From Blastococcus haudaquaticus (GTDB lineage: Bacteria > Actinomycetota > Actinomycetes > Mycobacteriales > Geodermatophilaceae): a DNA stretch of 64,000 nt. The stretch lies in the NCBI RefSeq assembly GCF_900230285.1, contig NZ_OCNK01000006.1:62001-126000 (forward strand), in the 5' to 3' direction. Position 1 is the stretch's first letter. Each line of letters begins with the position of its first letter. This document shows, one piece after another, positions 1 to 64,000 of this stretch. The notes beneath the pieces are model-generated. The model was given only the letters and a program-made list of their open reading frames with translations. It had not been told where the DNA came from and did not search any database. The position numbers and the translations under genes were made by a program.

Positions 1-378
1 ACGGCCAACGTGGACAAGCGTTCGATGACCTACCTGTACAAGGACGGCAACGACTTCGTCTTCATGGACGGCGACACGTTCGACCAGATCCACGTGCCGG
101 CCGAGACCGTCGGCGAGGGTGCGGACTACCTCCTGGAGAACACCGAGGCCACCGTCGCCGTGAACGAGGGCATCCCGCTCTACGTCGAGCTCCCGGTGAC
201 CATGGAGCTCGTCGTCGAGCACACCGACCCGGGCCTGCAGGGCGACCGCTCCACCGGCGGCACGAAGCCCGCGACGCTGGAGACCGGCGCGCAGATCCAG
301 GTCCCGCTCTTCATCACCACCGGCGAGAAGCTGAAGGTCGACACCCGCGACGGCCGGTACCTCGGCCGCGTCAACTGA
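1..378 (+). CDS. efp: Elongation factor P, C-terminal part (5' truncated by window edge)
   Basis: The reading frame is already open at base 1 and gives 125 codons before the stop; full EF-P is about 187 residues, so roughly the first third (most of the KOW-like domain I, with the lysine-bearing loop) lies outside. The visible part holds the two OB-fold domains, with the typical stretches [21 protein letters not shown] and the end motif [15 protein letters not shown] binds between the P and E sites of the ribosome and relieves stalling at polyproline. It lies 17 bp upstream of nusB in the same orientation, the usual actinobacterial order efp-nusB. Identification is secure; the start cannot be seen. 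Confidence 0.95.
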
Positions 379-395
379 AGTCCGGGTAACCGCAC

Positions 396-803
396 ATGGC
401 CGCCCGCTCCAAGGCGCGCAAGCGCGCCGTCGACGTCCTCTACGAGGCGGAGGTCCGCGGTAGCGACCGGCTGGCGATGCTCCGCGACCGGATCGAGACG
501 GGGAACCCGCCGGTGCCCGAGCACACGATCCGGCTGGTCGAGGGCGTCGCCGAACATGCGGGTCGCATCGACGCGCTGATCGAGGCGCACGCGTCCAACT
601 GGCAGCTCGACCGGCTGCCCGACGTCGACCGCGCGATCCTCCGCATGGCGGTGTTCGAGCTGCTCTGGGCCGACGACGTCCCGGACGTCGTGGTCATCGA
701 CGAGGCGGTGGAGCTGGCGAAGACGCTGTCCACCGACGACTCACCGGCCTACGTCAACGGCGTCCTGGGCGCGATCCTGGCCGCAGAGGTCCCCACCGCC
801 TGA
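396..803 (+). CDS. nusB: Transcription antitermination factor NusB
   Basis: The protein has 135 residues, the normal size of NusB, and is all-helical in character. The N-terminal ARSKARKRAVDVLYEAE segment and the C-terminal VIDEAVELAKTLSTDDSPAYVNGVLGAI segment are diagnostic. NusB pairs with NusE (ribosomal protein S10), binds boxA RNA and supports antitermination and processing of rRNA operon transcripts. It follows efp after 17 bp and is probably co-transcribed. The next gene converges after 18 bp; a 12-bp perfect palindrome (TGACCCGGGTCA, 801-812) starts at the nusB stop codon and is the only structure in that gap. Confidence 0.95.
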   Translation: MAARSKARKRAVDVLYEAEVRGSDRLAMLRDRIETGNPPVPEHTIRLVEGVAEHAGRIDALIEAHASNWQLDRLPDVDRAILRMAVFELLWADDVPDVVVIDEAVELAKTLSTDDSPAYVNGVLGAILAAEVPTA

Positions 804-821
804 CCCGGGTCACGGTGCCGG

Positions 822-1286
822 TCAGGCGCGTGTGGCGGTGAACTCCACCAGGTCGGTCGTGACCTTCGTGCAGTGCAGCCGCAGTCCCCCGGTCGACACA
901 GTCACGCCGTCGGTGCAGGGGAAGGTCTCGCGTCCCACCCGTAAGGTCGCCTGGCCGTCGCGGATGTGGTCGAGCGAGATGGTCGTCCCGAGGACCTGCA
1001 CGAGCGAGCCGGTCCCCCCGAGCGTGACAGAGCACGAGTTCCCGGAGCAGGACAACACGGCCACGCTGCCGGAGACGGTTCGGCCCGGCTGACCTGGCTG
1101 CCCGGGGGCACCGGGAGAACCGGACGCGCCGGCCGACCCGGGCGCACCCGGAGAGCCGGGCTGGCCGGAAGCACCGGCTGCGCTGCTGGAACTGCTGTAA
1201 CCCGAGGGGCTCCAGCACGCCGTCAGCAGGCCGAGCAACAGCACTGGGAGCAGGACCCGCGAGGAGAACTGACCGCGCCGGTTCAC
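822..1286 (-). CDS. Lipoprotein with a short collagen-like Gly-X-Y stretch
   Basis: The 154-residue product starts (GTG) with a lipoprotein signal peptide: MNRRGQFSSRV, a hydrophobic core, and the lipobox LLTAC (Cys near residue 24). A Ser-rich linker follows, then about ten uninterrupted Gly-X-Y triplets (residues about 38-68, many GQP, GSP, GAP), then a compact domain with three further cysteines and predicted beta structure. I do not recognise the C-terminal domain. The gene begins 7 bp after the stop of the upstream LuxR-type regulator on the same strand, so the two are likely co-transcribed. Predicted location is the outer face of the membrane. A collagen-like stretch this short would form at most a small trimer; it could also be just a flexible linker. 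Confidence 0.75.
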   Translation of the reverse strand: MNRRGQFSSRVLLPVLLLGLLTACWSPSGYSSSSSAAGASGQPGSPGAPGSAGASGSPGAPGQPGQPGRTVSGSVAVLSCSGNSCSVTLGGTGSLVQVLGTTISLDHIRDGQATLRVGRETFPCTDGVTVSTGGLRLHCTKVTTDLVEFTATRA

Positions 1287-1293
1287 GACCGGA

Positions 1294-3957
1294 TCACCAG
1301 GGTCCGTCCGCGGCGAGCGCCGTCTCGAGGGCAGCCCGGCTGTTGATGCCGAGCTTGTCGTACACGTGCGCCAGGTGGGTCTCCACCGTGCGGACGGACA
1401 AAACGAGCCGCTCCGCGATCGCGTGGTTGCTGAGGCCCTCAGCGGCCCACGCGGCGATCTGCTGCTCGCGGCGGGACAGCGCGTACGGGCTGAGTCGCGA
1501 GAGGGCGGGCGTCGTCAGGCCGCCGGCGGCTCGTGCGAGGCCGACCGCCAGTGCGCCGGAGGCAGCCGCACGGCGACGGTGGCCCGCGGCCCGGTGCGCT
1601 GCTGCGGCCTGCGCCGCGGCGTCCGCGGCCAGGACGCGCAGGCCGCGCAGTCGGAACTCTGCCGCGACGTCGTCGAGCTGCTCGCCGAGCCCACGGACGG
1701 CAGCGTCCGCCTGAGCCGCGAGCAGACCGGCGAACGTCCCTCCGATGTCCGTGGCGACCTCGCGGAGTCGTCCGGCGACGGTGCCGACGCGGCCGAGTCG
1801 AGCAGCTGTGTGCAGGCTGCGTCCCTCCAGCGCGAGCTGTCCCGCTTCTCCGGCCGTGAGAGCGGCACTCAATGCCAGCCGGCCCGCCTCCCGCTCGCGC
1901 CCGGCGGTTGCCGCCGTCCATGCCTGCGCAAGCAGCAATTCCGCGTCGAAGCAGCGCACTGCACGGTCGCTCGGCACGCCCAGCAGGATGGCCTCTGCCG
2001 AGGACTTCTCCCCGCGTAGCGCCTGGACCTCGGCCTGCTTCGCCTGGCACAGGGCGAGGACTCCGAGGGGGTCGCACGCGCTCAGTCCCGAGGCCGCCTC
2101 GGCGAGCCAGTGCTCTGCGTCCTGCAACCGGCCGGCGGCGAGTGCGGCGAGCCCCTGCCCTAGGGCAGCCACCGCGTCCGCCGCGGACCGCGGGCGAGCC
2201 ATCGTGCGCTCGTGGAGCTCGACCGCCCTGGCCTCGAGGCGATTCACTCGGCCGTCGAGGTCGAGGGCGAGGAGCTCGGCAACGAGGAGGCCGGCCCGGA
2301 CCGACTGGCTCTCGGTGTCGGAGGTCGAGGCTTCCAGGGCTGCCCACCCGCGCTTCGCCGCCACCACTGCCTCGTCCGCCCGGCCGAGCAGCCCGAGGCC
2401 AAGCGTTGACGCCAGCGAGGTCCACGGCGCGGCAGCGTGAGTGGCCGGTGGGTCGGGGCGGGGATCGGCGGAGAGATCGACATCTCCGGACAGCATCCGG
2501 AGCAGGGACTCCGCGCCGGTCAGGGCGTCAGCCCCGCCGCTCGAGCGGTCGGTACGGGCCAGGGCCAGTGCGTCGTCCCAACGACCGAGCCCGAGCATGA
2601 GGTTCAACATGCGGGTGACCGCGAGACTGCGGCCCTCGGGCAGGTGCCGCTGCATCGGCGTGCCCCCTGCCACGGCCTCGGCCTGCTCGGGGTCCGCGAG
2701 CCACCGCAGCGCCTCGGCGAGAGCAGTCTGCGCCGCCACCGACGGCCCGTGCTCCAGCGCAGCCCGGGCAAGGCGCTCGGCCAGCCGGGAGTCGGACCGG
2801 GCGTTCGCCTCGGCGGCTGCCCGGGCCAGCACGGGCGGGTCGGCCGGAGAGACGCCCAGCTCGAGGAGCAGCGGTCCGATGCGAGCGGGGTTCTCCCGAG
2901 CCCACCGGCGGACGCACTGGGTGCTGGCGAGCCTGGTGCGGAAGTCGCTCGCGGCCGAGTGAGGCATCGCGGCGCACAGGACCTTGGCGTCCAGCGGGCG
3001 GGCCACTCGTGCGACCGGTCGCTGGCCGTCGGTCTGGACGGTCACGAGTCCTCGACGCTCCAGTGCGGCGACGACGTCGGACGAGCTCAGCGCGACCAGG
3101 TCGGGGAGTTCGAGCTCCCCGATGAGGGCCAGCAGCTCCATGGTCGCGCGCTCGTCGTCGCCGATGTCGCCCATCAGGGTGCGGACGACCTCGCACAGGC
3201 GGTCGGTGAGGACCGGGTCGCCGTCCCACTGCCACAGCTCGTCGTACCGGTCCAGCCGCGACACCTGCAGCCCGGCCTCGACGACCTCACGGAGGAGGAC
3301 GGCGTTCCCCGCGGACGCCTCGTGAAGTTCCTGACATGTTCGCGACGTCGGGCGGCCACCCAGTCGCGCGGTGAGCAGCTCGGTCACGTGGGACAGCGCG
3401 AGCGGGCGCAGTTCCACCTGGGCCGCCAGTCCGTCGTGCCACAGCGCCTTGACGAGGTCGGGCGCGCGTGCCCCGCCTAGGACCGTCACCACGGCGTCGG
3501 CCATCCGGGTCAGGACCAGTTTGTGCACCAGTGCGGCGGAGACGTCGTCCAACAGGTGGGCGTCGTCGACGACGATGAGGGGACGGGGCTGACCGGGTCC
3601 TGCGTCGAAGGCCGCCGCGAGCGCCTGCCACATGGCCGTCGTATCGGTCGCGGCTGCCCCCGGCGGAACGAGGTGCGCCACCGCCTCCAACGGGATTGCC
3701 GAGGCCGCACGTGTGCCGGTGACCCACTCCGTGCGCCGGTTCCCTTGGTCCAAGGCAGCGACCGCTTCCCGCGCCAGGCGGGTGCGACCCGAACCGCCCG
3801 GTCCCGACACGACGACGGCCGAGACGTCGGTGTCGCTCAGCTCGGCGAGGACGGTCGCCAGCTTGTGATCCCTGTCGACGAACGGCCAGCGCCGGATGGC
3901 ATGGGGGAGGGGATCGGTACATGCGGCATAGCGATGCTCGACTGCAATTTCAGACAT
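1294..3957 (-). CDS. LuxR-family regulator with N-terminal AAA/STAND ATPase (LAL type)
   Basis: The 887-residue protein has the architecture of large ATP-binding LuxR regulators: a P-loop at residues 52-59 (GPGGSGRT), a Walker B-like strand ([13 protein letters not shown], about 125-140), a long helical repeat region rich in Ala/Leu (about 340-800), and a C-terminal LuxR helix-turn-helix ([19 protein letters not shown], about 820-880). The invariant P-loop lysine is replaced by arginine, so ATP hydrolysis is uncertain. The start ATG has GAGGGAG about 10 bp upstream. It is transcribed away from the glycine-rich peptide genes and toward the lipoprotein gene, with which it probably forms an operon. 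Its position makes it the obvious candidate regulator of the peptide/protease cassette, but no binding site is proven. Confidence 0.85.
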
Positions 3958-4573
3958 GCCCGACCCGCTCCCTCGTTGCCACGCTGCTTGGCCGCGGGGC
4001 CCCCACGTCGGCCCAGACTCCTGCTACGAGACGGTGCGGGCAAGTTGCGTCCGCACGAGATCCGAAATTTGACCCGGCGCACTCGGGGGCGCACGGTCCG
4101 CACTGCGTGGACCGTCGGTCCGGCTACGTAGCAGGGTGGCGTCGCCGGACCGCGCCGGGGCGCACCATGGACGTCGGCGGCCAGCGCGATCACCTGCGGG
4201 GAGCGGTCTGCCCGGTTCATGGAGGTGGCCATGTGCTGCGACGGGTGCGGGAACGGCGCGTCGACGACCGGCGCGGCCGACCACCGGGGCGGTGAGCTCG
4301 TGCGCGGCAAGGACGGGACCCGGGGCCGGGACGGAGCGTCCGACGTGCGGGTGGTCGCCCTCAGTGTCACCCTCCAATTGAGCGGCGGGCACCGCGACGC
4401 CCGACCCGGCACGGGGTGCGGTGGCGCTGGTCGCGGCGGCGGCACGGGGCAGGGCGCCCCGTAGTTCGCCTCACCCGTCGGCACAGGTGGCGTGCGCGGA
4501 CCCGCTGCGCCGGCCGACGTGTCAGGCCTCGGGCCCAGGCGCCGTTACGCCGCCACGTGCGGCGCGGTTCTGT
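3958..4573. other. Non-coding region upstream of the LuxR-type regulator and peptide cassette
   Basis: About 600 bp without a convincing gene. The open frames here are short, lack ribosome binding sites and have no recognisable protein motif. It should hold the promoter of the minus-strand regulator (start at 3957) and possibly distal control sites for the plus-strand peptide genes. I see no tRNA, riboswitch or mobile-element signature. Confidence 0.4.
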
Positions 4574-5094
4574 CTTCACCATTCGTGCGTGCGCGGCAAC
4601 TTTCCGCAGTGCGTATCGGAATCCGGGTCCTACGTGACCGCGGCCGGATGTCGCGTATTGCAGGTCCGATCATTGCGTGTCGCCACCGGCGTTCCCCGTG
4701 CCATTTCAGGTTGTCGACCCATGGCCAGCGACTCACTATCTGTTCACCGGATTCGGTGTGAATTCGGTGTTCGGGCGGGAGCGGGGGAGTCCCACCGTTG
4801 TGTCGGTGCATCCTTCTGCTGGCTCTTGCCATTCTCTCGGGGGCATTCCCCCGGCTACGAGGAGGAATCATGTTCGCAGACCAGACCGTCGAGCTCCTGC
4901 CGGCGCGCACCACCATGACCGCCAGCGGCTGCGGGTGTGGAAGCCGTCGCCGGGGCGGCAACGGGGGACGGGGCGGCAACGGCGGAACGGCCATCAGCGT
5001 GCTCGCCGTGAACATCGCGGGGGTGAACCTCGGTGACCAGAACGCCGGGGCCTTCGCCAACGGTGGCGCCGGCGGCGCCGGCGGCAACGGCTGA
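4574..5094 (+). repeat. Tandem duplication, copy A (leader region plus peptide gene)
   Basis: This roughly 520-bp unit is repeated at 5258-5778 with a constant offset of 684 bp. The similarity starts at CTTCACC, covers about 296 bp of upstream sequence and the complete 225-bp peptide gene, and stops at the stop codon. Shared upstream blocks include CATTGCGTGTCGCCAC, CGTTCCCCGTGCCATTT, CCACCGTTGTGTCGGTGCAT, GGGGGCATTCCCC and CGAGGAGGAATCATG. GGGGGCATTCCCC is a small inverted repeat directly before the ribosome binding site. Both copies keep the long leader, which argues that the leader carries conserved promoter or regulatory function. Confidence 0.9.
4870..5094 (+). CDS. Glycine-rich 74-residue peptide, copy A (candidate precursor peptide)
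   Basis: The start ATG is fixed by AGGAGG six bases upstream and by identity with the second copy. Residues 1-18 are non-glycine-rich and leader-like, with VELLPARTT; residues 19-25 hold two cysteines (SGCGCGS), followed by RRR and glycine/asparagine repeats (GGNGGRGGNGG, 29-39), a hydrophobic VN-containing core (44-54), then GDQNAGAFANGG and a Gly/Ala tail. There is no signal peptide or transmembrane helix. I know no family for it. Two copies, strong translation signals, and a downstream membrane protease with a peptide-recognition-like domain suggest the substrate of a ribosomal peptide maturation system. A structural or amyloid-like glycine-rich protein is the main alternative. Confidence 0.75.
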   Translation: MFADQTVELLPARTTMTASGCGCGSRRRGGNGGRGGNGGTAISVLAVNIAGVNLGDQNAGAFANGGAGGAGGNG

Positions 5095-5157
5095 CCGAGG
5101 GCTGCCGGCGCCGGAGCTCTGGCTGAGGAGTCGCTGGCCGGCTCCGGGTGACGTCGG

Positions 5158-5208
5158 GACCCGTGAAACGGGTCGGGTGCGGGGGGCGACCGTCCGGTCG
5201 CCCCCCGC
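5158..5208 (+). terminator. Two adjacent hairpins after peptide gene A
   Basis: A 7-bp stem (5158-5164 with 5168-5174, loop GAA) is followed by a perfect 13-bp GC stem with a 4-nt loop (5179-5191 with 5196-5208). There is no T-run, as is common for terminators in high-GC actinobacteria. It would separate the transcript of peptide A from copy B, which has its own duplicated upstream region. Confidence 0.65.
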
Positions 5209-5257
5209 TGTCCGTGGTGACAGGGGTATGACGCCCGGACCTCGTGCCCGAGCCGCC

Positions 5258-5778
5258 CTTCACCGTTCGTGCGGAGGCCGCGACAATCCGCATTGCGTGT
5301 CGCAATCCTGGTCCTACGTGAGGGGCGCCGGACGCCGCGTACTGATCGTCCGATGATTGCGTGTCGCCACGCGCGTTCCCCGTGCCATTTCCGGTTGCTG
5401 TCCCCATGGCCGGCGACCCAGGATCTGTTTACCGGGTTCGTTCTGAAGTCGGTGTCCAGGCGGGAGCGGGGGAATTCCCACCGTTGTGTCGGTGCATTCT
5501 TCCGCTGGCTCCTGCCAATTCCCGGGGGCATTCCCCGTCTACGAGGAGGAATCATGTTCGCAGACCAGACCGTCGAGCTCCTGCCGGCGCGCACCACGAT
5601 GACCGCCAGCGGCTGCGGGTGTGGGAGCCGTCGCCGGGGCGGCAACGGGGGACGGGGCGGCAACGGTGGAACGGCCATCAGCCTCGTCGCCGTGAACTTC
5701 GCGCTGGTGAACGGCGGCGACCAGAACGCCGGGGCCTTCGCCAACGGCGGGTCCGGCGGCGCCGGCGGCAACGCCTGA
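5258..5778 (+). repeat. Tandem duplication, copy B (leader region plus peptide gene)
   Basis: Second copy of the unit at 4574-5094. The upstream part has diverged by substitutions with little net length change, while the first 43 codons of the gene differ only at silent sites. The block ATTGCGTGTCGC appears twice in this copy (about 5293 and 5354) and, with one copy altered, at the matching places in copy A. This makes it a candidate regulator-binding repeat. Confidence 0.9.
5554..5778 (+). CDS. Glycine-rich 74-residue peptide, copy B (candidate precursor peptide)
   Basis: Same length and start context (CGAGGAGGAATC before ATG) as copy A. Residues 1-43 are identical to copy A; the seven differences are at 44, 45, 49, 51, 54, 67 and 74, so all variation sits in the hydrophobic core and C-terminal tail. 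This split into an invariant front and a variable back is what is known from families of ribosomal precursor peptides with a conserved leader, but it could also reflect a structural protein with a constant N-terminal domain. The gene ends 105 bp before the M50-type membrane protein, with a strong hairpin in between. Function not known. Confidence 0.75.
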   Translation: MFADQTVELLPARTTMTASGCGCGSRRRGGNGGRGGNGGTAISLVAVNFALVNGGDQNAGAFANGGSGGAGGNA

Positions 5779-5817
5779 CACCAGCTGACGCGGCCGCGCC
5801 GATGACGGTGCGGTTCC

Positions 5818-5858
5818 GGGAGGGAGAGGTGGCTGGTCACCGGCCGCCTCTCCCTCCC
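5818..5858 (+). terminator. Hairpin between peptide gene B and the membrane protease gene (possible attenuator)
   Basis: A perfect 12-bp stem (5818-5829 with 5847-5858) extends by four further pairs (one T-G) around a short loop. No T-run follows. Its place directly after the peptide gene and 25 bp before the start of the protease gene suits partial termination, which would give many peptide transcripts and few protease transcripts. This is inference from position. Confidence 0.6.
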
Positions 5859-5883
5859 GCACAGCGGGAGAGGACGAGTCGGC

Positions 5884-8439
5884 ATGACGACGACCATCGC
5901 GGAGCTTCACCAGGAGCGCCCGGCCGAAGCACCGGGAGGGGAGCAGCGCCCGCCCGCCCCCGCCGGACCAGCAGCCGGGCCCGCGGGTGCGGCGGCCGCC
6001 GATCTCGCCGTCCCGCTGCATCGGACCGAGGGCGTCGAACTCCTCGGTGAGTACCAAGGCTCCGGCTATCAGACCCGGAAGTTCCTGGTCCGCCGGTCCG
6101 ACGGGCAGGTCATGCAGCTGCCCGAACTGCTGTACCGGATCGCCGAGGCGCTGGACGGGCGGGACGCCGGCCGGATCGCCGACGATCTCGGTCGCCGGTT
6201 CGCCGAGGAACTCGACGAGCCGCTGACCCCCGAGCAGGTGCGCTACCTGGTCGACGAGAGGTTGCGCCCGGTCGGCATCGTGGCCGCCGATGCGGCCGAG
6301 GACACCTCCGCGGCGTCGCCGGCTCCGGTCATGCCCGATCTCCTATTGGCGCTGCGGTACCGGGTCGGCGTCATCCCCGCCGCGGTCGCCTGGCGCATCG
6401 CGGGAGTCTTCGAAGGTTTCTTCACCCGGCCGGCCTGGGTCGCGGCGCTCACCGCGTTCGTCGTGGTCGATGCGGCCGTCCTGCTCTCCGTCGACGGCCT
6501 CTTCGCCACGCTCCTCACGGGTGTGACCGACTACATCAGGCATCCGCAGCTGGTGCTCGTGCTCTTCGGGCTGATGGTGCTGGCGAACGTCTTCCACGAG
6601 TGCGGTCACGTCACCGCCTGCCGCTACGGAGGCGCCCGGCCCGGCGAGATGGGGCTCGGGCTCTACATCGTTTGGCCGGCGCTGTACAGCAACGTCACGG
6701 ATGCCTACCGCCTGGACCGGACAGGTCGGCTGCGTACCGATCTTGGCGGCGTCTACTTCAACGCCATCTCCATGACCGTCGTGGGTGTCCTGTACCTGCA
6801 CACCGGTGAACCATGGGTGCTCGTCGCCCTGCTGACCATGCACACCGAGACGGCCGCACAGTTCCTCCCGTCGATCCGGCTGGACGGCTACTACATGCTC
6901 GGCGACATCGCCGGCGTCCCCGAGCTGTTCGGCTACGTCGGCCCCGTGCTCCGCAGCGCGCTCCCCGGTCGGCCCACGGACCCGAAGGTCCGGCAGCTCC
7001 GCCCGTGGTCCCGGCGGCTGATCGTGCTGTGGGTCGCCCTCACGGTGCCGCTGCTGACTTTCTACCTCGTCGTCTTCCTGCTGGTTCTGCCGCGCGCCCT
7101 CCCCTACGTCTGGCAAGCGGTCCTGGAGTACCAGCGGACGGTCGAGGGCGCGATGCAGAACGGCGACATCGGGACCCTGTCGTTGAGCGTCCTGCAGTTC
7201 GTGCTCCTCGTCCTTCCCTGGCTCGGCACCGTGCTCATGGCGACCCTGACCTACCGCATGGTCCAGCCCCTGCTGGCCCGGCGGTGGCCGTGGTTCGCCC
7301 CGCGGGAGGGGAGGGGTGCCCGTCTGCGCCGGTCGTTGGCGTGGGCCGCGGCCGGGGGGTCCGCCGTCGTGCTGCTGGTCCGGGTCGCGCTCGTCGCCGA
7401 GTCGGCTCCCGCCGGCACGGCCGAGGAGCGGGTCGCGAACGCGGCGGCGGCCGTCATGCGGGTCGGGCGCGAGGCGGCGCCCGCAGTGCCGGTCGGTGAC
7501 ATCGCAGTGCGGGATCAGGTCGCCGGCTGGGGGTGGCTCACGGCGGCCTTCGACCGTCACCCCGACGCGCTCACCGCGGCGCGCGAGGTGGCTGTCCTGT
7601 CCGTCCTGGTGATGGTCCTCTCGCTGCTGGTCATCGCCTGGCAGCGGCGCTGGCCGGCGGCTGCGGTCGTCGCCACGCTCGCCGCCGCAGCGGTGATGGG
7701 ACCGGTCGTGTCCCTCTTCGGTGTGCTGACCGCGGCGGGTCTCTCAGCGGGATGGGGGGCGGCCGGCACGGCCCTCCTCGTGCTGGCCCAGGGGCGCAGG
7801 CACGGGCGGCACCGCCGGCGGCAGCATCGCTGGCTGCACCCGTCGCTCACGGTCCTGGGTGCGGTGTGCCTCGGGGTGGCCGTCCTGACCGAACCGATGC
7901 TGATCGTCGCTCTCGCGGCGGTAGGACTCGTCCAGGTGCTGCGCGGGACGGCGGTGACCCCGACCCGGGCGACGTGGGCCGGACTCGTGCTCGGCACCGC
8001 CGCCCTGATCGGCCTGGCGGTGGCGATAGTCCCCGGTCGCCTCGACCAGCCGATGTCGACCGGCCTGGCCGACGTGCAGCAGCAGGTCGTGCTCGGTCTC
8101 GCCGGCCTCGTGGTGCTGGCGGCCGTAGGCCTGCGGCTGGTGCCGGTGCCGGCGCTCCTCGTGGCCTCCCTGCTCGTGCCCGCGGCGCTCATGCTGCCCG
8201 GCAGCGACGGTGTCCTGCCCGTTCTCGTCGCGACCACGGCGGGTCTGGGGGCGCTGCTCCTCGCCGACCTGCTGCGTCTGCCGCCGACGGAGCGTCGGCA
8301 TCCCCTGGTCCGGGGGATCATCGCCATACCGGTCGTCGTGGTGGTCCTGGTTGGCCTGCTCTACCTCCCGGCCGGCTCCGGGAGCAGCCAGACGGAGCTA
8401 CCCGCGACCGCGCCGTCGGTGGGCGCCGCCACGGACTAG
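5884..8439 (+). CDS. Polytopic membrane protein with PqqD/RRE-like N-terminus and M50 (site-2-protease type) zinc motif
   Basis: The 851-residue protein begins with a Pro/Ala-rich stretch (1-44). A soluble segment (about 46-135, HRTEGVELLGEYQG to RLRPVGIV) follows whose pattern of short strands and a helical part resembles PqqD-like peptide-recognition (RRE) domains. A membrane part of perhaps 14-15 helices comes next. The zinc motif HECGH is at residues 238-242 at the end of a hydrophobic helix, and the third-ligand motif LDGYY at 333-337 (Asp334), as in M50 intramembrane proteases and in peptide-processing relatives such as YydH. The C-terminal half (about 480-850) is additional membrane segments of unknown role. 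It follows two glycine-rich peptide genes and precedes a methyltransferase. Maturation or export of those peptides is the natural reading; the RRE assignment is tentative. Confidence 0.8.
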   Translation: MTTTIAELHQERPAEAPGGEQRPPAPAGPAAGPAGAAAADLAVPLHRTEGVELLGEYQGSGYQTRKFLVRRSDGQVMQLPELLYRIAEALDGRDAGRIADDLGRRFAEELDEPLTPEQVRYLVDERLRPVGIVAADAAEDTSAASPAPVMPDLLLALRYRVGVIPAAVAWRIAGVFEGFFTRPAWVAALTAFVVVDAAVLLSVDGLFATLLTGVTDYIRHPQLVLVLFGLMVLANVFHECGHVTACRYGGARPGEMGLGLYIVWPALYSNVTDAYRLDRTGRLRTDLGGVYFNAISMTVVGVLYLHTGEPWVLVALLTMHTETAAQFLPSIRLDGYYMLGDIAGVPELFGYVGPVLRSALPGRPTDPKVRQLRPWSRRLIVLWVALTVPLLTFYLVVFLLVLPRALPYVWQAVLEYQRTVEGAMQNGDIGTLSLSVLQFVLLVLPWLGTVLMATLTYRMVQPLLARRWPWFAPREGRGARLRRSLAWAAAGGSAVVLLVRVALVAESAPAGTAEERVANAAAAVMRVGREAAPAVPVGDIAVRDQVAGWGWLTAAFDRHPDALTAAREVAVLSVLVMVLSLLVIAWQRRWPAAAVVATLAAAAVMGPVVSLFGVLTAAGLSAGWGAAGTALLVLAQGRRHGRHRRRQHRWLHPSLTVLGAVCLGVAVLTEPMLIVALAAVGLVQVLRGTAVTPTRATWAGLVLGTAALIGLAVAIVPGRLDQPMSTGLADVQQQVVLGLAGLVVLAAVGLRLVPVPALLVASLLVPAALMLPGSDGVLPVLVATTAGLGALLLADLLRLPPTERRHPLVRGIIAIPVVVVVLVGLLYLPAGSGSSQTELPATAPSVGAATD

Positions 8440-8508
8440 CCGACAGCGTGATCCGGAGCTGACCGCACTTCCCGGCGGTGAACCCGCCCCCGCCCGGAGG
8501 GGGATGCG

Positions 8509-9048
8509 ATGCGAGGCTCCCCACGCCTGGTCTGGGTGGCCCAGGTCCTGCGGCCGGCCCCCGAGGAGCACGTCCTCGAGGTCGGATGCGGACACGGAGT
8601 GCTCGTCGGGCTCCTGGCCGAGCGGACACCGGCGGGCAGGGTCGTGGGTGTGGATCGCTCGCACACCATGATCACCTCGGCCGCGCGCCGGAACCACGCG
8701 CACCTGGCGGCCGGGCGCGCGCAGTTGGTGGAAGGCGATTTCGCTTCGGTCGACCTCGGACAGCAGCGTTTCGGCGCTGTCGTGGCCGTCAACGTGCGGG
8801 CCTTCTGGACGCCGCCGGCCGTGGAGTGGGACGTGGTCCGGCGGGTGCTGGAGCCGGACGGTCGGGTGCTGATCGCGCACAGCCTGCTCGCCAGCGGCGC
8901 GGAGGTGTCGGTGACCGACGCAGTGGTTCGGGCGGCGGGCGAACGGGGGATGCGTCTGGTCACGGTGCACCGGGCGCCTACCTCTCCGGTGCCGTCGCTC
9001 GCCCTCGAGCTTCGTCCGGCGAGCACGCTGACGAGGAGGAGTGGCTGA
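8509..9048 (+). CDS. Class I SAM-dependent methyltransferase, small
   Basis: The 179-residue protein shows motif I of class I methyltransferases (VLEVGCGHG, about residues 22-30), the acidic end of strand 2 (GVDRS) and a motif II/III-like region (FGAVVAVNVRAFW, LEPDGRVLIAHSL). GGAGGGGG lies about 6 bp before the ATG. It starts 69 bp after the M50-type gene and is likely co-transcribed with it. The substrate is unknown. It could modify the glycine-rich peptides, or it may be an unrelated small-molecule or RNA methyltransferase. It ends 58 bp from the convergent bldD. Confidence 0.8.
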   Translation: MRGSPRLVWVAQVLRPAPEEHVLEVGCGHGVLVGLLAERTPAGRVVGVDRSHTMITSAARRNHAHLAAGRAQLVEGDFASVDLGQQRFGAVVAVNVRAFWTPPAVEWDVVRRVLEPDGRVLIAHSLLASGAEVSVTDAVVRAAGERGMRLVTVHRAPTSPVPSLALELRPASTLTRRSG

Positions 9049-9106
9049 GCGTCAGGGGCGGCTGAGGCGGGGGAGCGGTGGCTCGCGGAGGCGGGCGCAG
9101 GACGGA

Positions 9107-9661
9107 TCAGCGCGGGGCGCGGCGGCGCTCCCAGTTGGGGTCGAGCTCCTCGTCGTCGTCGTCTGGGCCACCGAAGCCGACGACGCTCTCCATGCCGGGG
9201 TTCAGCACCCCCCACTCGATGAGCCGCGAGGTCAGCTCGTCGGGGCTCATGTCGTAGATGATCGCCAGCGACTTGAGGTCCTCGGCACGGATCGAGAGCA
9301 CCTTGCCGTTGTAGTCGTGCCGCTGCGCCTGGATGGTCGAGGCGTACCGGGCCAGCGGGCCCGCCTCGTCGGCCGGCAGGGAGCCGAGCGACTCGAGGTT
9401 CAGCACGATCTTCGTGCTCGACGTGACCGCCGAGCTGGGCCGCGGATCGGGCAGCAGCTCGGAGACCGGCACGCCGTAGAAGACGGCCAGCTCGGACAGC
9501 CGCTGCACGGTGACCGCGCGGTCGCCGCGCTCGTAGGAACCGACGACGACTGCCTTCCAGCGGCCGTGCGACTTGTCTTCCACACCCTGGAGGGAGAGCC
9601 CCTGCTGGTTGCGGATGGCGCGGAGCCGGGCGCCGAGGGCCCGTGAGTAGTCGGTGCTCAT
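9107..9661 (-). CDS. bldD: Developmental regulator BldD, c-di-GMP responsive
   Basis: The 184-residue protein has an N-terminal helix-turn-helix domain (1-70, LGARLRAIRNQQGLSLQGVE) and the BldD C-terminal domain. The c-di-GMP signature RxD-X8-RxxD is intact: Arg114-His-Asp116, eight residues, Arg125-Ala-Glu-Asp128. In Streptomyces the c-di-GMP-bound dimer represses sporulation genes; here it may control growth-phase or motility/budding genes. I chose the ATG at 9661 because the family starts with STDYSRALGARL; a longer open frame upstream has no matching sequence. An acidic tail (DDDDEELD) is extra. It is divergent from the pyr operon, as in many actinobacteria. Confidence 0.92.
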   Translation of the reverse strand: MSTDYSRALGARLRAIRNQQGLSLQGVEDKSHGRWKAVVVGSYERGDRAVTVQRLSELAVFYGVPVSELLPDPRPSSAVTSSTKIVLNLESLGSLPADEAGPLARYASTIQAQRHDYNGKVLSIRAEDLKSLAIIYDMSPDELTSRLIEWGVLNPGMESVVGFGGPDDDDEELDPNWERRRAPR

Positions 9662-9883
9662 CGCTGTCTGCTCACTGTCCGTCGTCTCGGAAAGGTCAAG
9701 TTGGTGACTGAGCGTACTGGTCGTGCGGTCAGTGCAACAGGAGGGAAACACCTGGTGTGTCAGTGACGTGATCGGTACGCAGCGTGAACCATTCCGGCTC
9801 TGACCTGGTACGGAACGGTCGCCGGAGGGCGGCTCCGGGACGTGCAGTACCGTCGTCCGCGGTCCTACCAACTCCTTTAACGA

Positions 9884-11426
<1,543 letters not shown>

Positions 11427-11430
<4 letters not shown>

Positions 11431-12731
11431 CGAACCACCTGATCAAGGGCGCGAGGCCCTACGGCGGCGAGCCCGCCGACATCCTGGTCACGGACGGCCG
11501 GATCGCCGCCATCGGCGACTCGCTGTCCGCGACCGGCGCCGAGGTCGTCGACGCGGCCGGGCTGATCGCGCTCCCGGGCCTGGTCGACCTGCACACCCAC
11601 CTGCGCGAGCCCGGCCGCGAGGACGCCGAGACCGTCGAGACGGGCAGCCGCGCCGCCGCGCTGGGCGGCTTCACCGCCGTGCACGCGATGGCCAACACCG
11701 ACCCGGTGGCCGACACCGCAGGCGTCGTCGAGCAGGTGTGGCGGCTCGGCGAGCAGGCCGGGCTGGTCGACGTCGTCCCCGTCGGCGCCGTGACGGTCGG
11801 GCTGAAGGGCGAGCGGCTGGCCGAGCTCGGGGCGATGGCAGACTCCGCCGCCCGCGTCCGGGTCTTCTCCGACGACGGGCACTGCGTCAGCGACCCGGCG
11901 CTCATGCGGCGCGCGCTGGAGTACGTGAAGGCCTTCGACGGCGTCGTCGCCCAGCACGCCGAGGAGCCCCGGCTCACCGCCGGCGCGCAGATGCACGAGG
12001 GCGACCGCTCCGCCCGGCTCGGGCTCACCGGCTGGCCGGCCGCGGCGGAGGAGGCGATCATCGCCCGCGACGTGCTGCTCGCCGGCCACGTGGGCGCGCG
12101 CCTGCACGTCTGCCACGTGTCGACGGCGGGCTCGGTGGAGCTGCTGCGCTGGGCGAAGTCCCGCGGCGTCCAGGTGACGGCGGAGGTCACCCCCCACCAC
12201 CTGCTGCTCACCGACGCCTGCGCCGAGGGCTACGACCCGGTGTTCAAGGTGAACCCGCCGCTGCGGACCGACGAGGACGTCCAGGCGCTGCGGGCCGGGC
12301 TGGCCGACGGCACGATCGACGCCGTCGCCACCGACCACGCACCGCACGCCGTGGAGGACAAGGAGAGCGAGTGGGCCCAGGCCCGCCCCGGGATGCTCGG
12401 CCTGGAGCAGGCGCTGTCCGTCGTCGTCGAGACCATGGTGGAGACCGGTCTGCTCGACTGGGCCGGCGTCGCCGACCGCATGTCGGTGCGGCCGGCGGCC
12501 ATCGGGCGGCTCAGCGGGCTGGGTGACCGATCGCACGGCCGTCCGCTCGCCCCAGGCGAGCCCGCCAACCTGCTGCTGCTGGACCCCACCACCCGGGTCA
12601 CCGTCGACCCGGCTTCGCTGGCCAGCCGCAGCCGCAACAGCCCCTATGCCGGCCGGGAGCTCCCGGGCCGGGTGGTCCACACGTTCCTGAGAGGTGTCCC
12701 GACGGTGCTCGACGGCAAGGCGACCCGATGA
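11427..12731 (+). CDS. pyrC: Dihydroorotase
   Basis: The 434-residue amidohydrolase closes N-carbamoyl aspartate to dihydroorotate. The metal motif [10 protein letters not shown] (about 53-62) is intact, and the downstream ligands are seen in [15 protein letters not shown] and ATDHAPHA (the aspartate). There is also the VNPPLR loop. This is the class I, pyrB-linked type, which keeps full catalytic residues here, unlike inactive PyrC-like chains. GTG start overlapping the pyrB stop; the stop overlaps the carA ATG (ATGA). Confidence 0.96.
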
Positions 12732-13890
12732 CCGCGATCCTGGTCCTGGAGGACGGGCGCACGTTCCGGGGCGAGGCCTACGGCGCGGTGGGGACGACGG
12801 TCGGCGAGGCGGTGTTCGCCACCGGCATGACTGGCTACCAGGAGACGCTGACCGACCCCAGCTACCACCGTCAGGTCGTCGTGATGACCGCCCCGCACAT
12901 CGGCAACACCGGCGTGAACGGCGAGGACGACGAGAGCCGGCGGATGTGGGTCGCCGGGTTCGTGGTCCGCGATCCGGCCCGCCGGCCGGCCAACTGGCGC
13001 GCCACCGGCACCCTCGACGACGAGCTGGTCGAGCAGGGTGTCGTCGGCATCAGCGGCATCGACACCCGCGCCCTCACCCGCCACCTGCGCGACCGCGGCG
13101 CGATGCGGGCCGGCATCAGCACCGAGCTGGACGCCGACGCACTGCTGGCCCGCGTGCAGAGCGCCGAAAGCATGACCGGCGCGGATCTCGCCCCGCAGGT
13201 GAGCACCGGCGAGGCCTACGTCGTCCCGGCGGTGGGGGAGACGCGGTTCACGATCGCCGCGCTCGACCTCGGCATCAAGACCGCGACGCCACGGCACCTG
13301 GCCGCACTGGGCGTCGAGACCCACGTCCTGCCGTCCACGGCCACCGCGGACGAACTGCTCGCCGCCGGCCCGGACGGCGTCTTCCTCTCCAACGGTCCGG
13401 GCGACCCGGCCGCCGCCGACTACGCGGTCGAGGCGGTCCGCGGGGTGCTGGACGCCCAGCGACCGCTGTTCGGCATCTGCTTCGGCAACCAGATCCTCGG
13501 CCGCGCGCTGGGCCTGGGCACCTACAAGCTGCGCTTCGGTCACCGCGGCCTCAACCAGCCGGTGCTCGACCGGGTCAGCGGCACGGTGCGCGTGACCAGC
13601 CACAACCACGGCTTCGCCGTGGACGCCCCGCTCGACCGGCCGGCCGACACCCCCTACGGGCAGGTGGAGGTCAGCCACGTCGGACTCAACGACGACGTGG
13701 TCGAAGGTCTGCGCTGCCTGGAGGTGCCGGCCTTCAGCGTCCAGTTCCACCCCGAGTCGGCGGCCGGGCCGCACGACGCCGCCCCGCTGTTCCAGCGGTT
13801 CGTCGATCTGATGGAGACCGCGCGGGCCGGGGGCACGCACGCCGGCGGACCGGCGCCGCGGGTCGAGCACAGCACGGGGGAGAACGCCTG

Positions 13891-13891
<1 letters not shown>
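12728..13891 (+). CDS. carA: Carbamoyl-phosphate synthase small (glutaminase) chain
   Basis: The 387-residue protein has the N-terminal CarA domain ([29 protein letters not shown]) and a C-terminal class I glutamine amidotransferase domain with the nucleophile region [12 protein letters not shown]. The His-Glu pair sits in [13 protein letters not shown]. It supplies ammonia from glutamine to CarB. ATGA overlap with pyrC and a 1-bp TGATG overlap with carB indicate translational coupling. The last 25 residues ([12 protein letters not shown]...) are a low-complexity tail. Confidence 0.97.
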
Positions 13892-17183
<3,292 letters not shown>

Positions 17184-17187
<4 letters not shown>

Positions 17188-18074
17188 CCTCCTTGACCTC
17201 GCCGGCGGCGCGCGCGGCGCACCCACCGGTGCAGCGCGTGGTCGAGGTGTCCGGTCGGCGGCCGGTCGGCGCCTACGTCGAGCTGACCCTCGCCGCGCCG
17301 GAGATCGCCGAGCGCACGGAGCCGGGGCAGTTCGTCGCCTTCGCCGTGGGCGGGCCGACGTCGGCGCACCTTCTGCGCCGCTCGATCGCGATCGCGGGTG
17401 CCGCCGACGGCGCCGTCACCGTCATGGTGGCCCCGCACGGGCCGGGGTCCACCTGGCTGGCCGGTCTGCAGGTCGGCGACACCGTCGACGTGGTCGGCCC
17501 GCTCGGCCGGCCGTACCCGATGCCTTCCGACGGCACCCCGGCGGTCCTCGTCGGTGGCGGCTACGGCGCGGCCGCGCTGAGGGGGCTCGCCGCGCGGCTG
17601 CGGGCCGCCGGCTCGCCCGTCATCGCCATCTGCGGTGCCGCGTCCGCCGACCGGCTCTCGTCGGTCGACGAGCTCGGCGAGCTGGCGGAGGTCATCGTGA
17701 CGACCGACGACGGGAGCGCCGGCCGGCAGGGCCGGGTCACCGACGCCATGGCTGAGCTGCTGACGAGCCGGGCCCCCGGCCAGGTCGGCGTCGTGTACGC
17801 CTGCGGCCCCATGGCCATGCTGCGCGCGGTGGCCGAGGCGGCCACGACCGCCGGACTGCCCTCCTACGTGGCCGTCGAGGAGTCGATGGCCTGCGGGGTC
17901 GGCGTCTGCATGACGTGCGTGCTCCCCGTGGTGGGGGAGGACGGTCGCACCCGCTTCTCCCGCTCGTGCACCGACGGACCGGTCTTCGGCGGCGACCGCG
18001 TGCGCTTCGCCGACGTCGGGACGCTGCCCTGGGACGTCGTCGGCGCCGATGCGATGGGAGTGGTGGCACCGTGA
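17184..18074 (+). CDS. pyrK: Dihydroorotate dehydrogenase electron-transfer subunit (PyrK)
   Basis: The 296-residue protein has an N-terminal ferredoxin-reductase-like FAD domain ([16 protein letters not shown]), an NAD-binding domain ([23 protein letters not shown]) and a C-terminal cysteine cluster for a 2Fe-2S centre ([10 protein letters not shown], later SRSC). It passes electrons from dihydroorotate oxidation to NAD as partner of a class 1B PyrD, the next gene. GTG start at the carB stop, GTGA overlap; the longer open frame lies within carB. Its presence makes dihydroorotate oxidation NAD-linked and independent of quinone. Confidence 0.93.
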
Positions 18075-19009
18075 CGGCGCTGGACACGGCAGTCGACATG
18101 TCGACGGCGCTCGGTGCCGCGCCGATCCCGAGCCCGGTGCTCACCGCCTCCGGCTGCTCGGCCAACGGCGCGGAGCTGGAGCCGTTCGTCGACCTCACGG
18201 CCATCGGTGCGGTGGTGACCAAGTCGGTGCAACTGTGGCCACGCTCCGGCCGGCCGACGCCGCGGATGGCCGAGACCCCGAGCGGGATGCTCAATTCGAT
18301 CGGGCTGCAGGGCCCCGGGATCGACGGGCTGCTGGCCGACGACCTGCCGTGGCTGGCCGACCGCGGTGTCCGCGCGTTCGTCTCCATCGCCGGCACCCGG
18401 GTCGAGGACTTCGCCGCCCTGGCCGAGCGCCTGCGCGGCGTGCCCGGCGTGCTGGGCCTCGAGGTGAACATCAGCTGCCCGAACGTGGAGAGCCGCGGCG
18501 AGGTGTTCGCCTGCGACCCGGTAGCCGCCTCCGACGTCGTCTCCGCCGTGCGTGCCGTGGCCGATCCCGCGCAGCCGGTCTACGCGAAGCTCAGCCCCGA
18601 CGTCACCGACATCGTCGGCGTCGCCCGCGCGGTCTCCGCGGCGGGCGCCGACGGGCTCTCGATGATCAACACGCTGCTCGGGCTGGTCATCGACCCCGAC
18701 ACGATGCGGCCGGTGCTCGGCGGGGTCACCGGAGGGCTCTCCGGCCCGGCGATCCGGCCGGTGGCGCTGCGCTGCGTCTGGCAGGTGCACCAGGCGATGC
18801 CGGAGGTGCCCATCCTCGGCATGGGTGGCATCCGCAGCGGCCTGGACGCCCTCCAGTTCGTCCTCGCCGGGGCGTCCGCGGTCTCGGTGGGGACGGCGGT
18901 GTTCAACGACCCGTCGGCGGTCGCGCGGGTGCACGACGAACTGGCGGTAGCCCTCGCCGAGCGGGGCTTCGCCTCGTTGCGCGACGCCGTCGGGTACGCG
19001 CACCGATGA
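18071..19009 (+). CDS. pyrD: Dihydroorotate dehydrogenase, class 1B catalytic subunit
   Basis: The 312-residue flavoprotein oxidises dihydroorotate to orotate. The active-site cysteine of class 1 enzymes is present in NISCPN, as are the FMN-binding runs VTKSVQL, KLSPDVTD, INTLLG and GMGGIRSG. Adjacent pyrK supports class 1B, in contrast to the membrane-bound quinone-linked class 2 enzyme of mycobacteria and streptomycetes. GTG start overlaps pyrK, and the ATGA at its end overlaps pyrF. Heterotetramer with PyrK expected, cytoplasmic. Confidence 0.94.
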   Translation: MTALDTAVDMSTALGAAPIPSPVLTASGCSANGAELEPFVDLTAIGAVVTKSVQLWPRSGRPTPRMAETPSGMLNSIGLQGPGIDGLLADDLPWLADRGVRAFVSIAGTRVEDFAALAERLRGVPGVLGLEVNISCPNVESRGEVFACDPVAASDVVSAVRAVADPAQPVYAKLSPDVTDIVGVARAVSAAGADGLSMINTLLGLVIDPDTMRPVLGGVTGGLSGPAIRPVALRCVWQVHQAMPEVPILGMGGIRSGLDALQFVLAGASAVSVGTAVFNDPSAVARVHDELAVALAERGFASLRDAVGYAHR

Positions 19010-19827
19010 GCGCCGCCTTCGGCACGCGCCTCGCGGACGCCGTCGCCGCCCGGGGGCCGCTGTGCGTCGGCATCGACCCGCACGCGCCGCTGCTCGCGGC
19101 CTGGGGACTGCCCGACAGCCCGGACGGCCTGGCGCGGTTCAGCGACGCCGTGGTCGACGCCCTGGCCGGCTCGGTCGCGGTGCTCAAGCCGCAGATGGCG
19201 TTCTACGAGCGGCACGGGTCGCGCGGGCTCGCCGTGCTCGAGGAGGCCGTCGCCCGCGCACGCGAGGCCGGTGCGCTGGTTCTCCTCGACGCCAAGCGCG
19301 GCGACATCGGGTCGACGATGGACGCCTACGCCGACTACCTGCGACCGGGGCACCCGCTGCACGTCGACGCGATGACGGTCAGCCCCTTCCTCGGCCCCGG
19401 CTCGCTCCAGCCGGCCGTGGAGACCGCGAGACGGCAGGGCGGTGGGCTGTTCGTCCTGGCTCGCACGTCCAACCCGGACGCCGGCACCTTCCAGCACGCT
19501 GTCGTGGGCGGGCGGTCGGTGGCCCAGTGCGTCGTGGACACCGTCGGCCGCTGGAACGCCGAGGACGCGGCCTCCGGGCCCGGGTCGTTCGGCGTGGTCG
19601 TCGGCGCCACGCTGGCAGAGCTGGACGTCGACCTCGACGGCCTCGGCGGGCCCATCCTCGCGCCCGGCCTCGGCGCCCAGGGCGGCTCCGTCGCGGACCT
19701 GCACCGGCTGTTCGGATCCGGCCGCGCCGTCGTCCCCACCGTGTCGCGCGACGTGCTGGCCGCCGGTCCCGATGCCGTCGCGCTGCGCGCCGCCGCGGAC
19801 CGTTGGGCGGCGGAGCTCGCGCGGTGA
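19006..19827 (+). CDS. pyrF: Orotidine-5'-phosphate decarboxylase (type 2)
   Basis: The 273-residue enzyme makes UMP from OMP. The catalytic Lys-Asp array is seen in LLDAKRGDIGSTMDAYA, and GIDPH near the N-terminus and ILAPGLGAQGG near the end bind the nucleotide. The length and the DAKRGDIG form are those of the type 2 (actinobacterial/myxobacterial) subfamily. It starts at the pyrD stop (ATGA) and ends in a GTGA overlap with a small membrane protein gene. No pyrE is visible in the window; orotate phosphoribosyltransferase must be encoded elsewhere. Confidence 0.95.
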   Translation: MSAAFGTRLADAVAARGPLCVGIDPHAPLLAAWGLPDSPDGLARFSDAVVDALAGSVAVLKPQMAFYERHGSRGLAVLEEAVARAREAGALVLLDAKRGDIGSTMDAYADYLRPGHPLHVDAMTVSPFLGPGSLQPAVETARRQGGGLFVLARTSNPDAGTFQHAVVGGRSVAQCVVDTVGRWNAEDAASGPGSFGVVVGATLAELDVDLDGLGGPILAPGLGAQGGSVADLHRLFGSGRAVVPTVSRDVLAAGPDAVALRAAADRWAAELAR

Positions 19828-20135
19828 GGCGGGCGCTGCCGGCGCTCCTCGCGGCGCTGGGCGGGGTGCTGGTCGGGTCGGGGATCACCGTCTTCTGGCT
19901 GGCGAACACCTGGAGGTGGACCGCCTACGACGGCAGCTACGCACCGGCGGAGCCCGGCTCGGCCTACGAGAGCCGGCTCACGCTGGGGTTCGACGGGCCA
20001 TGGACGGTGCTCTGGACCGGCGGGCACCTGGCAGGTGCGCTGCTCGTCGTCGCCGGGCTGCTCGTCCTCGCGGCGACCGGCGGCTGGTGGCTGGGTCGTC
20101 GGGGCGGCCTCCGGCGAGGCTCTCCGGCCGGCTGA
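19824..20135 (+). CDS. Small membrane protein at the end of the pyr operon, function unknown
   Basis: The 103-residue product starts with GTG inside the pyrF stop (GTGA overlap), which makes translation with the operon likely. It has two hydrophobic segments (about 5-27 and 67-90), a Tyr/Trp-rich loop between them (NTWRWTAYDGSYAP) predicted on the outer face, and a basic C-terminus (GRRGGLRRG). I recognise no family. Its place after pyrF may be positional only. Confidence 0.65.
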   Translation: MRRALPALLAALGGVLVGSGITVFWLANTWRWTAYDGSYAPAEPGSAYESRLTLGFDGPWTVLWTGGHLAGALLVVAGLLVLAATGGWWLGRRGGLRRGSPAG

Positions 20136-20451
20136 CCGGCGTGTCGACCCGCGGCGTGTCGTCGTCCTGACGGTCAGGGGGCCACCTCGCGGAACCGGCG
20201 GCCGTCATCCGGAACGGAAACGCGCGGTTCCGGTCCCGACCTGCGCAGATCACGGATCGTCACCGCGTAGGTGAACGCCGTATGAACCGCTACGACACGC
20301 GAGCAGCGCATTTCCGGAGCGAGGCGCGCGTGACCAGCGGATTTGCCGGGAACTAGGTTGGTCGTGAGGCTCAGAGGCGAGCCGCTTCCCTACGACTCCC
20401 AGACGATGAACCCGGCCGAATCCGCGCCGGCACCGACACGATTGGGTCGCC
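20136..20451 (+). other. Intergenic region before mihF
   Basis: Over 300 bp with no gene I can support. It should hold the 3' end signal of the pyr operon and the mihF promoter. A candidate promoter is described separately at 20330-20359; the remaining sequence shows no strong hairpin or RNA motif. Confidence 0.4.
20330..20359 (+). promoter_or_regulatory. Candidate promoter of mihF
   Basis: A -35-like GTGACC (20330-20335), an 18-bp spacer and a -10 TAGGTT (20354-20359) fit the actinobacterial vegetative pattern. The leader to the mihF ATG would be about 85 nt. Assigned by eye only. Confidence 0.35.
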
Positions 20452-20778
20452 ATGCCTTTGCCTGAACTGTCCCCCGAACAACGGGCAGCAGCCCTCGAGA
20501 AGGCCGCCGCTGCCCGCAAGGCCCGAGCCGAGCTGCGCGAGCGGCTGAAGAGCAAGGGCGCCACCGTCGGCGACGTCCTGAAGCAGGGCGAGACCGACGA
20601 GGTGATCGGCAAGATGCGCGTCTCCGCGGTCCTGGAGTCCCTGCCCGGAGTCGGCAAGGCGCGGGCTGCGAAGATCATGGAGCGCCTGGAGATCTCCCCG
20701 ACCCGTCGTGTGCGCGGTCTGGGAGCCAACCAGCGGAAGGCGCTCGAGGCCGAGTTCAGCGACGAGAAGGTCGTCTGA
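20452..20778 (+). CDS. mihF: Integration host factor, actinobacterial type (mIHF)
   Basis: The 108-residue protein is short, basic and helical, with the diagnostic stretch [46 protein letters not shown]. This includes the helix-two-turns-helix LPGVGKARA and the end [14 protein letters not shown]. mIHF is an essential nucleoid protein of actinobacteria, unrelated to proteobacterial IHF; it bends DNA and supports phage integration. It precedes gmk, the conserved order mihF-gmk-rpoZ. Confidence 0.95.
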
Positions 20779-20818
20779 GTCCGGCCTCGACACGGACGGA
20801 CCCGGACGAGGACGACGA

Positions 20819-21406
20819 GTGGTATCAGGCAATCCGGCGCGGCTGACCGTGCTGTCAGGCCCCTCAGGGGTCGGCAAGGGCACGGTCGTGGCGGAGGTCC
20901 GGCGTCGGCATCCCGACGTCTGGCTGTCGGTGTCGGTGACCACGCGTCGCCCTCGTCCGGGCGAGGTCGACGGGGTCCACTACCACTTCCGGGACGACGC
21001 CGAGTTCGACCGGCTGATCGCGACCGACGGGCTGCTGGAGTGGGCCGAGTACGCGGGCAACCGCTACGGAACCCCCGTCGCCCCGCTCCGGGAGCGATTG
21101 GCAGCCGGAGCCCCGGCCCTGCTGGAGATCGAACTGCAGGGCGCGCGCCAGGTGCGGGCGCGCGACCCCGAGGCGCAGCTGGTGTTCCTGGCCCCGCCGT
21201 CCTGGGCCGAGCTGGTCAGCCGGCTGGCCGGCCGTGGCTCCGAGCCGGTCGCCGTCCAGGAGCGGCGCCTCGCGCTCGCGCAGGCCGAACTGGACGCCGC
21301 CGGGGAGTTCGACGTGGTCGTGGTCAACGACGACGTGGCCAGGGCCGCCGACGAGTTGGTAGGCTTGCTGACTGCGCCCTCGCCCGGCCTCGTGCCAGGG
21401 GAGTAG
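20819..21406 (+). CDS. gmk: Guanylate kinase
   Basis: The 195-residue enzyme phosphorylates GMP to GDP. The P-loop GPSGVGKGT is near residue 11, followed by [20 protein letters not shown] (GMP-binding) and [11 protein letters not shown] chose GTG at 20819, which places the P-loop at the usual distance from the N-terminus; an earlier start would overlap mihF. The ribosome binding site is weak, and coupling to mihF (40 bp upstream) is likely. The next gene is rpoZ. Confidence 0.93.
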
Positions 21407-21482
21407 CGCCCACGAGGAAGAGAGTCGCCGGTGCTCCCACCGGCCGCTTCCTCCCGCCATCGAAAGAGGAGCACGCCCGCCC

Positions 21483-21746
21483 GTGTCCGGAGTCGCACCT
21501 GCCCCCGAGGGCATCACCAACCCGCCGATCGACGAGCTGCTCGAGCGCACCAGCAGCAAGTACGGCCTGGTCATCTTCGCCGCCAAGCGCGCCCGCCAGA
21601 TCAACGCCTACTACAGCCAGCTCTCCGAGGGTCTGCTGGAGTACGTCGGCCCGCTGGTCGACACCGCTCCGCAGGAGAAGCCGCTGTCGATCGCGCTCCG
21701 CGAGATCAACGAGGGTCTGCTGACCCACACCGCCGGCGAGAACTGA
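21483..21746 (+). CDS. rpoZ: RNA polymerase omega subunit
   Basis: The 87-residue protein shows the omega fold signature [34 protein letters not shown] and ends in the usual [14 protein letters not shown]. Omega binds the beta-prime subunit and aids assembly of RNA polymerase. GTG start with AGAGGA at 21465-21470. It is followed by a very strong hairpin, which probably closes the mihF-gmk-rpoZ transcript. Confidence 0.95.
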
Positions 21747-21782
21747 ACCGGCCGGGCCCGCACCGGCCCACCCCAGAGTGAT

Positions 21783-21819
21783 GAGAGCGCACCCGGCATC
21801 GTCTGCCGGGTGCGCTCTC
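21783..21819 (+). terminator. Strong intrinsic-type terminator after rpoZ
   Basis: A perfect 16-bp stem (21783-21798 with 21804-21819) with a 5-nt loop, followed by CGTATT. It lies 36 bp after the rpoZ stop. The coaBC ribosome binding site (GGGAGG, 21825-21830) comes just after, so coaBC is expressed by read-through or from a promoter close by. Confidence 0.85.
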
Positions 21820-21838
21820 GTATTGGGAGGATGACGTC

Positions 21839-23065
21839 GTGAGTTCCATCGTGCTGGGTGTGAGCGGGGGCGTGGCCGCCTACAAGGCCGCCTTCGTGCT
21901 GCGGGCGTTCACCGAGGCCGGCCACGACGTCCGCGTCGTCCCGACCCCGGGGGCCCTGCACTTCGTCGGTGCCGCCACGTTCGAGGCGCTGTCGGGCAAC
22001 CCGGTCACCACCGACGTCTGGTCCGACGTCCCCGACGTCGCCCACGTGCGCATCGGGCAGGGGGCCGACCTCGTCGTGGTCGCGCCGGCCACCGCCGACC
22101 TGCTCGCGCGGGCGGCCATGGGCCGGGCCGACGACCTGCTGACGGCCACCCTTCTGACGGCCTCCTGTCCGGTCGTGTTCGTGCCCGCCATGCACACCGA
22201 GATGTGGCTGCACCCGGCGACCCAGGAGAACGTGGCCACGCTGCGGCGGCGCGGCGCCGTCGTGCTGCCGCCCGCCGTCGGCCGGCTCACCGGTCCGGAC
22301 TCCGGCCCCGGCCGGCTGCCCGAGCCCGCCGACATCGCGGCGCTGGCCACCGTCGTCCTCGAGCACGGCGCCGAGGCGCTCGCCCAGGACCTCGCCGGCC
22401 GTCGCGTCCTCATCAGCGCCGGAGGGACCCGCGAGCCGCTGGACCCGGTCCGCTACCTGGGCAACCGGTCCTCGGGGAAGCAGGGCTACGCGCTGGCCCG
22501 GGTGGCCGCGGCCCGCGGCGCGGAGGTCGTCCTGGTCGCGGCGAACGTCGAGCTGCCGGCTCCGTTCGGCGTCCGGGTGGTCGCCGTCGGCACGGCCGAG
22601 GAGCTGCGGACCGCGATGCACGCCGAGGCGAAGGATGCCGACGTGGTCGTGATGGCCGCAGCGGTGGCGGACTTCCGGCCGGCGACCGTCGCGGGCGCCA
22701 AGCTGAAGAAGGACTCGGCGAGCGAGCCGGACTCGGTGGCCCTCGTGCGCAACCCGGACGTCCTCGCGGAGCTCGTGGGCTCCCGACCGGCCGGCCAGCT
22801 GGTGGTCGGCTTCGCCGCGGAGACGGGCGACGCCGACGGCGACGTGCTCACCCACGCCCGCGCGAAGCTGGCCCGGAAGGGCTGCGACCTGCTCGTGGTC
22901 AACGACGTGTCGGCGGGCCAGGTGTTCGGCCGGTCGGAGAACTCGGTGGTCGTCCTGGCGGCCGACGGATCGGCCGCCGCGGTGCCGCACGGCAGCAAGG
23001 ACGCCGTCGCGGCGGGCATCTGGACCACGATCACGCCACAGTTGCCTCCTCCGCCTCCCCGGTAG
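21839..23065 (+). CDS. coaBC: Bifunctional phosphopantothenoylcysteine decarboxylase / phosphopantothenate-cysteine ligase
   Basis: The 408-residue protein carries the CoaC flavoprotein domain in its N-terminal half (GVSGGVAAYKAA, the active-site region VAHVRIGQ, the FVPAMHTEMW loop) and the CoaB synthetase domain in its C-terminal half (ISAGGTREPLDPVRYLGNRSSGKQGYALA, AAAVADFRP, KLKK). It makes 4'-phosphopantetheine precursor for coenzyme A. GTG start after GGGAGG. The proline-rich end PQLPPPPPR is a tail. Linked to metK downstream, a common order. Confidence 0.95.
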   Translation: MSSIVLGVSGGVAAYKAAFVLRAFTEAGHDVRVVPTPGALHFVGAATFEALSGNPVTTDVWSDVPDVAHVRIGQGADLVVVAPATADLLARAAMGRADDLLTATLLTASCPVVFVPAMHTEMWLHPATQENVATLRRRGAVVLPPAVGRLTGPDSGPGRLPEPADIAALATVVLEHGAEALAQDLAGRRVLISAGGTREPLDPVRYLGNRSSGKQGYALARVAAARGAEVVLVAANVELPAPFGVRVVAVGTAEELRTAMHAEAKDADVVVMAAAVADFRPATVAGAKLKKDSASEPDSVALVRNPDVLAELVGSRPAGQLVVGFAAETGDADGDVLTHARAKLARKGCDLLVVNDVSAGQVFGRSENSVVVLAADGSAAAVPHGSKDAVAAGIWTTITPQLPPPPPR

Positions 23066-23171
23066 GCCGTTCCCCCGCGGCTGCCGCCGCGGGGTCTCCG
23101 CCGGGTAACGTGCCCCGGAGCCGTGCATCCACCGGTCTGCCGCGCGATCCCACCGACCCAGGAGTACCGAC

Positions 23172-24365
23172 ATGTCACGCCGTCTCTTCACGTCCGAGTC
23201 GGTAACCGAGGGCCACCCGGACAAGATCGCCGACCAGATCAGCGACTCGATCCTCGACGCCATGCTGGCGCAGGACCCGCGCAGCCGCGTCGCCGTCGAG
23301 ACCATGATCACCACGGGCCAGGTGCACATCGCCGGCGAGGTGACGACCGGCGGGTACGTCGACATCGCATCGATCGTCCGCGACACGGTCCTGCGGATCG
23401 GCTACGACTCCTCCCGCAAGGGCTTCGACGGCGCCTCGTGCGGTGTCAGTGTGTCCATCGGGGCGCAGTCGCCCGACATCGCCCAGGGCGTCGACACCGC
23501 CTTCGAGGCGCGGACGCACACGGACGAGGACGAGATCTCCCGTCAGGGCGCCGGCGACCAGGGCCTGATGTTCGGGTACGCCACCGACGAGACCCCGGAG
23601 CTCATGCCGCTCCCCATCGCCCTGGCCCACCGACTGGCACGTCGCCTGTCGGCGGTGCGCAAGGACGGGTCGGTGCCCTACCTGCGCCCCGACGGCAAGA
23701 CCCAGGTCACCGTGATCTACGAGGACGACAAGCCGGTCGCCGTCGACACCGTCGTCGTCTCCTCGCAGCACGCCGAGGACATCTCCATCGAGCAGCTGCT
23801 CAGCCCCGACATCCAGGAGCTCGTCGTCGAGCCGGAGCTGGCCGCCCTCGGCCTGCCCACCGACGGCTACCGCCTGCTGGTGAACCCGACGGGCAAGTTC
23901 GTCATCGGTGGTCCGATGGGTGACGCCGGGCTGACCGGCCGGAAGATCATCGTCGACACCTACGGCGGCATGGCCCGCCACGGTGGCGGCGCGTTCTCGG
24001 GCAAGGACCCGTCGAAGGTGGACCGCTCCGGGGCCTACGCGATGCGCTGGGTGGCGAAGAACGTCGTCGCCGCGGGCCTGGCCAAGCGCTGCGAGGTGCA
24101 GGTCGCCTACGCGATCGGCGCCGCGCACCCCGTCGGCCTGTTCGTCGAGACCTTCGGCACGGGCACGGTCGCCGACGACGTGCTGGAGAAGGCCATCAGC
24201 ACCGTGTTCGACCTGCGCCCCGGCGCGATCGTGCGCGACCTGGACCTGCTCCGCCCGATCTACGCCCCCACGGCGGCCTACGGCCACTTCGGCCGCACCG
24301 ACATCGACCTGCCGTGGGAGCGCCTGGACCGCGTCGACGCCCTGCGCTCGGCCGTGGGTCAGTAA
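23172..24365 (+). CDS. metK: S-adenosylmethionine synthetase
   Basis: The 397-residue enzyme makes S-adenosylmethionine from methionine and ATP. Signatures are [20 protein letters not shown] (N-terminus), the hexapeptide GAGDQG, and the P-loop-like [19 protein letters not shown] with a GGAG site about 7 bp upstream. I see no SAM riboswitch in the 106 bp before it. SAM made here would serve the small methyltransferase in the peptide cassette like any other cellular methyltransferase. Confidence 0.97.
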
Positions 24366-24374
24366 CCGCACTGT

Positions 24375-24434
24375 TGAAGGACCCCGCTGCCCCCCAACAC
24401 TCGCAAGCTCGTGTCGGGCCCCTGCACCGGGGCC
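24375..24434. repeat. Dispersed intergenic palindrome, copy 1 (after metK)
   Basis: The element reads GAAGGACCCC, a C-run, AACACTCGCAAGCTCGTGTC, GGG, and CCCCTGCACCGGGGCC. It forms an inner stem (CCAACAC with GTGTCGG, one mismatch) inside an outer GGACCCC/GGGGCC pairing. Related elements occur at 27484, 37455 and 47281, each directly after a stop codon. It probably ends transcription; it may also be a REP-like repeat. Confidence 0.6.
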
Positions 24435-26432
24435 ATCGAGCCCGCTGACGACCCGGGCCCCCCACGCACTCCGCGGGTGGCCCGGGTCGTCGTCGACGTG
24501 CCCCTGGCGCACCTGGACCGCCCGTTCGACTACGCCGTCCCGGACCAGCTGGCCGACACGGTGCAGGCCGGCTGCCGCGTGCGCGTGCGCTTCCACGGCC
24601 GCCTGGTCGACGGCGTCGTCTGGGAGCTCGGCGACAGCACCGACTTCGCCGGCTCCCTGCAGCCGCTGTCGCACGTGCCGTCGGGGGAGCCGGTCCTGAC
24701 CCCGCAGGTCGCCCAGCTGGTGCGGACCGTCGCCGATCGCTACGCCGGCACTGCCAGCGACGTGCTGCGCCTGGCCCTGCCGCCCCGCCGCGCCGCCGCC
24801 GAGAAGCGGCCGACCCCGACGCCTGACCACCTGCCCGATCCGCCCGACCCGGCCGGCTTCGCGCGGTACCAGGCCGGCCCGGCGCTCCTGGAGGCGCTGG
24901 CCGAGGGCCGGCCGGCGCGCGCGGTGTGGACGGCGTTGCCCGGTGAGGACTGGCCCACCCGGCTGGTCGAGCTGTGCCGGGCCGCGCTGTCCGGGCGCCG
25001 CGGTGCGCTGGTCGTCGTCCCCGACGGCAAGGACCTCGACCGGCTCACGGCCGCCGCGGCCCGCCTGCTTCCGGCCCACGCGTACACGGTCCTGCGGGCA
25101 GACGACTCGCCGGAGAAGCGATACCGGCAGTTCCTGGCCGCCTCACGGGGGGCTGCCCAGGTGGTGCTCGGCACCCGCGCCGCGATGTTCGCCCCGGTCC
25201 GTGACCTCGGCCTGGTCGTCGTGTGGGACGACGGCGACGACCTGCACTCCGACGAGCGCGCCCCCTATCCGCACGCCCGCGACGTCCTGGTGCAGCGGGC
25301 CTGGCTGGACAACTGCGCCGCGGTCGTCGCCGGGACCTCGCGGACGGCGGAGGCGGCCCTCCTGGTGGAGTCGGGGTGGGCGCACGAGCTGGTGGCCGAC
25401 CGGGCGGTCCTCCGGGCCGCCGCCCCCCGGGTCCGGGCGCTCGGCGAGGACTTCGAGCTGGCCCGGGATCCCGCCGCCCGCTCGGCGCGGCTGCCCTCGC
25501 TCGCGCACGAGACGGCCCGGCGGGCGCTGGCGGCCGGCACGCCGGTCCTGGTGCAGGTGCCACGGCGGGGTTACGTGCCGTCCCTCGCGTGCGCCCGCTG
25601 CCGGGCGCCGGCCCGGTGCGCGCACTGCGCGGGGCCACTGGGCATCTCCCCGCGGCCCGGCCCCGGGGGCGCCCGCATACCGGCCTGCCGATGGTGCGCG
25701 CGCCCGGCGGCCACCTTCGACTGCCCGCACTGCCACGGCACGAAGCTGCGCGCCTCCGTCGTGGGTGAGTCCCGGACCGCCGAGGAGCTGGCCAGGGCCT
25801 TCCCGGGCGCTTCCGTGCGCACCTCGGGCAGCACCAGCGGCGTGCTCGCGACCGTCCCCAGCGGTCCGGCGCTCGTCGTGGCGACGCCCGGTGCCGAACC
25901 GGTGGCCGAGGGCGGGTACGGCGCCGCGCTGCTGCTGGACTCGTGGGCCCTGCTCGGCCGCGCGGACCTGCGCGCGGGGGAGGAGACGCTGCGCCGCTGG
26001 ATGAACGCAGCCGCCCTGGTGCGGCCCGCGTCCGACGGAGGGCACGTGATCGTCGCAGCCGACGCCGCGCATCCCGTCGTCCAGGCGCTGGTGCGCTGGG
26101 ACCCGGGCTGGCTGGCGGCGCGCGAGCTGGCCGACCGCCGCGAGCTGGGCTTCCCGCCCGCGACCCGCATCGCCTCGCTCGCCGGGTCCCCGGAGGCGCT
26201 GGCGGAGTTCCTCGACGCGCTGCGCCTGCCCGACGGCGCGGACCTGCTGGGGCCCGTTCCGGAGCGGCCACGACCCGGGCAGGAGGGAGAGCGCGAGCGC
26301 TTCCTGGTTCGGGTGCCGCGCAGCGAGGGCGGTGCGCTCGCGCACGCGCTCACCGAGGTACAGGGGGTGCGCAGTGCCAAGAAGGCGCTCGAGCACGTGC
26401 GCGTGCAGCTCGACCCCCTCGAGCTCGTCTGA
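24411..26432 (+). CDS. priA: PriA-like primosomal protein without helicase motifs
   Basis: The 673-residue protein keeps the PriA N-terminal DNA-binding part (VARVVVDVPLAHLDRPFDYAVP) and the zinc-binding cysteines (CARCRAPARCAHC, then CRWC and CPHCHG). It lacks a P-loop, and a DEEH box is replaced by WDDGDD. Loss of the ATPase motifs is typical of actinobacterial PriA, so it may act as a replication-restart scaffold rather than a helicase. The GTG at 24411 lies inside an intergenic repeat and has no good ribosome binding site; GTG at 24477, right before VARVVVDVP, is an equally likely start. Followed by a small membrane protein and def-fmt. Confidence 0.85.
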   Translation: MSGPCTGAIEPADDPGPPRTPRVARVVVDVPLAHLDRPFDYAVPDQLADTVQAGCRVRVRFHGRLVDGVVWELGDSTDFAGSLQPLSHVPSGEPVLTPQVAQLVRTVADRYAGTASDVLRLALPPRRAAAEKRPTPTPDHLPDPPDPAGFARYQAGPALLEALAEGRPARAVWTALPGEDWPTRLVELCRAALSGRRGALVVVPDGKDLDRLTAAAARLLPAHAYTVLRADDSPEKRYRQFLAASRGAAQVVLGTRAAMFAPVRDLGLVVVWDDGDDLHSDERAPYPHARDVLVQRAWLDNCAAVVAGTSRTAEAALLVESGWAHELVADRAVLRAAAPRVRALGEDFELARDPAARSARLPSLAHETARRALAAGTPVLVQVPRRGYVPSLACARCRAPARCAHCAGPLGISPRPGPGGARIPACRWCARPAATFDCPHCHGTKLRASVVGESRTAEELARAFPGASVRTSGSTSGVLATVPSGPALVVATPGAEPVAEGGYGAALLLDSWALLGRADLRAGEETLRRWMNAAALVRPASDGGHVIVAADAAHPVVQALVRWDPGWLAARELADRRELGFPPATRIASLAGSPEALAEFLDALRLPDGADLLGPVPERPRPGQEGERERFLVRVPRSEGGALAHALTEVQGVRSAKKALEHVRVQLDPLELV

Positions 26433-26528
26433 CCGGAGCGTGTCAGCGGTCCGGACGCGGGGTAGGCGCACAGGGCCCCTGAGAGTTCAAGCCAGAAGCT
26501 CCCACCCGGCCGACCCCGAGGAGCTCTC

Positions 26529-26747
26529 GTGACCGCCACCGATCCCCAGCCCAACACGGGCGACGGCCCCCGTCCCGGCGACCTCAAGCGCGGTGGGCTC
26601 AAGATCCTGCTGGCGTTCCTGGCCTTCATCGTGGTCGTCGCCGTGATCGTGGCGCTGACCCGCATCGGCGGCGACGACGATCCCAGCGGCGGTGGGGAGC
26701 AGGGCATGGGCGCCACGGCGACGCTGGAGCTTGCCGGCTCCTCCTGA
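26529..26747 (+). CDS. Small single-span membrane protein, function unknown
   Basis: The 72-residue product has a hydrophilic N-terminus rich in Asp, Pro and Gly, one clear transmembrane helix (about 25-46) and a short acidic, glycine-rich tail. GTG start with GAGGAG about 8 bp upstream. No family recognised. It lies between priA and the racemase with about 100 and 50 bp gaps. Confidence 0.6.
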   Translation: MTATDPQPNTGDGPRPGDLKRGGLKILLAFLAFIVVVAVIVALTRIGGDDDPSGGGEQGMGATATLELAGSS

Positions 26748-26795
26748 TCGGCTCCGCCCGCCCCCGGGGCGCGCGGGGGCTGCCAGGATGCGCCC

Positions 26796-27485
26796 GTGAA
26801 GACGATCGGCCTGCTGGGCGGGATGAGCTGGGAGAGCAGCGCGCTGTACTACCGCCTGCTCAACGAGTCGGTGCGCGAGCAGCTGGGCGGCCTGCACTCC
26901 GCCAGGTGCGTGCTCCTGTCGGTGGACTTCGCCGAGATCGAGCGACTGCAGGTGGCCGGTGACTGGGCCCGGGCCGGAGATCTGCTGGCCGCGGACGCCC
27001 GGTCGCTGCAGGCGGCCGGTGCGGACCTGGTGGTCCTGTGCACCAACACCATGCACACCGTCGCCGGCACCGTGACCGCGGCCCTGGACGTTCCCTTCCT
27101 GCACATCGGCGACAGCACCGCCGCGGCCGTCACCGCCGCCGGGCTCAGCCGGATCGGCCTCCTCGGCACCAGCTACACCATGGAGCAGCCGTTCCTGGTC
27201 GACCGCCTCTCCGCCGCCGGCCTGGAGGTGGTCGTCCCCGACGCGGCCGACCGTGCGGCAGTGCACCGGGTCATCTTCGAGGAACTCGTGCGGGGCATCG
27301 TCCGGGAGGGGTCGCGCCGCACCTACCAGGAGGTGATCGACCGGCTGGTCGACCGCGGGGCGCAGGGGGTCGTGCTCGGCTGCACCGAGATCGAGCTGCT
27401 CATCGGGCCGGACGACGTCCCCGTCCCGACCTTCCCCACGACGGCGCTGCACGTGGCTGCCGCCGTCCGGGCCGCGCTCACGTGA
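26796..27485 (+). CDS. Aspartate/glutamate racemase family protein (YgeA-like)
   Basis: The 229-residue protein has the two-cysteine racemase layout: GLLGGMSWESSALYYRLLNE at the N-terminus, first catalytic cysteine in VVLCTNTMHT (about residue 80) and the second in VVLGCTEIELL (about 190). Members interconvert L- and D-amino acids without cofactor; the substrate here is unknown. The GTG follows CAGGAT by 6 bp, a layout seen in leaderless actinobacterial transcripts. Directly followed by an intergenic repeat and def. Confidence 0.85.
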   Translation: MKTIGLLGGMSWESSALYYRLLNESVREQLGGLHSARCVLLSVDFAEIERLQVAGDWARAGDLLAADARSLQAAGADLVVLCTNTMHTVAGTVTAALDVPFLHIGDSTAAAVTAAGLSRIGLLGTSYTMEQPFLVDRLSAAGLEVVVPDAADRAAVHRVIFEELVRGIVREGSRRTYQEVIDRLVDRGAQGVVLGCTEIELLIGPDDVPVPTFPTTALHVAAAVRAALT

Positions 27486-27525
27486 GGAACCCCGTCTCCC
27501 CACCCCTCGCACGCTCGTGGCGGGA
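27484..27525. repeat. Dispersed intergenic palindrome, copy 2 (degenerate, after the racemase gene)
   Basis: GAGGAACCCC, CCCCACCCCTCGCACGCTCG and TGGCGGG follow the pattern of the element at 24375, but the outer stem has decayed. It starts at the stop codon of the racemase gene. Confidence 0.45.
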
Positions 27526-27543
27526 GGCCGTTCGGGAGCCGAT

Positions 27544-27549
27544 TACGAT
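27544..27549 (+). promoter_or_regulatory. Candidate -10 element of a leaderless def transcript
   Basis: TACGAT ends 6 bp before the def GTG. A TANNNT hexamer 6-8 bp before a start codon is the known pattern for leaderless mRNAs in actinobacteria. It would let def-fmt-rsmB be transcribed apart from the racemase gene. Confidence 0.5.
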
Positions 27550-27555
27550 CGTCGG

Positions 27556-28101
27556 GTGAGCGTCACCCCCATCCGGCTGTTCGGCGACCCGGTGCTGACC
27601 ACCCCCGCCGCGCCCGTCGTCGACTTCGACGCGGAGCTGCGCGCGCTCGTCGACGACCTGACCGAGACCATGCACGCCGCCGGTGGCGCCGGCCTGGCCG
27701 CCCCACAGCTCGGCGTGGGCTTGAGGGTGTTCACCTGGTACGTCGACGGCGAGGTCGGCCACCTGGTCAACCCCGACGTGTCGCCGGTGGGCGAGGAGAC
27801 CGAGGACGGTCCCGAGGGGTGCCTGTCGATCCCGGGGTACCGGTGGGACTGCCGCCGGCACCTGCACGTGGTGGCCACCGGCTGGAACATGCACGGCGAC
27901 CCGGTGCGGGTGGAGGGCTCGGAGCTCCTGGCGCGCGCCATCCAGCACGAGACCGACCACCTCGACGGCGTGCTGTTCGTCGACCGGCTCGATCCCGACG
28001 CGCGGGCGGCCGCGCTGGCGGAGCTCGAGGCGGCCGAGTGGGCGGGGATGGCGGCCTGGCTGCCGGCACCCGCCCCGGTCGTGAAGGTGAGCCCCCACTG
28101 A
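27556..28101 (+). CDS. def: Peptide deformylase
   Basis: The 181-residue metalloenzyme removes the formyl group from new proteins. All three motifs are present: [18 protein letters not shown] and QHETDHLDG (metal-binding HExxH). I chose GTG at 27556 because [13 protein letters not shown] is the normal N-terminus and a TACGAT box lies 6 bp before it; a frame open to 27517 has no support. Its end overlaps fmt by 4 bp, and the pair carries out removal and addition of the same formyl group. Confidence 0.95.
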
Positions 28102-29027
28102 GGCTCCTGTTCGCCGGCACCCCGGCACCCGCCGTCCGATCGCTGGAGGCGCTGCTGGCTTCCGAGCACGAGGTCGTCGCCGTCCTCACCCGTCCGGACG
28201 CCCGTTCGGGGCGGGGCCGGAAGATGAGCCGGTCACCCGTGGCGGAGACCGCGGACGCCGCGGGCCTGCCGGTCCTGCAGCCGCGCTCGCCGCGTGAGCC
28301 GGAGTTCCTCGAGCAGCTGGCCGCACTGGCCGTCGACTGCGCTCCCGTCGTCGCCTACGGAGCGCTGGTGCCGCAGGCCGCGCTCGACCTGCCCGCGCAC
28401 GGCTGGGTGAACCTGCACTTCTCCCTGCTCCCTGCCTGGCGGGGGGCGGCGCCGGTGCAGCACGCGATCATGGCCGGTGACGAGATCACCGGTGCCTCGA
28501 CCTTCCTGCTGGAGGCGGGCCTGGACACCGGGCCGGTCTTCGGCACGGTCACCGAGCCCGTCCGTGCGCGGGACACCGCCGGAGACCTGCTGGAGCGGCT
28601 CGCGGTCAGCGGTGCCGGGCTGCTCGTGGCCACCCTCGACGGGATCGCGGACGGCAGCCTGGTCGCGCATCCGCAGCCGGCCGAGGGCGTGAGCCTGGCG
28701 CCCAAGGTCGAGACCGCGGACGCCCGGGTCGACTGGGCGCTGCCGGCGCACGTCGTCGACCGTCGCGTCCGCGGGGTGACCCCGGCTCCCGGGGCGTGGA
28801 CCACCTGGCGGGGCGACCGGCTGCGCCTGGGGCCCGTCGTCCCCGTGGCCGACGCTGTCGCGCTGGAACCAGGCGGGCTGCTCGTCGACGCCGACGGCGT
28901 CCTCGTGGGCACGGGGCGGGGTGCGGTCCGGCTCGGGGACGTGCAGCCCGCGGGCAAGCGGATGTTCCCCGCGGCCGACTGGGCGCGGGGCGCCCGCCCC
29001 GCGGCCGGCGAGCGGGTCGGGCAGTGA
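28098..29027 (+). CDS. fmt: Methionyl-tRNA formyltransferase, apparent CTG start
   Basis: The 309-residue enzyme formylates initiator Met-tRNA. N-terminus [19 protein letters not shown] and the formyl-folate motif [21 protein letters not shown] are diagnostic, with a C-terminal OB domain (PGAWTTWRG). The only codon that gives the family N-terminus is CTG at 28098, in a CTGA overlap with the def stop. No ATG, GTG or TTG lies in frame nearby. Translational coupling through a rare CTG start is the simplest reading. The stop overlaps rsmB by 3 bp (GTGA). Confidence 0.9.
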
Positions 29028-30391
29028 CGCCGCCGAGGAAGCGGCACCCGGCGGCGCGCAAGCGGCCGCTCGACGGTGCCCGGCTGACCGCCTACGACGT
29101 GCTCGACGGCGTCACCTCCCGGGACGCCTACGCCAACCTGCTGCTGCCCCAGCTCCTGCGCGAGCGATTCGAGCTGGACGAGCGCGACGCCGCCTTCGCC
29201 ACCCAGCTGGCGTACGGGACGCTGCGTGCGCGGGGGACGCTCGACGCCATCCTGACGACGCTGGTGTCCCGTCCGCTCGCCGATCTCGACCCGCGCGTCC
29301 TCGACCTGCTCCGGCTGGGGACGCACCAGCTGATCGACCTCCGCGTCCCGTCCCACGCGGCGGTCGACACCACCGTGGACCTCACCCGCGCGATCGTGGG
29401 CACCGGCGCGTCCGGGCTGGTCAACGCGGTGCTGCGCAAGGTCGCGACCGGCGGTGACCGTGCGGCGTGGCTGACCACGCTCGGCGGCGACGACGAGCAG
29501 CGGCTCGCGCTCGCCACCAACCACCCGCGGTGGATCGTCGACGCCTGGCGGGACGCCCTGGGCGGGGACGAGGAGCTGGAGCCCGCCCTGGCGGCCGACG
29601 ACGCCGCGCCGGAGGTGCACCTGGTGGCCCGGCGGACCGACCGCGCCGCGCTGGTCGAGGAGTCCGGCGGCGAAGCGGGGCCGTGGTCGCCGTACGCGGT
29701 GCGGCTGCACGGCGGCGATCCCGGACGGCTGGCGTCGGTGCGTTCCGGTGTCGCCGCGGTGCAGGACGAGGGCAGCCAGCTGGCCGGCCTGCTGCTCGCC
29801 CGCGCACCGATGGAGGGCCGGGACGAGGCGTGGCTGGACATGTGCGCCGGTCCCGGTGGCAAGGCGGGGCTGCTGGCCGCCGTCCGCCCCGAGGGCGTGC
29901 GGCTGACCGCGGCCGACCGGGCGCCGCACCGGGCGGAGCTGGTGCGCTCCGCGCTGGCGGGCGAGGCCGACGTCGAGGTGCTGGCCGCCGACGGCCGCGA
30001 GGCGCCGTGGGCCGCCGGCTCCTTCGACCGCGTGCTGCTCGACGCCCCGTGCACCGGGCTGGGCGCGCTGCGCCGCCGGCCGGAGGTGCGCTGGCGCCGG
30101 ACCGAGGCGGACGTCGCTCCGCTGGTGGAGCTGCAGCTGGAGCTGCTCGCGGGGGCGCTGGCCTCCGTGCGGCCCGGGGGAGTGGTCGCCTACGTGACCT
30201 GCTCACCGCACACCGAGGAGACGGTCGCCGTCGTCGACGTCGCCGCGGCCCGCGACGACGTGGAGGTGCTCCCGGTGGCGCCGCTCTTCCCCGAGGTGCC
30301 GGGCATCGCGCGCGGGGACTACGCGCAGCTGTGGCCGCACCGGCACGGCACGGACGCCATGTTCATGGCGCTGCTCCGCCGCACCCGCTGA
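29024..30391 (+). CDS. rsmB: 16S rRNA m5C methyltransferase RsmB family
   Basis: The 455-residue protein joins an N-terminal NusB-like RNA-binding domain (about 20-150, [20 protein letters not shown]) to a C-terminal methyltransferase. The SAM loop is [10 protein letters not shown], and the two cysteines sit in [10 protein letters not shown] and VTCSPHTEE (catalytic and release). It is expected to methylate a cytosine of 16S rRNA (C967 in E. coli numbering). GTG start overlapping fmt. Last gene of the def-fmt-rsmB run; the next gene converges after 6 bp. Confidence 0.93.
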
Positions 30392-30397
30392 TGCCGG

Positions 30398-30952
30398 TCA
30401 GACGTCCTCGAAGCTGATCGGCACAGGAGGTTCGTCCAACCATCGTCGCCCCGCCACACCCAGCCGATTCATGCGCCACATGACCGCGGCCAGGCAGGCG
30501 AAGAAGATCGCCGCGGACGGCAGTGCGACCGCGGGTTCGCTCCAACGCCCCTCGACGGTCTGCAGCATCAGAGCAGCGGATGGCAACCAGAACAACCAGC
30601 GGTTCGGTGCCTGTCGACGGGCCAGGAGATGGGTCGGTCCGCGGAGTCCGACGCCAGGATCCACGTGCTCGAGCAGGGCGTACAGCGACCGATGACGATC
30701 GGTCCGGCGGGGGCCGGCTCCTCCCCAGAGCCACCCGGCGACGCCGCAGGATCCGGCGAGGACCAGGAGGCCGACGATGACCACGAATGGCCGGTCCGAT
30801 GTGCTGGAGGGGTCGAACCGCAGCGGCAGGAACGCCGCCAAAGCCACGAGCATGAGTGCGAACGTGCCGGCCTCGCGGCGGCGTTCCCGGCGGACGGCGG
30901 CGTTCCAGTCGATCTGCGGCTCCGGCGGAGTGCCGACCGTTCCGTCGCTCAT
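30398..30952 (-). CDS. Hypothetical four-helix membrane protein (paralogue of the next gene)
   Basis: The 184-residue protein starts MSDGTVGTPP and shows four hydrophobic helices in two pairs (about 32-48, 57-78, 113-130, 140-156). Between the pairs is a conserved-looking loop HVDPGVGLRGPTHLLARRQ; the end is RRWLDEPPVPISFEDV. The upstream minus-strand gene has the same layout and a similar loop (ADPGPGLRSRVDVLARRT), so the two are divergent paralogues. I do not know the family. Its end lies 6 bp from the rsmB stop. Confidence 0.65.
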   Translation of the reverse strand: MSDGTVGTPPEPQIDWNAAVRRERRREAGTFALMLVALAAFLPLRFDPSSTSDRPFVVIVGLLVLAGSCGVAGWLWGGAGPRRTDRHRSLYALLEHVDPGVGLRGPTHLLARRQAPNRWLFWLPSAALMLQTVEGRWSEPAVALPSAAIFFACLAAVMWRMNRLGVAGRRWLDEPPVPISFEDV

Positions 30953-31038
30953 CCGGCGGAGAGTAGCCAGGCCGGGTGGCGGGGCGCGATCTCGGCTGTG
31001 CCGAGTGGATCGCCCTGTCCGACCGCTGACCGGGCGCC

Positions 31039-31833
31039 TCAGAGAGCGACCGTGACGACGACGACGACGAGCACGTACGCCGCCGCCAGGCCCAGCAGCC
31101 GGCGTCCGCCGAGCCACGGCTCCCACCACGGGACCGGAGGAGCCGTCCGCGGCGGGCCCACCGGCTGCGCGATCCACCGCGCCGCGGCTGCAGTCTGCCG
31201 GTGGTGCCACCCGGCCAGCGCCGCGTAGGCGACCAGGAGGACGGCGACGGCCGGCAGCGCCGTCGCACGCTGCCAGTCGGCCTGCACCAGCACCGACAGC
31301 GGCAGGACGGGCAGCGCCCGCCCCACCCAGCGCACCCGTACCGTGCGGCGGGCCAGCACGTCCACGCGCGAGCGCAGCCCCGGACCCGGGTCGGCGTGCG
31401 CGCGCAGCGCGTGCTCCACCCGCGCCGCGGTGGCGCGGCGGGCGCGGAGCCCGGGCACCACCTCCGCGGCGAGCTGAAGGGCCAGCACGAGGACGACGAC
31501 GGCGCCGAGCAGCCAGCGGGCCGCGGTGCCGTGCAGCCCCGCGTAGTCGTCGGTCAGCAGCACGCGCGACGAGCCCAGCGCGATCACCAGCGTCGGCAGC
31601 AGGAGACCGGCCCGCCGGCCGCGGCGCTCGACCTCCACCCAGTCGATGTCCGCCCGGTCGATGTCCGTCCCGTCGAGGGCCGCCTCGTCGTGCACCCGGT
31701 TCCCCGAGGGCGGGAACGTCCCCAGGGCCCCGGCGGGCCCGAGGCCGGCGTCGAGCTCACTCTGGGTCAGCGGATCCCCCGACGGCCAGGTCGGCCGTCG
31801 ATCGAGAGGGGAGGGCCGGGGGCGCACGGTCAC
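31039..31833 (-). CDS. Hypothetical four-helix membrane protein with long N-terminal tail
   Basis: The 264-residue protein has about 75 hydrophilic residues followed by four to five hydrophobic helices (about 74-92, 105-125, 173-190, 193-212, 244-263). Its central loop and the tryptophan-proline region after helix 4 (RWIAQPVGPP) match the shorter downstream paralogue. Function unknown. A duplication inside this minus-strand group is the best explanation for the pair. Confidence 0.6.
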   Translation of the reverse strand: MTVRPRPSPLDRRPTWPSGDPLTQSELDAGLGPAGALGTFPPSGNRVHDEAALDGTDIDRADIDWVEVERRGRRAGLLLPTLVIALGSSRVLLTDDYAGLHGTAARWLLGAVVVLVLALQLAAEVVPGLRARRATAARVEHALRAHADPGPGLRSRVDVLARRTVRVRWVGRALPVLPLSVLVQADWQRATALPAVAVLLVAYAALAGWHHRQTAAAARWIAQPVGPPRTAPPVPWWEPWLGGRRLLGLAAAYVLVVVVVTVAL

Positions 31834-31899
31834 GGACGGTAGGGCTCGAGCGGACGGTTCCGCGCGGCGAGCACCCGACCGGGTGAGCGCCGTCCCCCG

Positions 31900-32252
31900 T
31901 CAGTGCGGAGCTGTACCCCCGGCTGTGGCGGCGGCGGCGTACCTGGTGGACAGCGTGGCGAACGCCTCCGCCAGCTGCGGCGGGCCGACCACGTGGATCC
32001 CGGTGTCGAACCGGCCGATCGTCGCCGCCGGCCCCACCCACGACCAGGCGCCGAGGGAGAGCCGGCAGCGCCCGTCGTCGATCGCCTCGACGAGCCCGTC
32101 GAGCGCGAACGGGGGACCTCGGCGGCGGGCAGGTCCAGCTCGACCACCCCGGAGCACGGCCAGGCGTCGGCGCCCGCCGAACCCGTGAACCGCGCCCTCA
32201 CGAACGCCGCGACGTCGCCTCCCGGGAGCGCGCGGGGAGCGAAGCGCCTCCT
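31900..32252 (-). pseudogene. C-terminal remnant of a WYL-domain regulator, with a frameshift
   Basis: Read on the minus strand, one frame gives RRFAPRALPGGDVAAFVRAR and VVELDLPAAEV, the link between WYL and its C-terminal extension. After a run of five C the sense continues in another frame with FALDGLVEAIDDGRC and TGIHVVGPPQLAEAF, the normal WYL C-terminus. One missing C at 32111-32115 explains the switch. The helix-turn-helix and the WYL core are absent; the GPP34-like gene ends just upstream. Either a decayed gene or, for the frameshift alone, a sequencing error in a homopolymer. Confidence 0.65.
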
Positions 32253-32258
32253 GCCCGG

Positions 32259-32870
32259 TCAGTAGTAGGGGGAGCCGGTGCCGTCCGCGGCACCGGCCGC
32301 GCGGAGGTTGCGCCGCTGGGCGTCCTGCAGGTGGCTGGTCACCGTCTCGCAGATCCACCGCAGCGGACCGGCAGTCGCCAGGTCCTCCTCCGCGGGCGCT
32401 TCAGGACGGCGTCCCGACGCGCCGCACGCGGTGGCCAGCGCGGCGACCGCAGCGGCCTCGGGTGGGACGTCGTCCGGACGCTCCCCGTCGGCGGGGTCGG
32501 GCACGTCCGCGTGGTCCAGGTCGTCGTAGCGACGGCCCACGAGGGTGCGCCGGACGGCCCAGCGGCCGGCCTCGACCGCGGCGTCGGCGACGTCCTCCAT
32601 CCGGACGCCCCCGTTGTCGAGCCACCACACCAGCGGACGCTCCGGCTCCACCTCGATGGCGGCCAGCAACCGGTCCGCGGGCAGGAAGCCGGTGGGGGTG
32701 GTGTCGATGGCGACGCTGGCGGCCTCGTCGACCAGCCGGCCGGCGCGCGCCAGGTCGACGAGCAGGGCCCCGCGGGCGGCCGTGTCCCAGATGTCGAAGT
32801 CCCGCAACCGGCCGCCGTCGGTCAGGCAGAGGGCGGCCAGCCGCACGGCCACACCGGTGCTCAGGTCCAC
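32259..32870 (-). CDS. GPP34-like protein (Golgi phosphoprotein 3 family), tentative
   Basis: The 203-residue protein resembles actinobacterial GPP34-domain proteins: LAALCLTDGGRLRDFDIWDTAARGALLVDLARAGRLVDE, then a DTTPTGFLPADRLLAAI strand-helix and a basic RRTLVGRRYDDLD. In eukaryotes GPP34 binds phosphoinositides; the bacterial role is unknown. Residues 120-150 are an acidic Pro/Asp-rich linker. The assignment rests on pattern only. It lies 110 bp from the divergent rpe. Confidence 0.5.
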   Translation of the reverse strand: MDLSTGVAVRLAALCLTDGGRLRDFDIWDTAARGALLVDLARAGRLVDEAASVAIDTTPTGFLPADRLLAAIEVEPERPLVWWLDNGGVRMEDVADAAVEAGRWAVRRTLVGRRYDDLDHADVPDPADGERPDDVPPEAAAVAALATACGASGRRPEAPAEEDLATAGPLRWICETVTSHLQDAQRRNLRAAGAADGTGSPYY

Positions 32871-32966
32871 GACGACGTCCGGGGCGGCTGCATGACCGGA
32901 GGCTAGGGGCCCGCCCGGTCCGGGGGTTACACCCGCGCGAGGGAAACCGCCTGCCGGGGCCCCACC

Positions 32967-32972
32967 TAGACT
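32967..32972 (+). promoter_or_regulatory. Candidate -10 element for rpe (leaderless)
   Basis: TAGACT ends 8 bp before the rpe GTG, a spacing that would place the transcription start at or next to the start codon. No clear -35 box. Would drive the rpe-rib operon. Confidence 0.4.
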
Positions 32973-32980
32973 CCGCAGAC

Positions 32981-33652
32981 GTGCCCCGTGAACCGAAGAT
33001 CGCGCCGAGCCTGCTGTCGGCGGACTTCGCGCGGCTGGCGGACGAGACCGCCCGCGTCGCGAGCGCGGACTGGTTGCACTTCGACGTCATGGACGCCCAC
33101 TTCGTCCCCAACCTGACGTTCGGCCTGCCCGTCATGAAGGCGGTCCAGGCGGTCAGCCCCGTCCCGCTCGACTGCCACCTCATGATCGAGGATCCGGAGC
33201 GCTGGGCGCCGGAGTACGCCGAGGCCGGGGCGCGCAACGTCACGGTGCACGCCGAGGCCTGCACCGACCCCCGCGGCGTCGCCCGCGACATCCGGGCCGC
33301 CGGTGCGCTGGCCGGGCTGGCGCTCAAGCCGGGGACGCCGCTGGAGGACCACCTGGACGTGCTCGTGGACTTCGACACGCTGCTGGTCATGAGCGTCGAG
33401 CCGGGCTTCGGGGGGCAGTCCTTCATCAGCGACGTCCTGACCAAGGTGCGGACCGCCCGCCGGCTGGTCGACGCCGGCGACCTGACGCTGATCGTCGAGA
33501 TCGACGGCGGCATCAACGCCGACACCATCGAGCAGGCGGCCGAGGCCGGCGTCGACATGTTCGTGGCAGGGTCCGCCGTCTACGGCGCCGACGACCCGGA
33601 CAAGGCCATCGCCGCCCTGCGCGAGCAGGCCGCCGCGGCCATCCGCGGGTGA
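32981..33652 (+). CDS. rpe: Ribulose-phosphate 3-epimerase
   Basis: The 223-residue TIM-barrel enzyme interconverts ribulose-5-phosphate and xylulose-5-phosphate. Signatures: IAPSLLSADFARL, HFDVMDAHFVPNLTFG (metal His/Asp), DCHLMI, MSVEPGFGGQSF and EIDGGI. GTG start at 32981; the open frame upstream has no rpe sequence. It overlaps ribD by 4 bp. Ribulose-5-phosphate, its substrate, is also the substrate of RibB further down the operon, which makes the grouping sensible. Confidence 0.96.
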   Translation: MPREPKIAPSLLSADFARLADETARVASADWLHFDVMDAHFVPNLTFGLPVMKAVQAVSPVPLDCHLMIEDPERWAPEYAEAGARNVTVHAEACTDPRGVARDIRAAGALAGLALKPGTPLEDHLDVLVDFDTLLVMSVEPGFGGQSFISDVLTKVRTARRLVDAGDLTLIVEIDGGINADTIEQAAEAGVDMFVAGSAVYGADDPDKAIAALREQAAAAIRG

Positions 33653-34737
33653 GCGCCACCTCCGCCGAGTCCCGCGCCATGCAGCGGGCGCGCGAGTCCA
33701 GCGCCATGCAGCGGGCGCGCGAGCTCGGCGCCGCCGTCCTCGGCACGACCAGTCCCAATCCGGCCGTGGGCGCCGTCGTGCTCGCCGCCGACGGCACGCC
33801 GGTGGGGGAGGGGGCCACCCGGCCGCCCGGGGGTCCGCACGCGGAGGTCGTCGCCTTGGCGCAGGCCGGCGAGCGGGCCCGCGGGGGCACCGCCGTGGTC
33901 ACCCTCGAGCCGTGCGCGCACACCGGACGCACCGGCCCGTGCGCCGACGCACTGATCGCCGCCGGGATCGCCCGCGTGGTGGTCGCCGTGCCCGAGCCGA
34001 CCGAGCTCGCCGGCGGGGGAGCCGACCGCCTGCGGGCCGCGGGCATCGAGGTCGAGCTCGGCGTCGGGCAGGCGGAGGCGGAGCACGGTGCGCTGGCGCC
34101 CTGGCTGACCGGCGTCCGGGAGCACCGGCCGTTCGTCGTCTGGAAGGTCGCGGCCACCCTCGACGGCCGGGTCGCCGCCGATGACGGCACCAGCCGCTGG
34201 ATCACCGGCGAGGTGGCGCGCGCCGCCGTCCACCGGCTGCGGGCCACCTGCGACGCCGTCGTCGTCGGTTCCGGGACGGCGCTGACCGACGACCCCCAGC
34301 TCACCGTCCGCGACGCGGACGGGCGGCCTTCCGGGCACCAGCCGCTGCGGGTCGTCGTCGACCGCCGCGGACGGGTGCCCGCAACCGCGCGGCTGCACGA
34401 CGATGCGGCTCCCACGCTCGTCAGCCGCGCCGGGACCCCGGAGGCGCTGCTCGCCGAGCTCTTCGACCGCGACGTCCGACGGGTCCTCCTGGAGGGCGGT
34501 CCCACCCTGGCCGCTGCCTTCCTCCGCGCCGGGCTGGTGGACGAGGCCGTCGTGCACCTCGCACCCAGCCTGCTGGGCGCCGGCGCCTCACTCGTGGGGG
34601 ACCTGGGAATCAGCACGATGGCCCGAGCGCTGTCCTTCTCGATCGTCGATCTCCTCCCGCTGGGCGGGGACGTGCAGATCCGGCTGCGCCCCACCCGGCA
34701 CACTGGTGGGGACCAGCACGCGGACGGAGGGAGCTGA
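33649..34737 (+). CDS. ribD: Bifunctional riboflavin deaminase/reductase RibD
   Basis: The 362-residue protein has an N-terminal CMP/dCMP-type deaminase domain with zinc motif PHAEVVAL and PCAHTGRTGPC, and a C-terminal reductase domain (VVWKVAATLDGRVAADDGTSRWITG, RVLLEGGPTLAAAFL). It carries out the second and third steps of riboflavin synthesis. The N-terminus holds an in-frame tandem repeat of nine codons (AMQRARESS / AMQRAREL), an apparent recent duplication; a downstream ATG could serve as start. GTG start overlaps rpe by 4 bp, and ribE follows at once. Confidence 0.95.
   Translation: MSATSAESRAMQRARESSAMQRARELGAAVLGTTSPNPAVGAVVLAADGTPVGEGATRPPGGPHAEVVALAQAGERARGGTAVVTLEPCAHTGRTGPCADALIAAGIARVVVAVPEPTELAGGGADRLRAAGIEVELGVGQAEAEHGALAPWLTGVREHRPFVVWKVAATLDGRVAADDGTSRWITGEVARAAVHRLRATCDAVVVGSGTALTDDPQLTVRDADGRPSGHQPLRVVVDRRGRVPATARLHDDAAPTLVSRAGTPEALLAELFDRDVRRVLLEGGPTLAAAFLRAGLVDEAVVHLAPSLLGAGASLVGDLGISTMARALSFSIVDLLPLGGDVQIRLRPTRHTGGDQHADGGS
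33676..33723 (+). repeat. 27-bp in-frame tandem duplication in the 5' end of ribD
   Basis: GCCATGCAGCGGGCGCGCGA is found at 33676 and again at 33703, 27 bp apart. The unit keeps the reading frame and adds nine residues to the N-terminal helix before the deaminase core. Identical copies suggest a recent slip. Confidence 0.85.
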
Positions 34738-34738
34738 G

Positions 34739-37450
<2,712 letters not shown>

Positions 37451-37454
37451 ATGT

Positions 37455-37513
37455 AAGGACCCTCGAGCCCCCACGACACGCTCCGCGCGCCGCGGGTCCC
37501 TGCTCGAGGGCCG
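37455..37513 (+). terminator. Hairpin of the dispersed repeat type between hisE and hisG
   Basis: AAGGACCCTCGAGCCCCC and the returning GCTCGAGGGCC give a perfect 9-bp outer stem (37460-37468 with 37502-37510) around a CG-rich inner part. The start AAGGACCC and C-run follow the same plan as the repeats at 24375 and 47281. hisG has its own ribosome binding site (CGAGGAGA) after it. Confidence 0.65.
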
Positions 37514-37544
37514 CCCTGTCATCTCACGTCCGAGGAGACCTCGA

Positions 37545-38411
37545 GTGCTGCGCATCGCCGTGCCGAACAAGGGCGTCCTGAGCGAGCCCGCGGCCGAGAT
37601 GCTCGCCGAGAGCGGCTACCGGCAGCGGCGCAGCACCAAGGACCTCGCGGTCTACGACCCGGACAACGACACCGAGTTCTTCTACCTGCGTCCGCGTGAC
37701 ATCGCCGTCTACGTCGCCGCCGGCACCCTCGACGTCGGGATCACCGGCCGGGACATGCTGCTGGAGACCGCGCCGGACGACGGGGAGGGCCCCGCGGCGG
37801 TCGAGGTCATGTCGCTGGGCTTCGGGCGGTCCTCCTTCCGCTTCGCCTCGCCCGTGGAGTCGGGCATCGACCGGGTGGACCAGCTGGCCGGGAAGCGGAT
37901 CGCCACGGCCTACCCCGTGCTCCTGCTGCGCTTCCTCGAGGAGTCGGGGATCAAGGCCGACGTGGTGAAGCTGGACGGCGCCGTCGAGACCGCCTGCCGG
38001 CTGGGCGTCGCCGACGCGGTCTGCGACGTCGTCGAGACCGGGACGACGCTGCGGGCGGCCGGGCTGCGCATCATCGGCGATCCCGTGCTGACCAGCGAGG
38101 CGATCCTGGTGCGCCGCGAGGGGGCCGAGGAGATCCCCGCCGTGGCCCAGCTGCGGCGCCGGCTGCGCGGCGTCCTCGTGGCCCGGCAGTACGTGATGCT
38201 CGACTACGACTGCCCGAACGAGATCCTGGCCCAGGCCACCGCGATCACGCCCGGCATCGAGGGCCCCACGGTCAGCCCGCTGCAGACGCCGGGCTGGTCC
38301 GCGGTCCGGGCGATGGTGACGAAGGCCGACACCAACCGGGTCATGGACGAGCTGTGGGAGCTCGGCGCCCGCGCCATCCTCGTCACGAGCATCCACGCCT
38401 CCCGGATCTGA
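37545..38411 (+). CDS. hisG: ATP phosphoribosyltransferase, long form
   Basis: The 288-residue enzyme performs the first, feedback-controlled step of histidine synthesis. LRIAVPNKGVLSEPAAEML, GITGRDMLLE and DAVCDVVETGTTLRAAGL are typical. The C-terminal 75 residues form the ACT-like histidine-binding domain of long HisG proteins, so no HisZ is needed. GTG start after GAGGAGACC. Confidence 0.96.
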   Translation: MLRIAVPNKGVLSEPAAEMLAESGYRQRRSTKDLAVYDPDNDTEFFYLRPRDIAVYVAAGTLDVGITGRDMLLETAPDDGEGPAAVEVMSLGFGRSSFRFASPVESGIDRVDQLAGKRIATAYPVLLLRFLEESGIKADVVKLDGAVETACRLGVADAVCDVVETGTTLRAAGLRIIGDPVLTSEAILVRREGAEEIPAVAQLRRRLRGVLVARQYVMLDYDCPNEILAQATAITPGIEGPTVSPLQTPGWSAVRAMVTKADTNRVMDELWELGARAILVTSIHASRI

Positions 38412-38424
38412 GGAAGACCCCCAC

Positions 38425-38877
38425 GTGCCCCCCGCCCGGCGCGGGGGCCGGATGCGCCGGGCCTTGATCGCCGCCTCGCTCGTGATCGCCGGTTGCGGCT
38501 CGGAGGACGACGGCCCGGGCACCCGGTTCCCGTCCATGGAAGCCACCGGCTCCGTCGCGGACCGCTGGCTCCAGATCACCGTGGACCCCGGGGACGGCGC
38601 GGCCCCGCAGACGTACACGCTGGTGTGCGACGGGACCGACGGCGCCGCACACCCGGACCCTGCGGCCGCGTGCGCCCACCTGGAGACGCTGGACGACCCG
38701 TTCGCGCCGCTGCCCGACGACGTCGCGTGCACCCAGCAGTACGGCGGCCCGCAGACCGCGAGCGTCACGGGCCGCTGGGACGCCGCAGCGGTGGACCGCA
38801 CGTTCTCGCGCACCGACGGCTGCCGCATCGCGCAGTGGGACGGGCTCGGACCGTTGTTGCCCGCCCTCGGTGACTGA
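38425..38877 (+). CDS. Subtilisin-inhibitor-like (SSI family) lipoprotein
   Basis: The 150-residue product begins with a signal peptide ending in the lipobox VIAGC (Cys24). The mature part carries four more cysteines in the SSI pattern: TLVCDGTDGAAHPDPAAACAHL, then VACTQQYGG and DGCRIAQW, which would make two disulfides. SSI proteins are usually secreted, not lipid-anchored. The reactive-site loop cannot be assigned with confidence. GTG at 38425 has GAGGAAG upstream; ATG at 38452 (MRRALIAASL) is an alternative start. Confidence 0.75.
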   Translation: MPPARRGGRMRRALIAASLVIAGCGSEDDGPGTRFPSMEATGSVADRWLQITVDPGDGAAPQTYTLVCDGTDGAAHPDPAAACAHLETLDDPFAPLPDDVACTQQYGGPQTASVTGRWDAAAVDRTFSRTDGCRIAQWDGLGPLLPALGD

Positions 38878-38916
38878 GGCGCCGGAGTAGGCGCCGTGCC
38901 GGCGCGGACATCGACA

Positions 38917-38946
38917 GGCCCCTCCCGGCTGGTGTCGGGAGGGGCC
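38917..38946. terminator. Bidirectional terminator between convergent genes
   Basis: A perfect 11-bp stem (38917-38927 with 38936-38946) with an 8-nt loop, placed between the inhibitor-like gene and the convergent substrate-binding protein gene. Confidence 0.8.
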
Positions 38947-38961
38947 GATGCGTGCGGACGA

Positions 38962-40005
38962 TCAGTTACCGACGGAGTCGCGATCCCAGTCGTTGGCCGC
39001 CTCGAGCAGGCTGTCGTCGATGATGCCGTCGATGTCCACCGGTTCGTCGAGCTCGCCGAAGGCGATGAGCTGGTCCTGCAACGACGACCAGGCATCGGGC
39101 CGGAGCTCGCCGTACTGATCGCCGACCGGGTGCCAGAGGTCGAGCCCGGCGCTGAAGAGGGCCTCGCCGAAGGCCTCGTCCTGCCACTCGTCCGGAACCC
39201 GTTCGCGCAGGATCTCCTCGACCCGGTCAGGGTCCTCCAGCCCCAGATGGGTGGCCTTGGCGTAGGCCCGGAGGAAGCCCTCGATCGCCTCCCGATCAGA
39301 CTCGAGCTTCTCCCGCGAGACCACCATGACCTGGGTCGGGCTCTCGTCGAGGGCGTCCGGCGTGATGTTGCGGGTCTCAATACCGGCCGCCTGCATCGCC
39401 GAGAAGTCCAGCAGCGAGCCGGCGAAGGCATCCAGGTTCCCCGACTGGAGCTCGTTGGCGAGTGTCGGACCGCTAGTGCCGACCACGACCAGTTCGACGT
39501 CGTCGAGGGAAAGTCCCTCGGCTTCCAGGGCGGTCCCGACCAGCGGGCGCTCCTCGTCGGAGGCCATGCCGATCGTGGCGCCGTCGAGGTCCGCGACCGA
39601 CTGGACGTCGCTGTCGCCCGGCACGACCAGTCCCTCGGCGCTGGCGGTCAGGACGTCGTAGACCGCGGCGATCTCGCGACCGGTGGCCGCGGCGAAGAGC
39701 ACCTCGGCACCACCGGCGATGCCGATGTCGGCGTTGCCGCTCACCACCAGGGTGGACGTCGGCACGTCCTCGCTCGACGGGGCCAGCTCGACGGCCAGCC
39801 CCTCCTCCTCGAAGAAACCCAGCTCGTCGGCGACGACGTAGGCGTAGAACGCCATCGACTCAGGGGTCGGCTGGGCGTAGACGAGGGTGGTGAGCCCGGA
39901 GTCCGCCGAGGCGTCTCCGTCGTCGCCGCCGCCGCACGCCGCGACGGCGGTCAGGAGCACGGACGTGCCAACGGCGGCGAGCGCCCTGTTCGTGCGTGTA
40001 CGCAT
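38962..40005 (-). CDS. NMT1/SsuA-like ABC substrate-binding lipoprotein
   Basis: The 347-residue protein has a lipoprotein signal (LLTAVAACGGG, Cys about 24) and the NMT1/THI5-like fold: LVYAQPTPESMAFYAYVVADELGFFEEEGLAVELAP, NADIGIAGGAEVLFAAATG and IEGFLRAYAKAT. Family members bind sulfonates, nitrate, pyrimidine precursors, aromatic acids or similar small molecules; the ligand here is unknown. Last gene of the minus-strand operon ATPase-permease-binding protein, with 23 bp to the permease. Confidence 0.9.
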   Translation of the reverse strand: MRTRTNRALAAVGTSVLLTAVAACGGGDDGDASADSGLTTLVYAQPTPESMAFYAYVVADELGFFEEEGLAVELAPSSEDVPTSTLVVSGNADIGIAGGAEVLFAAATGREIAAVYDVLTASAEGLVVPGDSDVQSVADLDGATIGMASDEERPLVGTALEAEGLSLDDVELVVVGTSGPTLANELQSGNLDAFAGSLLDFSAMQAAGIETRNITPDALDESPTQVMVVSREKLESDREAIEGFLRAYAKATHLGLEDPDRVEEILRERVPDEWQDEAFGEALFSAGLDLWHPVGDQYGELRPDAWSSLQDQLIAFGELDEPVDIDGIIDDSLLEAANDWDRDSVGN

Positions 40006-40028
40006 GCGATGTCCTCTCGGTGCTCGGG

Positions 40029-40904
40029 TCAGTGGGGGTGGGATCCGGTCGTGACCGTGCCGGCGTGCTGAGGGGTTGACGACGACGTCCCGGTGCCGTC
40101 GCGGCCAGCCCTCGCCCGGCTGCGCGCGTTGAGCCGGTCCTCGTGGTTCCAGAACACGAGGACCCGGTCCAGGAGCTCCATGGCGCCGTAGAAGAGCAAG
40201 CCCAGGAGGGTCAGGACGAGGACGACGGCGAAGGCGTCCGCGGTGGCCAACTGGTAGCTGAAGCGCTGCACGAGGAGCCCCAAACCGTTCTGCGCCGAGA
40301 TGAACTCGCCGACGACCGCCCCGATCAGGGCCAGCGTCATCGCGGTCTTCAGGCCGGCCATCACGACGGGCAGGGCGCTCGGGAGCATGAGCTTGGTGAA
40401 CGTCTCGCGACGACTCGCTCCGAGGGAGCGGAACATCTCCCGTGCGTCCGGATCCACCACGAGCAGGCCGGCCAGCGTGTTGACGAAGACCGGGAAGAAG
40501 CAGATGAGGGCAGCGATCGCGATCTTCGAGCCGTAGCCGAAGCCCAGCCAGGCGATGAGGATCGGCGCGATGGCGATCAGCGGGGTCACCTGCAGGCTGA
40601 TGACGTACGGGTAGAGCATGCTGCGGAGGAAGGGGGAAAGGCTGCAGGCGGCCGCGGTGATCGCCCCCAGAGCCGCCCCAATCGCGAATCCCGCCAGGGT
40701 CTCGATCACGGTCGCCTTCAGGTGCACCCACAGGAGACCCGACGAGACCAGATCGACGAAGGCCTCGGCGATGGCGCTGGGGGCGGGCAGCACGAAGGAG
40801 CTCACCCAGCCGGCGGCGAGGGCCACCTCACACAGGACGACGAGGACGACGAGGAACCCGAGCGGGGCCGCGATGCGAGCGGTGCGGGAGGGGGAGCCGG
40901 TCAC
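40029..40904 (-). CDS. ABC transporter permease (SsuC/TauC family)
   Basis: The 291-residue protein has about six membrane helices and the permease loop with the EAA-type motif GASRRETFTKLMLPSALPVVMAGLKTAM. GTG start overlapping the ATPase gene by 4 bp. It forms the channel for the substrate delivered by the adjacent lipoprotein. The C-terminus is a Ser/Thr/His-rich tail. Confidence 0.92.
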   Translation of the reverse strand: MTGSPSRTARIAAPLGFLVVLVVLCEVALAAGWVSSFVLPAPSAIAEAFVDLVSSGLLWVHLKATVIETLAGFAIGAALGAITAAACSLSPFLRSMLYPYVISLQVTPLIAIAPILIAWLGFGYGSKIAIAALICFFPVFVNTLAGLLVVDPDAREMFRSLGASRRETFTKLMLPSALPVVMAGLKTAMTLALIGAVVGEFISAQNGLGLLVQRFSYQLATADAFAVVLVLTLLGLLFYGAMELLDRVLVFWNHEDRLNARSRARAGRDGTGTSSSTPQHAGTVTTGSHPH

Positions 40905-41695
40905 GCCGTGACCTCCTGCCCGGCCGCGGCTGCGTCGAGCGTGGCCCGAGCGCGGCCGAGCAGCTGCACGTAGTCGATCGACCCGAGCATCGCCAGCGAA
41001 CGGGGACGTTCGAGGGGGATGTCGAGGACACCCGCCAGCCGTCCCGGGCGAGGTGACATCACGATCACCCGATCTGCCAACAGGACCGCCTCGGCCAGAT
41101 TGTGGGTGACCAGCAGGACGGTGGGTTCCAAGCGCTCGTGGACTGCCAGCAGCTCCAGGTTCAGGCGCTCCCTGGTCAGCTCGTCAACGGCACCGAACGG
41201 CTCGTCGAGCAGAAGGACGTCGGCACCGATGAGCAGCAGGCGCGCCAGGGCGACGCGCTGCTGCATGCCGCCGGAGAGCTGCCTCGGGTAGGAGTGCTCA
41301 AACCCCCGCAGGCCGACGAGCTCCAGCCATTCGCGCGCCTGCGCCTCGCCCGTCCCGCGTCGGTTCGGGCCTACTTCGGTCGGCAGCAGCACGTTTTCCA
41401 GCGCCGTCCGCCACGGCAGCAGCGCCGGCTTCTGGAACATCATCCCGACGTCCTGCCGAGGCGACGTCACCTCGTCGCCGTGGACCCGCAGCTCACCGGC
41501 GTCGCGCGGCAGCAGGCCCGCCACCATCCGCAGGAAGGTGGACTTCCCGCATCCGCTCGGTCCGACCAGCGCGATGAACTCGCCCGGACGCACGCGGAGG
41601 TCGAAGTCCTCGACGGCGACCGTGCCGCTGTCGAAGACCTTCGAGACACCGTCGGCGGTCACCGACCATGGTCGGGCGAGCTGCCGGTCGTCCAC
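40901..41695 (-). CDS. ABC transporter ATP-binding protein (SsuB/TauB family)
   Basis: The 264-residue protein carries a Walker A (GPSGCGKST, about 39-47), Q-loop (MMFQKPALLPWRT), signature (LSGGMQQRVALAR), Walker B (VLLLDEPFGAVDE) and H-loop (VTHNLAEAV). GTG at 41695 is chosen because AGGAGG lies 6-7 bp upstream; the frame stays open further up but crosses the conserved promoter element. First gene of the uptake operon; its upstream region resembles that of the amidohydrolase gene. Confidence 0.93.
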   Translation of the reverse strand: MDDRQLARPWSVTADGVSKVFDSGTVAVEDFDLRVRPGEFIALVGPSGCGKSTFLRMVAGLLPRDAGELRVHGDEVTSPRQDVGMMFQKPALLPWRTALENVLLPTEVGPNRRGTGEAQAREWLELVGLRGFEHSYPRQLSGGMQQRVALARLLLIGADVLLLDEPFGAVDELTRERLNLELLAVHERLEPTVLLVTHNLAEAVLLADRVIVMSPRPGRLAGVLDIPLERPRSLAMLGSIDYVQLLGRARATLDAAAAGQEVTA

Positions 41696-41742
41696 GCGGG
41701 ATCCTCCTTCGATTGTCTGTCCCGAGACGGTGACGTACGCCA

Positions 41743-41794
41743 CCGGCATCGGGAAGACAGATTTTGTGATATCGCGCATCCGCTTGGTGGATGG
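41743..41794 (-). promoter_or_regulatory. Control region of the ABC operon, near-duplicate of the one at 42754
   Basis: On the minus strand the region reads CCATCCACC, GCGGATGCGCGATATCAC, TCTTCCCGATGCCG. The same order of blocks (ATCCAC, GGATGCG, ATCAC, TCTTCCC, GAT.CCG) with nearly the same spacing occurs upstream of the amidohydrolase. Both end about 47-48 bp before the start codon. Probably a shared LysR-regulated promoter. Confidence 0.6.
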
Positions 41795-41826
41795 ACGACG
41801 CCGTGCGGGGTCGGCGCCGTCGACGG

Positions 41827-42744
41827 TCAGTCGTCGCCGGCGGCCTCGTGTGCCGCACGAAGCACGAGACCGCGCAGGAAGACGTGCTCCGGGTCCCGGT
41901 CGTACATGGGGTGCCACCACATCGCAGCGACGAGTGGTTCGAGGTCCAGCGGGCACGTGACGGTACGGACCCCGGCATCACGGGGGAGCAGGGCCGCGAG
42001 CCGCTCCTGGATCAGGGCGATCCGGCCGCTGCCGGTGACCAGCGCCGGCACGGTGTAGAAGCTCTCGGTCACCACCTGGACATTCAGCTCGACACCCTGC
42101 ATGCGCATCCGCTGGGCGATCGCCGTCGAGGCCGTGGGGCCGTAGTAGGCCGCCACCCAGGACAGGGAGGCCACCTGCTCGACCGTGAGGTGGTCGCCCA
42201 CGTCCTCGTTGTCGGCCGACACCAGGCAGGTCCACGAGTCGCGGTACAGGTCCGTGTGCGGGAGCCCCGAGATGAAGCCGTGCGGCAGGACCATGAGGTC
42301 AGCCGTCAGCAGGGCCTGCTCGGCCCGATCCACCATGTGCGGGGCGTTGTGGGCGAGGCGGAGCCGAGCCGACGGGGCCTGCTCGCTCAGCAGCTGGATC
42401 AGCCGCCCGCCGAGGACGGCGCTGCTGTAGTCGCTCATCAGCACGCTGTACTCGCGGGTGGAAGCGGCCGGGGCGAACTCCGACTGGGCGCCGAAGACGC
42501 GCTCGGCGCCCTCGAGGGTGACGCGCACCGGCTCCTTGAGCCGGTCGGCCAGAGGTGTCAGGCGGTAGTCGTTGCCGAAGCGGGCGAGCAGGTCGTCACC
42601 GAAATGTCGGCGCAGCCTGGCCAGCGCCGCCGACATCGCCGGTTGGCTCAGTCCGACCTGTTGCGCCGCTCGGGTCACCCCCCGCTGGGTCAGCAACGCG
42701 TCGAGCGCGACCAGCAGGTTGAGGTCCAGGTTGGCGAGGTTCAC
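41827..42744 (-). CDS. LysR-family transcriptional regulator
   Basis: The 305-residue protein has an N-terminal winged helix (DLNLLVALDALLTQRGVTRAAQQVGLSQPAMSAALARLR) and a periplasmic-binding-like effector domain from about residue 90. It is divergent from the amidohydrolase gene and adjacent to the ABC operon, so it most likely senses the substrate or product of this pathway and controls both. GTG start at 42744. Belongs to the NodD/PcpR-like branch by its N-terminus. Confidence 0.92.
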   Translation of the reverse strand: MNLANLDLNLLVALDALLTQRGVTRAAQQVGLSQPAMSAALARLRRHFGDDLLARFGNDYRLTPLADRLKEPVRVTLEGAERVFGAQSEFAPAASTREYSVLMSDYSSAVLGGRLIQLLSEQAPSARLRLAHNAPHMVDRAEQALLTADLMVLPHGFISGLPHTDLYRDSWTCLVSADNEDVGDHLTVEQVASLSWVAAYYGPTASTAIAQRMRMQGVELNVQVVTESFYTVPALVTGSGRIALIQERLAALLPRDAGVRTVTCPLDLEPLVAAMWWHPMYDRDPEHVFLRGLVLRAAHEAAGDD

Positions 42745-42753
42745 GGTCGCGGA

Positions 42754-42807
42754 CCCTATCCACGCGATGGATGCGACGCATCACCCATTGCATCTTCCCT
42801 GATACCG
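42754..42807 (+). promoter_or_regulatory. LysR/amidohydrolase divergent control region
   Basis: Contains the near-palindrome GATGCGACGCATC (42770-42782) and the block series ATCCAC, GGATGCG, ATCAC, CATCTTCCC, GATACCG that is also found before the ABC operon at 41743-41794. LysR proteins often bind such dyads between divergent genes. Confidence 0.6.
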
Positions 42808-42854
42808 ACTTGCCCGTCGACCGTGTCCTAGTCGCCGACTACTGGAGGAAAGAC

Positions 42855-44003
42855 GTGCCCCCTGCTGCCCGAGAGGGACGTTCTCGCGAGCCGGTCGCCC
42901 CCGCCGTCGCCGGCGCCGCGACCGACTCGTGGGGCACCCCCGCCCGCCGTCCCGTCGTCGACGTGCACGCGCACGCCCTGCTGCCGGAAGTCGAGGCCGT
43001 CGTCGCGGGAGCGGAGGGACTGGCCGGGCACCGAGCCCTCGACGCCCGGCGCAACGGCGCCGGGTCGATGTCGGTCTCGGGCGCGATGATCGCCGAGCGG
43101 TGGGAGCAGCTCACCGACGGCGCACGACGGATGGCGGACATGGACGCCGCGGGTGTGGACGTCCAGGTGATCAGTCCGTCGCCGTCCCACTACCACTACT
43201 GGGCCGATCGTGACCTGGCTCGCATGGTGTGGACCACGGCCAACCAGCGCATCGCTGAGCTGGTCGCGGAGCATCCCGACCGGCTGTCCGGACTCGGCCT
43301 CGTGCCGCTGCAGCACCCCGACCTCTGCGTGGAGGCGCTCGATGACGCCGTCGAGCGGCGGCTCATCGGCATCGAGATCTCCTCCTTCGCCCCCGGTCAC
43401 CCGGCCGGGACGCCTGCGGTCGAACTCTCGGATGCACGACTGGACCCGCTCTGGGCACGGGCTGCGGAGCTCGACGTCGTGGTCTTCCTGCACCCGTTCG
43501 GCTGCTCGCTCGACGAGCGGCTGGACCGCTTCTACCTCTCGAACACGGTGGGGCAGCCGGTGGAGAACGCGGTGGCGCTCTCCCATCTCGTCTTCTCCGG
43601 AGTCCTGGACCGCCACTCGGGACTGCGCGTCGTCGCGGCCCACGGGGGCGGCTACCTGCCCACCTACCTCGGGCGCTCCGACCACGCCTGGACGGTCCGA
43701 TCCGAGGCGCGGGGGTGCGAGCAGCTCCCGAGCAGCTACCTGAAGCGGATGTGGTTCGACTCGCTGGTGCACACGCCGGAGGCCTTGCGCGCGCTCGTGC
43801 AGGCGGTGGGCGCCGATCGAGTCGTGTTGGGCAGCGACTACCCCTTCGACATGGGAGTGGCCGACCCTGTCGGACGGGTGCTCGCAGCTGGTTTGGGTGA
43901 CGCCGTCGACCAGGCAGTCCTGGGGGTCAATGCCAGCGCGCTCGGGCTGCTCCCGGCGCCCGTGCCCCAAGTGGGCGACGGTGTCGTCGTTCCGACGAAC
44001 TGA
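42855..44003 (+). CDS. Amidohydrolase-2 / ACMSD-family hydrolase or decarboxylase
   Basis: The 382-residue TIM-barrel metalloprotein has the metal motif VDVHAHALLP (His38, His40), further ligands in VVFLHPFGCS and VAAHGGGYLPTYLGRSDHAW, and the aspartate in VLGSDYPFDMG (Asp328). The family includes aminocarboxymuconate-semialdehyde decarboxylase and gamma-resorcylate decarboxylase; the substrate here is not known. GTG at 42855 follows GGAGG (42844-42848); about 30 residues at the front are a low-complexity extension. With the LysR gene and ABC importer it forms a small catabolic unit. Confidence 0.85.
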   Translation: MPPAAREGRSREPVAPAVAGAATDSWGTPARRPVVDVHAHALLPEVEAVVAGAEGLAGHRALDARRNGAGSMSVSGAMIAERWEQLTDGARRMADMDAAGVDVQVISPSPSHYHYWADRDLARMVWTTANQRIAELVAEHPDRLSGLGLVPLQHPDLCVEALDDAVERRLIGIEISSFAPGHPAGTPAVELSDARLDPLWARAAELDVVVFLHPFGCSLDERLDRFYLSNTVGQPVENAVALSHLVFSGVLDRHSGLRVVAAHGGGYLPTYLGRSDHAWTVRSEARGCEQLPSSYLKRMWFDSLVHTPEALRALVQAVGADRVVLGSDYPFDMGVADPVGRVLAAGLGDAVDQAVLGVNASALGLLPAPVPQVGDGVVVPTN

Positions 44004-44057
44004 TGGTCGCTCGCCCCTGATGCGGTGCCTGCCGCTGCCGGCCCCGTGGCCCAGCGG

Positions 44058-45062
44058 TCAGTGCCGGGTGGTGCGCTCCACCAGGTCGATGGCCGTCGAC
44101 AGGCCGAGCGCCATGGCGCGGCCACTCGTCGCGCCGGTGGCGAGCAGGCCGTCGATCGCCGGGCCGAGCGGCCGCTCGCCGACCAGGCCGTGCAGGACCG
44201 CCGCGTACTCCGCGCTGACGCGACCGCAGGCGGCGTGCCGGAGCAGCGCCCGCGACAGCTCGGTCGTGCGCCCGGCCGCCAGCGCGTAGACCCCGGCCGC
44301 GAACCGCTCGGCCGACGGGTGACCGAGGAGCACGAGCCCGGCGATGGTGCCGGCCATGACGTCGTCGCCGGCGGGAGTCAGGCCAGGGCCCAGACCGATC
44401 AGCCGGGTGGCCGTGCGCAGCGCGGCGTCGAGGTCCGCACGCCGGACGGCGCCCCGCAGCGCCGCCAGCGGTCCACCGGGCCCGACGGGCAGGCCGGGGA
44501 GGGTGAAGGCGCTGTGCGGGACGCCCTCGCCGTAGAGCGCGTTGCGCAGCTGTCGCACGCCCTCGGGCAGGAGCGCCGGGCGCAGGCTCGGCAGCTTCGG
44601 CCGCGGGTTCCACCAGGCGGCCGCGCTGACGGCGAGGTCGCCGACGACGATGCGGCCTCCGCCGACCTCCGCCGGCGCTCCCGGGGGCAGGGCCACCAGC
44701 GGCCGGCCGTTGCTCGGCCGGAAGAGCACGCATCCCAGCGGGAGCCGGGCGGCGTCGCTGGTCATGATCCCGACGACGTCGCCGCCGCGGTCGGTCGAGA
44801 CGTGCAGGTACACGGCGGCCGGCAGGCTCAGCAGTACCCGTGCGGGGCGGACGGGTCCGCGCAGCAACTCGGCGATGCCGGTGCTGGCGCCCGCCGGAAC
44901 GGCGGTGGCCGCCCGCGAGGGACGGGCCGTGCGGGCGGTCGCCTGCGCGGACTCGCGGGGGAGGGGGATGGTCGGCACTCCGGCGCGCGCAGCGCGACCG
45001 CGCTGCGATTCACCCGATTCGTGGCGGTCTACCGAGGCTGTGGTCTCGTCGATGGTGCGCAT
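44058..45062 (-). CDS. DUF2877-family protein (AllH-like)
   Basis: The 334-residue protein contains the family core LIGLGPGLTPAGDDVMAGTIAGLVLLGHP and SRALLRHAACGRVSAEYAAVLHGL. DUF2877 proteins occur in purine/allantoin and carbamate-related clusters, and AllH is part of oxamate carbamoyltransferase in E. coli. The N-terminal 60 residues are low-complexity and the start may lie further in. Divergent from a PucR regulator, which supports a link to nitrogen/purine use. No AllF or AllG partner is near. Confidence 0.75.
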   Translation of the reverse strand: MRTIDETTASVDRHESGESQRGRAARAGVPTIPLPRESAQATARTARPSRAATAVPAGASTGIAELLRGPVRPARVLLSLPAAVYLHVSTDRGGDVVGIMTSDAARLPLGCVLFRPSNGRPLVALPPGAPAEVGGGRIVVGDLAVSAAAWWNPRPKLPSLRPALLPEGVRQLRNALYGEGVPHSAFTLPGLPVGPGGPLAALRGAVRRADLDAALRTATRLIGLGPGLTPAGDDVMAGTIAGLVLLGHPSAERFAAGVYALAAGRTTELSRALLRHAACGRVSAEYAAVLHGLVGERPLGPAIDGLLATGATSGRAMALGLSTAIDLVERTTRH

Positions 45063-45332
45063 GTCGGCCCTTCGTCTCAGGGACGACGGGAGGCGCCCAT
45101 ACCCCCCGCCTGGCCGGTGCCGCGGATGTCCGTGGACGGGAGGGGTGGGTGGTCGCCGGGATGCGACGACGGCCTACCATCCAGCGAACGAGTGGACCGG
45201 GTCTCGAACCTATTCGGCGCGTCGCATGCCGTCTCATGGCGGAACTCGCCAAGAATGGACCCCGGCGTCCAGGGACTCCTGACAGCTTCGGGTGGTATGG
45301 CAACCTGGACCGCAACATGAGGGGGATGCTTC
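45063..45332. other. Divergent intergenic region between the DUF2877 and PucR genes
   Basis: 270 bp, no gene seen. It must carry both promoters. It contains direct runs of C/G-rich sequence but no operator I can name. Confidence 0.4.
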
Positions 45333-47279
45333 GTGACCCAGGGTGATGCTTCACTCGTTGCCCCGACGCACCGTGACGGGTCGATCCCTTTCCGGCGTAA
45401 CTGGGCTGTCGACGAGTCGCGCGTCGAGGTGCCGCGGGACGACCGCACCAGCTGGCAGGAGCGGATGGGGCTCACGGTGGAGGAGACCCTCCAGCTCCCG
45501 GGGCTCGCCGGCGCGTCGGTGGCTGCCGGTGCTGCGGGCCTGGGCCGCGTCGTCCGCCACATGGTCGTCGACGACCCGGCCGATCCGCTGGCCGCGGCGG
45601 GTCCCGACGTGCTCGTCGTCCTCGGTGCGCGGCTGCCCCCCGCGGACGCCGCCAATTACCGCGCCCTCGTCGAGCGCCTGGACTCGATGGGCACGGCGGC
45701 GCTGGCGTTCCGCCGCACCGAGGGCCCGGCGCCGCTCCCCGGAGAGGTGCTCGCGGAGGCGGAGCGACGTGGTCTGCCGGTGCTCGCCCTCCCGGCCGGG
45801 GTCCGGCTCGACGACCTGGTGTCCCGGGTCCTCGGCGCGGTCGTCAGCAAGCAGAGCCAGGCCCTCGCGCTCTCCTCCCGCATGGACGACGAGTTCATGG
45901 AGGTGGCGCTCACCGGGGGCGGGCTCGCCGAGGTGGCCGCCCGGCTGGCCGTGATGATGGACGGCGCCGCCGTCCTCGGGCTGGGCCCGGACCGCGAGGT
46001 CGTCACCAGCGCGGGGCCGCGGGCGGACGTCGCAGAGATCAGCGACTGGCTGTGGCTCCTGGACGCCGCCGCCGACGACGAGCTGGCGGCCATGACGCCC
46101 TCGCGCCGGCTCTCCGGCGTCCGCGCCGACCAGACCGTGGTGACGCCGGCCGACGTGCTGGCCGACGCGGACCTGTCTCCGGCCGACGGCATCCTGCTCG
46201 TCCCCGGTCACCACGAGCTGCCGGGCGGCGTGGGGGAGTACGCCGTCGCGCCAATCATGGCCGGCGAGCAGCGGCACGGCTGGCTGGTCGCGGTGCACCG
46301 GACCGGCGCGATGATGCTCGGCGCCGGAGGCGTGCTCGAGCGCGCCGCCGTCATCGCCGCGCTCTCGGTGATCCGCCTGCAGGCGGTGCACTCCGTGGAG
46401 CTCCGCTTCCAGGGCGACCTGGTGCGCCGGCTGGTGGGCGGTTCCGTCGGCCACACCGAGCGCACGCTGGCCTACACCCGTTCCTTCGGCTGGCGCCTCG
46501 ACGGGCCCGTCGCCGTGCTGGTGACCGCCACCGAGACGGTCGCGGACGCCGCCGCCGACCCGACCAAGGCGCTCGACGTCCTCGACCGGCTCGCCGACGG
46601 ATGGCGGGCCGCGCTGGAGCCGGAGGTGGCCGGCGCGGCCGTCGCCGGGCTGGCCACCGAGATCGTCACCCTGCTGCCGCTGGACGGTCGGACCGCGGAG
46701 GAGCTGTCGGCCCTGGTGTCCGCGGTGTCCTCGCGCGTCAACGGCCGGCTCCGCCGGGTGGGCCGCGTGCTCGGGACCGGGATCGGCCGGCCGGCTGACT
46801 CGCTCTCCGCGCTCGCCGAGGCCCACCGGCAGGCGCAGCGGGCGCTCGGCGTCGGTCAGGAGATCCACGGCGGCTCCGCGGTGACCCACTTCGACCAGCT
46901 CGGCGTCTTCCGCCTGCTGTCGCTGATCCCGGACAGCACGGAGCTGCGGACCTACGTCGACGAGGTGCTGGGCCCGCTGGCCGACGCCGCCGACGCTGAC
47001 TCCGCGGACCTCCGCGAGACGCTCCGCGTCCTGCTGGAGACGAACCTCAACGTGGCGGAGTCCGCCCGCCGCCTGCACTTCCACTACAACACGATGCGGT
47101 ACCGGATCGGCAAGCTGGAGCGGATGCTGGGCCCCTTCACCACCGACCCGACCCTCCGGCTCAACCTCCTGCTCGCCCTGCACGCCGCGCGGATGCGCGG
47201 GCTGGACCAGCCGCACCGGCCGCCCGTCGAGGCCGGGATGGCGATGCCGCAGGACGACGGCCTCGACGCCCTCCTCTGA
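45333..47279 (+). CDS. PucR-family transcriptional regulator
   Basis: The 648-residue protein has an N-terminal PucR sensory domain (LTVEETLQLPGLAGASVAAGAAGLGRVVRHMVV), a GAF-like middle (about 230-360) and the C-terminal PucR helix-turn-helix (LRVLLETNLNVAESARRLHFHYNTMRYRIGKLERML). Such proteins regulate purine catabolism or amino acid use. GTG start after GAGGGGGATG. Likely controls the divergent DUF2877 gene, perhaps with distant targets. Confidence 0.9.
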   Translation: MTQGDASLVAPTHRDGSIPFRRNWAVDESRVEVPRDDRTSWQERMGLTVEETLQLPGLAGASVAAGAAGLGRVVRHMVVDDPADPLAAAGPDVLVVLGARLPPADAANYRALVERLDSMGTAALAFRRTEGPAPLPGEVLAEAERRGLPVLALPAGVRLDDLVSRVLGAVVSKQSQALALSSRMDDEFMEVALTGGGLAEVAARLAVMMDGAAVLGLGPDREVVTSAGPRADVAEISDWLWLLDAAADDELAAMTPSRRLSGVRADQTVVTPADVLADADLSPADGILLVPGHHELPGGVGEYAVAPIMAGEQRHGWLVAVHRTGAMMLGAGGVLERAAVIAALSVIRLQAVHSVELRFQGDLVRRLVGGSVGHTERTLAYTRSFGWRLDGPVAVLVTATETVADAAADPTKALDVLDRLADGWRAALEPEVAGAAVAGLATEIVTLLPLDGRTAEELSALVSAVSSRVNGRLRRVGRVLGTGIGRPADSLSALAEAHRQAQRALGVGQEIHGGSAVTHFDQLGVFRLLSLIPDSTELRTYVDEVLGPLADAADADSADLRETLRVLLETNLNVAESARRLHFHYNTMRYRIGKLERMLGPFTTDPTLRLNLLLALHAARMRGLDQPHRPPVEAGMAMPQDDGLDALL

Positions 47280-47280
47280 C

Positions 47281-47340
47281 GAAGGACCCCTTGCCCCCCA
47301 CCGCTCGCACGCCCGCGGCGGGCCCGTGCGCGGGGGCCGG
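47281..47340. repeat. Dispersed intergenic palindrome, copy 4 (after the PucR gene)
   Basis: GAAGGACCCC, TTGCCCCCCACCGCTCGCAC, GCCCGCGGCGGGCCC and GGGGGCC repeat the plan of the element at 24375: same GAAGGACCCC start, same C-run, same CTCGCA loop and outer GGACCCC/GGGGGCC pairing. Begins two bases after the pucR-type stop codon. Confidence 0.6.
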
Positions 47341-47343
47341 GGC

Positions 47344-48081
47344 GTGACGGACGGCGTGGCCGCGCTGGTGGCCCGGATGGAGCTGCTGCTGGACCAGGTG
47401 GCGGGCGACGGGGACCCGGCGCGGTTCTTCCTGGGGACATACCTCCGCACGACCCGGGCGGTCGGCGCTGCGCTGACCGCCGGCCGGTTCGAGGACCCGG
47501 ACTGGGTGGCGGAGTGGGACGTCGACTTCGCGGGGTTCTACCTCGACGCCCTGGAGATCCACCGTGCGACGCCCCACGCGGTGGCCGCGCCCTGGCGGCG
47601 GGCGTTCGGCGCGGATCCGGGCCTGCCGCCCGAGGCGCACGTCCTGCTCGGGATGAATGCGCACATCAACTACGACCTCCCGCAGTCGCTGATCGCCGTC
47701 ATCCCGCCCGAGGACTTCGCGGCGCCGTCCCTCATGGACCGCCGTCGGAGGGACCACGAGCGGATCGACGACGTCCTGGCCGCCCGCGTGGCGGAGGAGG
47801 ACCTCGCCCTGCAGCGGGCGGGCGGACGACGGACCTGGCTGGAGCACCTCCTCGCCCCCGTCAATCGGAGGGCGAGCCGGCTCTTCCTGCGCGAGTCACG
47901 CCGCAAGGTGTGGGCGAACACCGCCGCCCTCCACGAAGCGCGGCTCGCAGGCGCCGGTGCCTACGCCCTCCGCCTCGCCGACCTGGAGGCGGCCAGCGCG
48001 GCGCGCGTCGGCGACCTGCTGCGGCCCGGGCCCGTGCTCGTGCGACTGGCCGTGCACGGCTTCGGCGTCACGCTGGCCTAG
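47344..48081 (+). CDS. DUF5995-family protein, function unknown
   Basis: The 245-residue protein matches the actinobacterial family with FFLGTYLRTTRAVGAAL and the central LLGMNAHINYDLPQSLIAV; histidines and acidic residues suggest a metal or hydrolase site but no activity is known to me. Helical throughout, no membrane part. I chose GTG at 47344 since the earlier GTG at 47326 lies inside the repeat element. Its end overlaps the convergent gene by 4 bp. Confidence 0.7.
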   Translation: MTDGVAALVARMELLLDQVAGDGDPARFFLGTYLRTTRAVGAALTAGRFEDPDWVAEWDVDFAGFYLDALEIHRATPHAVAAPWRRAFGADPGLPPEAHVLLGMNAHINYDLPQSLIAVIPPEDFAAPSLMDRRRRDHERIDDVLAARVAEEDLALQRAGGRRTWLEHLLAPVNRRASRLFLRESRRKVWANTAALHEARLAGAGAYALRLADLEAASAARVGDLLRPGPVLVRLAVHGFGVTLA

Positions 48082-48767
48082 GACGGCTGCTGGCTGCCCT
48101 GCTGACGGCGGACCATCTCGTTGATCCAGATCGGCGCGAACGGGGACGTGCAGTTCGGGGGCGTCGGGTGGTCCTCGAGCACGCGGAGGCGCTCCCCGAT
48201 GTCGATCGCGCGGGCGCGGTGCTCGGCGTGCTCGATGCCGATCTGCGCCAGGCAGTGGTTCATCGCCCACTGGAGCCGGTCGGGGGCGTTCTTCATCTCC
48301 GCCTCGACGACGTCGAGCAGGCCGGGGAGGTCGAGCCCCTCGGGCTTCTTCGCCACCCGTTCGGTGGTGAGCGCCCAGCCGGCGCTCGCCACCACCGGAT
48401 CCGGATCGGCCGTCCAGGCGACGCGCAGGTCCTCGGCGTGCGGGTTCTTCTTCACCACGTAGTTCACGAGCCAGTCGTGCACCTTGGGTGTTCGCGCCTG
48501 GCGCAGCATGGCGTCGAGCTCGGCGCGCTCGAACGCCTTGGGCCGGCAGATCAGCAGCGCCAGCAGCCGCGCCGCGGTGTCGCCCGTCCGCCAGAGCTCG
48601 CGCGCGAGCTCCTGCTGCGTCTTCAGCCGCTTCGCGAGCGCGCGGAGCTGACCCAGGTTCACCCCGTGGTCGTCACCGTGCCGCTCGTTGACCTCCCGCG
48701 CCCTCGGGTCCTCGAGCGCGGCCAGCTCGGCCATCACCCCGGCTACCGACACCTCCGTCACCGTCAT
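48078..48767 (-). CDS. HEAT-repeat protein of the DNA-alkylation-repair (AlkD-like) type
   Basis: The 229-residue protein is built of helical repeats (MAELAALEDPRAREVNERHG, LGQLRALAKRLKTQQELARELW, DWLVNYVVKKNPHAEDL). The N-terminal part resembles AlkD/AlkC-type DNA glycosylases, but I cannot confirm the catalytic acidic residue. Start ATG at 48767, about 107 bp downstream of the murA stop codon, with a terminator between them. Function uncertain. Confidence 0.65.
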   Translation of the reverse strand: MTVTEVSVAGVMAELAALEDPRAREVNERHGDDHGVNLGQLRALAKRLKTQQELARELWRTGDTAARLLALLICRPKAFERAELDAMLRQARTPKVHDWLVNYVVKKNPHAEDLRVAWTADPDPVVASAGWALTTERVAKKPEGLDLPGLLDVVEAEMKNAPDRLQWAMNHCLAQIGIEHAEHRARAIDIGERLRVLEDHPTPPNCTSPFAPIWINEMVRRQQGSQQPS

Positions 48768-48827
48768 GTCGGCCACCGTAGTGATGGCCCCGTCCGGAGG
48801 CTCGCCGCGAACCTGCGAGTGGCGAAA

Positions 48828-48858
48828 GGCCCCGTCCAGGGCGGGGAGGACGGGGTCC
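48828..48858 (-). terminator. Terminator after murA
   Basis: CCCCGTCC (48830-48837) pairs with GGACGGGG (48848-48855), extended by GG/CC with one bulge. On the minus strand a short T-run (GGGGCCTTTCG) follows. AAGGACCCC occurs twice here, echoing the dispersed repeat. Confidence 0.7.
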
Positions 48859-48874
48859 TTCCTGGGGTCCTTAC

Positions 48875-50446
48875 TCAGTCGTGGAAGACCTCGATGTGCG
48901 CGCCCATCTCGACCAGGCGCTCGTACAGGTGCTCGTAGCCGCGGGCGATGATGTCGACGTTGCGCAGGACCGAGGTCCCCTTGGCCGCCAGCATCGCCAG
49001 CAGGATGACCACCGCCGGGCGCAGCGCCGGCGGGCAGACGACCTCCGCGCTGGACCACCGGGTGGGGCCGTTCACGAGCACGCGGTGCGGGTCCATGAGC
49101 CGCACGTCGGCGCCGAGGCGGGTCAGGTCGGACAGGTGGATCGCCCGGTTGTCGTAGACCCAGTCGTGGATCAGCGTCGATCCACTCGCCTGCGCGGCGA
49201 TGACGGCGAAGAAGGGCAGGTTGTCGATGTTGAGGCCCGGGAACGGCATCGGGTGGATCTTGTCGATGGGGGCGTGCAGCTCCGAGGGCCGGATGGTGAT
49301 GTCGGCCAGCCGGGTGTGCCCGTTGTCGGCGAGGTACTCGGGGGAGAGGTCGTACCGCAGCCCCATCTCGGCCAGGACCGCCAGCTCGATCTCCAGGAAG
49401 TCGATCGGCGCCCGCTGCACGGTCAATTCCGACTTCGTGACGATGCCGGCGGTCAGCAGGCTCATCGCCTCGACCGGGTCCTCGCTGATCGTGTAGTCGA
49501 CGTCGGCGTCGAGCACCGGCCGTCCGTGGACGACGAGCGTCGTCGTCCCGAGGCCCTCGATGCCGACGCCCAGCAGCTCCAGGTACAGGCAGAGGTCCTG
49601 GACCATGTAGTTGGAGCTGGCGTTGCGGATGACCGTGGTGCCGTCGGTGCGCGCGGCGGCCAGCAGCGCGTTCTCGGTCACCGTGTCCCCGCGTTCGGTG
49701 AGCACGATGGCGCGGGCCGGCGCACCGGCGTGCTGCACGGTCGCGTGGTACTCACCGGCCCTGGCCTCGACCTCCAGGCCGAAGGGGCGGAGCGCGATCA
49801 TGTGCGGCTGGACGGTGCGCGTGCCGAGGTCGCAGCCGCCGGCATAGGGCAGCTCGAAGGTCTGCGCGCGGTGCAGCAGGGGGCCCAGGAACATGATGAT
49901 GCTGCGCGTCCGCCGTGCGGCGTCCGCGTCGATCGCGGCCAGGTCCAGCTCGTCCGGGACGACGAGGGTGAGGTCGTGCCCCGACTCGTCCCAGACGGCG
50001 GAGACGCCGATGGAGCGGAGGACGTCGAGGATGCGCTCCACCTCGACGATGCGGGCCACGTTGCGCAGAGTCGTCCGGCCGCGGTTGAGCAGCGCCGCGC
50101 AGAGCAGGGCGACGGCGGCGTTCTTCGAGGACTTTACCGTCACGCTGCCCTGCAGCGGGTGGCCGCCCGCGACACGCAGGTGCGTGGGCCCGGTGGGACC
50201 GAGGCTGATCAACTCGCTCTCCAGGGCCGCCGACAGCCGCCCCAGCAGTTCGAGCGTGAGGTTCTGGTTGCCCTGCTCGATCCGCGCGATGGCGCTCTGG
50301 CTGGTGCCCAGGCGCTCGGCGAGCTGCTGCTGCGTCAGGCCACGGTGGCGGCGGGCGTCGCGGACCAGGGAACCGATCCGCCGCATGGCGCTGGACTCGC
50401 GCGCCCGTCCGTCAGCGGTGTCGGTGGGGGTGTCGGTGAGCGTCAC
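48875..50446 (-). CDS. murA: XRE helix-turn-helix fused to UDP-GlcNAc 1-carboxyvinyltransferase (MurA)
   Basis: The 523-residue protein starts with about 20 linker residues, an XRE DNA-binding domain (about 22-80, RRHRGLTQQQLAERLGTSQSAIARIEQG) and then a complete MurA (from about 88). MurA features: KSSKN (Lys108-Asn109), the catalytic loop AGGCDLGTR with the cysteine at 205 (so a Cys-type, fosfomycin-sensitive loop, not the Asp of mycobacteria), and RPFGLEVEA. MurA makes UDP-GlcNAc-enolpyruvate, the first step of peptidoglycan synthesis. GTG at 50446 or ATG at 50386 may be the start. Fusion of a regulator to the enzyme suggests it acts on its own promoter. Confidence 0.88.
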   Translation of the reverse strand: MTLTDTPTDTADGRARESSAMRRIGSLVRDARRHRGLTQQQLAERLGTSQSAIARIEQGNQNLTLELLGRLSAALESELISLGPTGPTHLRVAGGHPLQGSVTVKSSKNAAVALLCAALLNRGRTTLRNVARIVEVERILDVLRSIGVSAVWDESGHDLTLVVPDELDLAAIDADAARRTRSIIMFLGPLLHRAQTFELPYAGGCDLGTRTVQPHMIALRPFGLEVEARAGEYHATVQHAGAPARAIVLTERGDTVTENALLAAARTDGTTVIRNASSNYMVQDLCLYLELLGVGIEGLGTTTLVVHGRPVLDADVDYTISEDPVEAMSLLTAGIVTKSELTVQRAPIDFLEIELAVLAEMGLRYDLSPEYLADNGHTRLADITIRPSELHAPIDKIHPMPFPGLNIDNLPFFAVIAAQASGSTLIHDWVYDNRAIHLSDLTRLGADVRLMDPHRVLVNGPTRWSSAEVVCPPALRPAVVILLAMLAAKGTSVLRNVDIIARGYEHLYERLVEMGAHIEVFHD

Positions 50447-50458
50447 GGCCGCACACGT

Positions 50459-50476
50459 TATCTCTCTTGTGAGATA
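50459..50476. promoter_or_regulatory. Palindrome before the XRE-MurA gene (candidate operator)
   Basis: TATCTC-TCTTGT-GAGATA is a perfect 6-bp inverted repeat with a 6-bp spacer, 12 bp upstream of the murA GTG and 50 bp from the divergent gene. XRE proteins bind such dyads. It is unusually AT-rich for the surrounding DNA. Confidence 0.55.
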
Positions 50477-50525
50477 GCGCCGGGTTGCGACCCGCAGGGG
50501 ACGGCGAACGCGCCAGACTGCGGCC

Positions 50526-51272
50526 ATGGACGTTCTGGTGACCGGAGGTACGGGGCGGCTCGGACAGCGGCTGGTCGGGCCGCTGCGAGAGGCCGGGCAC
50601 GGCGTGAAGCAGATGTCGCGACGGGGAACCGGCCCGGGTGGCGTCCGCGGCGACCTGTCCTCCGGCTTCGATCTGCGGGCTGCGCTGGCGGGGGCCGAGC
50701 TGGTCGTGCACGCCGCCAGCGACCCCCAGGGCGATCCGTGGCAGGTCGACGTCGCGGGCACGCGCCGCCTGGTGGAGGCGGTGGACCGGGACCGCCTGCG
50801 CCACCTCGTGTACGTCTCGATCGTCGGGGTCGACCGCATCCCGTACGGCTACTACCGCGCGAAGTTCGCCGCGGAGCAGGTGCTGCTGGCGTCCGGGCTG
50901 CCGGTCACGCTGCTGCGGGTCACCCAGTTCCACGACTTCGTCGACTTCCTGCTCGACAGCGCGCGCAAGGGACCCGTGCTCCCCGTGCCGATGGGGTGGC
51001 GGGTGCAGCCGGTCGACGTGGGGGACGTCGCGCAGCACGTCGTGGACGTCGTGGGCCGGCCGGCAACGGGTGGCGTGGTCGAGTACGGAGGCCCCGAGGA
51101 GCTCGCCGTGGCCGACCTCGCCCGCGCGTGGGCGGCGGCCCGTGCGCCGGGCGCGCACGTCGTCGCGACGCCCGTGCCCGGCAAGCTGGGGTCCGCCTTC
51201 CGCGACGGTGCGGCGGTACCCGCTGGTGGTGAGAAAGGGCGGCGGACCTACGCCGAGCACCTCCAGCACTGA
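50526..51272 (+). CDS. NAD(P)-binding atypical SDR protein
   Basis: The 248-residue protein has the Rossmann motif VLVTGGTGRLGQ (residues 4-15), VVHAASDP, and VYVSIVGVDRIPYGYYRAK with a YxxxK pair, typical of NmrA/atypical short-chain dehydrogenases. Substrate unknown. CAGACT lies 6 bp before the ATG, suggesting a leaderless transcript. Its last codons (AEHLQH) lie in the first copy of a 16-bp tandem repeat, so the C-terminus may be variable between strains. Confidence 0.85.
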   Translation: MDVLVTGGTGRLGQRLVGPLREAGHGVKQMSRRGTGPGGVRGDLSSGFDLRAALAGAELVVHAASDPQGDPWQVDVAGTRRLVEAVDRDRLRHLVYVSIVGVDRIPYGYYRAKFAAEQVLLASGLPVTLLRVTQFHDFVDFLLDSARKGPVLPVPMGWRVQPVDVGDVAQHVVDVVGRPATGGVVEYGGPEELAVADLARAWAAARAPGAHVVATPVPGKLGSAFRDGAAVPAGGEKGRRTYAEHLQH

Positions 51273-51302
51273 GCACCTCCAGCACTGAGCACCTCCAGCA
51301 CC
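51255..51302 (+). repeat. Three tandem 16-bp repeats at the end of the SDR gene
   Basis: GAGCACCTCCAGCACT is present at 51255 and 51271, and a third copy with one change (final C) at 51287. The stop codon TGA lies at the border of copies 1 and 2, so slip events would not change the protein. Contiguous, without spacers. Confidence 0.9.
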
Positions 51303-51424
51303 GGGCACCGGGACCGGGCTCCACGGGGCAGGCGGGACGGGCGCATTCCTGCCAGATGCCGTGGCACATCAGCCGGTCCGGCAGCGACGTCCGATATCCG
51401 CCGGACGGCGTCGGAACGCGCGCC

Positions 51425-51430
51425 TACTGT
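51425..51430 (+). promoter_or_regulatory. Candidate -10 element for the DMT exporter gene
   Basis: TACTGT ends 6 bp before the GTG start at 51437, the spacing of leaderless actinobacterial promoters. Confidence 0.45.
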
Positions 51431-51436
51431 CCCTCC

Positions 51437-52381
51437 GTGAGCATCCAGACCCCCGTCCTCGCCCGCCCCGGCACGTCGCCCGACGGCAGGACGATCGCCG
51501 CCGTCGTGGTGACCGTGCTCGCCTGGGCGTCGGCCTTCGTGGCCATCCGGGGGGTGGGGGAGGACCTCTCGCCGGGAGCGCTCGCACTCGGCCGGCTGCT
51601 CGTCGGCACGGCGGTCCTCGGGCTGCTCATGCTGGGCCGCGGCTGGGTGCGGCCCCAGGGTCGGGAGTGGGGCCTGCTGGCCGTCTGTGGCATCGGCTGG
51701 TTCGGCATCTACAACGTGGCGCTCAACGCCGCGGAGCAGCACCTCGACGCCGGCACCACCGCGATGCTGGTCAACATCGGCCCGATCCTGATCGCCGTCT
51801 TCGCCGGACTGCTCCTGGGGGAGGGATTCCCGCGCTGGCTCGTCGTGGGCATCACCGTGGCCTTCGCGGGCGTGATCCTCATCGGGCTGGCCACCCGCAG
51901 CGCCGACACCGACGTCGTGGGGGTGGTGCTCTGCGTCGTCGCCGCCGTCACCTATGCCGCCGGTGTGGTCGCGCAGAAGCCGCTGCTGCGCCGGCTGCCC
52001 GGCCTGCAGGTGACCTTCATGGCCTGCGCGACCGGCGCGGTGTGCTGCCTCCCGTGGGCCGGCGCCCTGGTCGACGACCTCCGTGCGGCTCCCGCCGGGT
52101 CGGTCATCGGCATGGTCTACCTGGGTGTGGTCCCCACCGCCCTGGCGTTCAGCACCTGGGCCTACGCGCTGCGACGGATGGACGCCGGACGGCTCGGCGT
52201 CACCACCTACGTCGTGCCGCCGCTGGTCATCCTGCTCGGCTGGGTGCTGCTGGACGAGGTGCCGCCGACGCTGGCGATCGTCGGCGGCGCCGTGTGTCTC
52301 GCCGGTGTCGCCCTGTCCCGTCGCCGGGGCCGGCCCAGGCCGCCGGTACCGGCCGCTCAGGAAGCCGGCGCCACGACCTGA
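51437..52381 (+). CDS. EamA-family (DMT) transporter
   Basis: The 314-residue protein has ten hydrophobic helices in two EamA halves; AWASAFVAIRGVG at the start of the first and VYLGVVPTALAFSTWAYALRRM in the second are typical. Members export amino acids, purine derivatives or drugs. GTG at 51437 chosen for the nearby TACTGT box and family length. Substrate unknown. Confidence 0.9.
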   Translation: MSIQTPVLARPGTSPDGRTIAAVVVTVLAWASAFVAIRGVGEDLSPGALALGRLLVGTAVLGLLMLGRGWVRPQGREWGLLAVCGIGWFGIYNVALNAAEQHLDAGTTAMLVNIGPILIAVFAGLLLGEGFPRWLVVGITVAFAGVILIGLATRSADTDVVGVVLCVVAAVTYAAGVVAQKPLLRRLPGLQVTFMACATGAVCCLPWAGALVDDLRAAPAGSVIGMVYLGVVPTALAFSTWAYALRRMDAGRLGVTTYVVPPLVILLGWVLLDEVPPTLAIVGGAVCLAGVALSRRRGRPRPPVPAAQEAGATT

Positions 52382-52395
52382 GCCGGGGGCAGGCG

Positions 52396-53199
52396 TCAGT
52401 CCCGGCGCCGCCCAGGGCTGGCCCAGGGGTCCTCGGTGTCCAGCTCGTCGGCGTCGTCGGCGTCGTCGGCACTATTCGCGTCCGGGGCGGTCCCGGGATC
52501 GACGCGCCGCGCCCGTGCCTCCAGGGCGGCGTCGCGCGCACGGGCCCGCTCCTCGCGCTCGGCCCGGGCACGGTCGCGCTCCTCCTGGCGTCCGACGCCG
52601 GCGGGCCCGCCCAGGCGCCACAGCGCCACCCCGGTGAGCGCGAGCCCCAGGGGCAGCGGATAGGCCGCCACTCGCTCCGTCCCACCCTCTCCGAGGTAGC
52701 CGGTCACGCCGAACACGAAGAAGGCCGTCGCCGCCGTCGCGACCAGCCCGAGCAGCGCCAGCGTCGTCCCCAGGGCCTCCGACCGGGGGCGCACGGCGTA
52801 GGCGAGGGCGATGAGTCCCAGCCCGCCGCCCACGAGGTACAGGACGGCGCCGATCGCGTGCATGGTCGAGTTGCCGTCGGTCGGGAAGACCCCGACCAGC
52901 AGGACCCCCACGCCCGCCGCCCCGAGCAGGGCAGGAGCGACCCGCCCGGCGCTGCGGAGCAGCGTGGGGCGCAGCAGGACGGCACCGGCGAGGATCAGCG
53001 CCGCCTGGACGACGAAGGACGCGTTCATCAGCTGCCGCGCCGCCGAATCCGACGCACCCAGCGCGCTGATGACGTCGTCCACCCGCGAGTAGGAACCGTC
53101 GAAGCGAACCTCCGCGACGGTCTCGACCACGAAGAACTGGAGGGTGAGCAGCCAGGCCAGCGCGCCCCAGCCGCGGCGGTTCGGGTTCACGGCGCCCAT
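52396..53199 (-). CDS. DUF998-family membrane protein
   Basis: The 267-residue protein has about seven helices; SRVDDVISALGASDSAARQLMNASFVVQAALIL and GVFPTDGNSTMHAIGA match DUF998. A charged C-terminal tail (about 205-267) contains Arg/Glu/Ala repeats and an Asp-rich run coded by a GTC/GTCGGC repeat. Function unknown. Its start overlaps the upstream gene by 13 bp. Confidence 0.8.
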   Translation of the reverse strand: MGAVNPNRRGWGALAWLLTLQFFVVETVAEVRFDGSYSRVDDVISALGASDSAARQLMNASFVVQAALILAGAVLLRPTLLRSAGRVAPALLGAAGVGVLLVGVFPTDGNSTMHAIGAVLYLVGGGLGLIALAYAVRPRSEALGTTLALLGLVATAATAFFVFGVTGYLGEGGTERVAAYPLPLGLALTGVALWRLGGPAGVGRQEERDRARAEREERARARDAALEARARRVDPGTAPDANSADDADDADELDTEDPWASPGRRRD

Positions 53200-53627
53200 C
53201 GTCCCAGGCCCGGCTGCCCGGCTCGGTCCAGCACGGCCGCGTACTCCTGCGCCGACAGCCAGGACGGATTGCTGCCGGCGGGCATCCGCAGCACCTCGGC
53301 GTCCCGCATGCGGGGGTCGGCGAGCAGCTCGACCCGCGGGACCGGGACGTCGAGCAGCGTCAGCCGGACCGGCACCACGGGGCCGTCGGCGCGTTCCTCG
53401 ACGTCACCGGCCACCTCGCCGAGCGCGTGGACGCCGGGGCGGTCGCGACCGCTCAACCAGAGCAGACAGGGCTGCCCCGGCGCCATCAGCGCCAGCCGGT
53501 AGGAGCGGCGCACGCACCGGTCCAGGTCCCGCGCCGCCGTCGCCGTCCAGCCGGGGTCGATCGCCGACGGCGGGCGGGTGGTCTTGAGCACCCAGCAGGC
53601 GACGTCGCCGGGGGACAGCCGGCGCAC
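53187..53627 (-). CDS. EVE/PUA-like domain protein, tentative
   Basis: The 146-residue protein starts VRRLSPGDVACWVLKTTRPP and contains RSYRLALMAPGQPCLLWLSGRDRPGVHALGEV, a pattern close to EVE-domain proteins that bind modified bases. I place the start at GTG 53627; an upstream in-frame region has no family sequence. It lies 23 bp after a small acidic gene and overlaps the next. Possible part of an SOS-linked group with the gene at 53941. Confidence 0.6.
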   Translation of the reverse strand: MRRLSPGDVACWVLKTTRPPSAIDPGWTATAARDLDRCVRRSYRLALMAPGQPCLLWLSGRDRPGVHALGEVAGDVEERADGPVVPVRLTLLDVPVPRVELLADPRMRDAEVLRMPAGSNPSWLSAQEYAAVLDRAGQPGLGRWAP

Positions 53628-53650
53628 GCCACCTGCCGGCGGCCGGACGT

Positions 53651-53851
53651 TCAGTCGGTCGCGGAGTGGCGCTCGGCACCGGCGGGGTCGGCGTCGTCCG
53701 AGCCGACGGCCTGGCGCTCCAACTCGGTGCGGTGCTCGAGCACCTCGTCGCCGGGGTGCGGGTCCTTCGCGTGCTGGGTGCGGTCCCGGGTCACGTTCTC
53801 CTCGGGCTGGATGACGTCGTCGAGGTTCGGGGTGTCGTGCGGGCCGGTCAT
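53651..53851 (-). CDS. Small hydrophilic protein, function unknown
   Basis: 66 residues, very polar and acidic (MTGPHDTPNLDDVIQPEENV, then HPGDEVLEHRTELERQAVGS), no membrane part. ATG at 53851 with AGGAAAGAGCG upstream. No known family; probably disordered. Confidence 0.55.
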   Translation of the reverse strand: MTGPHDTPNLDDVIQPEENVTRDRTQHAKDPHPGDEVLEHRTELERQAVGSDDADPAGAERHSATD

Positions 53852-53940
53852 CGTCGCTCTTTCCTCTGGGGTCGTCCTCAGGAGTGGTCGGTCGCGCCGG
53901 ACCCATAGCCGTCACCGGGATCGGCTAACCGCGACCCGGC

Positions 53941-54297
53941 TCACCGCGGCTCGAGGCGCGCGGCGGGCAACCACGCCTCGACCAGCGCGGGCCCGTGCGG
54001 TCCGGTGACGGTGTAGGCGACCCTGCCCTGCCAGCCGCCGCCGCGCTGCCGCCACTCCACCAGCAGACCGGGCCAGGTGCCGGGGAACTCGGGTGGATCC
54101 CGCACCCAGCAGTGCCGGCCCTCTCCGCCGTCCCCGGCGGCGGCATAGCCGGCCGTCCGGTCCTCCGTCGACAGCCGTCCCTCGGCCGGCGGGCCCTCGC
54201 GCACGGTCGGGGCGGCGTCCTCGACCCGCACCCCGGAGTTGGCCGCCCGCTCCCCGAGGGAGCGCCTGGAGCGTCCTCGGTGCATGCCGCCGGCCAT
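53941..54297 (-). CDS. Small LexA-controlled protein of unknown function
   Basis: The 118-residue protein has a basic N-terminus (MHRGRSRRSL), a Pro/Ala/Gly-rich middle and a C-terminal beta-rich part HCWVRDPPEFPGTWPGLLVEWRQR, then GWQGRVAYTV. A perfect LexA box lies 22 bp before its ATG, so it should be induced by DNA damage. Small proteins of this kind are, to my memory, found near imuA'-imuB-dnaE2 mutasome genes in actinobacteria, but those genes are not in this window. Function unknown. Confidence 0.65.
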   Translation of the reverse strand: MAGGMHRGRSRRSLGERAANSGVRVEDAAPTVREGPPAEGRLSTEDRTAGYAAAGDGGEGRHCWVRDPPEFPGTWPGLLVEWRQRGGGWQGRVAYTVTGPHGPALVEAWLPAARLEPR

Positions 54298-54318
54298 GTC
54301 CGAAGTCTCGCACGTGCA

Positions 54319-54334
54319 TCGAACAACTGTTCGA
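54319..54334. promoter_or_regulatory. LexA (SOS) box
   Basis: TCGAACAACTGTTCGA matches the actinobacterial/Gram-positive LexA consensus TCGAAC-N4-GTTCGA exactly. The palindrome extends to GCATCGAACA/TGTTCGATGC, 10 bp per arm. It sits 22 bp upstream of the minus-strand gene start at 54297 and 281 bp before the plus-strand nuclease gene. Confidence 0.85.
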
Positions 54335-54614
54335 TGCAGGGCCGGGGTCTGATGCGGCGCGTCGTGTCGACACGCGGCGGGTGTCGCGTGTGACAACCCC
54401 CACCCGATCTCGAGTGGCCCATCCGAGGGATCCGTCGTATCGCACCGGCGACCGCCCGGTGGGGTCGCAACGGTCCGACAGTCGTCGAGCACGTTCGGTG
54501 AGGAACTCGACGATTCAACTGTTTACCACCGCGAAGAAGTCGTCAGCGCGTCATCTCATGGTCACTGTGCGCTCTTACGGTCCGGCCGTCAGCTCCTCCT
54601 TCGGAAGGAACAGC
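54335..54614. other. Intergenic region upstream of the secreted nuclease gene
   Basis: 280 bp without a gene. It must contain the nuclease promoter. The nuclease ribosome binding site GGAAGGA (54603-54609) is at the end. Confidence 0.4.
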
Positions 54615-57587
54615 GTGCCCGTACAACCCGGCACCACGTCGCGCCGCCCCACCGCTCGTGCGGTCGCGCGGCGCGCCGCCCTCGGCACGGCCGCAGCATC
54701 CATCGCTGTCGTCGGTCTGCCCACCACCGCCCTGGCGGCGCCTCCCACGACCCCGTACATCTCGGAGATCCACTACGACAACGCCGGCGCCGACACCGGC
54801 GAGTTCGTCGAGGTCCACCTGCCGGCCGGCACGAGCCCGGCCGGTCTGTCGATCGTGCTCTACAACCAGAACGGCGCCGTCTACGACACCGACGCGCTGC
54901 CCGCCGTCACCGCGCCGGCCGGTGCCCCCGCGGTGGCCGTGATCGGCTACCCGACGGACGGCATCCAGAACGGCCCCACCGACGGTCTCGCGCTGGTCCG
55001 CGGCACCGAGCTGCTGGAGTTCCTCTCCTACGAAGGCACGGTCACCGCCGTGAGCGGTCCGGCCGCCGGCAGGACGAGCACCGACATCGGAGTCGCGGAG
55101 ACGACCTCCACCGAGGCCGGGCAGTCGCTGTCCCGGACGTACGACGCCACGCGCGACGCGCTGGTCTGGGCCGGTCCCGCCGCCGCCACCCGTGGGGTCG
55201 TCAACGCCGCAGGACCCGACGTGCCGGAGGAGCCGGAGGGGCCGGGCACGGCTTGCGACACCGCTGCCACTTACGAGATCGGCGCCGTGCAGGGCACCGG
55301 GAACGCCACCCCGCTCGCCGGACAGCCGGTCACCATCCGTGGCGTGGTCGTCGGTGACCTGGCCGGCTTCAACGGCTTCTACCTGCAGGATGCCGACGGT
55401 GACGGCGACGCCGCCACCTCCGACGGCATCTTCGTCTACAGCCCGACGGCGGTGGACCTCGGCGACACGGTCGTCGTCGCCGGCAACCCCGGGGAGTACG
55501 AGGGCCAGACGCAGATCGGCTCGGGCAACACCGCCGCGGTGTGCGCCGAGGGATCCGTGGCCGATCTGCCCCCCGCCGCGGACCTCGACCTGCCCGCCGA
55601 CGACGCCACGCGCGAACGGCTCGAGGGCATGCTGGTCGACCCGGTCGACGCCCTGACCGTCAGCGAGGTCTTCGACCTGACCAGCTTCGGCGAGCTGACC
55701 CTCTCGCAGGGGGGCCTCCTCGTGCAGCCGACCGAGCTGGCCCGCCCGGGCCCCGAGGCGGAGGCCGTCGCCGCGCAGAACGCCCTGCGGCGGATCGTGC
55801 TCGACGACGGCATGACCGCACGGGTCAACCCGGCGACGGCGCCGTACCTCACCACCGAGACCCCCGTCCGGGTGGGCGACGAGCTCACCCTCACCGCGCC
55901 CGTCGTGCTGGGCTACGGGTTCTCGAACTGGCGGCTCCAGCCGGCCGACGGCAGCGCCGAGGGCACCTTCACGCCGCAGAACACCCGTCCGTCGGCGCCG
56001 GACGCGGTCGGCGGGGACGTCCAGGTCGGCGCGTTTAACGTGCTGAACTACTTCCTCACCCTCACCGGGACCGACGCGCGGGGCGCGGCGAGCCCGGCCG
56101 AGTTCGAGCAGCAGGCCGCCAAGATCGTCACGGCCATCAACGCGATGGACGCCGACGTCCTGAGCCTCATGGAGATCGAGGACACCGCCTCCACCGGCTA
56201 CGGCGACGGCAGCCCCGACCAGGCCGTCGCGGACCTGGTCCGGAGGCTGAACGCCGCCGCCGGCTCGGACACGTGGGCCTTCGTCCCCTTCCCCGAGGAG
56301 CTGCTGGCCGTCGACCGCGACGTCATCCGGAACGCGATCATCTACCGGCCGGCATCCGTCACGCCGGTCGGGAACCCGGTCGGCCTGGTCGACGAGGAGA
56401 ACTTCGACAACGCCCGCGAGCCGATCGCCCAGGCCTTCCAGGCTGAGGGCGACACGTTCACCGTCATCGCCAACCACTTCAAGTCCAAGGGCAGCGGCAG
56501 CGGCGAGAACGCGGACCAGGGCGACGGCCAGGGTGCATCGAACCCCGACCGAGTCGGCCAGGCGGAAGCGCTGGCGGAGTTCGTCGAGGAACTGCGGACC
56601 AGCACCGGCGACGACGACGTGCTGGTGCTCGGTGACCTGAACGCCTACTCGGAGGAGGACCCCATCGTCGTCCTGCGCGAGGCCGGCCTGACCGACCTCG
56701 GGACGGAGTTCGACGAGGGTCGCTACAGCTACGTGTTCGACGACATGTCGGGGTCCCTGGACCACGCCATGGCCACCGCCGGCCTGACCGCCAAGGTGAC
56801 CGACGTCGCGCACTGGAACATCAACTCGGTGGAGTCGTTCGCCTACCAGTACACCGGTGCCGACCGGCTCTACGCGCCGAACCAGTACCGCTCCAGCGAC
56901 CACGACCCGATCCTCGTCGGGCTGGACCTGGAGGCCTCGGCAGAGCCCGAGCCGGAGCCGGAGGTGTCGAACCCGACGGGCGTGGCCAACGGCAACAGCT
57001 GGGTCCACCCCCAGGAGCGGGTGGCCTACATCGCCGGCTACTTCGTGAACACCGACAGCGTGCCGGTCCAGGTGCGCCTGCTCACCGACCACGGCCAGTC
57101 GGAGGCGCAGACCGTGGCTCCCGGTGCCGCGGCATACCTCACGGTGAACACGAAGCTGGCCGAGCTTCCGGCGGGCACGGCCACCCTGCGGGTCTACAAG
57201 AACGTGGGCGGGCAGGGCTACCAGTCGTTGTTCCCGGTCAGCTACCCGGGCCGCAGCGCCACCGGGACACCCCCGGCGACCGGCAACCCGACGGGCGTGG
57301 CCAACGGCAACAGCTGGCTGCACCCGCAGGAGCAGGTGGCCTACATCGCCGGCCACTTCGTGAACACCGACAGCGTGCCGGTCCAGGTGCGCCTGCTCAC
57401 CGACCACGGCCAGTCGCAGGCACAGACGGTGGCTCCCGGCGCCGCGGCGTACCTCACCGTGAGCACCCAGCGGGCAGAGCTGCCCGCCGGCACGGCGACG
57501 TTCCGGGTCTACAAGAACGTCGGCGGCAAGGGCTACCAGTCCCTGTTCCCGGTCGCCTACGCGAGCCAGGCCGCCACGGCCGACTGA
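54615..57587 (+). CDS. Secreted ExeM/NucH-type endonuclease with lamin-tail domain and two C-terminal repeats
   Basis: The 990-residue protein has a signal peptide with clustered arginines (1 to about 41, cut near ALAA/PP). A lamin-tail-like domain (about 47-165, YISEIHYDNAGADTGEFVEVHL), an OB-fold region (about 205-300) and an endonuclease/exonuclease/phosphatase domain (about 468-780, GAFNVLNYF, LMEIED, ANHFKSKG, VLGDLNAY, SSDHDPIL) follow. Two copies of a 93-residue domain (786-878 and 891-983) close the protein. It should degrade extracellular DNA. GTG start follows GGAAGGA. The gene before the 5'-nucleotidase suggests joint use of DNA as phosphate and nucleoside source. Confidence 0.88.
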   Translation: MPVQPGTTSRRPTARAVARRAALGTAAASIAVVGLPTTALAAPPTTPYISEIHYDNAGADTGEFVEVHLPAGTSPAGLSIVLYNQNGAVYDTDALPAVTAPAGAPAVAVIGYPTDGIQNGPTDGLALVRGTELLEFLSYEGTVTAVSGPAAGRTSTDIGVAETTSTEAGQSLSRTYDATRDALVWAGPAAATRGVVNAAGPDVPEEPEGPGTACDTAATYEIGAVQGTGNATPLAGQPVTIRGVVVGDLAGFNGFYLQDADGDGDAATSDGIFVYSPTAVDLGDTVVVAGNPGEYEGQTQIGSGNTAAVCAEGSVADLPPAADLDLPADDATRERLEGMLVDPVDALTVSEVFDLTSFGELTLSQGGLLVQPTELARPGPEAEAVAAQNALRRIVLDDGMTARVNPATAPYLTTETPVRVGDELTLTAPVVLGYGFSNWRLQPADGSAEGTFTPQNTRPSAPDAVGGDVQVGAFNVLNYFLTLTGTDARGAASPAEFEQQAAKIVTAINAMDADVLSLMEIEDTASTGYGDGSPDQAVADLVRRLNAAAGSDTWAFVPFPEELLAVDRDVIRNAIIYRPASVTPVGNPVGLVDEENFDNAREPIAQAFQAEGDTFTVIANHFKSKGSGSGENADQGDGQGASNPDRVGQAEALAEFVEELRTSTGDDDVLVLGDLNAYSEEDPIVVLREAGLTDLGTEFDEGRYSYVFDDMSGSLDHAMATAGLTAKVTDVAHWNINSVESFAYQYTGADRLYAPNQYRSSDHDPILVGLDLEASAEPEPEPEVSNPTGVANGNSWVHPQERVAYIAGYFVNTDSVPVQVRLLTDHGQSEAQTVAPGAAAYLTVNTKLAELPAGTATLRVYKNVGGQGYQSLFPVSYPGRSATGTPPATGNPTGVANGNSWLHPQEQVAYIAGHFVNTDSVPVQVRLLTDHGQSQAQTVAPGAAAYLTVSTQRAELPAGTATFRVYKNVGGKGYQSLFPVAYASQAATAD
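56970..57248 (+). repeat. 93-residue domain repeat, copy 1 (in nuclease)
   Basis: Starts NPTGVANGNSWVHPQERVAY and ends GGQGYQSLFPVSYP. Same length as copies 2 and 3, no gaps. 11 of 93 residues differ from copy 2 and 11 from copy 3. Glycine/asparagine start, then a beta-rich immunoglobulin-like pattern. Function unknown. Confidence 0.9.
57285..57563 (+). repeat. 93-residue domain repeat, copy 2 (nuclease C-terminus)
   Basis: Same domain, ends GYQSLFPVAYA. Follows copy 1 after a 12-residue linker rich in Thr, Pro and Gly. Confidence 0.9.
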
Positions 57588-57593
57588 TCCCGG

Positions 57594-57671
57594 CCCGGTG
57601 ACGAGCACGCGGCGTCACCGGGACCGGAGCCCGCCCCGCCGGGGCCGGATCCCGTCAGGAGATCCGGCCCC
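57594..57671 (+). terminator. Two hairpins between nuclease and nucleotidase genes
   Basis: First: perfect 10-bp stem 57594-57603 with 57613-57622. Second: perfect 11-bp stem 57641-57651 with 57661-57671. No T-run. The nucleotidase gene has its own ribosome binding site (GAGGAG) and may have its own promoter. Confidence 0.7.
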
Positions 57672-57710
57672 GGCCCCTGTCAGCACCATCCCGATCCCGA
57701 GGAGTTCTCG

Positions 57711-60116
57711 ATGCACTCAGTCCAACGGACGGCGCGCGGCGTCGCCGCCGTCACCGCCGCCCTGGTGGGAGGTGGCCTGCTCGGCGTCTCGCCGGCGCTC
57801 GCGGCGCCCGCCGACAGCCCGGTCGTCACCGAGGCCCCGGCGGCGGTCGGCAATCCGACCGGCGTCGCCAACGGCAACAGCTGGGTCCACCCGCAGGACC
57901 GGGTCGCCTACATCGCCGGTCACTTCGTGAACACCGACAGCGTGCCCGTCCAGGTCCGGATGCTCACCGGCTACGGGGACTCCGACGCGCAGACGGTCGC
58001 ACCCGGCGCCGCTGCGTACCTCACGAAGAACACGGGGTTGGCCGAGCTGCCTGCGGGCACCGCGACCCTCCGCGTCTACAAGAACGTCGGCGGCAAGGGC
58101 TACCAGTCGCTGTTCCCGATCTCCTACCCGGCGCAGAGTGCCGGCGACGGCGGGGACGGGATCACCGAGCTGCAGCTGCTCGGGATCAACGACTTCCACG
58201 GGCGGCTGACCGAGAGCGCCGTCCGCCTCGCGGGCACCGTGGAGGAGCAGCGGGCCCGGGAGGGTGTCGATGCGACGCTGCTGCTGTCGTCGGGAGACAA
58301 CATCGGTGCCTCGACGTTCGTCTCCTCCGTCCAGCAGGACGCGCCGACGCTCGAGGTGCTCAACGAGATGGGGCTGCAGGCCTCCGCGGTCGGCAACCAC
58401 GAGTTCGACCAGGGCTTCGACGACCTGGTGGGACGCGTCGGCGTCGACGGGGAGACCGGCCTGGCCGATTTCCCCCACCTGGGGGCCAACGTCTACCGGA
58501 ACGGGGCGCCGGCACTGCCGGAGTACGCCCTGCTCGACGCGGCAGGCGTGTCCGTCGGGGTCATCGGCGTCGTCACCGAGGAGACCCGCTCGCTGGTCTC
58601 GCCGGCGGGCATCGAGGGCATCACCTTCGGTGACCCGGTCGAGGCCACCAACCGGGTGGTCACCCAGCTGACCGACGGCACCGGGGACGAGGCGGACGTG
58701 ATCGTCCTGCTCGCCCACGAGGGCGCGCCCGGCAGTGCGTCGCTGGCGGCGGAGCTCGCCAAGGACACGGCCTTCACCGACATCGTCAACGGCGTGGACG
58801 CCGACGTGGACGCCATCTTCACCGGCCACACCCACCAGCGCTACGCCTGGGAGGCGCCGGTCCCCGGTGAGGAGGGCACCCGACCGGTCATCCAGACCGG
58901 GTCGTACGGGGCAGCGCTCGGCCGCATCGGGCTGACCTACGACGAGGGCGCCGACGAGGTCACCGCCTTCACGGTGGACAACCTGGACCTCACCACGCGG
59001 CCGGCCGCCGAACTCACCGCCGCGTACGAGCGCGTCGCCGCGGTCGCCGCGACCGTCGCGGAGGCGAAGACCTATGCCGACGCGATCGGCAACGAGGTGA
59101 TCGGTTCGGTGACCGCCGACATCACCCGGGCCTTCACGCCCGCCGGTACCGAGGACCGCGGTTCCTACTCGGCCCTCGGCGGCCTGCTGGCCGACTCCTA
59201 CGTGTACGGCTCCGAGCTCAGCGCGATCGAGCCGGCCGACCTCGGGCTCATCAACCCCGGTGGTCTGCGGGCCGACCTGCGCTACGGGGAGGACGGCCAG
59301 ATCACGCTGGCCGAGGCGAACGCCGTCACCCCGTTCGCCAACGACCTGGTCGTCACGACGCTGACCGGTGAGCAGCTGGTGGAGGTGCTCGAGCAGCAGT
59401 GGCAGCCCGCCGGAAGCACGCGACCGTTCCTGGCACTGGGGGCTTCCGAGGAGCTGACCTGGTCCTACGACCCGGCGGCGGCGCCCGGCGAGCGGATCCA
59501 CAGCGTCCGGGTCTCCGGCGAGCCGCTCGACCTCACGGCCGGCTACCGGGTGGCCACCAACAGCTTCCTGGCCTCCGGGGGCGACAACTTCACCGCCTTC
59601 GCCGAGGGCACCACGGAGGGCACGGGGCTCATCGACTTCGACTCCTTCCAGGCCTACCTGGAGGACAACTCGCCGCTGAGCCCGGAGAACTACACCGGCC
59701 GGGTCACGGTCGGGGAGGAACCGGCGCCCACGGTCCCGACCCCGGCCGCCGCGGTCACCGCGTCGTCGACGACCGTCGCGCCGCGTGACCGGGTGACGAT
59801 CTCGGTCACCGGTTTCGGGCCGTCCGAGCGCGTCACCGTGACGCTGGGCAGCGACCAGGTGGGTCGGGTCCGCACGAACGCCGAGGGCGCGGGCTCGGTC
59901 GAGGTCCGCGTCCCGCGCGGCACCCGGGCCGGAGCTGTCGACGTGGTGGCCACCGGGACGGACTCCGACCGCACGGCGACCGTCCAGCTCCAGGTCACCG
60001 GGGCCGAGCAGCCGGGCAACGGGGGCGGGAACGGGAGCAACCCGGGTCTGGGCCAGTTCCTGAGCACGCTCCAGGAGCTGCTCCGCAACCTGGTGCGCGG
60101 CTGGTTCGGCGGCTGA
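57711..60116 (+). CDS. Secreted UshA-type 5'-nucleotidase / 2',3'-cyclic phosphodiesterase with shared N-terminal domain
   Basis: The 801-residue protein has a signal peptide (1 to about 32), one copy of the 93-residue domain (48-140), then the metallophosphatase domain with INDFHGRL (Asp161, His163), SSGDNIG, VGNHEFD, LLAHEG and FTGHTHQRY. The 5'-nucleotidase C-terminal domain (INPGGLRADL, VTPFANDLV, NSFLASGGDNF) follows. A beta-rich Ig-like region (about 685-765) and a hydrophobic end (QELLRNLVRGWFGG) close it. It releases phosphate and nucleosides outside the cell, a fit partner of the upstream nuclease. Confidence 0.9.
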   Translation: MHSVQRTARGVAAVTAALVGGGLLGVSPALAAPADSPVVTEAPAAVGNPTGVANGNSWVHPQDRVAYIAGHFVNTDSVPVQVRMLTGYGDSDAQTVAPGAAAYLTKNTGLAELPAGTATLRVYKNVGGKGYQSLFPISYPAQSAGDGGDGITELQLLGINDFHGRLTESAVRLAGTVEEQRAREGVDATLLLSSGDNIGASTFVSSVQQDAPTLEVLNEMGLQASAVGNHEFDQGFDDLVGRVGVDGETGLADFPHLGANVYRNGAPALPEYALLDAAGVSVGVIGVVTEETRSLVSPAGIEGITFGDPVEATNRVVTQLTDGTGDEADVIVLLAHEGAPGSASLAAELAKDTAFTDIVNGVDADVDAIFTGHTHQRYAWEAPVPGEEGTRPVIQTGSYGAALGRIGLTYDEGADEVTAFTVDNLDLTTRPAAELTAAYERVAAVAATVAEAKTYADAIGNEVIGSVTADITRAFTPAGTEDRGSYSALGGLLADSYVYGSELSAIEPADLGLINPGGLRADLRYGEDGQITLAEANAVTPFANDLVVTTLTGEQLVEVLEQQWQPAGSTRPFLALGASEELTWSYDPAAAPGERIHSVRVSGEPLDLTAGYRVATNSFLASGGDNFTAFAEGTTEGTGLIDFDSFQAYLEDNSPLSPENYTGRVTVGEEPAPTVPTPAAAVTASSTTVAPRDRVTISVTGFGPSERVTVTLGSDQVGRVRTNAEGAGSVEVRVPRGTRAGAVDVVATGTDSDRTATVQLQVTGAEQPGNGGGNGSNPGLGQFLSTLQELLRNLVRGWFGG
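57852..58130 (+). repeat. 93-residue domain repeat, copy 3 (nucleotidase N-terminus)
   Basis: Same domain placed at the N-terminus, directly after the signal peptide; begins NPTGVANGNSWVHPQDRVAY and ends GGKGYQSLFPISYP. The same module thus appears at opposite ends of two adjacent secreted enzymes. Confidence 0.9.
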
Positions 60117-60121
60117 TCGGA

Positions 60122-60202
60122 GCGTGCCGGCCGACCGGGCTCGGCCGGCACGCACCAGCACACGGCCGGAGGCCGGCACCCGTACGGGGTGCCGGCCTCC
60201 GG
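60122..60202. terminator. Two strong hairpins between convergent nucleotidase and malQ genes
   Basis: A 13-bp perfect stem (60122-60134 with 60141-60153) and a 16-bp perfect stem (60166-60181 with 60187-60202). Either can work in both directions. Confidence 0.8.
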
Positions 60203-60221
60203 TCGTCCTGCGTGCCGGCGC

Positions 60222-62054
60222 TCAGTCCGGGCGTGCGACGCCGTCGGCGAGGGTCTTCGCCACCTGCTGCAGAAGCGGATGGGAGGGCAGGTCCTCCACG
60301 AGGACGGGCAGCGGCAGCGACCAGTTGGGACGGTCCGTCGTCCCGGGCATGTTGGGCCGCCGCAACTCGCCGAGGGCGTCGTCCAGCGTCGCCGACAGCA
60401 GGGTCGACGGCGCCTGCGCCAGCAGCTCGTGCGCGCGCGTCACCGCCTCCTCGACCGACGCGCCTTGCGCCAGCCCCGGGAGGTGTCCGAGCAGCGACGT
60501 CCGGCCGCGCTCCAGCTCCTCGTCGGTGCCGGTGTCGTGCTCCCGCTGCTCCTCGAGGTCCTCGCCGGTCCAGAGCCCCGCGACCGTGGGCAGGTCGTGG
60601 GTCGTGACCGCGGCCATCGCTGCCGCCGGCCACTCCGACGGGTCGTCGTCCTCGAACCAGAGCAGCCGGTAGGAGAGGACGCCGTGCTCGGCCATGGCCT
60701 CCCGCACGCCGTCCTCGACGGTGCCCAGGTCCTCACCCACGACGAGGGCGTTCGCCCGGGCGCTCTCCAGCGCGACGATGTTCAGCAGGTCCTCCGACGG
60801 ATAGCGCACGTAGGCGCCGTCCGCTGCCGAGCCGTCGGACGGGACCCACCAGAGCCGGAACAGGCCCATGACGTGGTCGATCCGCAGGCCGCCGGCGCCG
60901 GCCATGGTGGCCCGGATCGACTGGATGAACGGCTCGTAGTCCGCGTCGCGCAGCCGCCAGGGGATCAGCGGGGGTGAACCCCAGTCCTGGCCCTGGCTGT
61001 TGAACGCGTCCGGCGGGGCGCCCACGTCGACGCCCTCCGCGAGCACGTCCTGCCACGCCCACGCGTCGGCGCCGCCGCCGGCGAACCCGATGGGCAGGTC
61101 CTGGATGACGGTCATGTCGCCGGTGGCGGCGGTGAACTGGAGGTCCAGGGCCCACTGCAGCCAGGCATGGAAGCCCACCACCGCGCCGTGCTGCTGCACG
61201 TACTCGGCCAGCTCGCGGCTCCCCGGGCGACGCAGCCCCTCCGGCCAGGTGTGCCAGTCGCCGCCGTGCTCCTCGACGATCGCGGCCCACGTGGCCCAGT
61301 CCTGCAGCGTCTGCCCCTGCTCCTCCCGCCAGCGCGCGAACGCCTCACCGCCGCCGTGGGCGAAGAAGATCCGCATCAGGACCTCGCGCTTGCGCGCCCA
61401 GATCGCGTCGCGGTCGATGAGGGAGCCGTCCGAGAGGGCGCGGCCGGCGTCCTCCTCGAGGTCCACACCGTCGGCCCCGGGCACCTCGGAGACCCGGAGG
61501 TACACGGGGTTGCGGAAGCGCCGGGTGGCCGGCAGGTACGGGCTCGCCTCCTGGCCGGCAGTGGGGGCGACGGCGTGCAGCGGATTGATCAGCAGGAAGC
61601 CGGCGCCCTGGTCGGCGGCCATGCGGCGGATCGCCCGCAGGTCGGCGAGGTCACCGATGCCCCAGCTGTCGCGGCTGCGGGCGGCGTAGAGCTGCACCGC
61701 CCACCCCCAGGAGCGGTCCTCGGGCAGCCAGCACCGTCCCGGCGAGACGATCAGCCGCCGGCGCCGCCCGTCGGGCGACTGCAGCCAGTGGTAGCCGAGC
61801 GGGAAGTCGGTGGGCAGCTCGCCGTCGACGTGGCGGACCTGGCCGTCCTCGCAGACGACGTCGGCCTCGTCGATCTCGAGGGCGTCGCCCGGGCGCGCCA
61901 CGATGGGGGCCCGCTCCTCCAGGTCGGCCGGCGGGCGCCCGATCACCTCCCGAAGCCGGTCGATGGTGGCCTGGGCGACCTGGTGCTCCTCGTCCAGCGC
62001 GTCCAGCCAGCTGGCGTCGATGCCCCACTCGTCGGTGGTCGGTGTCGGTGTCAC
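60222..62054 (-). CDS. malQ: 4-alpha-glucanotransferase (amylomaltase)
   Basis: The 610-residue GH77 enzyme disproportionates maltodextrins. Signatures: RSRDSWGIGDLADL, the nucleophile Asp in GLRIDHVMGLFRLWW, the acid/base Glu in VVGEDLGTV and TTHDLPTVAGLW. GTG at 62054 gives the TPTPTTDEWGIDASWLDALDEEHQ start with an actinobacterial N-terminal extension (about 1-130). Upstream of it is hrpB on the same strand, 37 bp away. Confidence 0.94.
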   Translation of the reverse strand: MTPTPTTDEWGIDASWLDALDEEHQVAQATIDRLREVIGRPPADLEERAPIVARPGDALEIDEADVVCEDGQVRHVDGELPTDFPLGYHWLQSPDGRRRRLIVSPGRCWLPEDRSWGWAVQLYAARSRDSWGIGDLADLRAIRRMAADQGAGFLLINPLHAVAPTAGQEASPYLPATRRFRNPVYLRVSEVPGADGVDLEEDAGRALSDGSLIDRDAIWARKREVLMRIFFAHGGGEAFARWREEQGQTLQDWATWAAIVEEHGGDWHTWPEGLRRPGSRELAEYVQQHGAVVGFHAWLQWALDLQFTAATGDMTVIQDLPIGFAGGGADAWAWQDVLAEGVDVGAPPDAFNSQGQDWGSPPLIPWRLRDADYEPFIQSIRATMAGAGGLRIDHVMGLFRLWWVPSDGSAADGAYVRYPSEDLLNIVALESARANALVVGEDLGTVEDGVREAMAEHGVLSYRLLWFEDDDPSEWPAAAMAAVTTHDLPTVAGLWTGEDLEEQREHDTGTDEELERGRTSLLGHLPGLAQGASVEEAVTRAHELLAQAPSTLLSATLDDALGELRRPNMPGTTDRPNWSLPLPVLVEDLPSHPLLQQVAKTLADGVARPD

Positions 62055-62091
62055 CGTGCGATCCTCGCCGGGCAGCCGGTAGCCCGCAGTC

Positions 62092-64000
62092 TCAGTCCCG
62101 GAACCGGGACCGTGACGTCGCTCGCTTCGTCGCGGGTGCGGCCGCCGGGTCCTCCGGCCAGGGGTGGCGGGGATAGCGGCCACGGAGCTCGCTGCGCACC
62201 GCCGGGTAGCCGGTCCCCCAGAACCCGGCGAGGTCCGCCGTGGTCGCGACGACACGCTGGGCGGGGGAGAGCAGCTGCAGCCGCAGCGGACGGCCGGCGA
62301 CGAGCGGGGCCTGCCCCCACCCGAACACCTCCTGCACGCGGACCGACAGCGTGGGCACGGCCGGGTCGGTGTAGTCGATCCGGATCCGCGAGCCGGTGGG
62401 GACGACGACGTGTTCGGGCACCAGGGTGTCGAGGTCGCCGGCCACCTGCCACGGCACCAGCGCGCGCAGGGCCGCGACGACGTCCACCCGGGACAGGTCG
62501 GCGCGGCTGCGGGCACCGGAGACGTCGATCGCGGCGAGCAGCGCGCCGTCGTCGACCGCAGGCCACGGCTGCCCGAGTCCCAGGTGCGCCGCCGCCAGGC
62601 GGGACCGCAGCCGATGGGCGGCAGGGGTCCAGCGGAGCAGCCCGAGCCCCTCGAGACGCAGCCCCTCGGCGACCGCGGCGGCCACCGCGCCGGGATCCGG
62701 CGACCGCGCCGGCCGCTCGGCCAGCACGATCGCGCCGAGCCGCTCCACGCGCGCGCTGCGCACGTCGCCGTCGCGCCAGGACACCTCGTCGCCGTCGCGG
62801 TGCAGCGGACCGCCGGCCTCCAGGGCGGTCGCCTCGTCGATCGCGACGGCCGACCGCACGCGGGCGTCCCGGCGTCCGGGCGACCGGTCGGCGACGGCCA
62901 CCGCCAGCCAGGGTGCACCGGTGAGTGACGTGCCGGGGGCGAGCTCGGCCCCGGTGCCGGCGGCCATGAGGTACGTGCCGGTGCCGCCTGGCCGGCGCCG
63001 GGCGAGCCGCTCCGGGTGCGCGAGGCCCACCACCAGCCCGGCCGCGGTGTCGTCGGGCAGGCGCGGAGGGGGCATGTCGGCCACCGACCGCTCGAGGCGG
63101 GTGACCTCGTCCCGCCAGCGCGCGGTGGCGCCGCGGTCGGCACCCGAGCGCAGGTCGCGCCAGGTCGCGGCCAGGTCGTCGCTGCGCAAGGAGACGTCCG
63201 CCGACAGCAGCGCCACCACCTCGGCCGCCCGGCGACGGCCGACCAGCGGGGCGCCGTCGAGCAGCGCGCGGGCCAGCCGCGGGTGGACCCCGACCGCGGT
63301 GAGCGCACGACCACGGGCGTTCACCCGGCCGTCGTCGTCCACCGCGCCGAGCGTGCGCAGGGTCTGCCCGGCGACGAGCAGGGCGGCCGGCGGGGGAGCG
63401 TCGAGCAGGCCGAGACCGGCGCCCCCCGGCGCGCCCCAGCAGGCCAGCTCGAGGACGAAGGCGGTGAGGTCGGCCATGGCGACCTCGGGCTCGTCGTGGG
63501 CGGCGAGCCGGTCCTGCTCGGCCGGCGTCCAGCACCGGTACACGGCACCGGGCTCCTCGCGGCCGGCCCGGCCGGCGCGCTGCGTGACCGAGGCCCGCGA
63601 CGCCCGGACGGTGACCAGCGAGCCCAGGCCGCGGGACAGGTCGGCCCGCGGCACCCGGGAGAGCCCGGCGTCCACGACCACACGGACCCCGGGCACCGTC
63701 AGGCTGCTCTCCGCCAGCGCGGTGGCGAGGACGACGCGGCGGCGGGGTCCGGGCTGCAACGCCGCGTCCTGGGCCGCAGCCGGCAGCCGGCCGTGCAACG
63801 GCAGGACGTCGGCGTCGACGCCGCGCAGCTGACCGGTCACCGTGCCGATCTCACCGCCGCCGGGCAGGAAGACGAGCAGGTCGCCCGCCTGCTCGGCCAG
63901 CGCCCGGCGGACGGTCGCGGCGACGTGCCCGAGCAGCCGTGGATCGACGCGCAGCCCGTGCGGCGGGTCGACCGGGCCGGTCGGCGGGGCCCAGACGACG
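62092..64000 (-). CDS. hrpB: ATP-dependent helicase HrpB, C-terminal part (5' truncated by window edge)
   Basis: The frame is open to the last base of the window. Visible are the helicase C domain with LLVFLPGGGEIGTV, motif V-like VVLATALAESSLTVPGVRVVVDAG and motif VI QRAGRAGREEPGAVYRCW. After these come the ratchet domain and the HrpB C-terminal domain ending FWGTGYPAVRSELRGRYPRHPWPEDP. The N-terminal RecA-like domain with Walker A and DExH lies beyond position 64000. About 636 residues of an expected roughly 800-850 are present. DEAH-box type; the substrate in bacteria is not settled. Confidence 0.94.
   Translation of the reverse strand, partial: VVWAPPTGPVDPPHGLRVDPRLLGHVAATVRRALAEQAGDLLVFLPGGGEIGTVTGQLRGVDADVLPLHGRLPAAAQDAALQPGPRRRVVLATALAESSLTVPGVRVVVDAGLSRVPRADLSRGLGSLVTVRASRASVTQRAGRAGREEPGAVYRCWTPAEQDRLAAHDEPEVAMADLTAFVLELACWGAPGGAGLGLLDAPPPAALLVAGQTLRTLGAVDDDGRVNARGRALTAVGVHPRLARALLDGAPLVGRRRAAEVVALLSADVSLRSDDLAATWRDLRSGADRGATARWRDEVTRLERSVADMPPPRLPDDTAAGLVVGLAHPERLARRRPGGTGTYLMAAGTGAELAPGTSLTGAPWLAVAVADRSPGRRDARVRSAVAIDEATALEAGGPLHRDGDEVSWRDGDVRSARVERLGAIVLAERPARSPDPGAVAAAVAEGLRLEGLGLLRWTPAAHRLRSRLAAAHLGLGQPWPAVDDGALLAAIDVSGARSRADLSRVDVVAALRALVPWQVAGDLDTLVPEHVVVPTGSRIRIDYTDPAVPTLSVRVQEVFGWGQAPLVAGRPLRLQLLSPAQRVVATTADLAGFWGTGYPAVRSELRGRYPRHPWPEDPAAAPATKRATSRSRFRD

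Follow-up and report, generated by a model that had tools for sequence, protein, structure and literature searches.

What becomes of two nearly identical Gly-rich peptides encoded beside a large membrane protease, and which enzymes would mature and release them? We approached this question through a 64,000-nucleotide stretch of Blastococcus haudaquaticus DNA (hereafter the window), in which the peptide genes belong to a cassette situated between nusB (396-803) and bldD (9107-9661). From nusB to bldD, the DNA encodes a small lipobox protein and a LAL-type LuxR regulator on the reverse strand, followed on the forward strand by two precursor peptides, a membrane protein uniting an RRE-like domain with a site-2-protease (M50) domain, and a methyltransferase. 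An earlier, sequence-only reading had recognized the peptides and the M50 protein, but overlooked the regulator, the lipobox protein, and the glutaminyl cyclase (QC) of related loci. From sequence comparison and structure prediction, we consider it quite probable that the cassette yields secreted Gly-rich peptides through a single core maturation enzyme, with the LAL regulator as switch, leader binding by the RRE-like domain, cleavage after Met16, and release outside the cell.

Duplicated precursors and their genomic setting

Both precursors contain 74 residues (4870-5094 and 5554-5778, forward strand; ORF translation and alignment). As first read, residues 1-43 are identical and seven differences fall within residues 44-74, at positions 44, 45, 49, 51, 54, 67, and 74. 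Codon comparison revealed 13 changed codons, 7 of which alter the residue, all at position 44 or beyond. A repeat search placed the genes within a tandem duplication (4574-5779) with a spacing of 684-686 nt across four repeat pairs. The duplicated unit consists of approximately 300 nt upstream of each precursor gene (80-83% identity) and the gene itself (92%), with position 4574 marking the start of the first repeated stretch. The similarity of the pair reflects duplication, not chance.

The proposal that these peptides carry a leader was borne out by alignment of 38 precursors (alignment A1). Met1, Leu9, Leu10, Pro11, Arg13, and Thr14 of the leader were invariant, and the cores were variable. 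In the window, the leader motif reads VELLPARTTM and the precursors end in NG or NA. We assign residues 1-16 as the leader of precursor 1 (MFADQTVELLPARTTM; 4870-4917, forward strand) and precursor 2 (5554-5601, forward strand), based on conservation and on the cut site inferred from relatives, as described below. The cores are rich in Gly, Ala, and Asn with little else conserved, and predicted mature peptides range from 44 to about 85 residues among aligned precursors. Alignment A1 excludes two long precursor ORFs, from loci L029 and L030, both of which also carry Gln at the predicted cut site. The two-cysteine core noted in the window did not generalize, as Cys of any kind occurred in 2 of 37 other precursors, one residue each. 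No signal peptide or transmembrane (TM) segment was seen in the precursor. Pfam and NCBIfam searches with ten precursors returned no credible match; for eight precursors of relatives, NCBIfam returned none and Pfam returned two matches to unrelated families (E 0.09 and 0.21). No precursor relatives were found in viral contigs, and the matches listed by a PMC text search for leader strings all had unrelated titles.

Poorly conserved, Gly/Ala/Asn-rich cores in precursors of up to 134 residues or more have a structural look. The peptides could be small surface or matrix proteins, with the M50 protein serving only quality control or regulated intramembrane proteolysis and making no defined leader cut. 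This is very unlikely in our judgement: conservation is far higher in the N-terminal 16 residues than in the remainder of the precursor (alignment A1), the protease is fused to an RRE-like domain, and the match between QC and N-terminal Gln presented below requires a defined cut.

Pfam annotation covered 13 proteins in the first 13.9 kb of the window. Outside the cassette, Pfam assigned EF-P, NusB, BldD, a phosphoribosyltransferase, an aspartate/ornithine carbamoyltransferase, a dihydroorotase-like amidohydrolase, and the small chain of carbamoyl-phosphate synthase. The names LAL, lipobox, CteB, efp, pyrR, and bldD, where used for unscanned relatives, follow common usage or homology to window genes. 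The reported absence of radical SAM, YcaO, and lanthipeptide genes held for the 13 proteins scanned. A simple motif scan of the full 64 kb detected one ABC-type ORF. A promoter and terminator scan of the locus gave nothing useful.

Recurrent neighbors in Geodermatophilaceae

Relatives of the precursor and of the M50 protein were each sought in 112 Geodermatophilaceae genomes. Sixteen loci had intact precursors: the window, L029-L040 (from precursor matches), and L071-L073 (from M50 matches). Two broken metagenome-assembled pieces, L074 and L075, were left out of all counts; L075 holds a piece of the M50 gene, a LAL gene, and a degenerate leader. The initial peptide search returned 23 loci in other genomes, of which seven (L017-L023) had no leader and were rejected as chance Gly matches. 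M50 relatives with at least 45% identity occurred in 15 of the 112 genomes, a patchy presence.

Across the 16 loci, the number of precursors ranges from one to four, or five for L029 with a long ORF included, and every locus encodes an RRE-M50 protein with the motif HE[CFIV]GH. The precursor leaders follow the pattern MF[EA][DN]...[VI][ED]LLPxRT[TV][ML], some with GTG starts, and two of the three precursors in L072 begin with MSE. Eleven loci are situated between nusB and bldD, and neither of these neighbors appeared in the stretch read for L029, L030, L031, L035, and L037. This outcome sustains the suggestion that the peptides travel with the protease: in all family loci read, leader-bearing homologues adjoin a gene of the RRE-M50 type, as does the f20 ORF described below.

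The LAL regulator (1294-3957, reverse strand) contains GerE (Pfam, 8.5e-16) and AAA_16-like regions (4.8e-7, just below the cut-off) and is divergent from the peptide genes. All 16 loci contain a homologue (35-54% identity), in many cases in divergent orientation; in L032 and L036, a single BLAST piece covers about half of the length. No second homologue was found in the window's own genome at E<=1e-10. This constant, unique neighbor invites the idea of a quorum-sensing unit in which LAL would sense the mature peptides as pheromones, a reading that we regard as quite improbable. The predicted products are large for that role, several different peptides accompany a single LAL, and no importer is known in the loci. 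No LAL homologue was detected in nine Saccharopolyspora loci or in the Streptomyces loci read, and the gene is accounted for as an ordinary pathway regulator.

The small lipobox protein (822-1286, reverse strand) has an LTAC lipobox identified by eye, a collagen-like stretch (Pfam Collagen 4.1e-6, just below the cut-off), and a conserved C-terminal two-Cys domain. This domain was present in 13 of 16 loci, or 14 when a second contig piece of genome G043 is counted, leaving L031 and L040 without it. The lipobox is not found in every copy among the cassette loci. The protein family is general in Geodermatophilaceae (103 of 112 genomes), and the eight best non-self matches of the window protein were all cassette-linked. 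It may be an immunity or anchor protein.

The methyltransferase (8509-9048, forward strand, 179 aa) was correctly recognized as a small SAM enzyme (Pfam Methyltransf_25, E=3.6e-16); its listing as a cassette member was not supported. None of the 15 other peptide loci contains it. Homologues occur in 45 of 112 genomes, its own included, and none of the others lies within a peptide locus; they are 32-58% identical and located elsewhere in many genomes, with a paralogue in the window's genome. These two results rule it out as a general part of the cassette. For the window itself, the gene could still modify the peptide and make this a methylated RiPP cassette, a reading we find unlikely. Its position 69 nt past the M50 stop on the same strand favors that reading, as does similarity, weak and below cut-off, to the daptide methyltransferase model (4.3e-10), and another N-terminal cap is conceivable in a genome lacking QC. 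Set against these points are its absence from all other loci, the scattered homologues, and four other NCBIfam models that score higher, all below cut-off.

The RRE-M50 protein and the probable leader cut site

The RRE-M50 protein (5884-8439, forward strand, 851 aa; NCBIfam and alignment) is the proposed leader peptidase. The HECGH zinc motif (residues 238-242; 6595-6609) and the LDGYY distal Asp motif (residues 333-337; 6880-6894), both noticed at the outset, proved meaningful on alignment, with H238, E239, H242, and D334 invariant in 26 of 26 sequences. An HExxH motif and distal Asp within a multi-TM protein are the features of a site-2 protease (alignment; TM helices by hydropathy and AlphaFold2). 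The Pfam M50 profile did not match the window protein. The NCBIfam models daptide_HExxH (NF041824; 4e-25, 88.7 bits) and YydH/LiaK (NF058609; 5.7e-11, 42.6 bits) matched below their cut-offs of 300 and 225 bits. A tblastn search of plasmids with the protein returned 8 records, none spanning most of its length.

AlphaFold2 modeling of the whole protein from 26 sequences gave a mean pLDDT of 75.6. The C-terminal multi-TM half (7003-8388, forward strand; hydropathy and AlphaFold2) is missing or of reduced length in various relatives. This half has a weak structural likeness to GT-C enzymes (Foldseek best E=0.013). An hhalign comparison to one GT-C-type protein of the same genome did not support a GT-C glycosyltransferase reading. 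We placed no weight on the likeness because of that result and the inconstancy of the region among relatives.

Residues 50-131 (6031-6276, forward strand) form the RRE-like domain. AlphaFold2 of the domain from 15 sequences predicted a b-b-b-a-a-a fold with pLDDT 90.5, and three strands followed by three helices appeared in both runs (whole protein and domain). Foldseek returned 5v1u, the lasso-peptide RRE TbiB1 with bound leader, as best PDB match (probability 1.00, E=0.018, TM-scores 0.59/0.63). The sactipeptide enzyme 5why ranked fifth (probability 0.87), non-RRE proteins (GdmN, PKMT2) were among the next matches (probabilities 0.5-0.9), and no E-value was below 1e-3. Sequence profiles matched some members of the 15-sequence domain alignment: PqqD in 3 (best 0.0013), ApyI in 4 (best 4.7e-6), and the daptide protease in 3. 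None matched the window's own domain, and a profile search of PDB sequences with the domain found no RRE. By fold, with modest E-values and weak sequence profiles, we class the domain as RRE-like (PqqD-like). The suspicion of an RRE in this protein gained support from structure prediction, the check by which it stood to fail; the accompanying proposal of a PqqD profile search succeeded for some relatives and not for the window.

Relatives pointed to a probable cut site. Three M50 proteins in the alignment carry a C-terminal addition resembling QC, and their precursors all have Gln directly after LLPARTTM. QC acts on N-terminal Gln. Before testing, we fixed a prediction for the remaining loci: a stand-alone QC gene should lie close by where precursors have Gln, and be missing where they do not. 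It held in the loci tested. PF05096 (glutamine cyclotransferase) is fused to the M50 protein in L029, L030, and L035, and is a separate gene in L032, L034, L036, L038, and L072. It was not found in the window, L031, L033, L037, L039, L040, L071, or L073. The six QC proteins scanned gave E-values of 3.5e-88 to 1.7e-90. Across the 112 family genomes there were 8 matches, all above cut-off and all within Gln-precursor loci, and none in the window's own genome. In the named locus L156 of Geodermatophilus obscurus, QC and M50 occur together with three precursors.

Among 44 M50 entries with leader precursors, 8 had both Gln and QC, 36 had neither, and none was mixed (naive Fisher p=5.6e-9, kinship ignored). 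The 36 negatives include some short contigs, the identical M50 entries of L113 and L114, and two M50 entries of L071 that share peptides. Gln at the column after LLPxRTT[ML] was the only residue in A1 that perfectly split QC from non-QC peptides (24 of 24 vs 0 of 14). On the M50 tree, the QC label must switch three times, and well-supported branches force two or more of these switches, so Gln and QC changed jointly on more than one occasion. Because all 8 Gln/QC loci come from a single genus (g3), their independence is incomplete. In the wider order, where 138 of 397 genomes contain QC, the enzyme is common and hence not specific to the peptide system.

As QC requires an N-terminal Gln, the residue before Gln would be the end of the leader. 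We infer a cut directly after the Met or Leu of LLPxRTT[ML], which in the window is Met16 and leaves 58 residues starting at Thr17. The leader had been drawn to about residue 18; its existence is supported and its predicted end moves to residue 16. In relatives with Gln precursors, the mature peptide is predicted to begin with pyroglutamate. Of the five stand-alone QCs, four read from their own start have a lipobox-like N-terminus (motifs by eye), and the fifth, from L036, has a lipobox-like motif inside a long ORF of uncertain start. In the L030 fusion, QC follows the last predicted TM helix and an Arg-rich loop (crude hydropathy scan, by eye), which we oriented using the positive-inside rule. 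QC is thus predicted to sit outside the membrane. Because these lipobox-like N-termini and the fusion topology place QC outside, the new peptide N-terminus is most likely exposed there as well.

Related logic is known from Bacteroidetes. The available part of PMC10653852 describes a Q-rule in which Gln bared by leader cleavage is converted to pyroglutamate by a membrane-associated QC. That account concerns Sec-exported proteins and type I signal peptidases; relatives of our cassette use an RRE-M50 protease and one peptide family. The literature matches listed contained no description of protease-cyclase coupling.

The closest protease relatives are found in daptide clusters. In the sections of PMC10036551 available, the RRE-peptidase MpaP has an RRE at the N-terminus of an intramembrane site-2 protease that removes the leader, clusters encode multiple short precursors that share an N-terminal motif (ELExMEAP) and end in Thr, and the class is said to have been discovered via RRE-fused site-2 proteases, there with a chain of other enzymes. 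Our cassette shares the N-terminal RRE fused to a site-2 protease and the short precursors with a conserved N-terminal motif. It differs from what those sections describe in its ELLPxR leader, Gly-rich cores, lack of a C-terminal Thr, and QC in some relatives. Genes for an oxidative decarboxylase, an aminotransferase, and DUF-RRE proteins (MpaB/C/D-type) were absent among the 13 window proteins scanned, and the daptide model score lies under its equivalog cut-off.

Epipeptide clusters carry a radical SAM epimerase beside the precursor. Unlike these, the 13 window proteins scanned include no radical SAM enzyme, and the LiaK/YydH score is far from its cut-off. The likeness lies in an M50 protease (EpeP/YydH) with a proposed role in peptide cutting and export: according to the accessible portion of PMC10885120, EpeP is thought to cleave and export EpeX, and its deletion leaves some production. 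The preprint on the TMcin system (PMC13252029, available in part) describes TmcP, a site-2-protease-clan enzyme that strips a bacteriocin leader at the membrane. In contrast to our cassette, the portion available presents a DUF3267 protease with no mention of an RRE, a precursor TM helix, a DsbA-like protein, and an ABC exporter.

By the features tested, the cassette is neither daptide nor epipeptide, in keeping with the first impression, which likewise matched it to no RiPP class. Descent from either cluster type by gene loss, to which the matches of the M50 protein to both protease models might point, is extremely improbable. Both scores are far below cut-off, the leader motif differs, C-terminal Thr is missing, the scanned window genes include no decarboxylase, aminotransferase, or radical SAM, and the identical reduced core recurs in 16 loci. 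The 38 aligned precursors are short with a conserved leader and variable core, as in RRE-dependent RiPPs. Candidates for core modification were limited to QC in 8 relative loci; no conserved core-modifying enzyme was identified in the window's locus. We predict that the M50 protein functions in the manner of RRE-dependent leader peptidases, a role already proposed from the single sequence and now supported by the invariant active site and the Gln/QC match. We would file the cassette as a small system resembling RiPPs, distinguished by a leader of its own and by coupling of protease and cyclase in some relatives, with a protease of the daptide and, distantly, epipeptide kind.

Proposed route, wider spread, and role of the peptides

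In the route we propose, the LAL regulator would likely act as the switch of the peptide genes. The leader VELLPARTT[ML] would be bound by the RRE-like domain, as its fold and the logic of the protein family suggest, and the site-2-protease domain would cut directly past Met16, in line with the Gln/QC match in relatives. The 58-residue remainder would then be freed on the outer side of the membrane, given the predicted location of QC. How a precursor with no evident signal peptide or TM helix might cross the membrane has its nearest precedent in EpeP, as far as the part of PMC10885120 available describes it. In those Geodermatophilus relatives where cleavage would expose Gln, an outer-face QC, either fused to M50 or anchored by a lipobox, would form pyroglutamate. 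In the window's genome, which has Thr as new first residue and no QC, the N-terminus would stay free or, as a weak guess, be methylated by the adjacent enzyme. The small lipobox protein may anchor the peptide or shield the producer.

Pairs of leader and M50 protein extend beyond the family. Scanning a species-genome collection with the M50 alignment yielded 396 related stretches among 461 candidates, of which the best 80 were kept, corresponding to 79 loci. After removal of 11 duplicate named loci, the remainder and the family loci gave 99 M50 entries. On the same strand, 60 of 99 have a wider leader motif upstream; on the opposite strand, in a somewhat larger interval, 9 of 99 do. The leader takes the form ELLPART[VT][ML] in Pseudonocardia, EFLPARTV[ML] in Saccharopolyspora, AELLPGREAL in Streptomyces and Actinospica, and ELLPSRETL or ELLPMKETL in Arthrobacter. 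In the other 39 entries no leader was recognized upstream, with at least two near misses (L075 and L128). Among these 39 are a distinct Geodermatophilaceae group (L076-L087), Chloroflexi and Thermoleophilia metagenome-assembled genomes, Actinomadura, some Streptomyces, and a few Pseudonocardiaceae.

A search of 394 class genomes with a leader DNA pattern that allowed CTN leucines only, too strict to measure distribution, matched the window and two others. One of these was dismissed as a leader string in a chance frame. The other, a VELLPDRTTL ORF in a genome of another family (f20), is followed after 241 nt by a 549-codon gene of RRE-M50 type, which has HECGH and 37.6% identity over 404 residues. 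No conserved exporter was found across the M50 entries examined: an ABC motif scan was positive in 6 of 99, including 4 of the 44 that have leader precursors.

For the action of the peptides, we lean toward antagonism of neighbors, then self-assembly at the surface, then signaling. The lean to antagonism is due to the linkage with the lipobox protein, the several variable cores per locus, and the patchy presence among genomes. Surface assembly of the Gly/Asn-rich cores may be an alternative role.

A broader reading is possible, and we put it forward tentatively, leaning slightly against it. These loci may represent an undescribed and widespread class of actinobacterial ribosomal peptides, in which one RRE-site-2-protease would recognize the precursor, remove its leader, and provide its way out without an ABC exporter, the sole further maturation would be by an outer-face QC, fused or tethered, and an ELLPxR code would link Geodermatophilaceae, Pseudonocardiaceae, Streptomycetaceae, and Micrococcaceae.

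A protease nearly alone with its precursors and a regulator offers a simple setting for recognition, cutting, and perhaps export of a soluble peptide, questions that concern EpeP too. With QC as a marker, the cut site can be predicted from sequence alone, which gives exact masses to seek. The leader motif provides a handle for mining a peptide family in which the ten precursors tested had no credible Pfam or NCBIfam match.

Cysteines and unusual precursors

A CGCG or CC motif was found shortly past the predicted leader cut in both precursors of the window (residues 20–22) and in the precursors at L125:6062-6310 and L095:239-634. These three loci are otherwise unlike one another; in a compared set of 37 other precursors, 35 lack Cys altogether.

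A 268-codon ORF at L029:4520-5326 carries the leader and Gln at the cut site, followed by a long tail of PVAPAxEPV repeats and a His/Gly-rich end. The Pseudonocardia nigra precursor (L115:7239-7808) bears a long Asp/Glu tract N-terminal to its Gly-rich part. An ORF with a leader-like VELLPDRTTL stretch (L089; L249:7077-7802) lies 241 nt upstream of an RRE-M50-type gene; it comes from a genome of 11 Mb that belongs to a different family, and its core is not Gly-rich.

The RRE-M50 protein and a second family

The C-terminal transmembrane half of the window's M50 protein (7003-8388) resembled GT-C glycosyltransferases by Foldseek, with best matches at E 0.01–0.1; sequence support for this likeness was not found. 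The RRE-M50 proteins of L076-L087, from Blastococcus and its kin, form a second family at about 40% identity, and precursors with the ELLP leader were absent there. Near the RRE-M50 gene of L079 are genes for a dienelactone hydrolase-like protein, an ankyrin protein, an AI-2E-type transporter and a DUF350 protein.

Accompanying genes

A sortase gene (L031:6005-6718), convergent with the RRE-M50 gene, was present at one Geodermatophilus locus. The window's methyltransferase has a 55% identical paralogue elsewhere in the same genome (G000:C8:22102-22605). A collagen-like lipobox protein is encoded at 822-1286 on the reverse strand, 7 nt past the stop codon of the LuxR-type regulator gene (LAL). 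Its two-Cys domain is present in 14 of the 16 Geodermatophilaceae loci with intact precursors, twice in some, and also outside these loci in most of the 112 family genomes.
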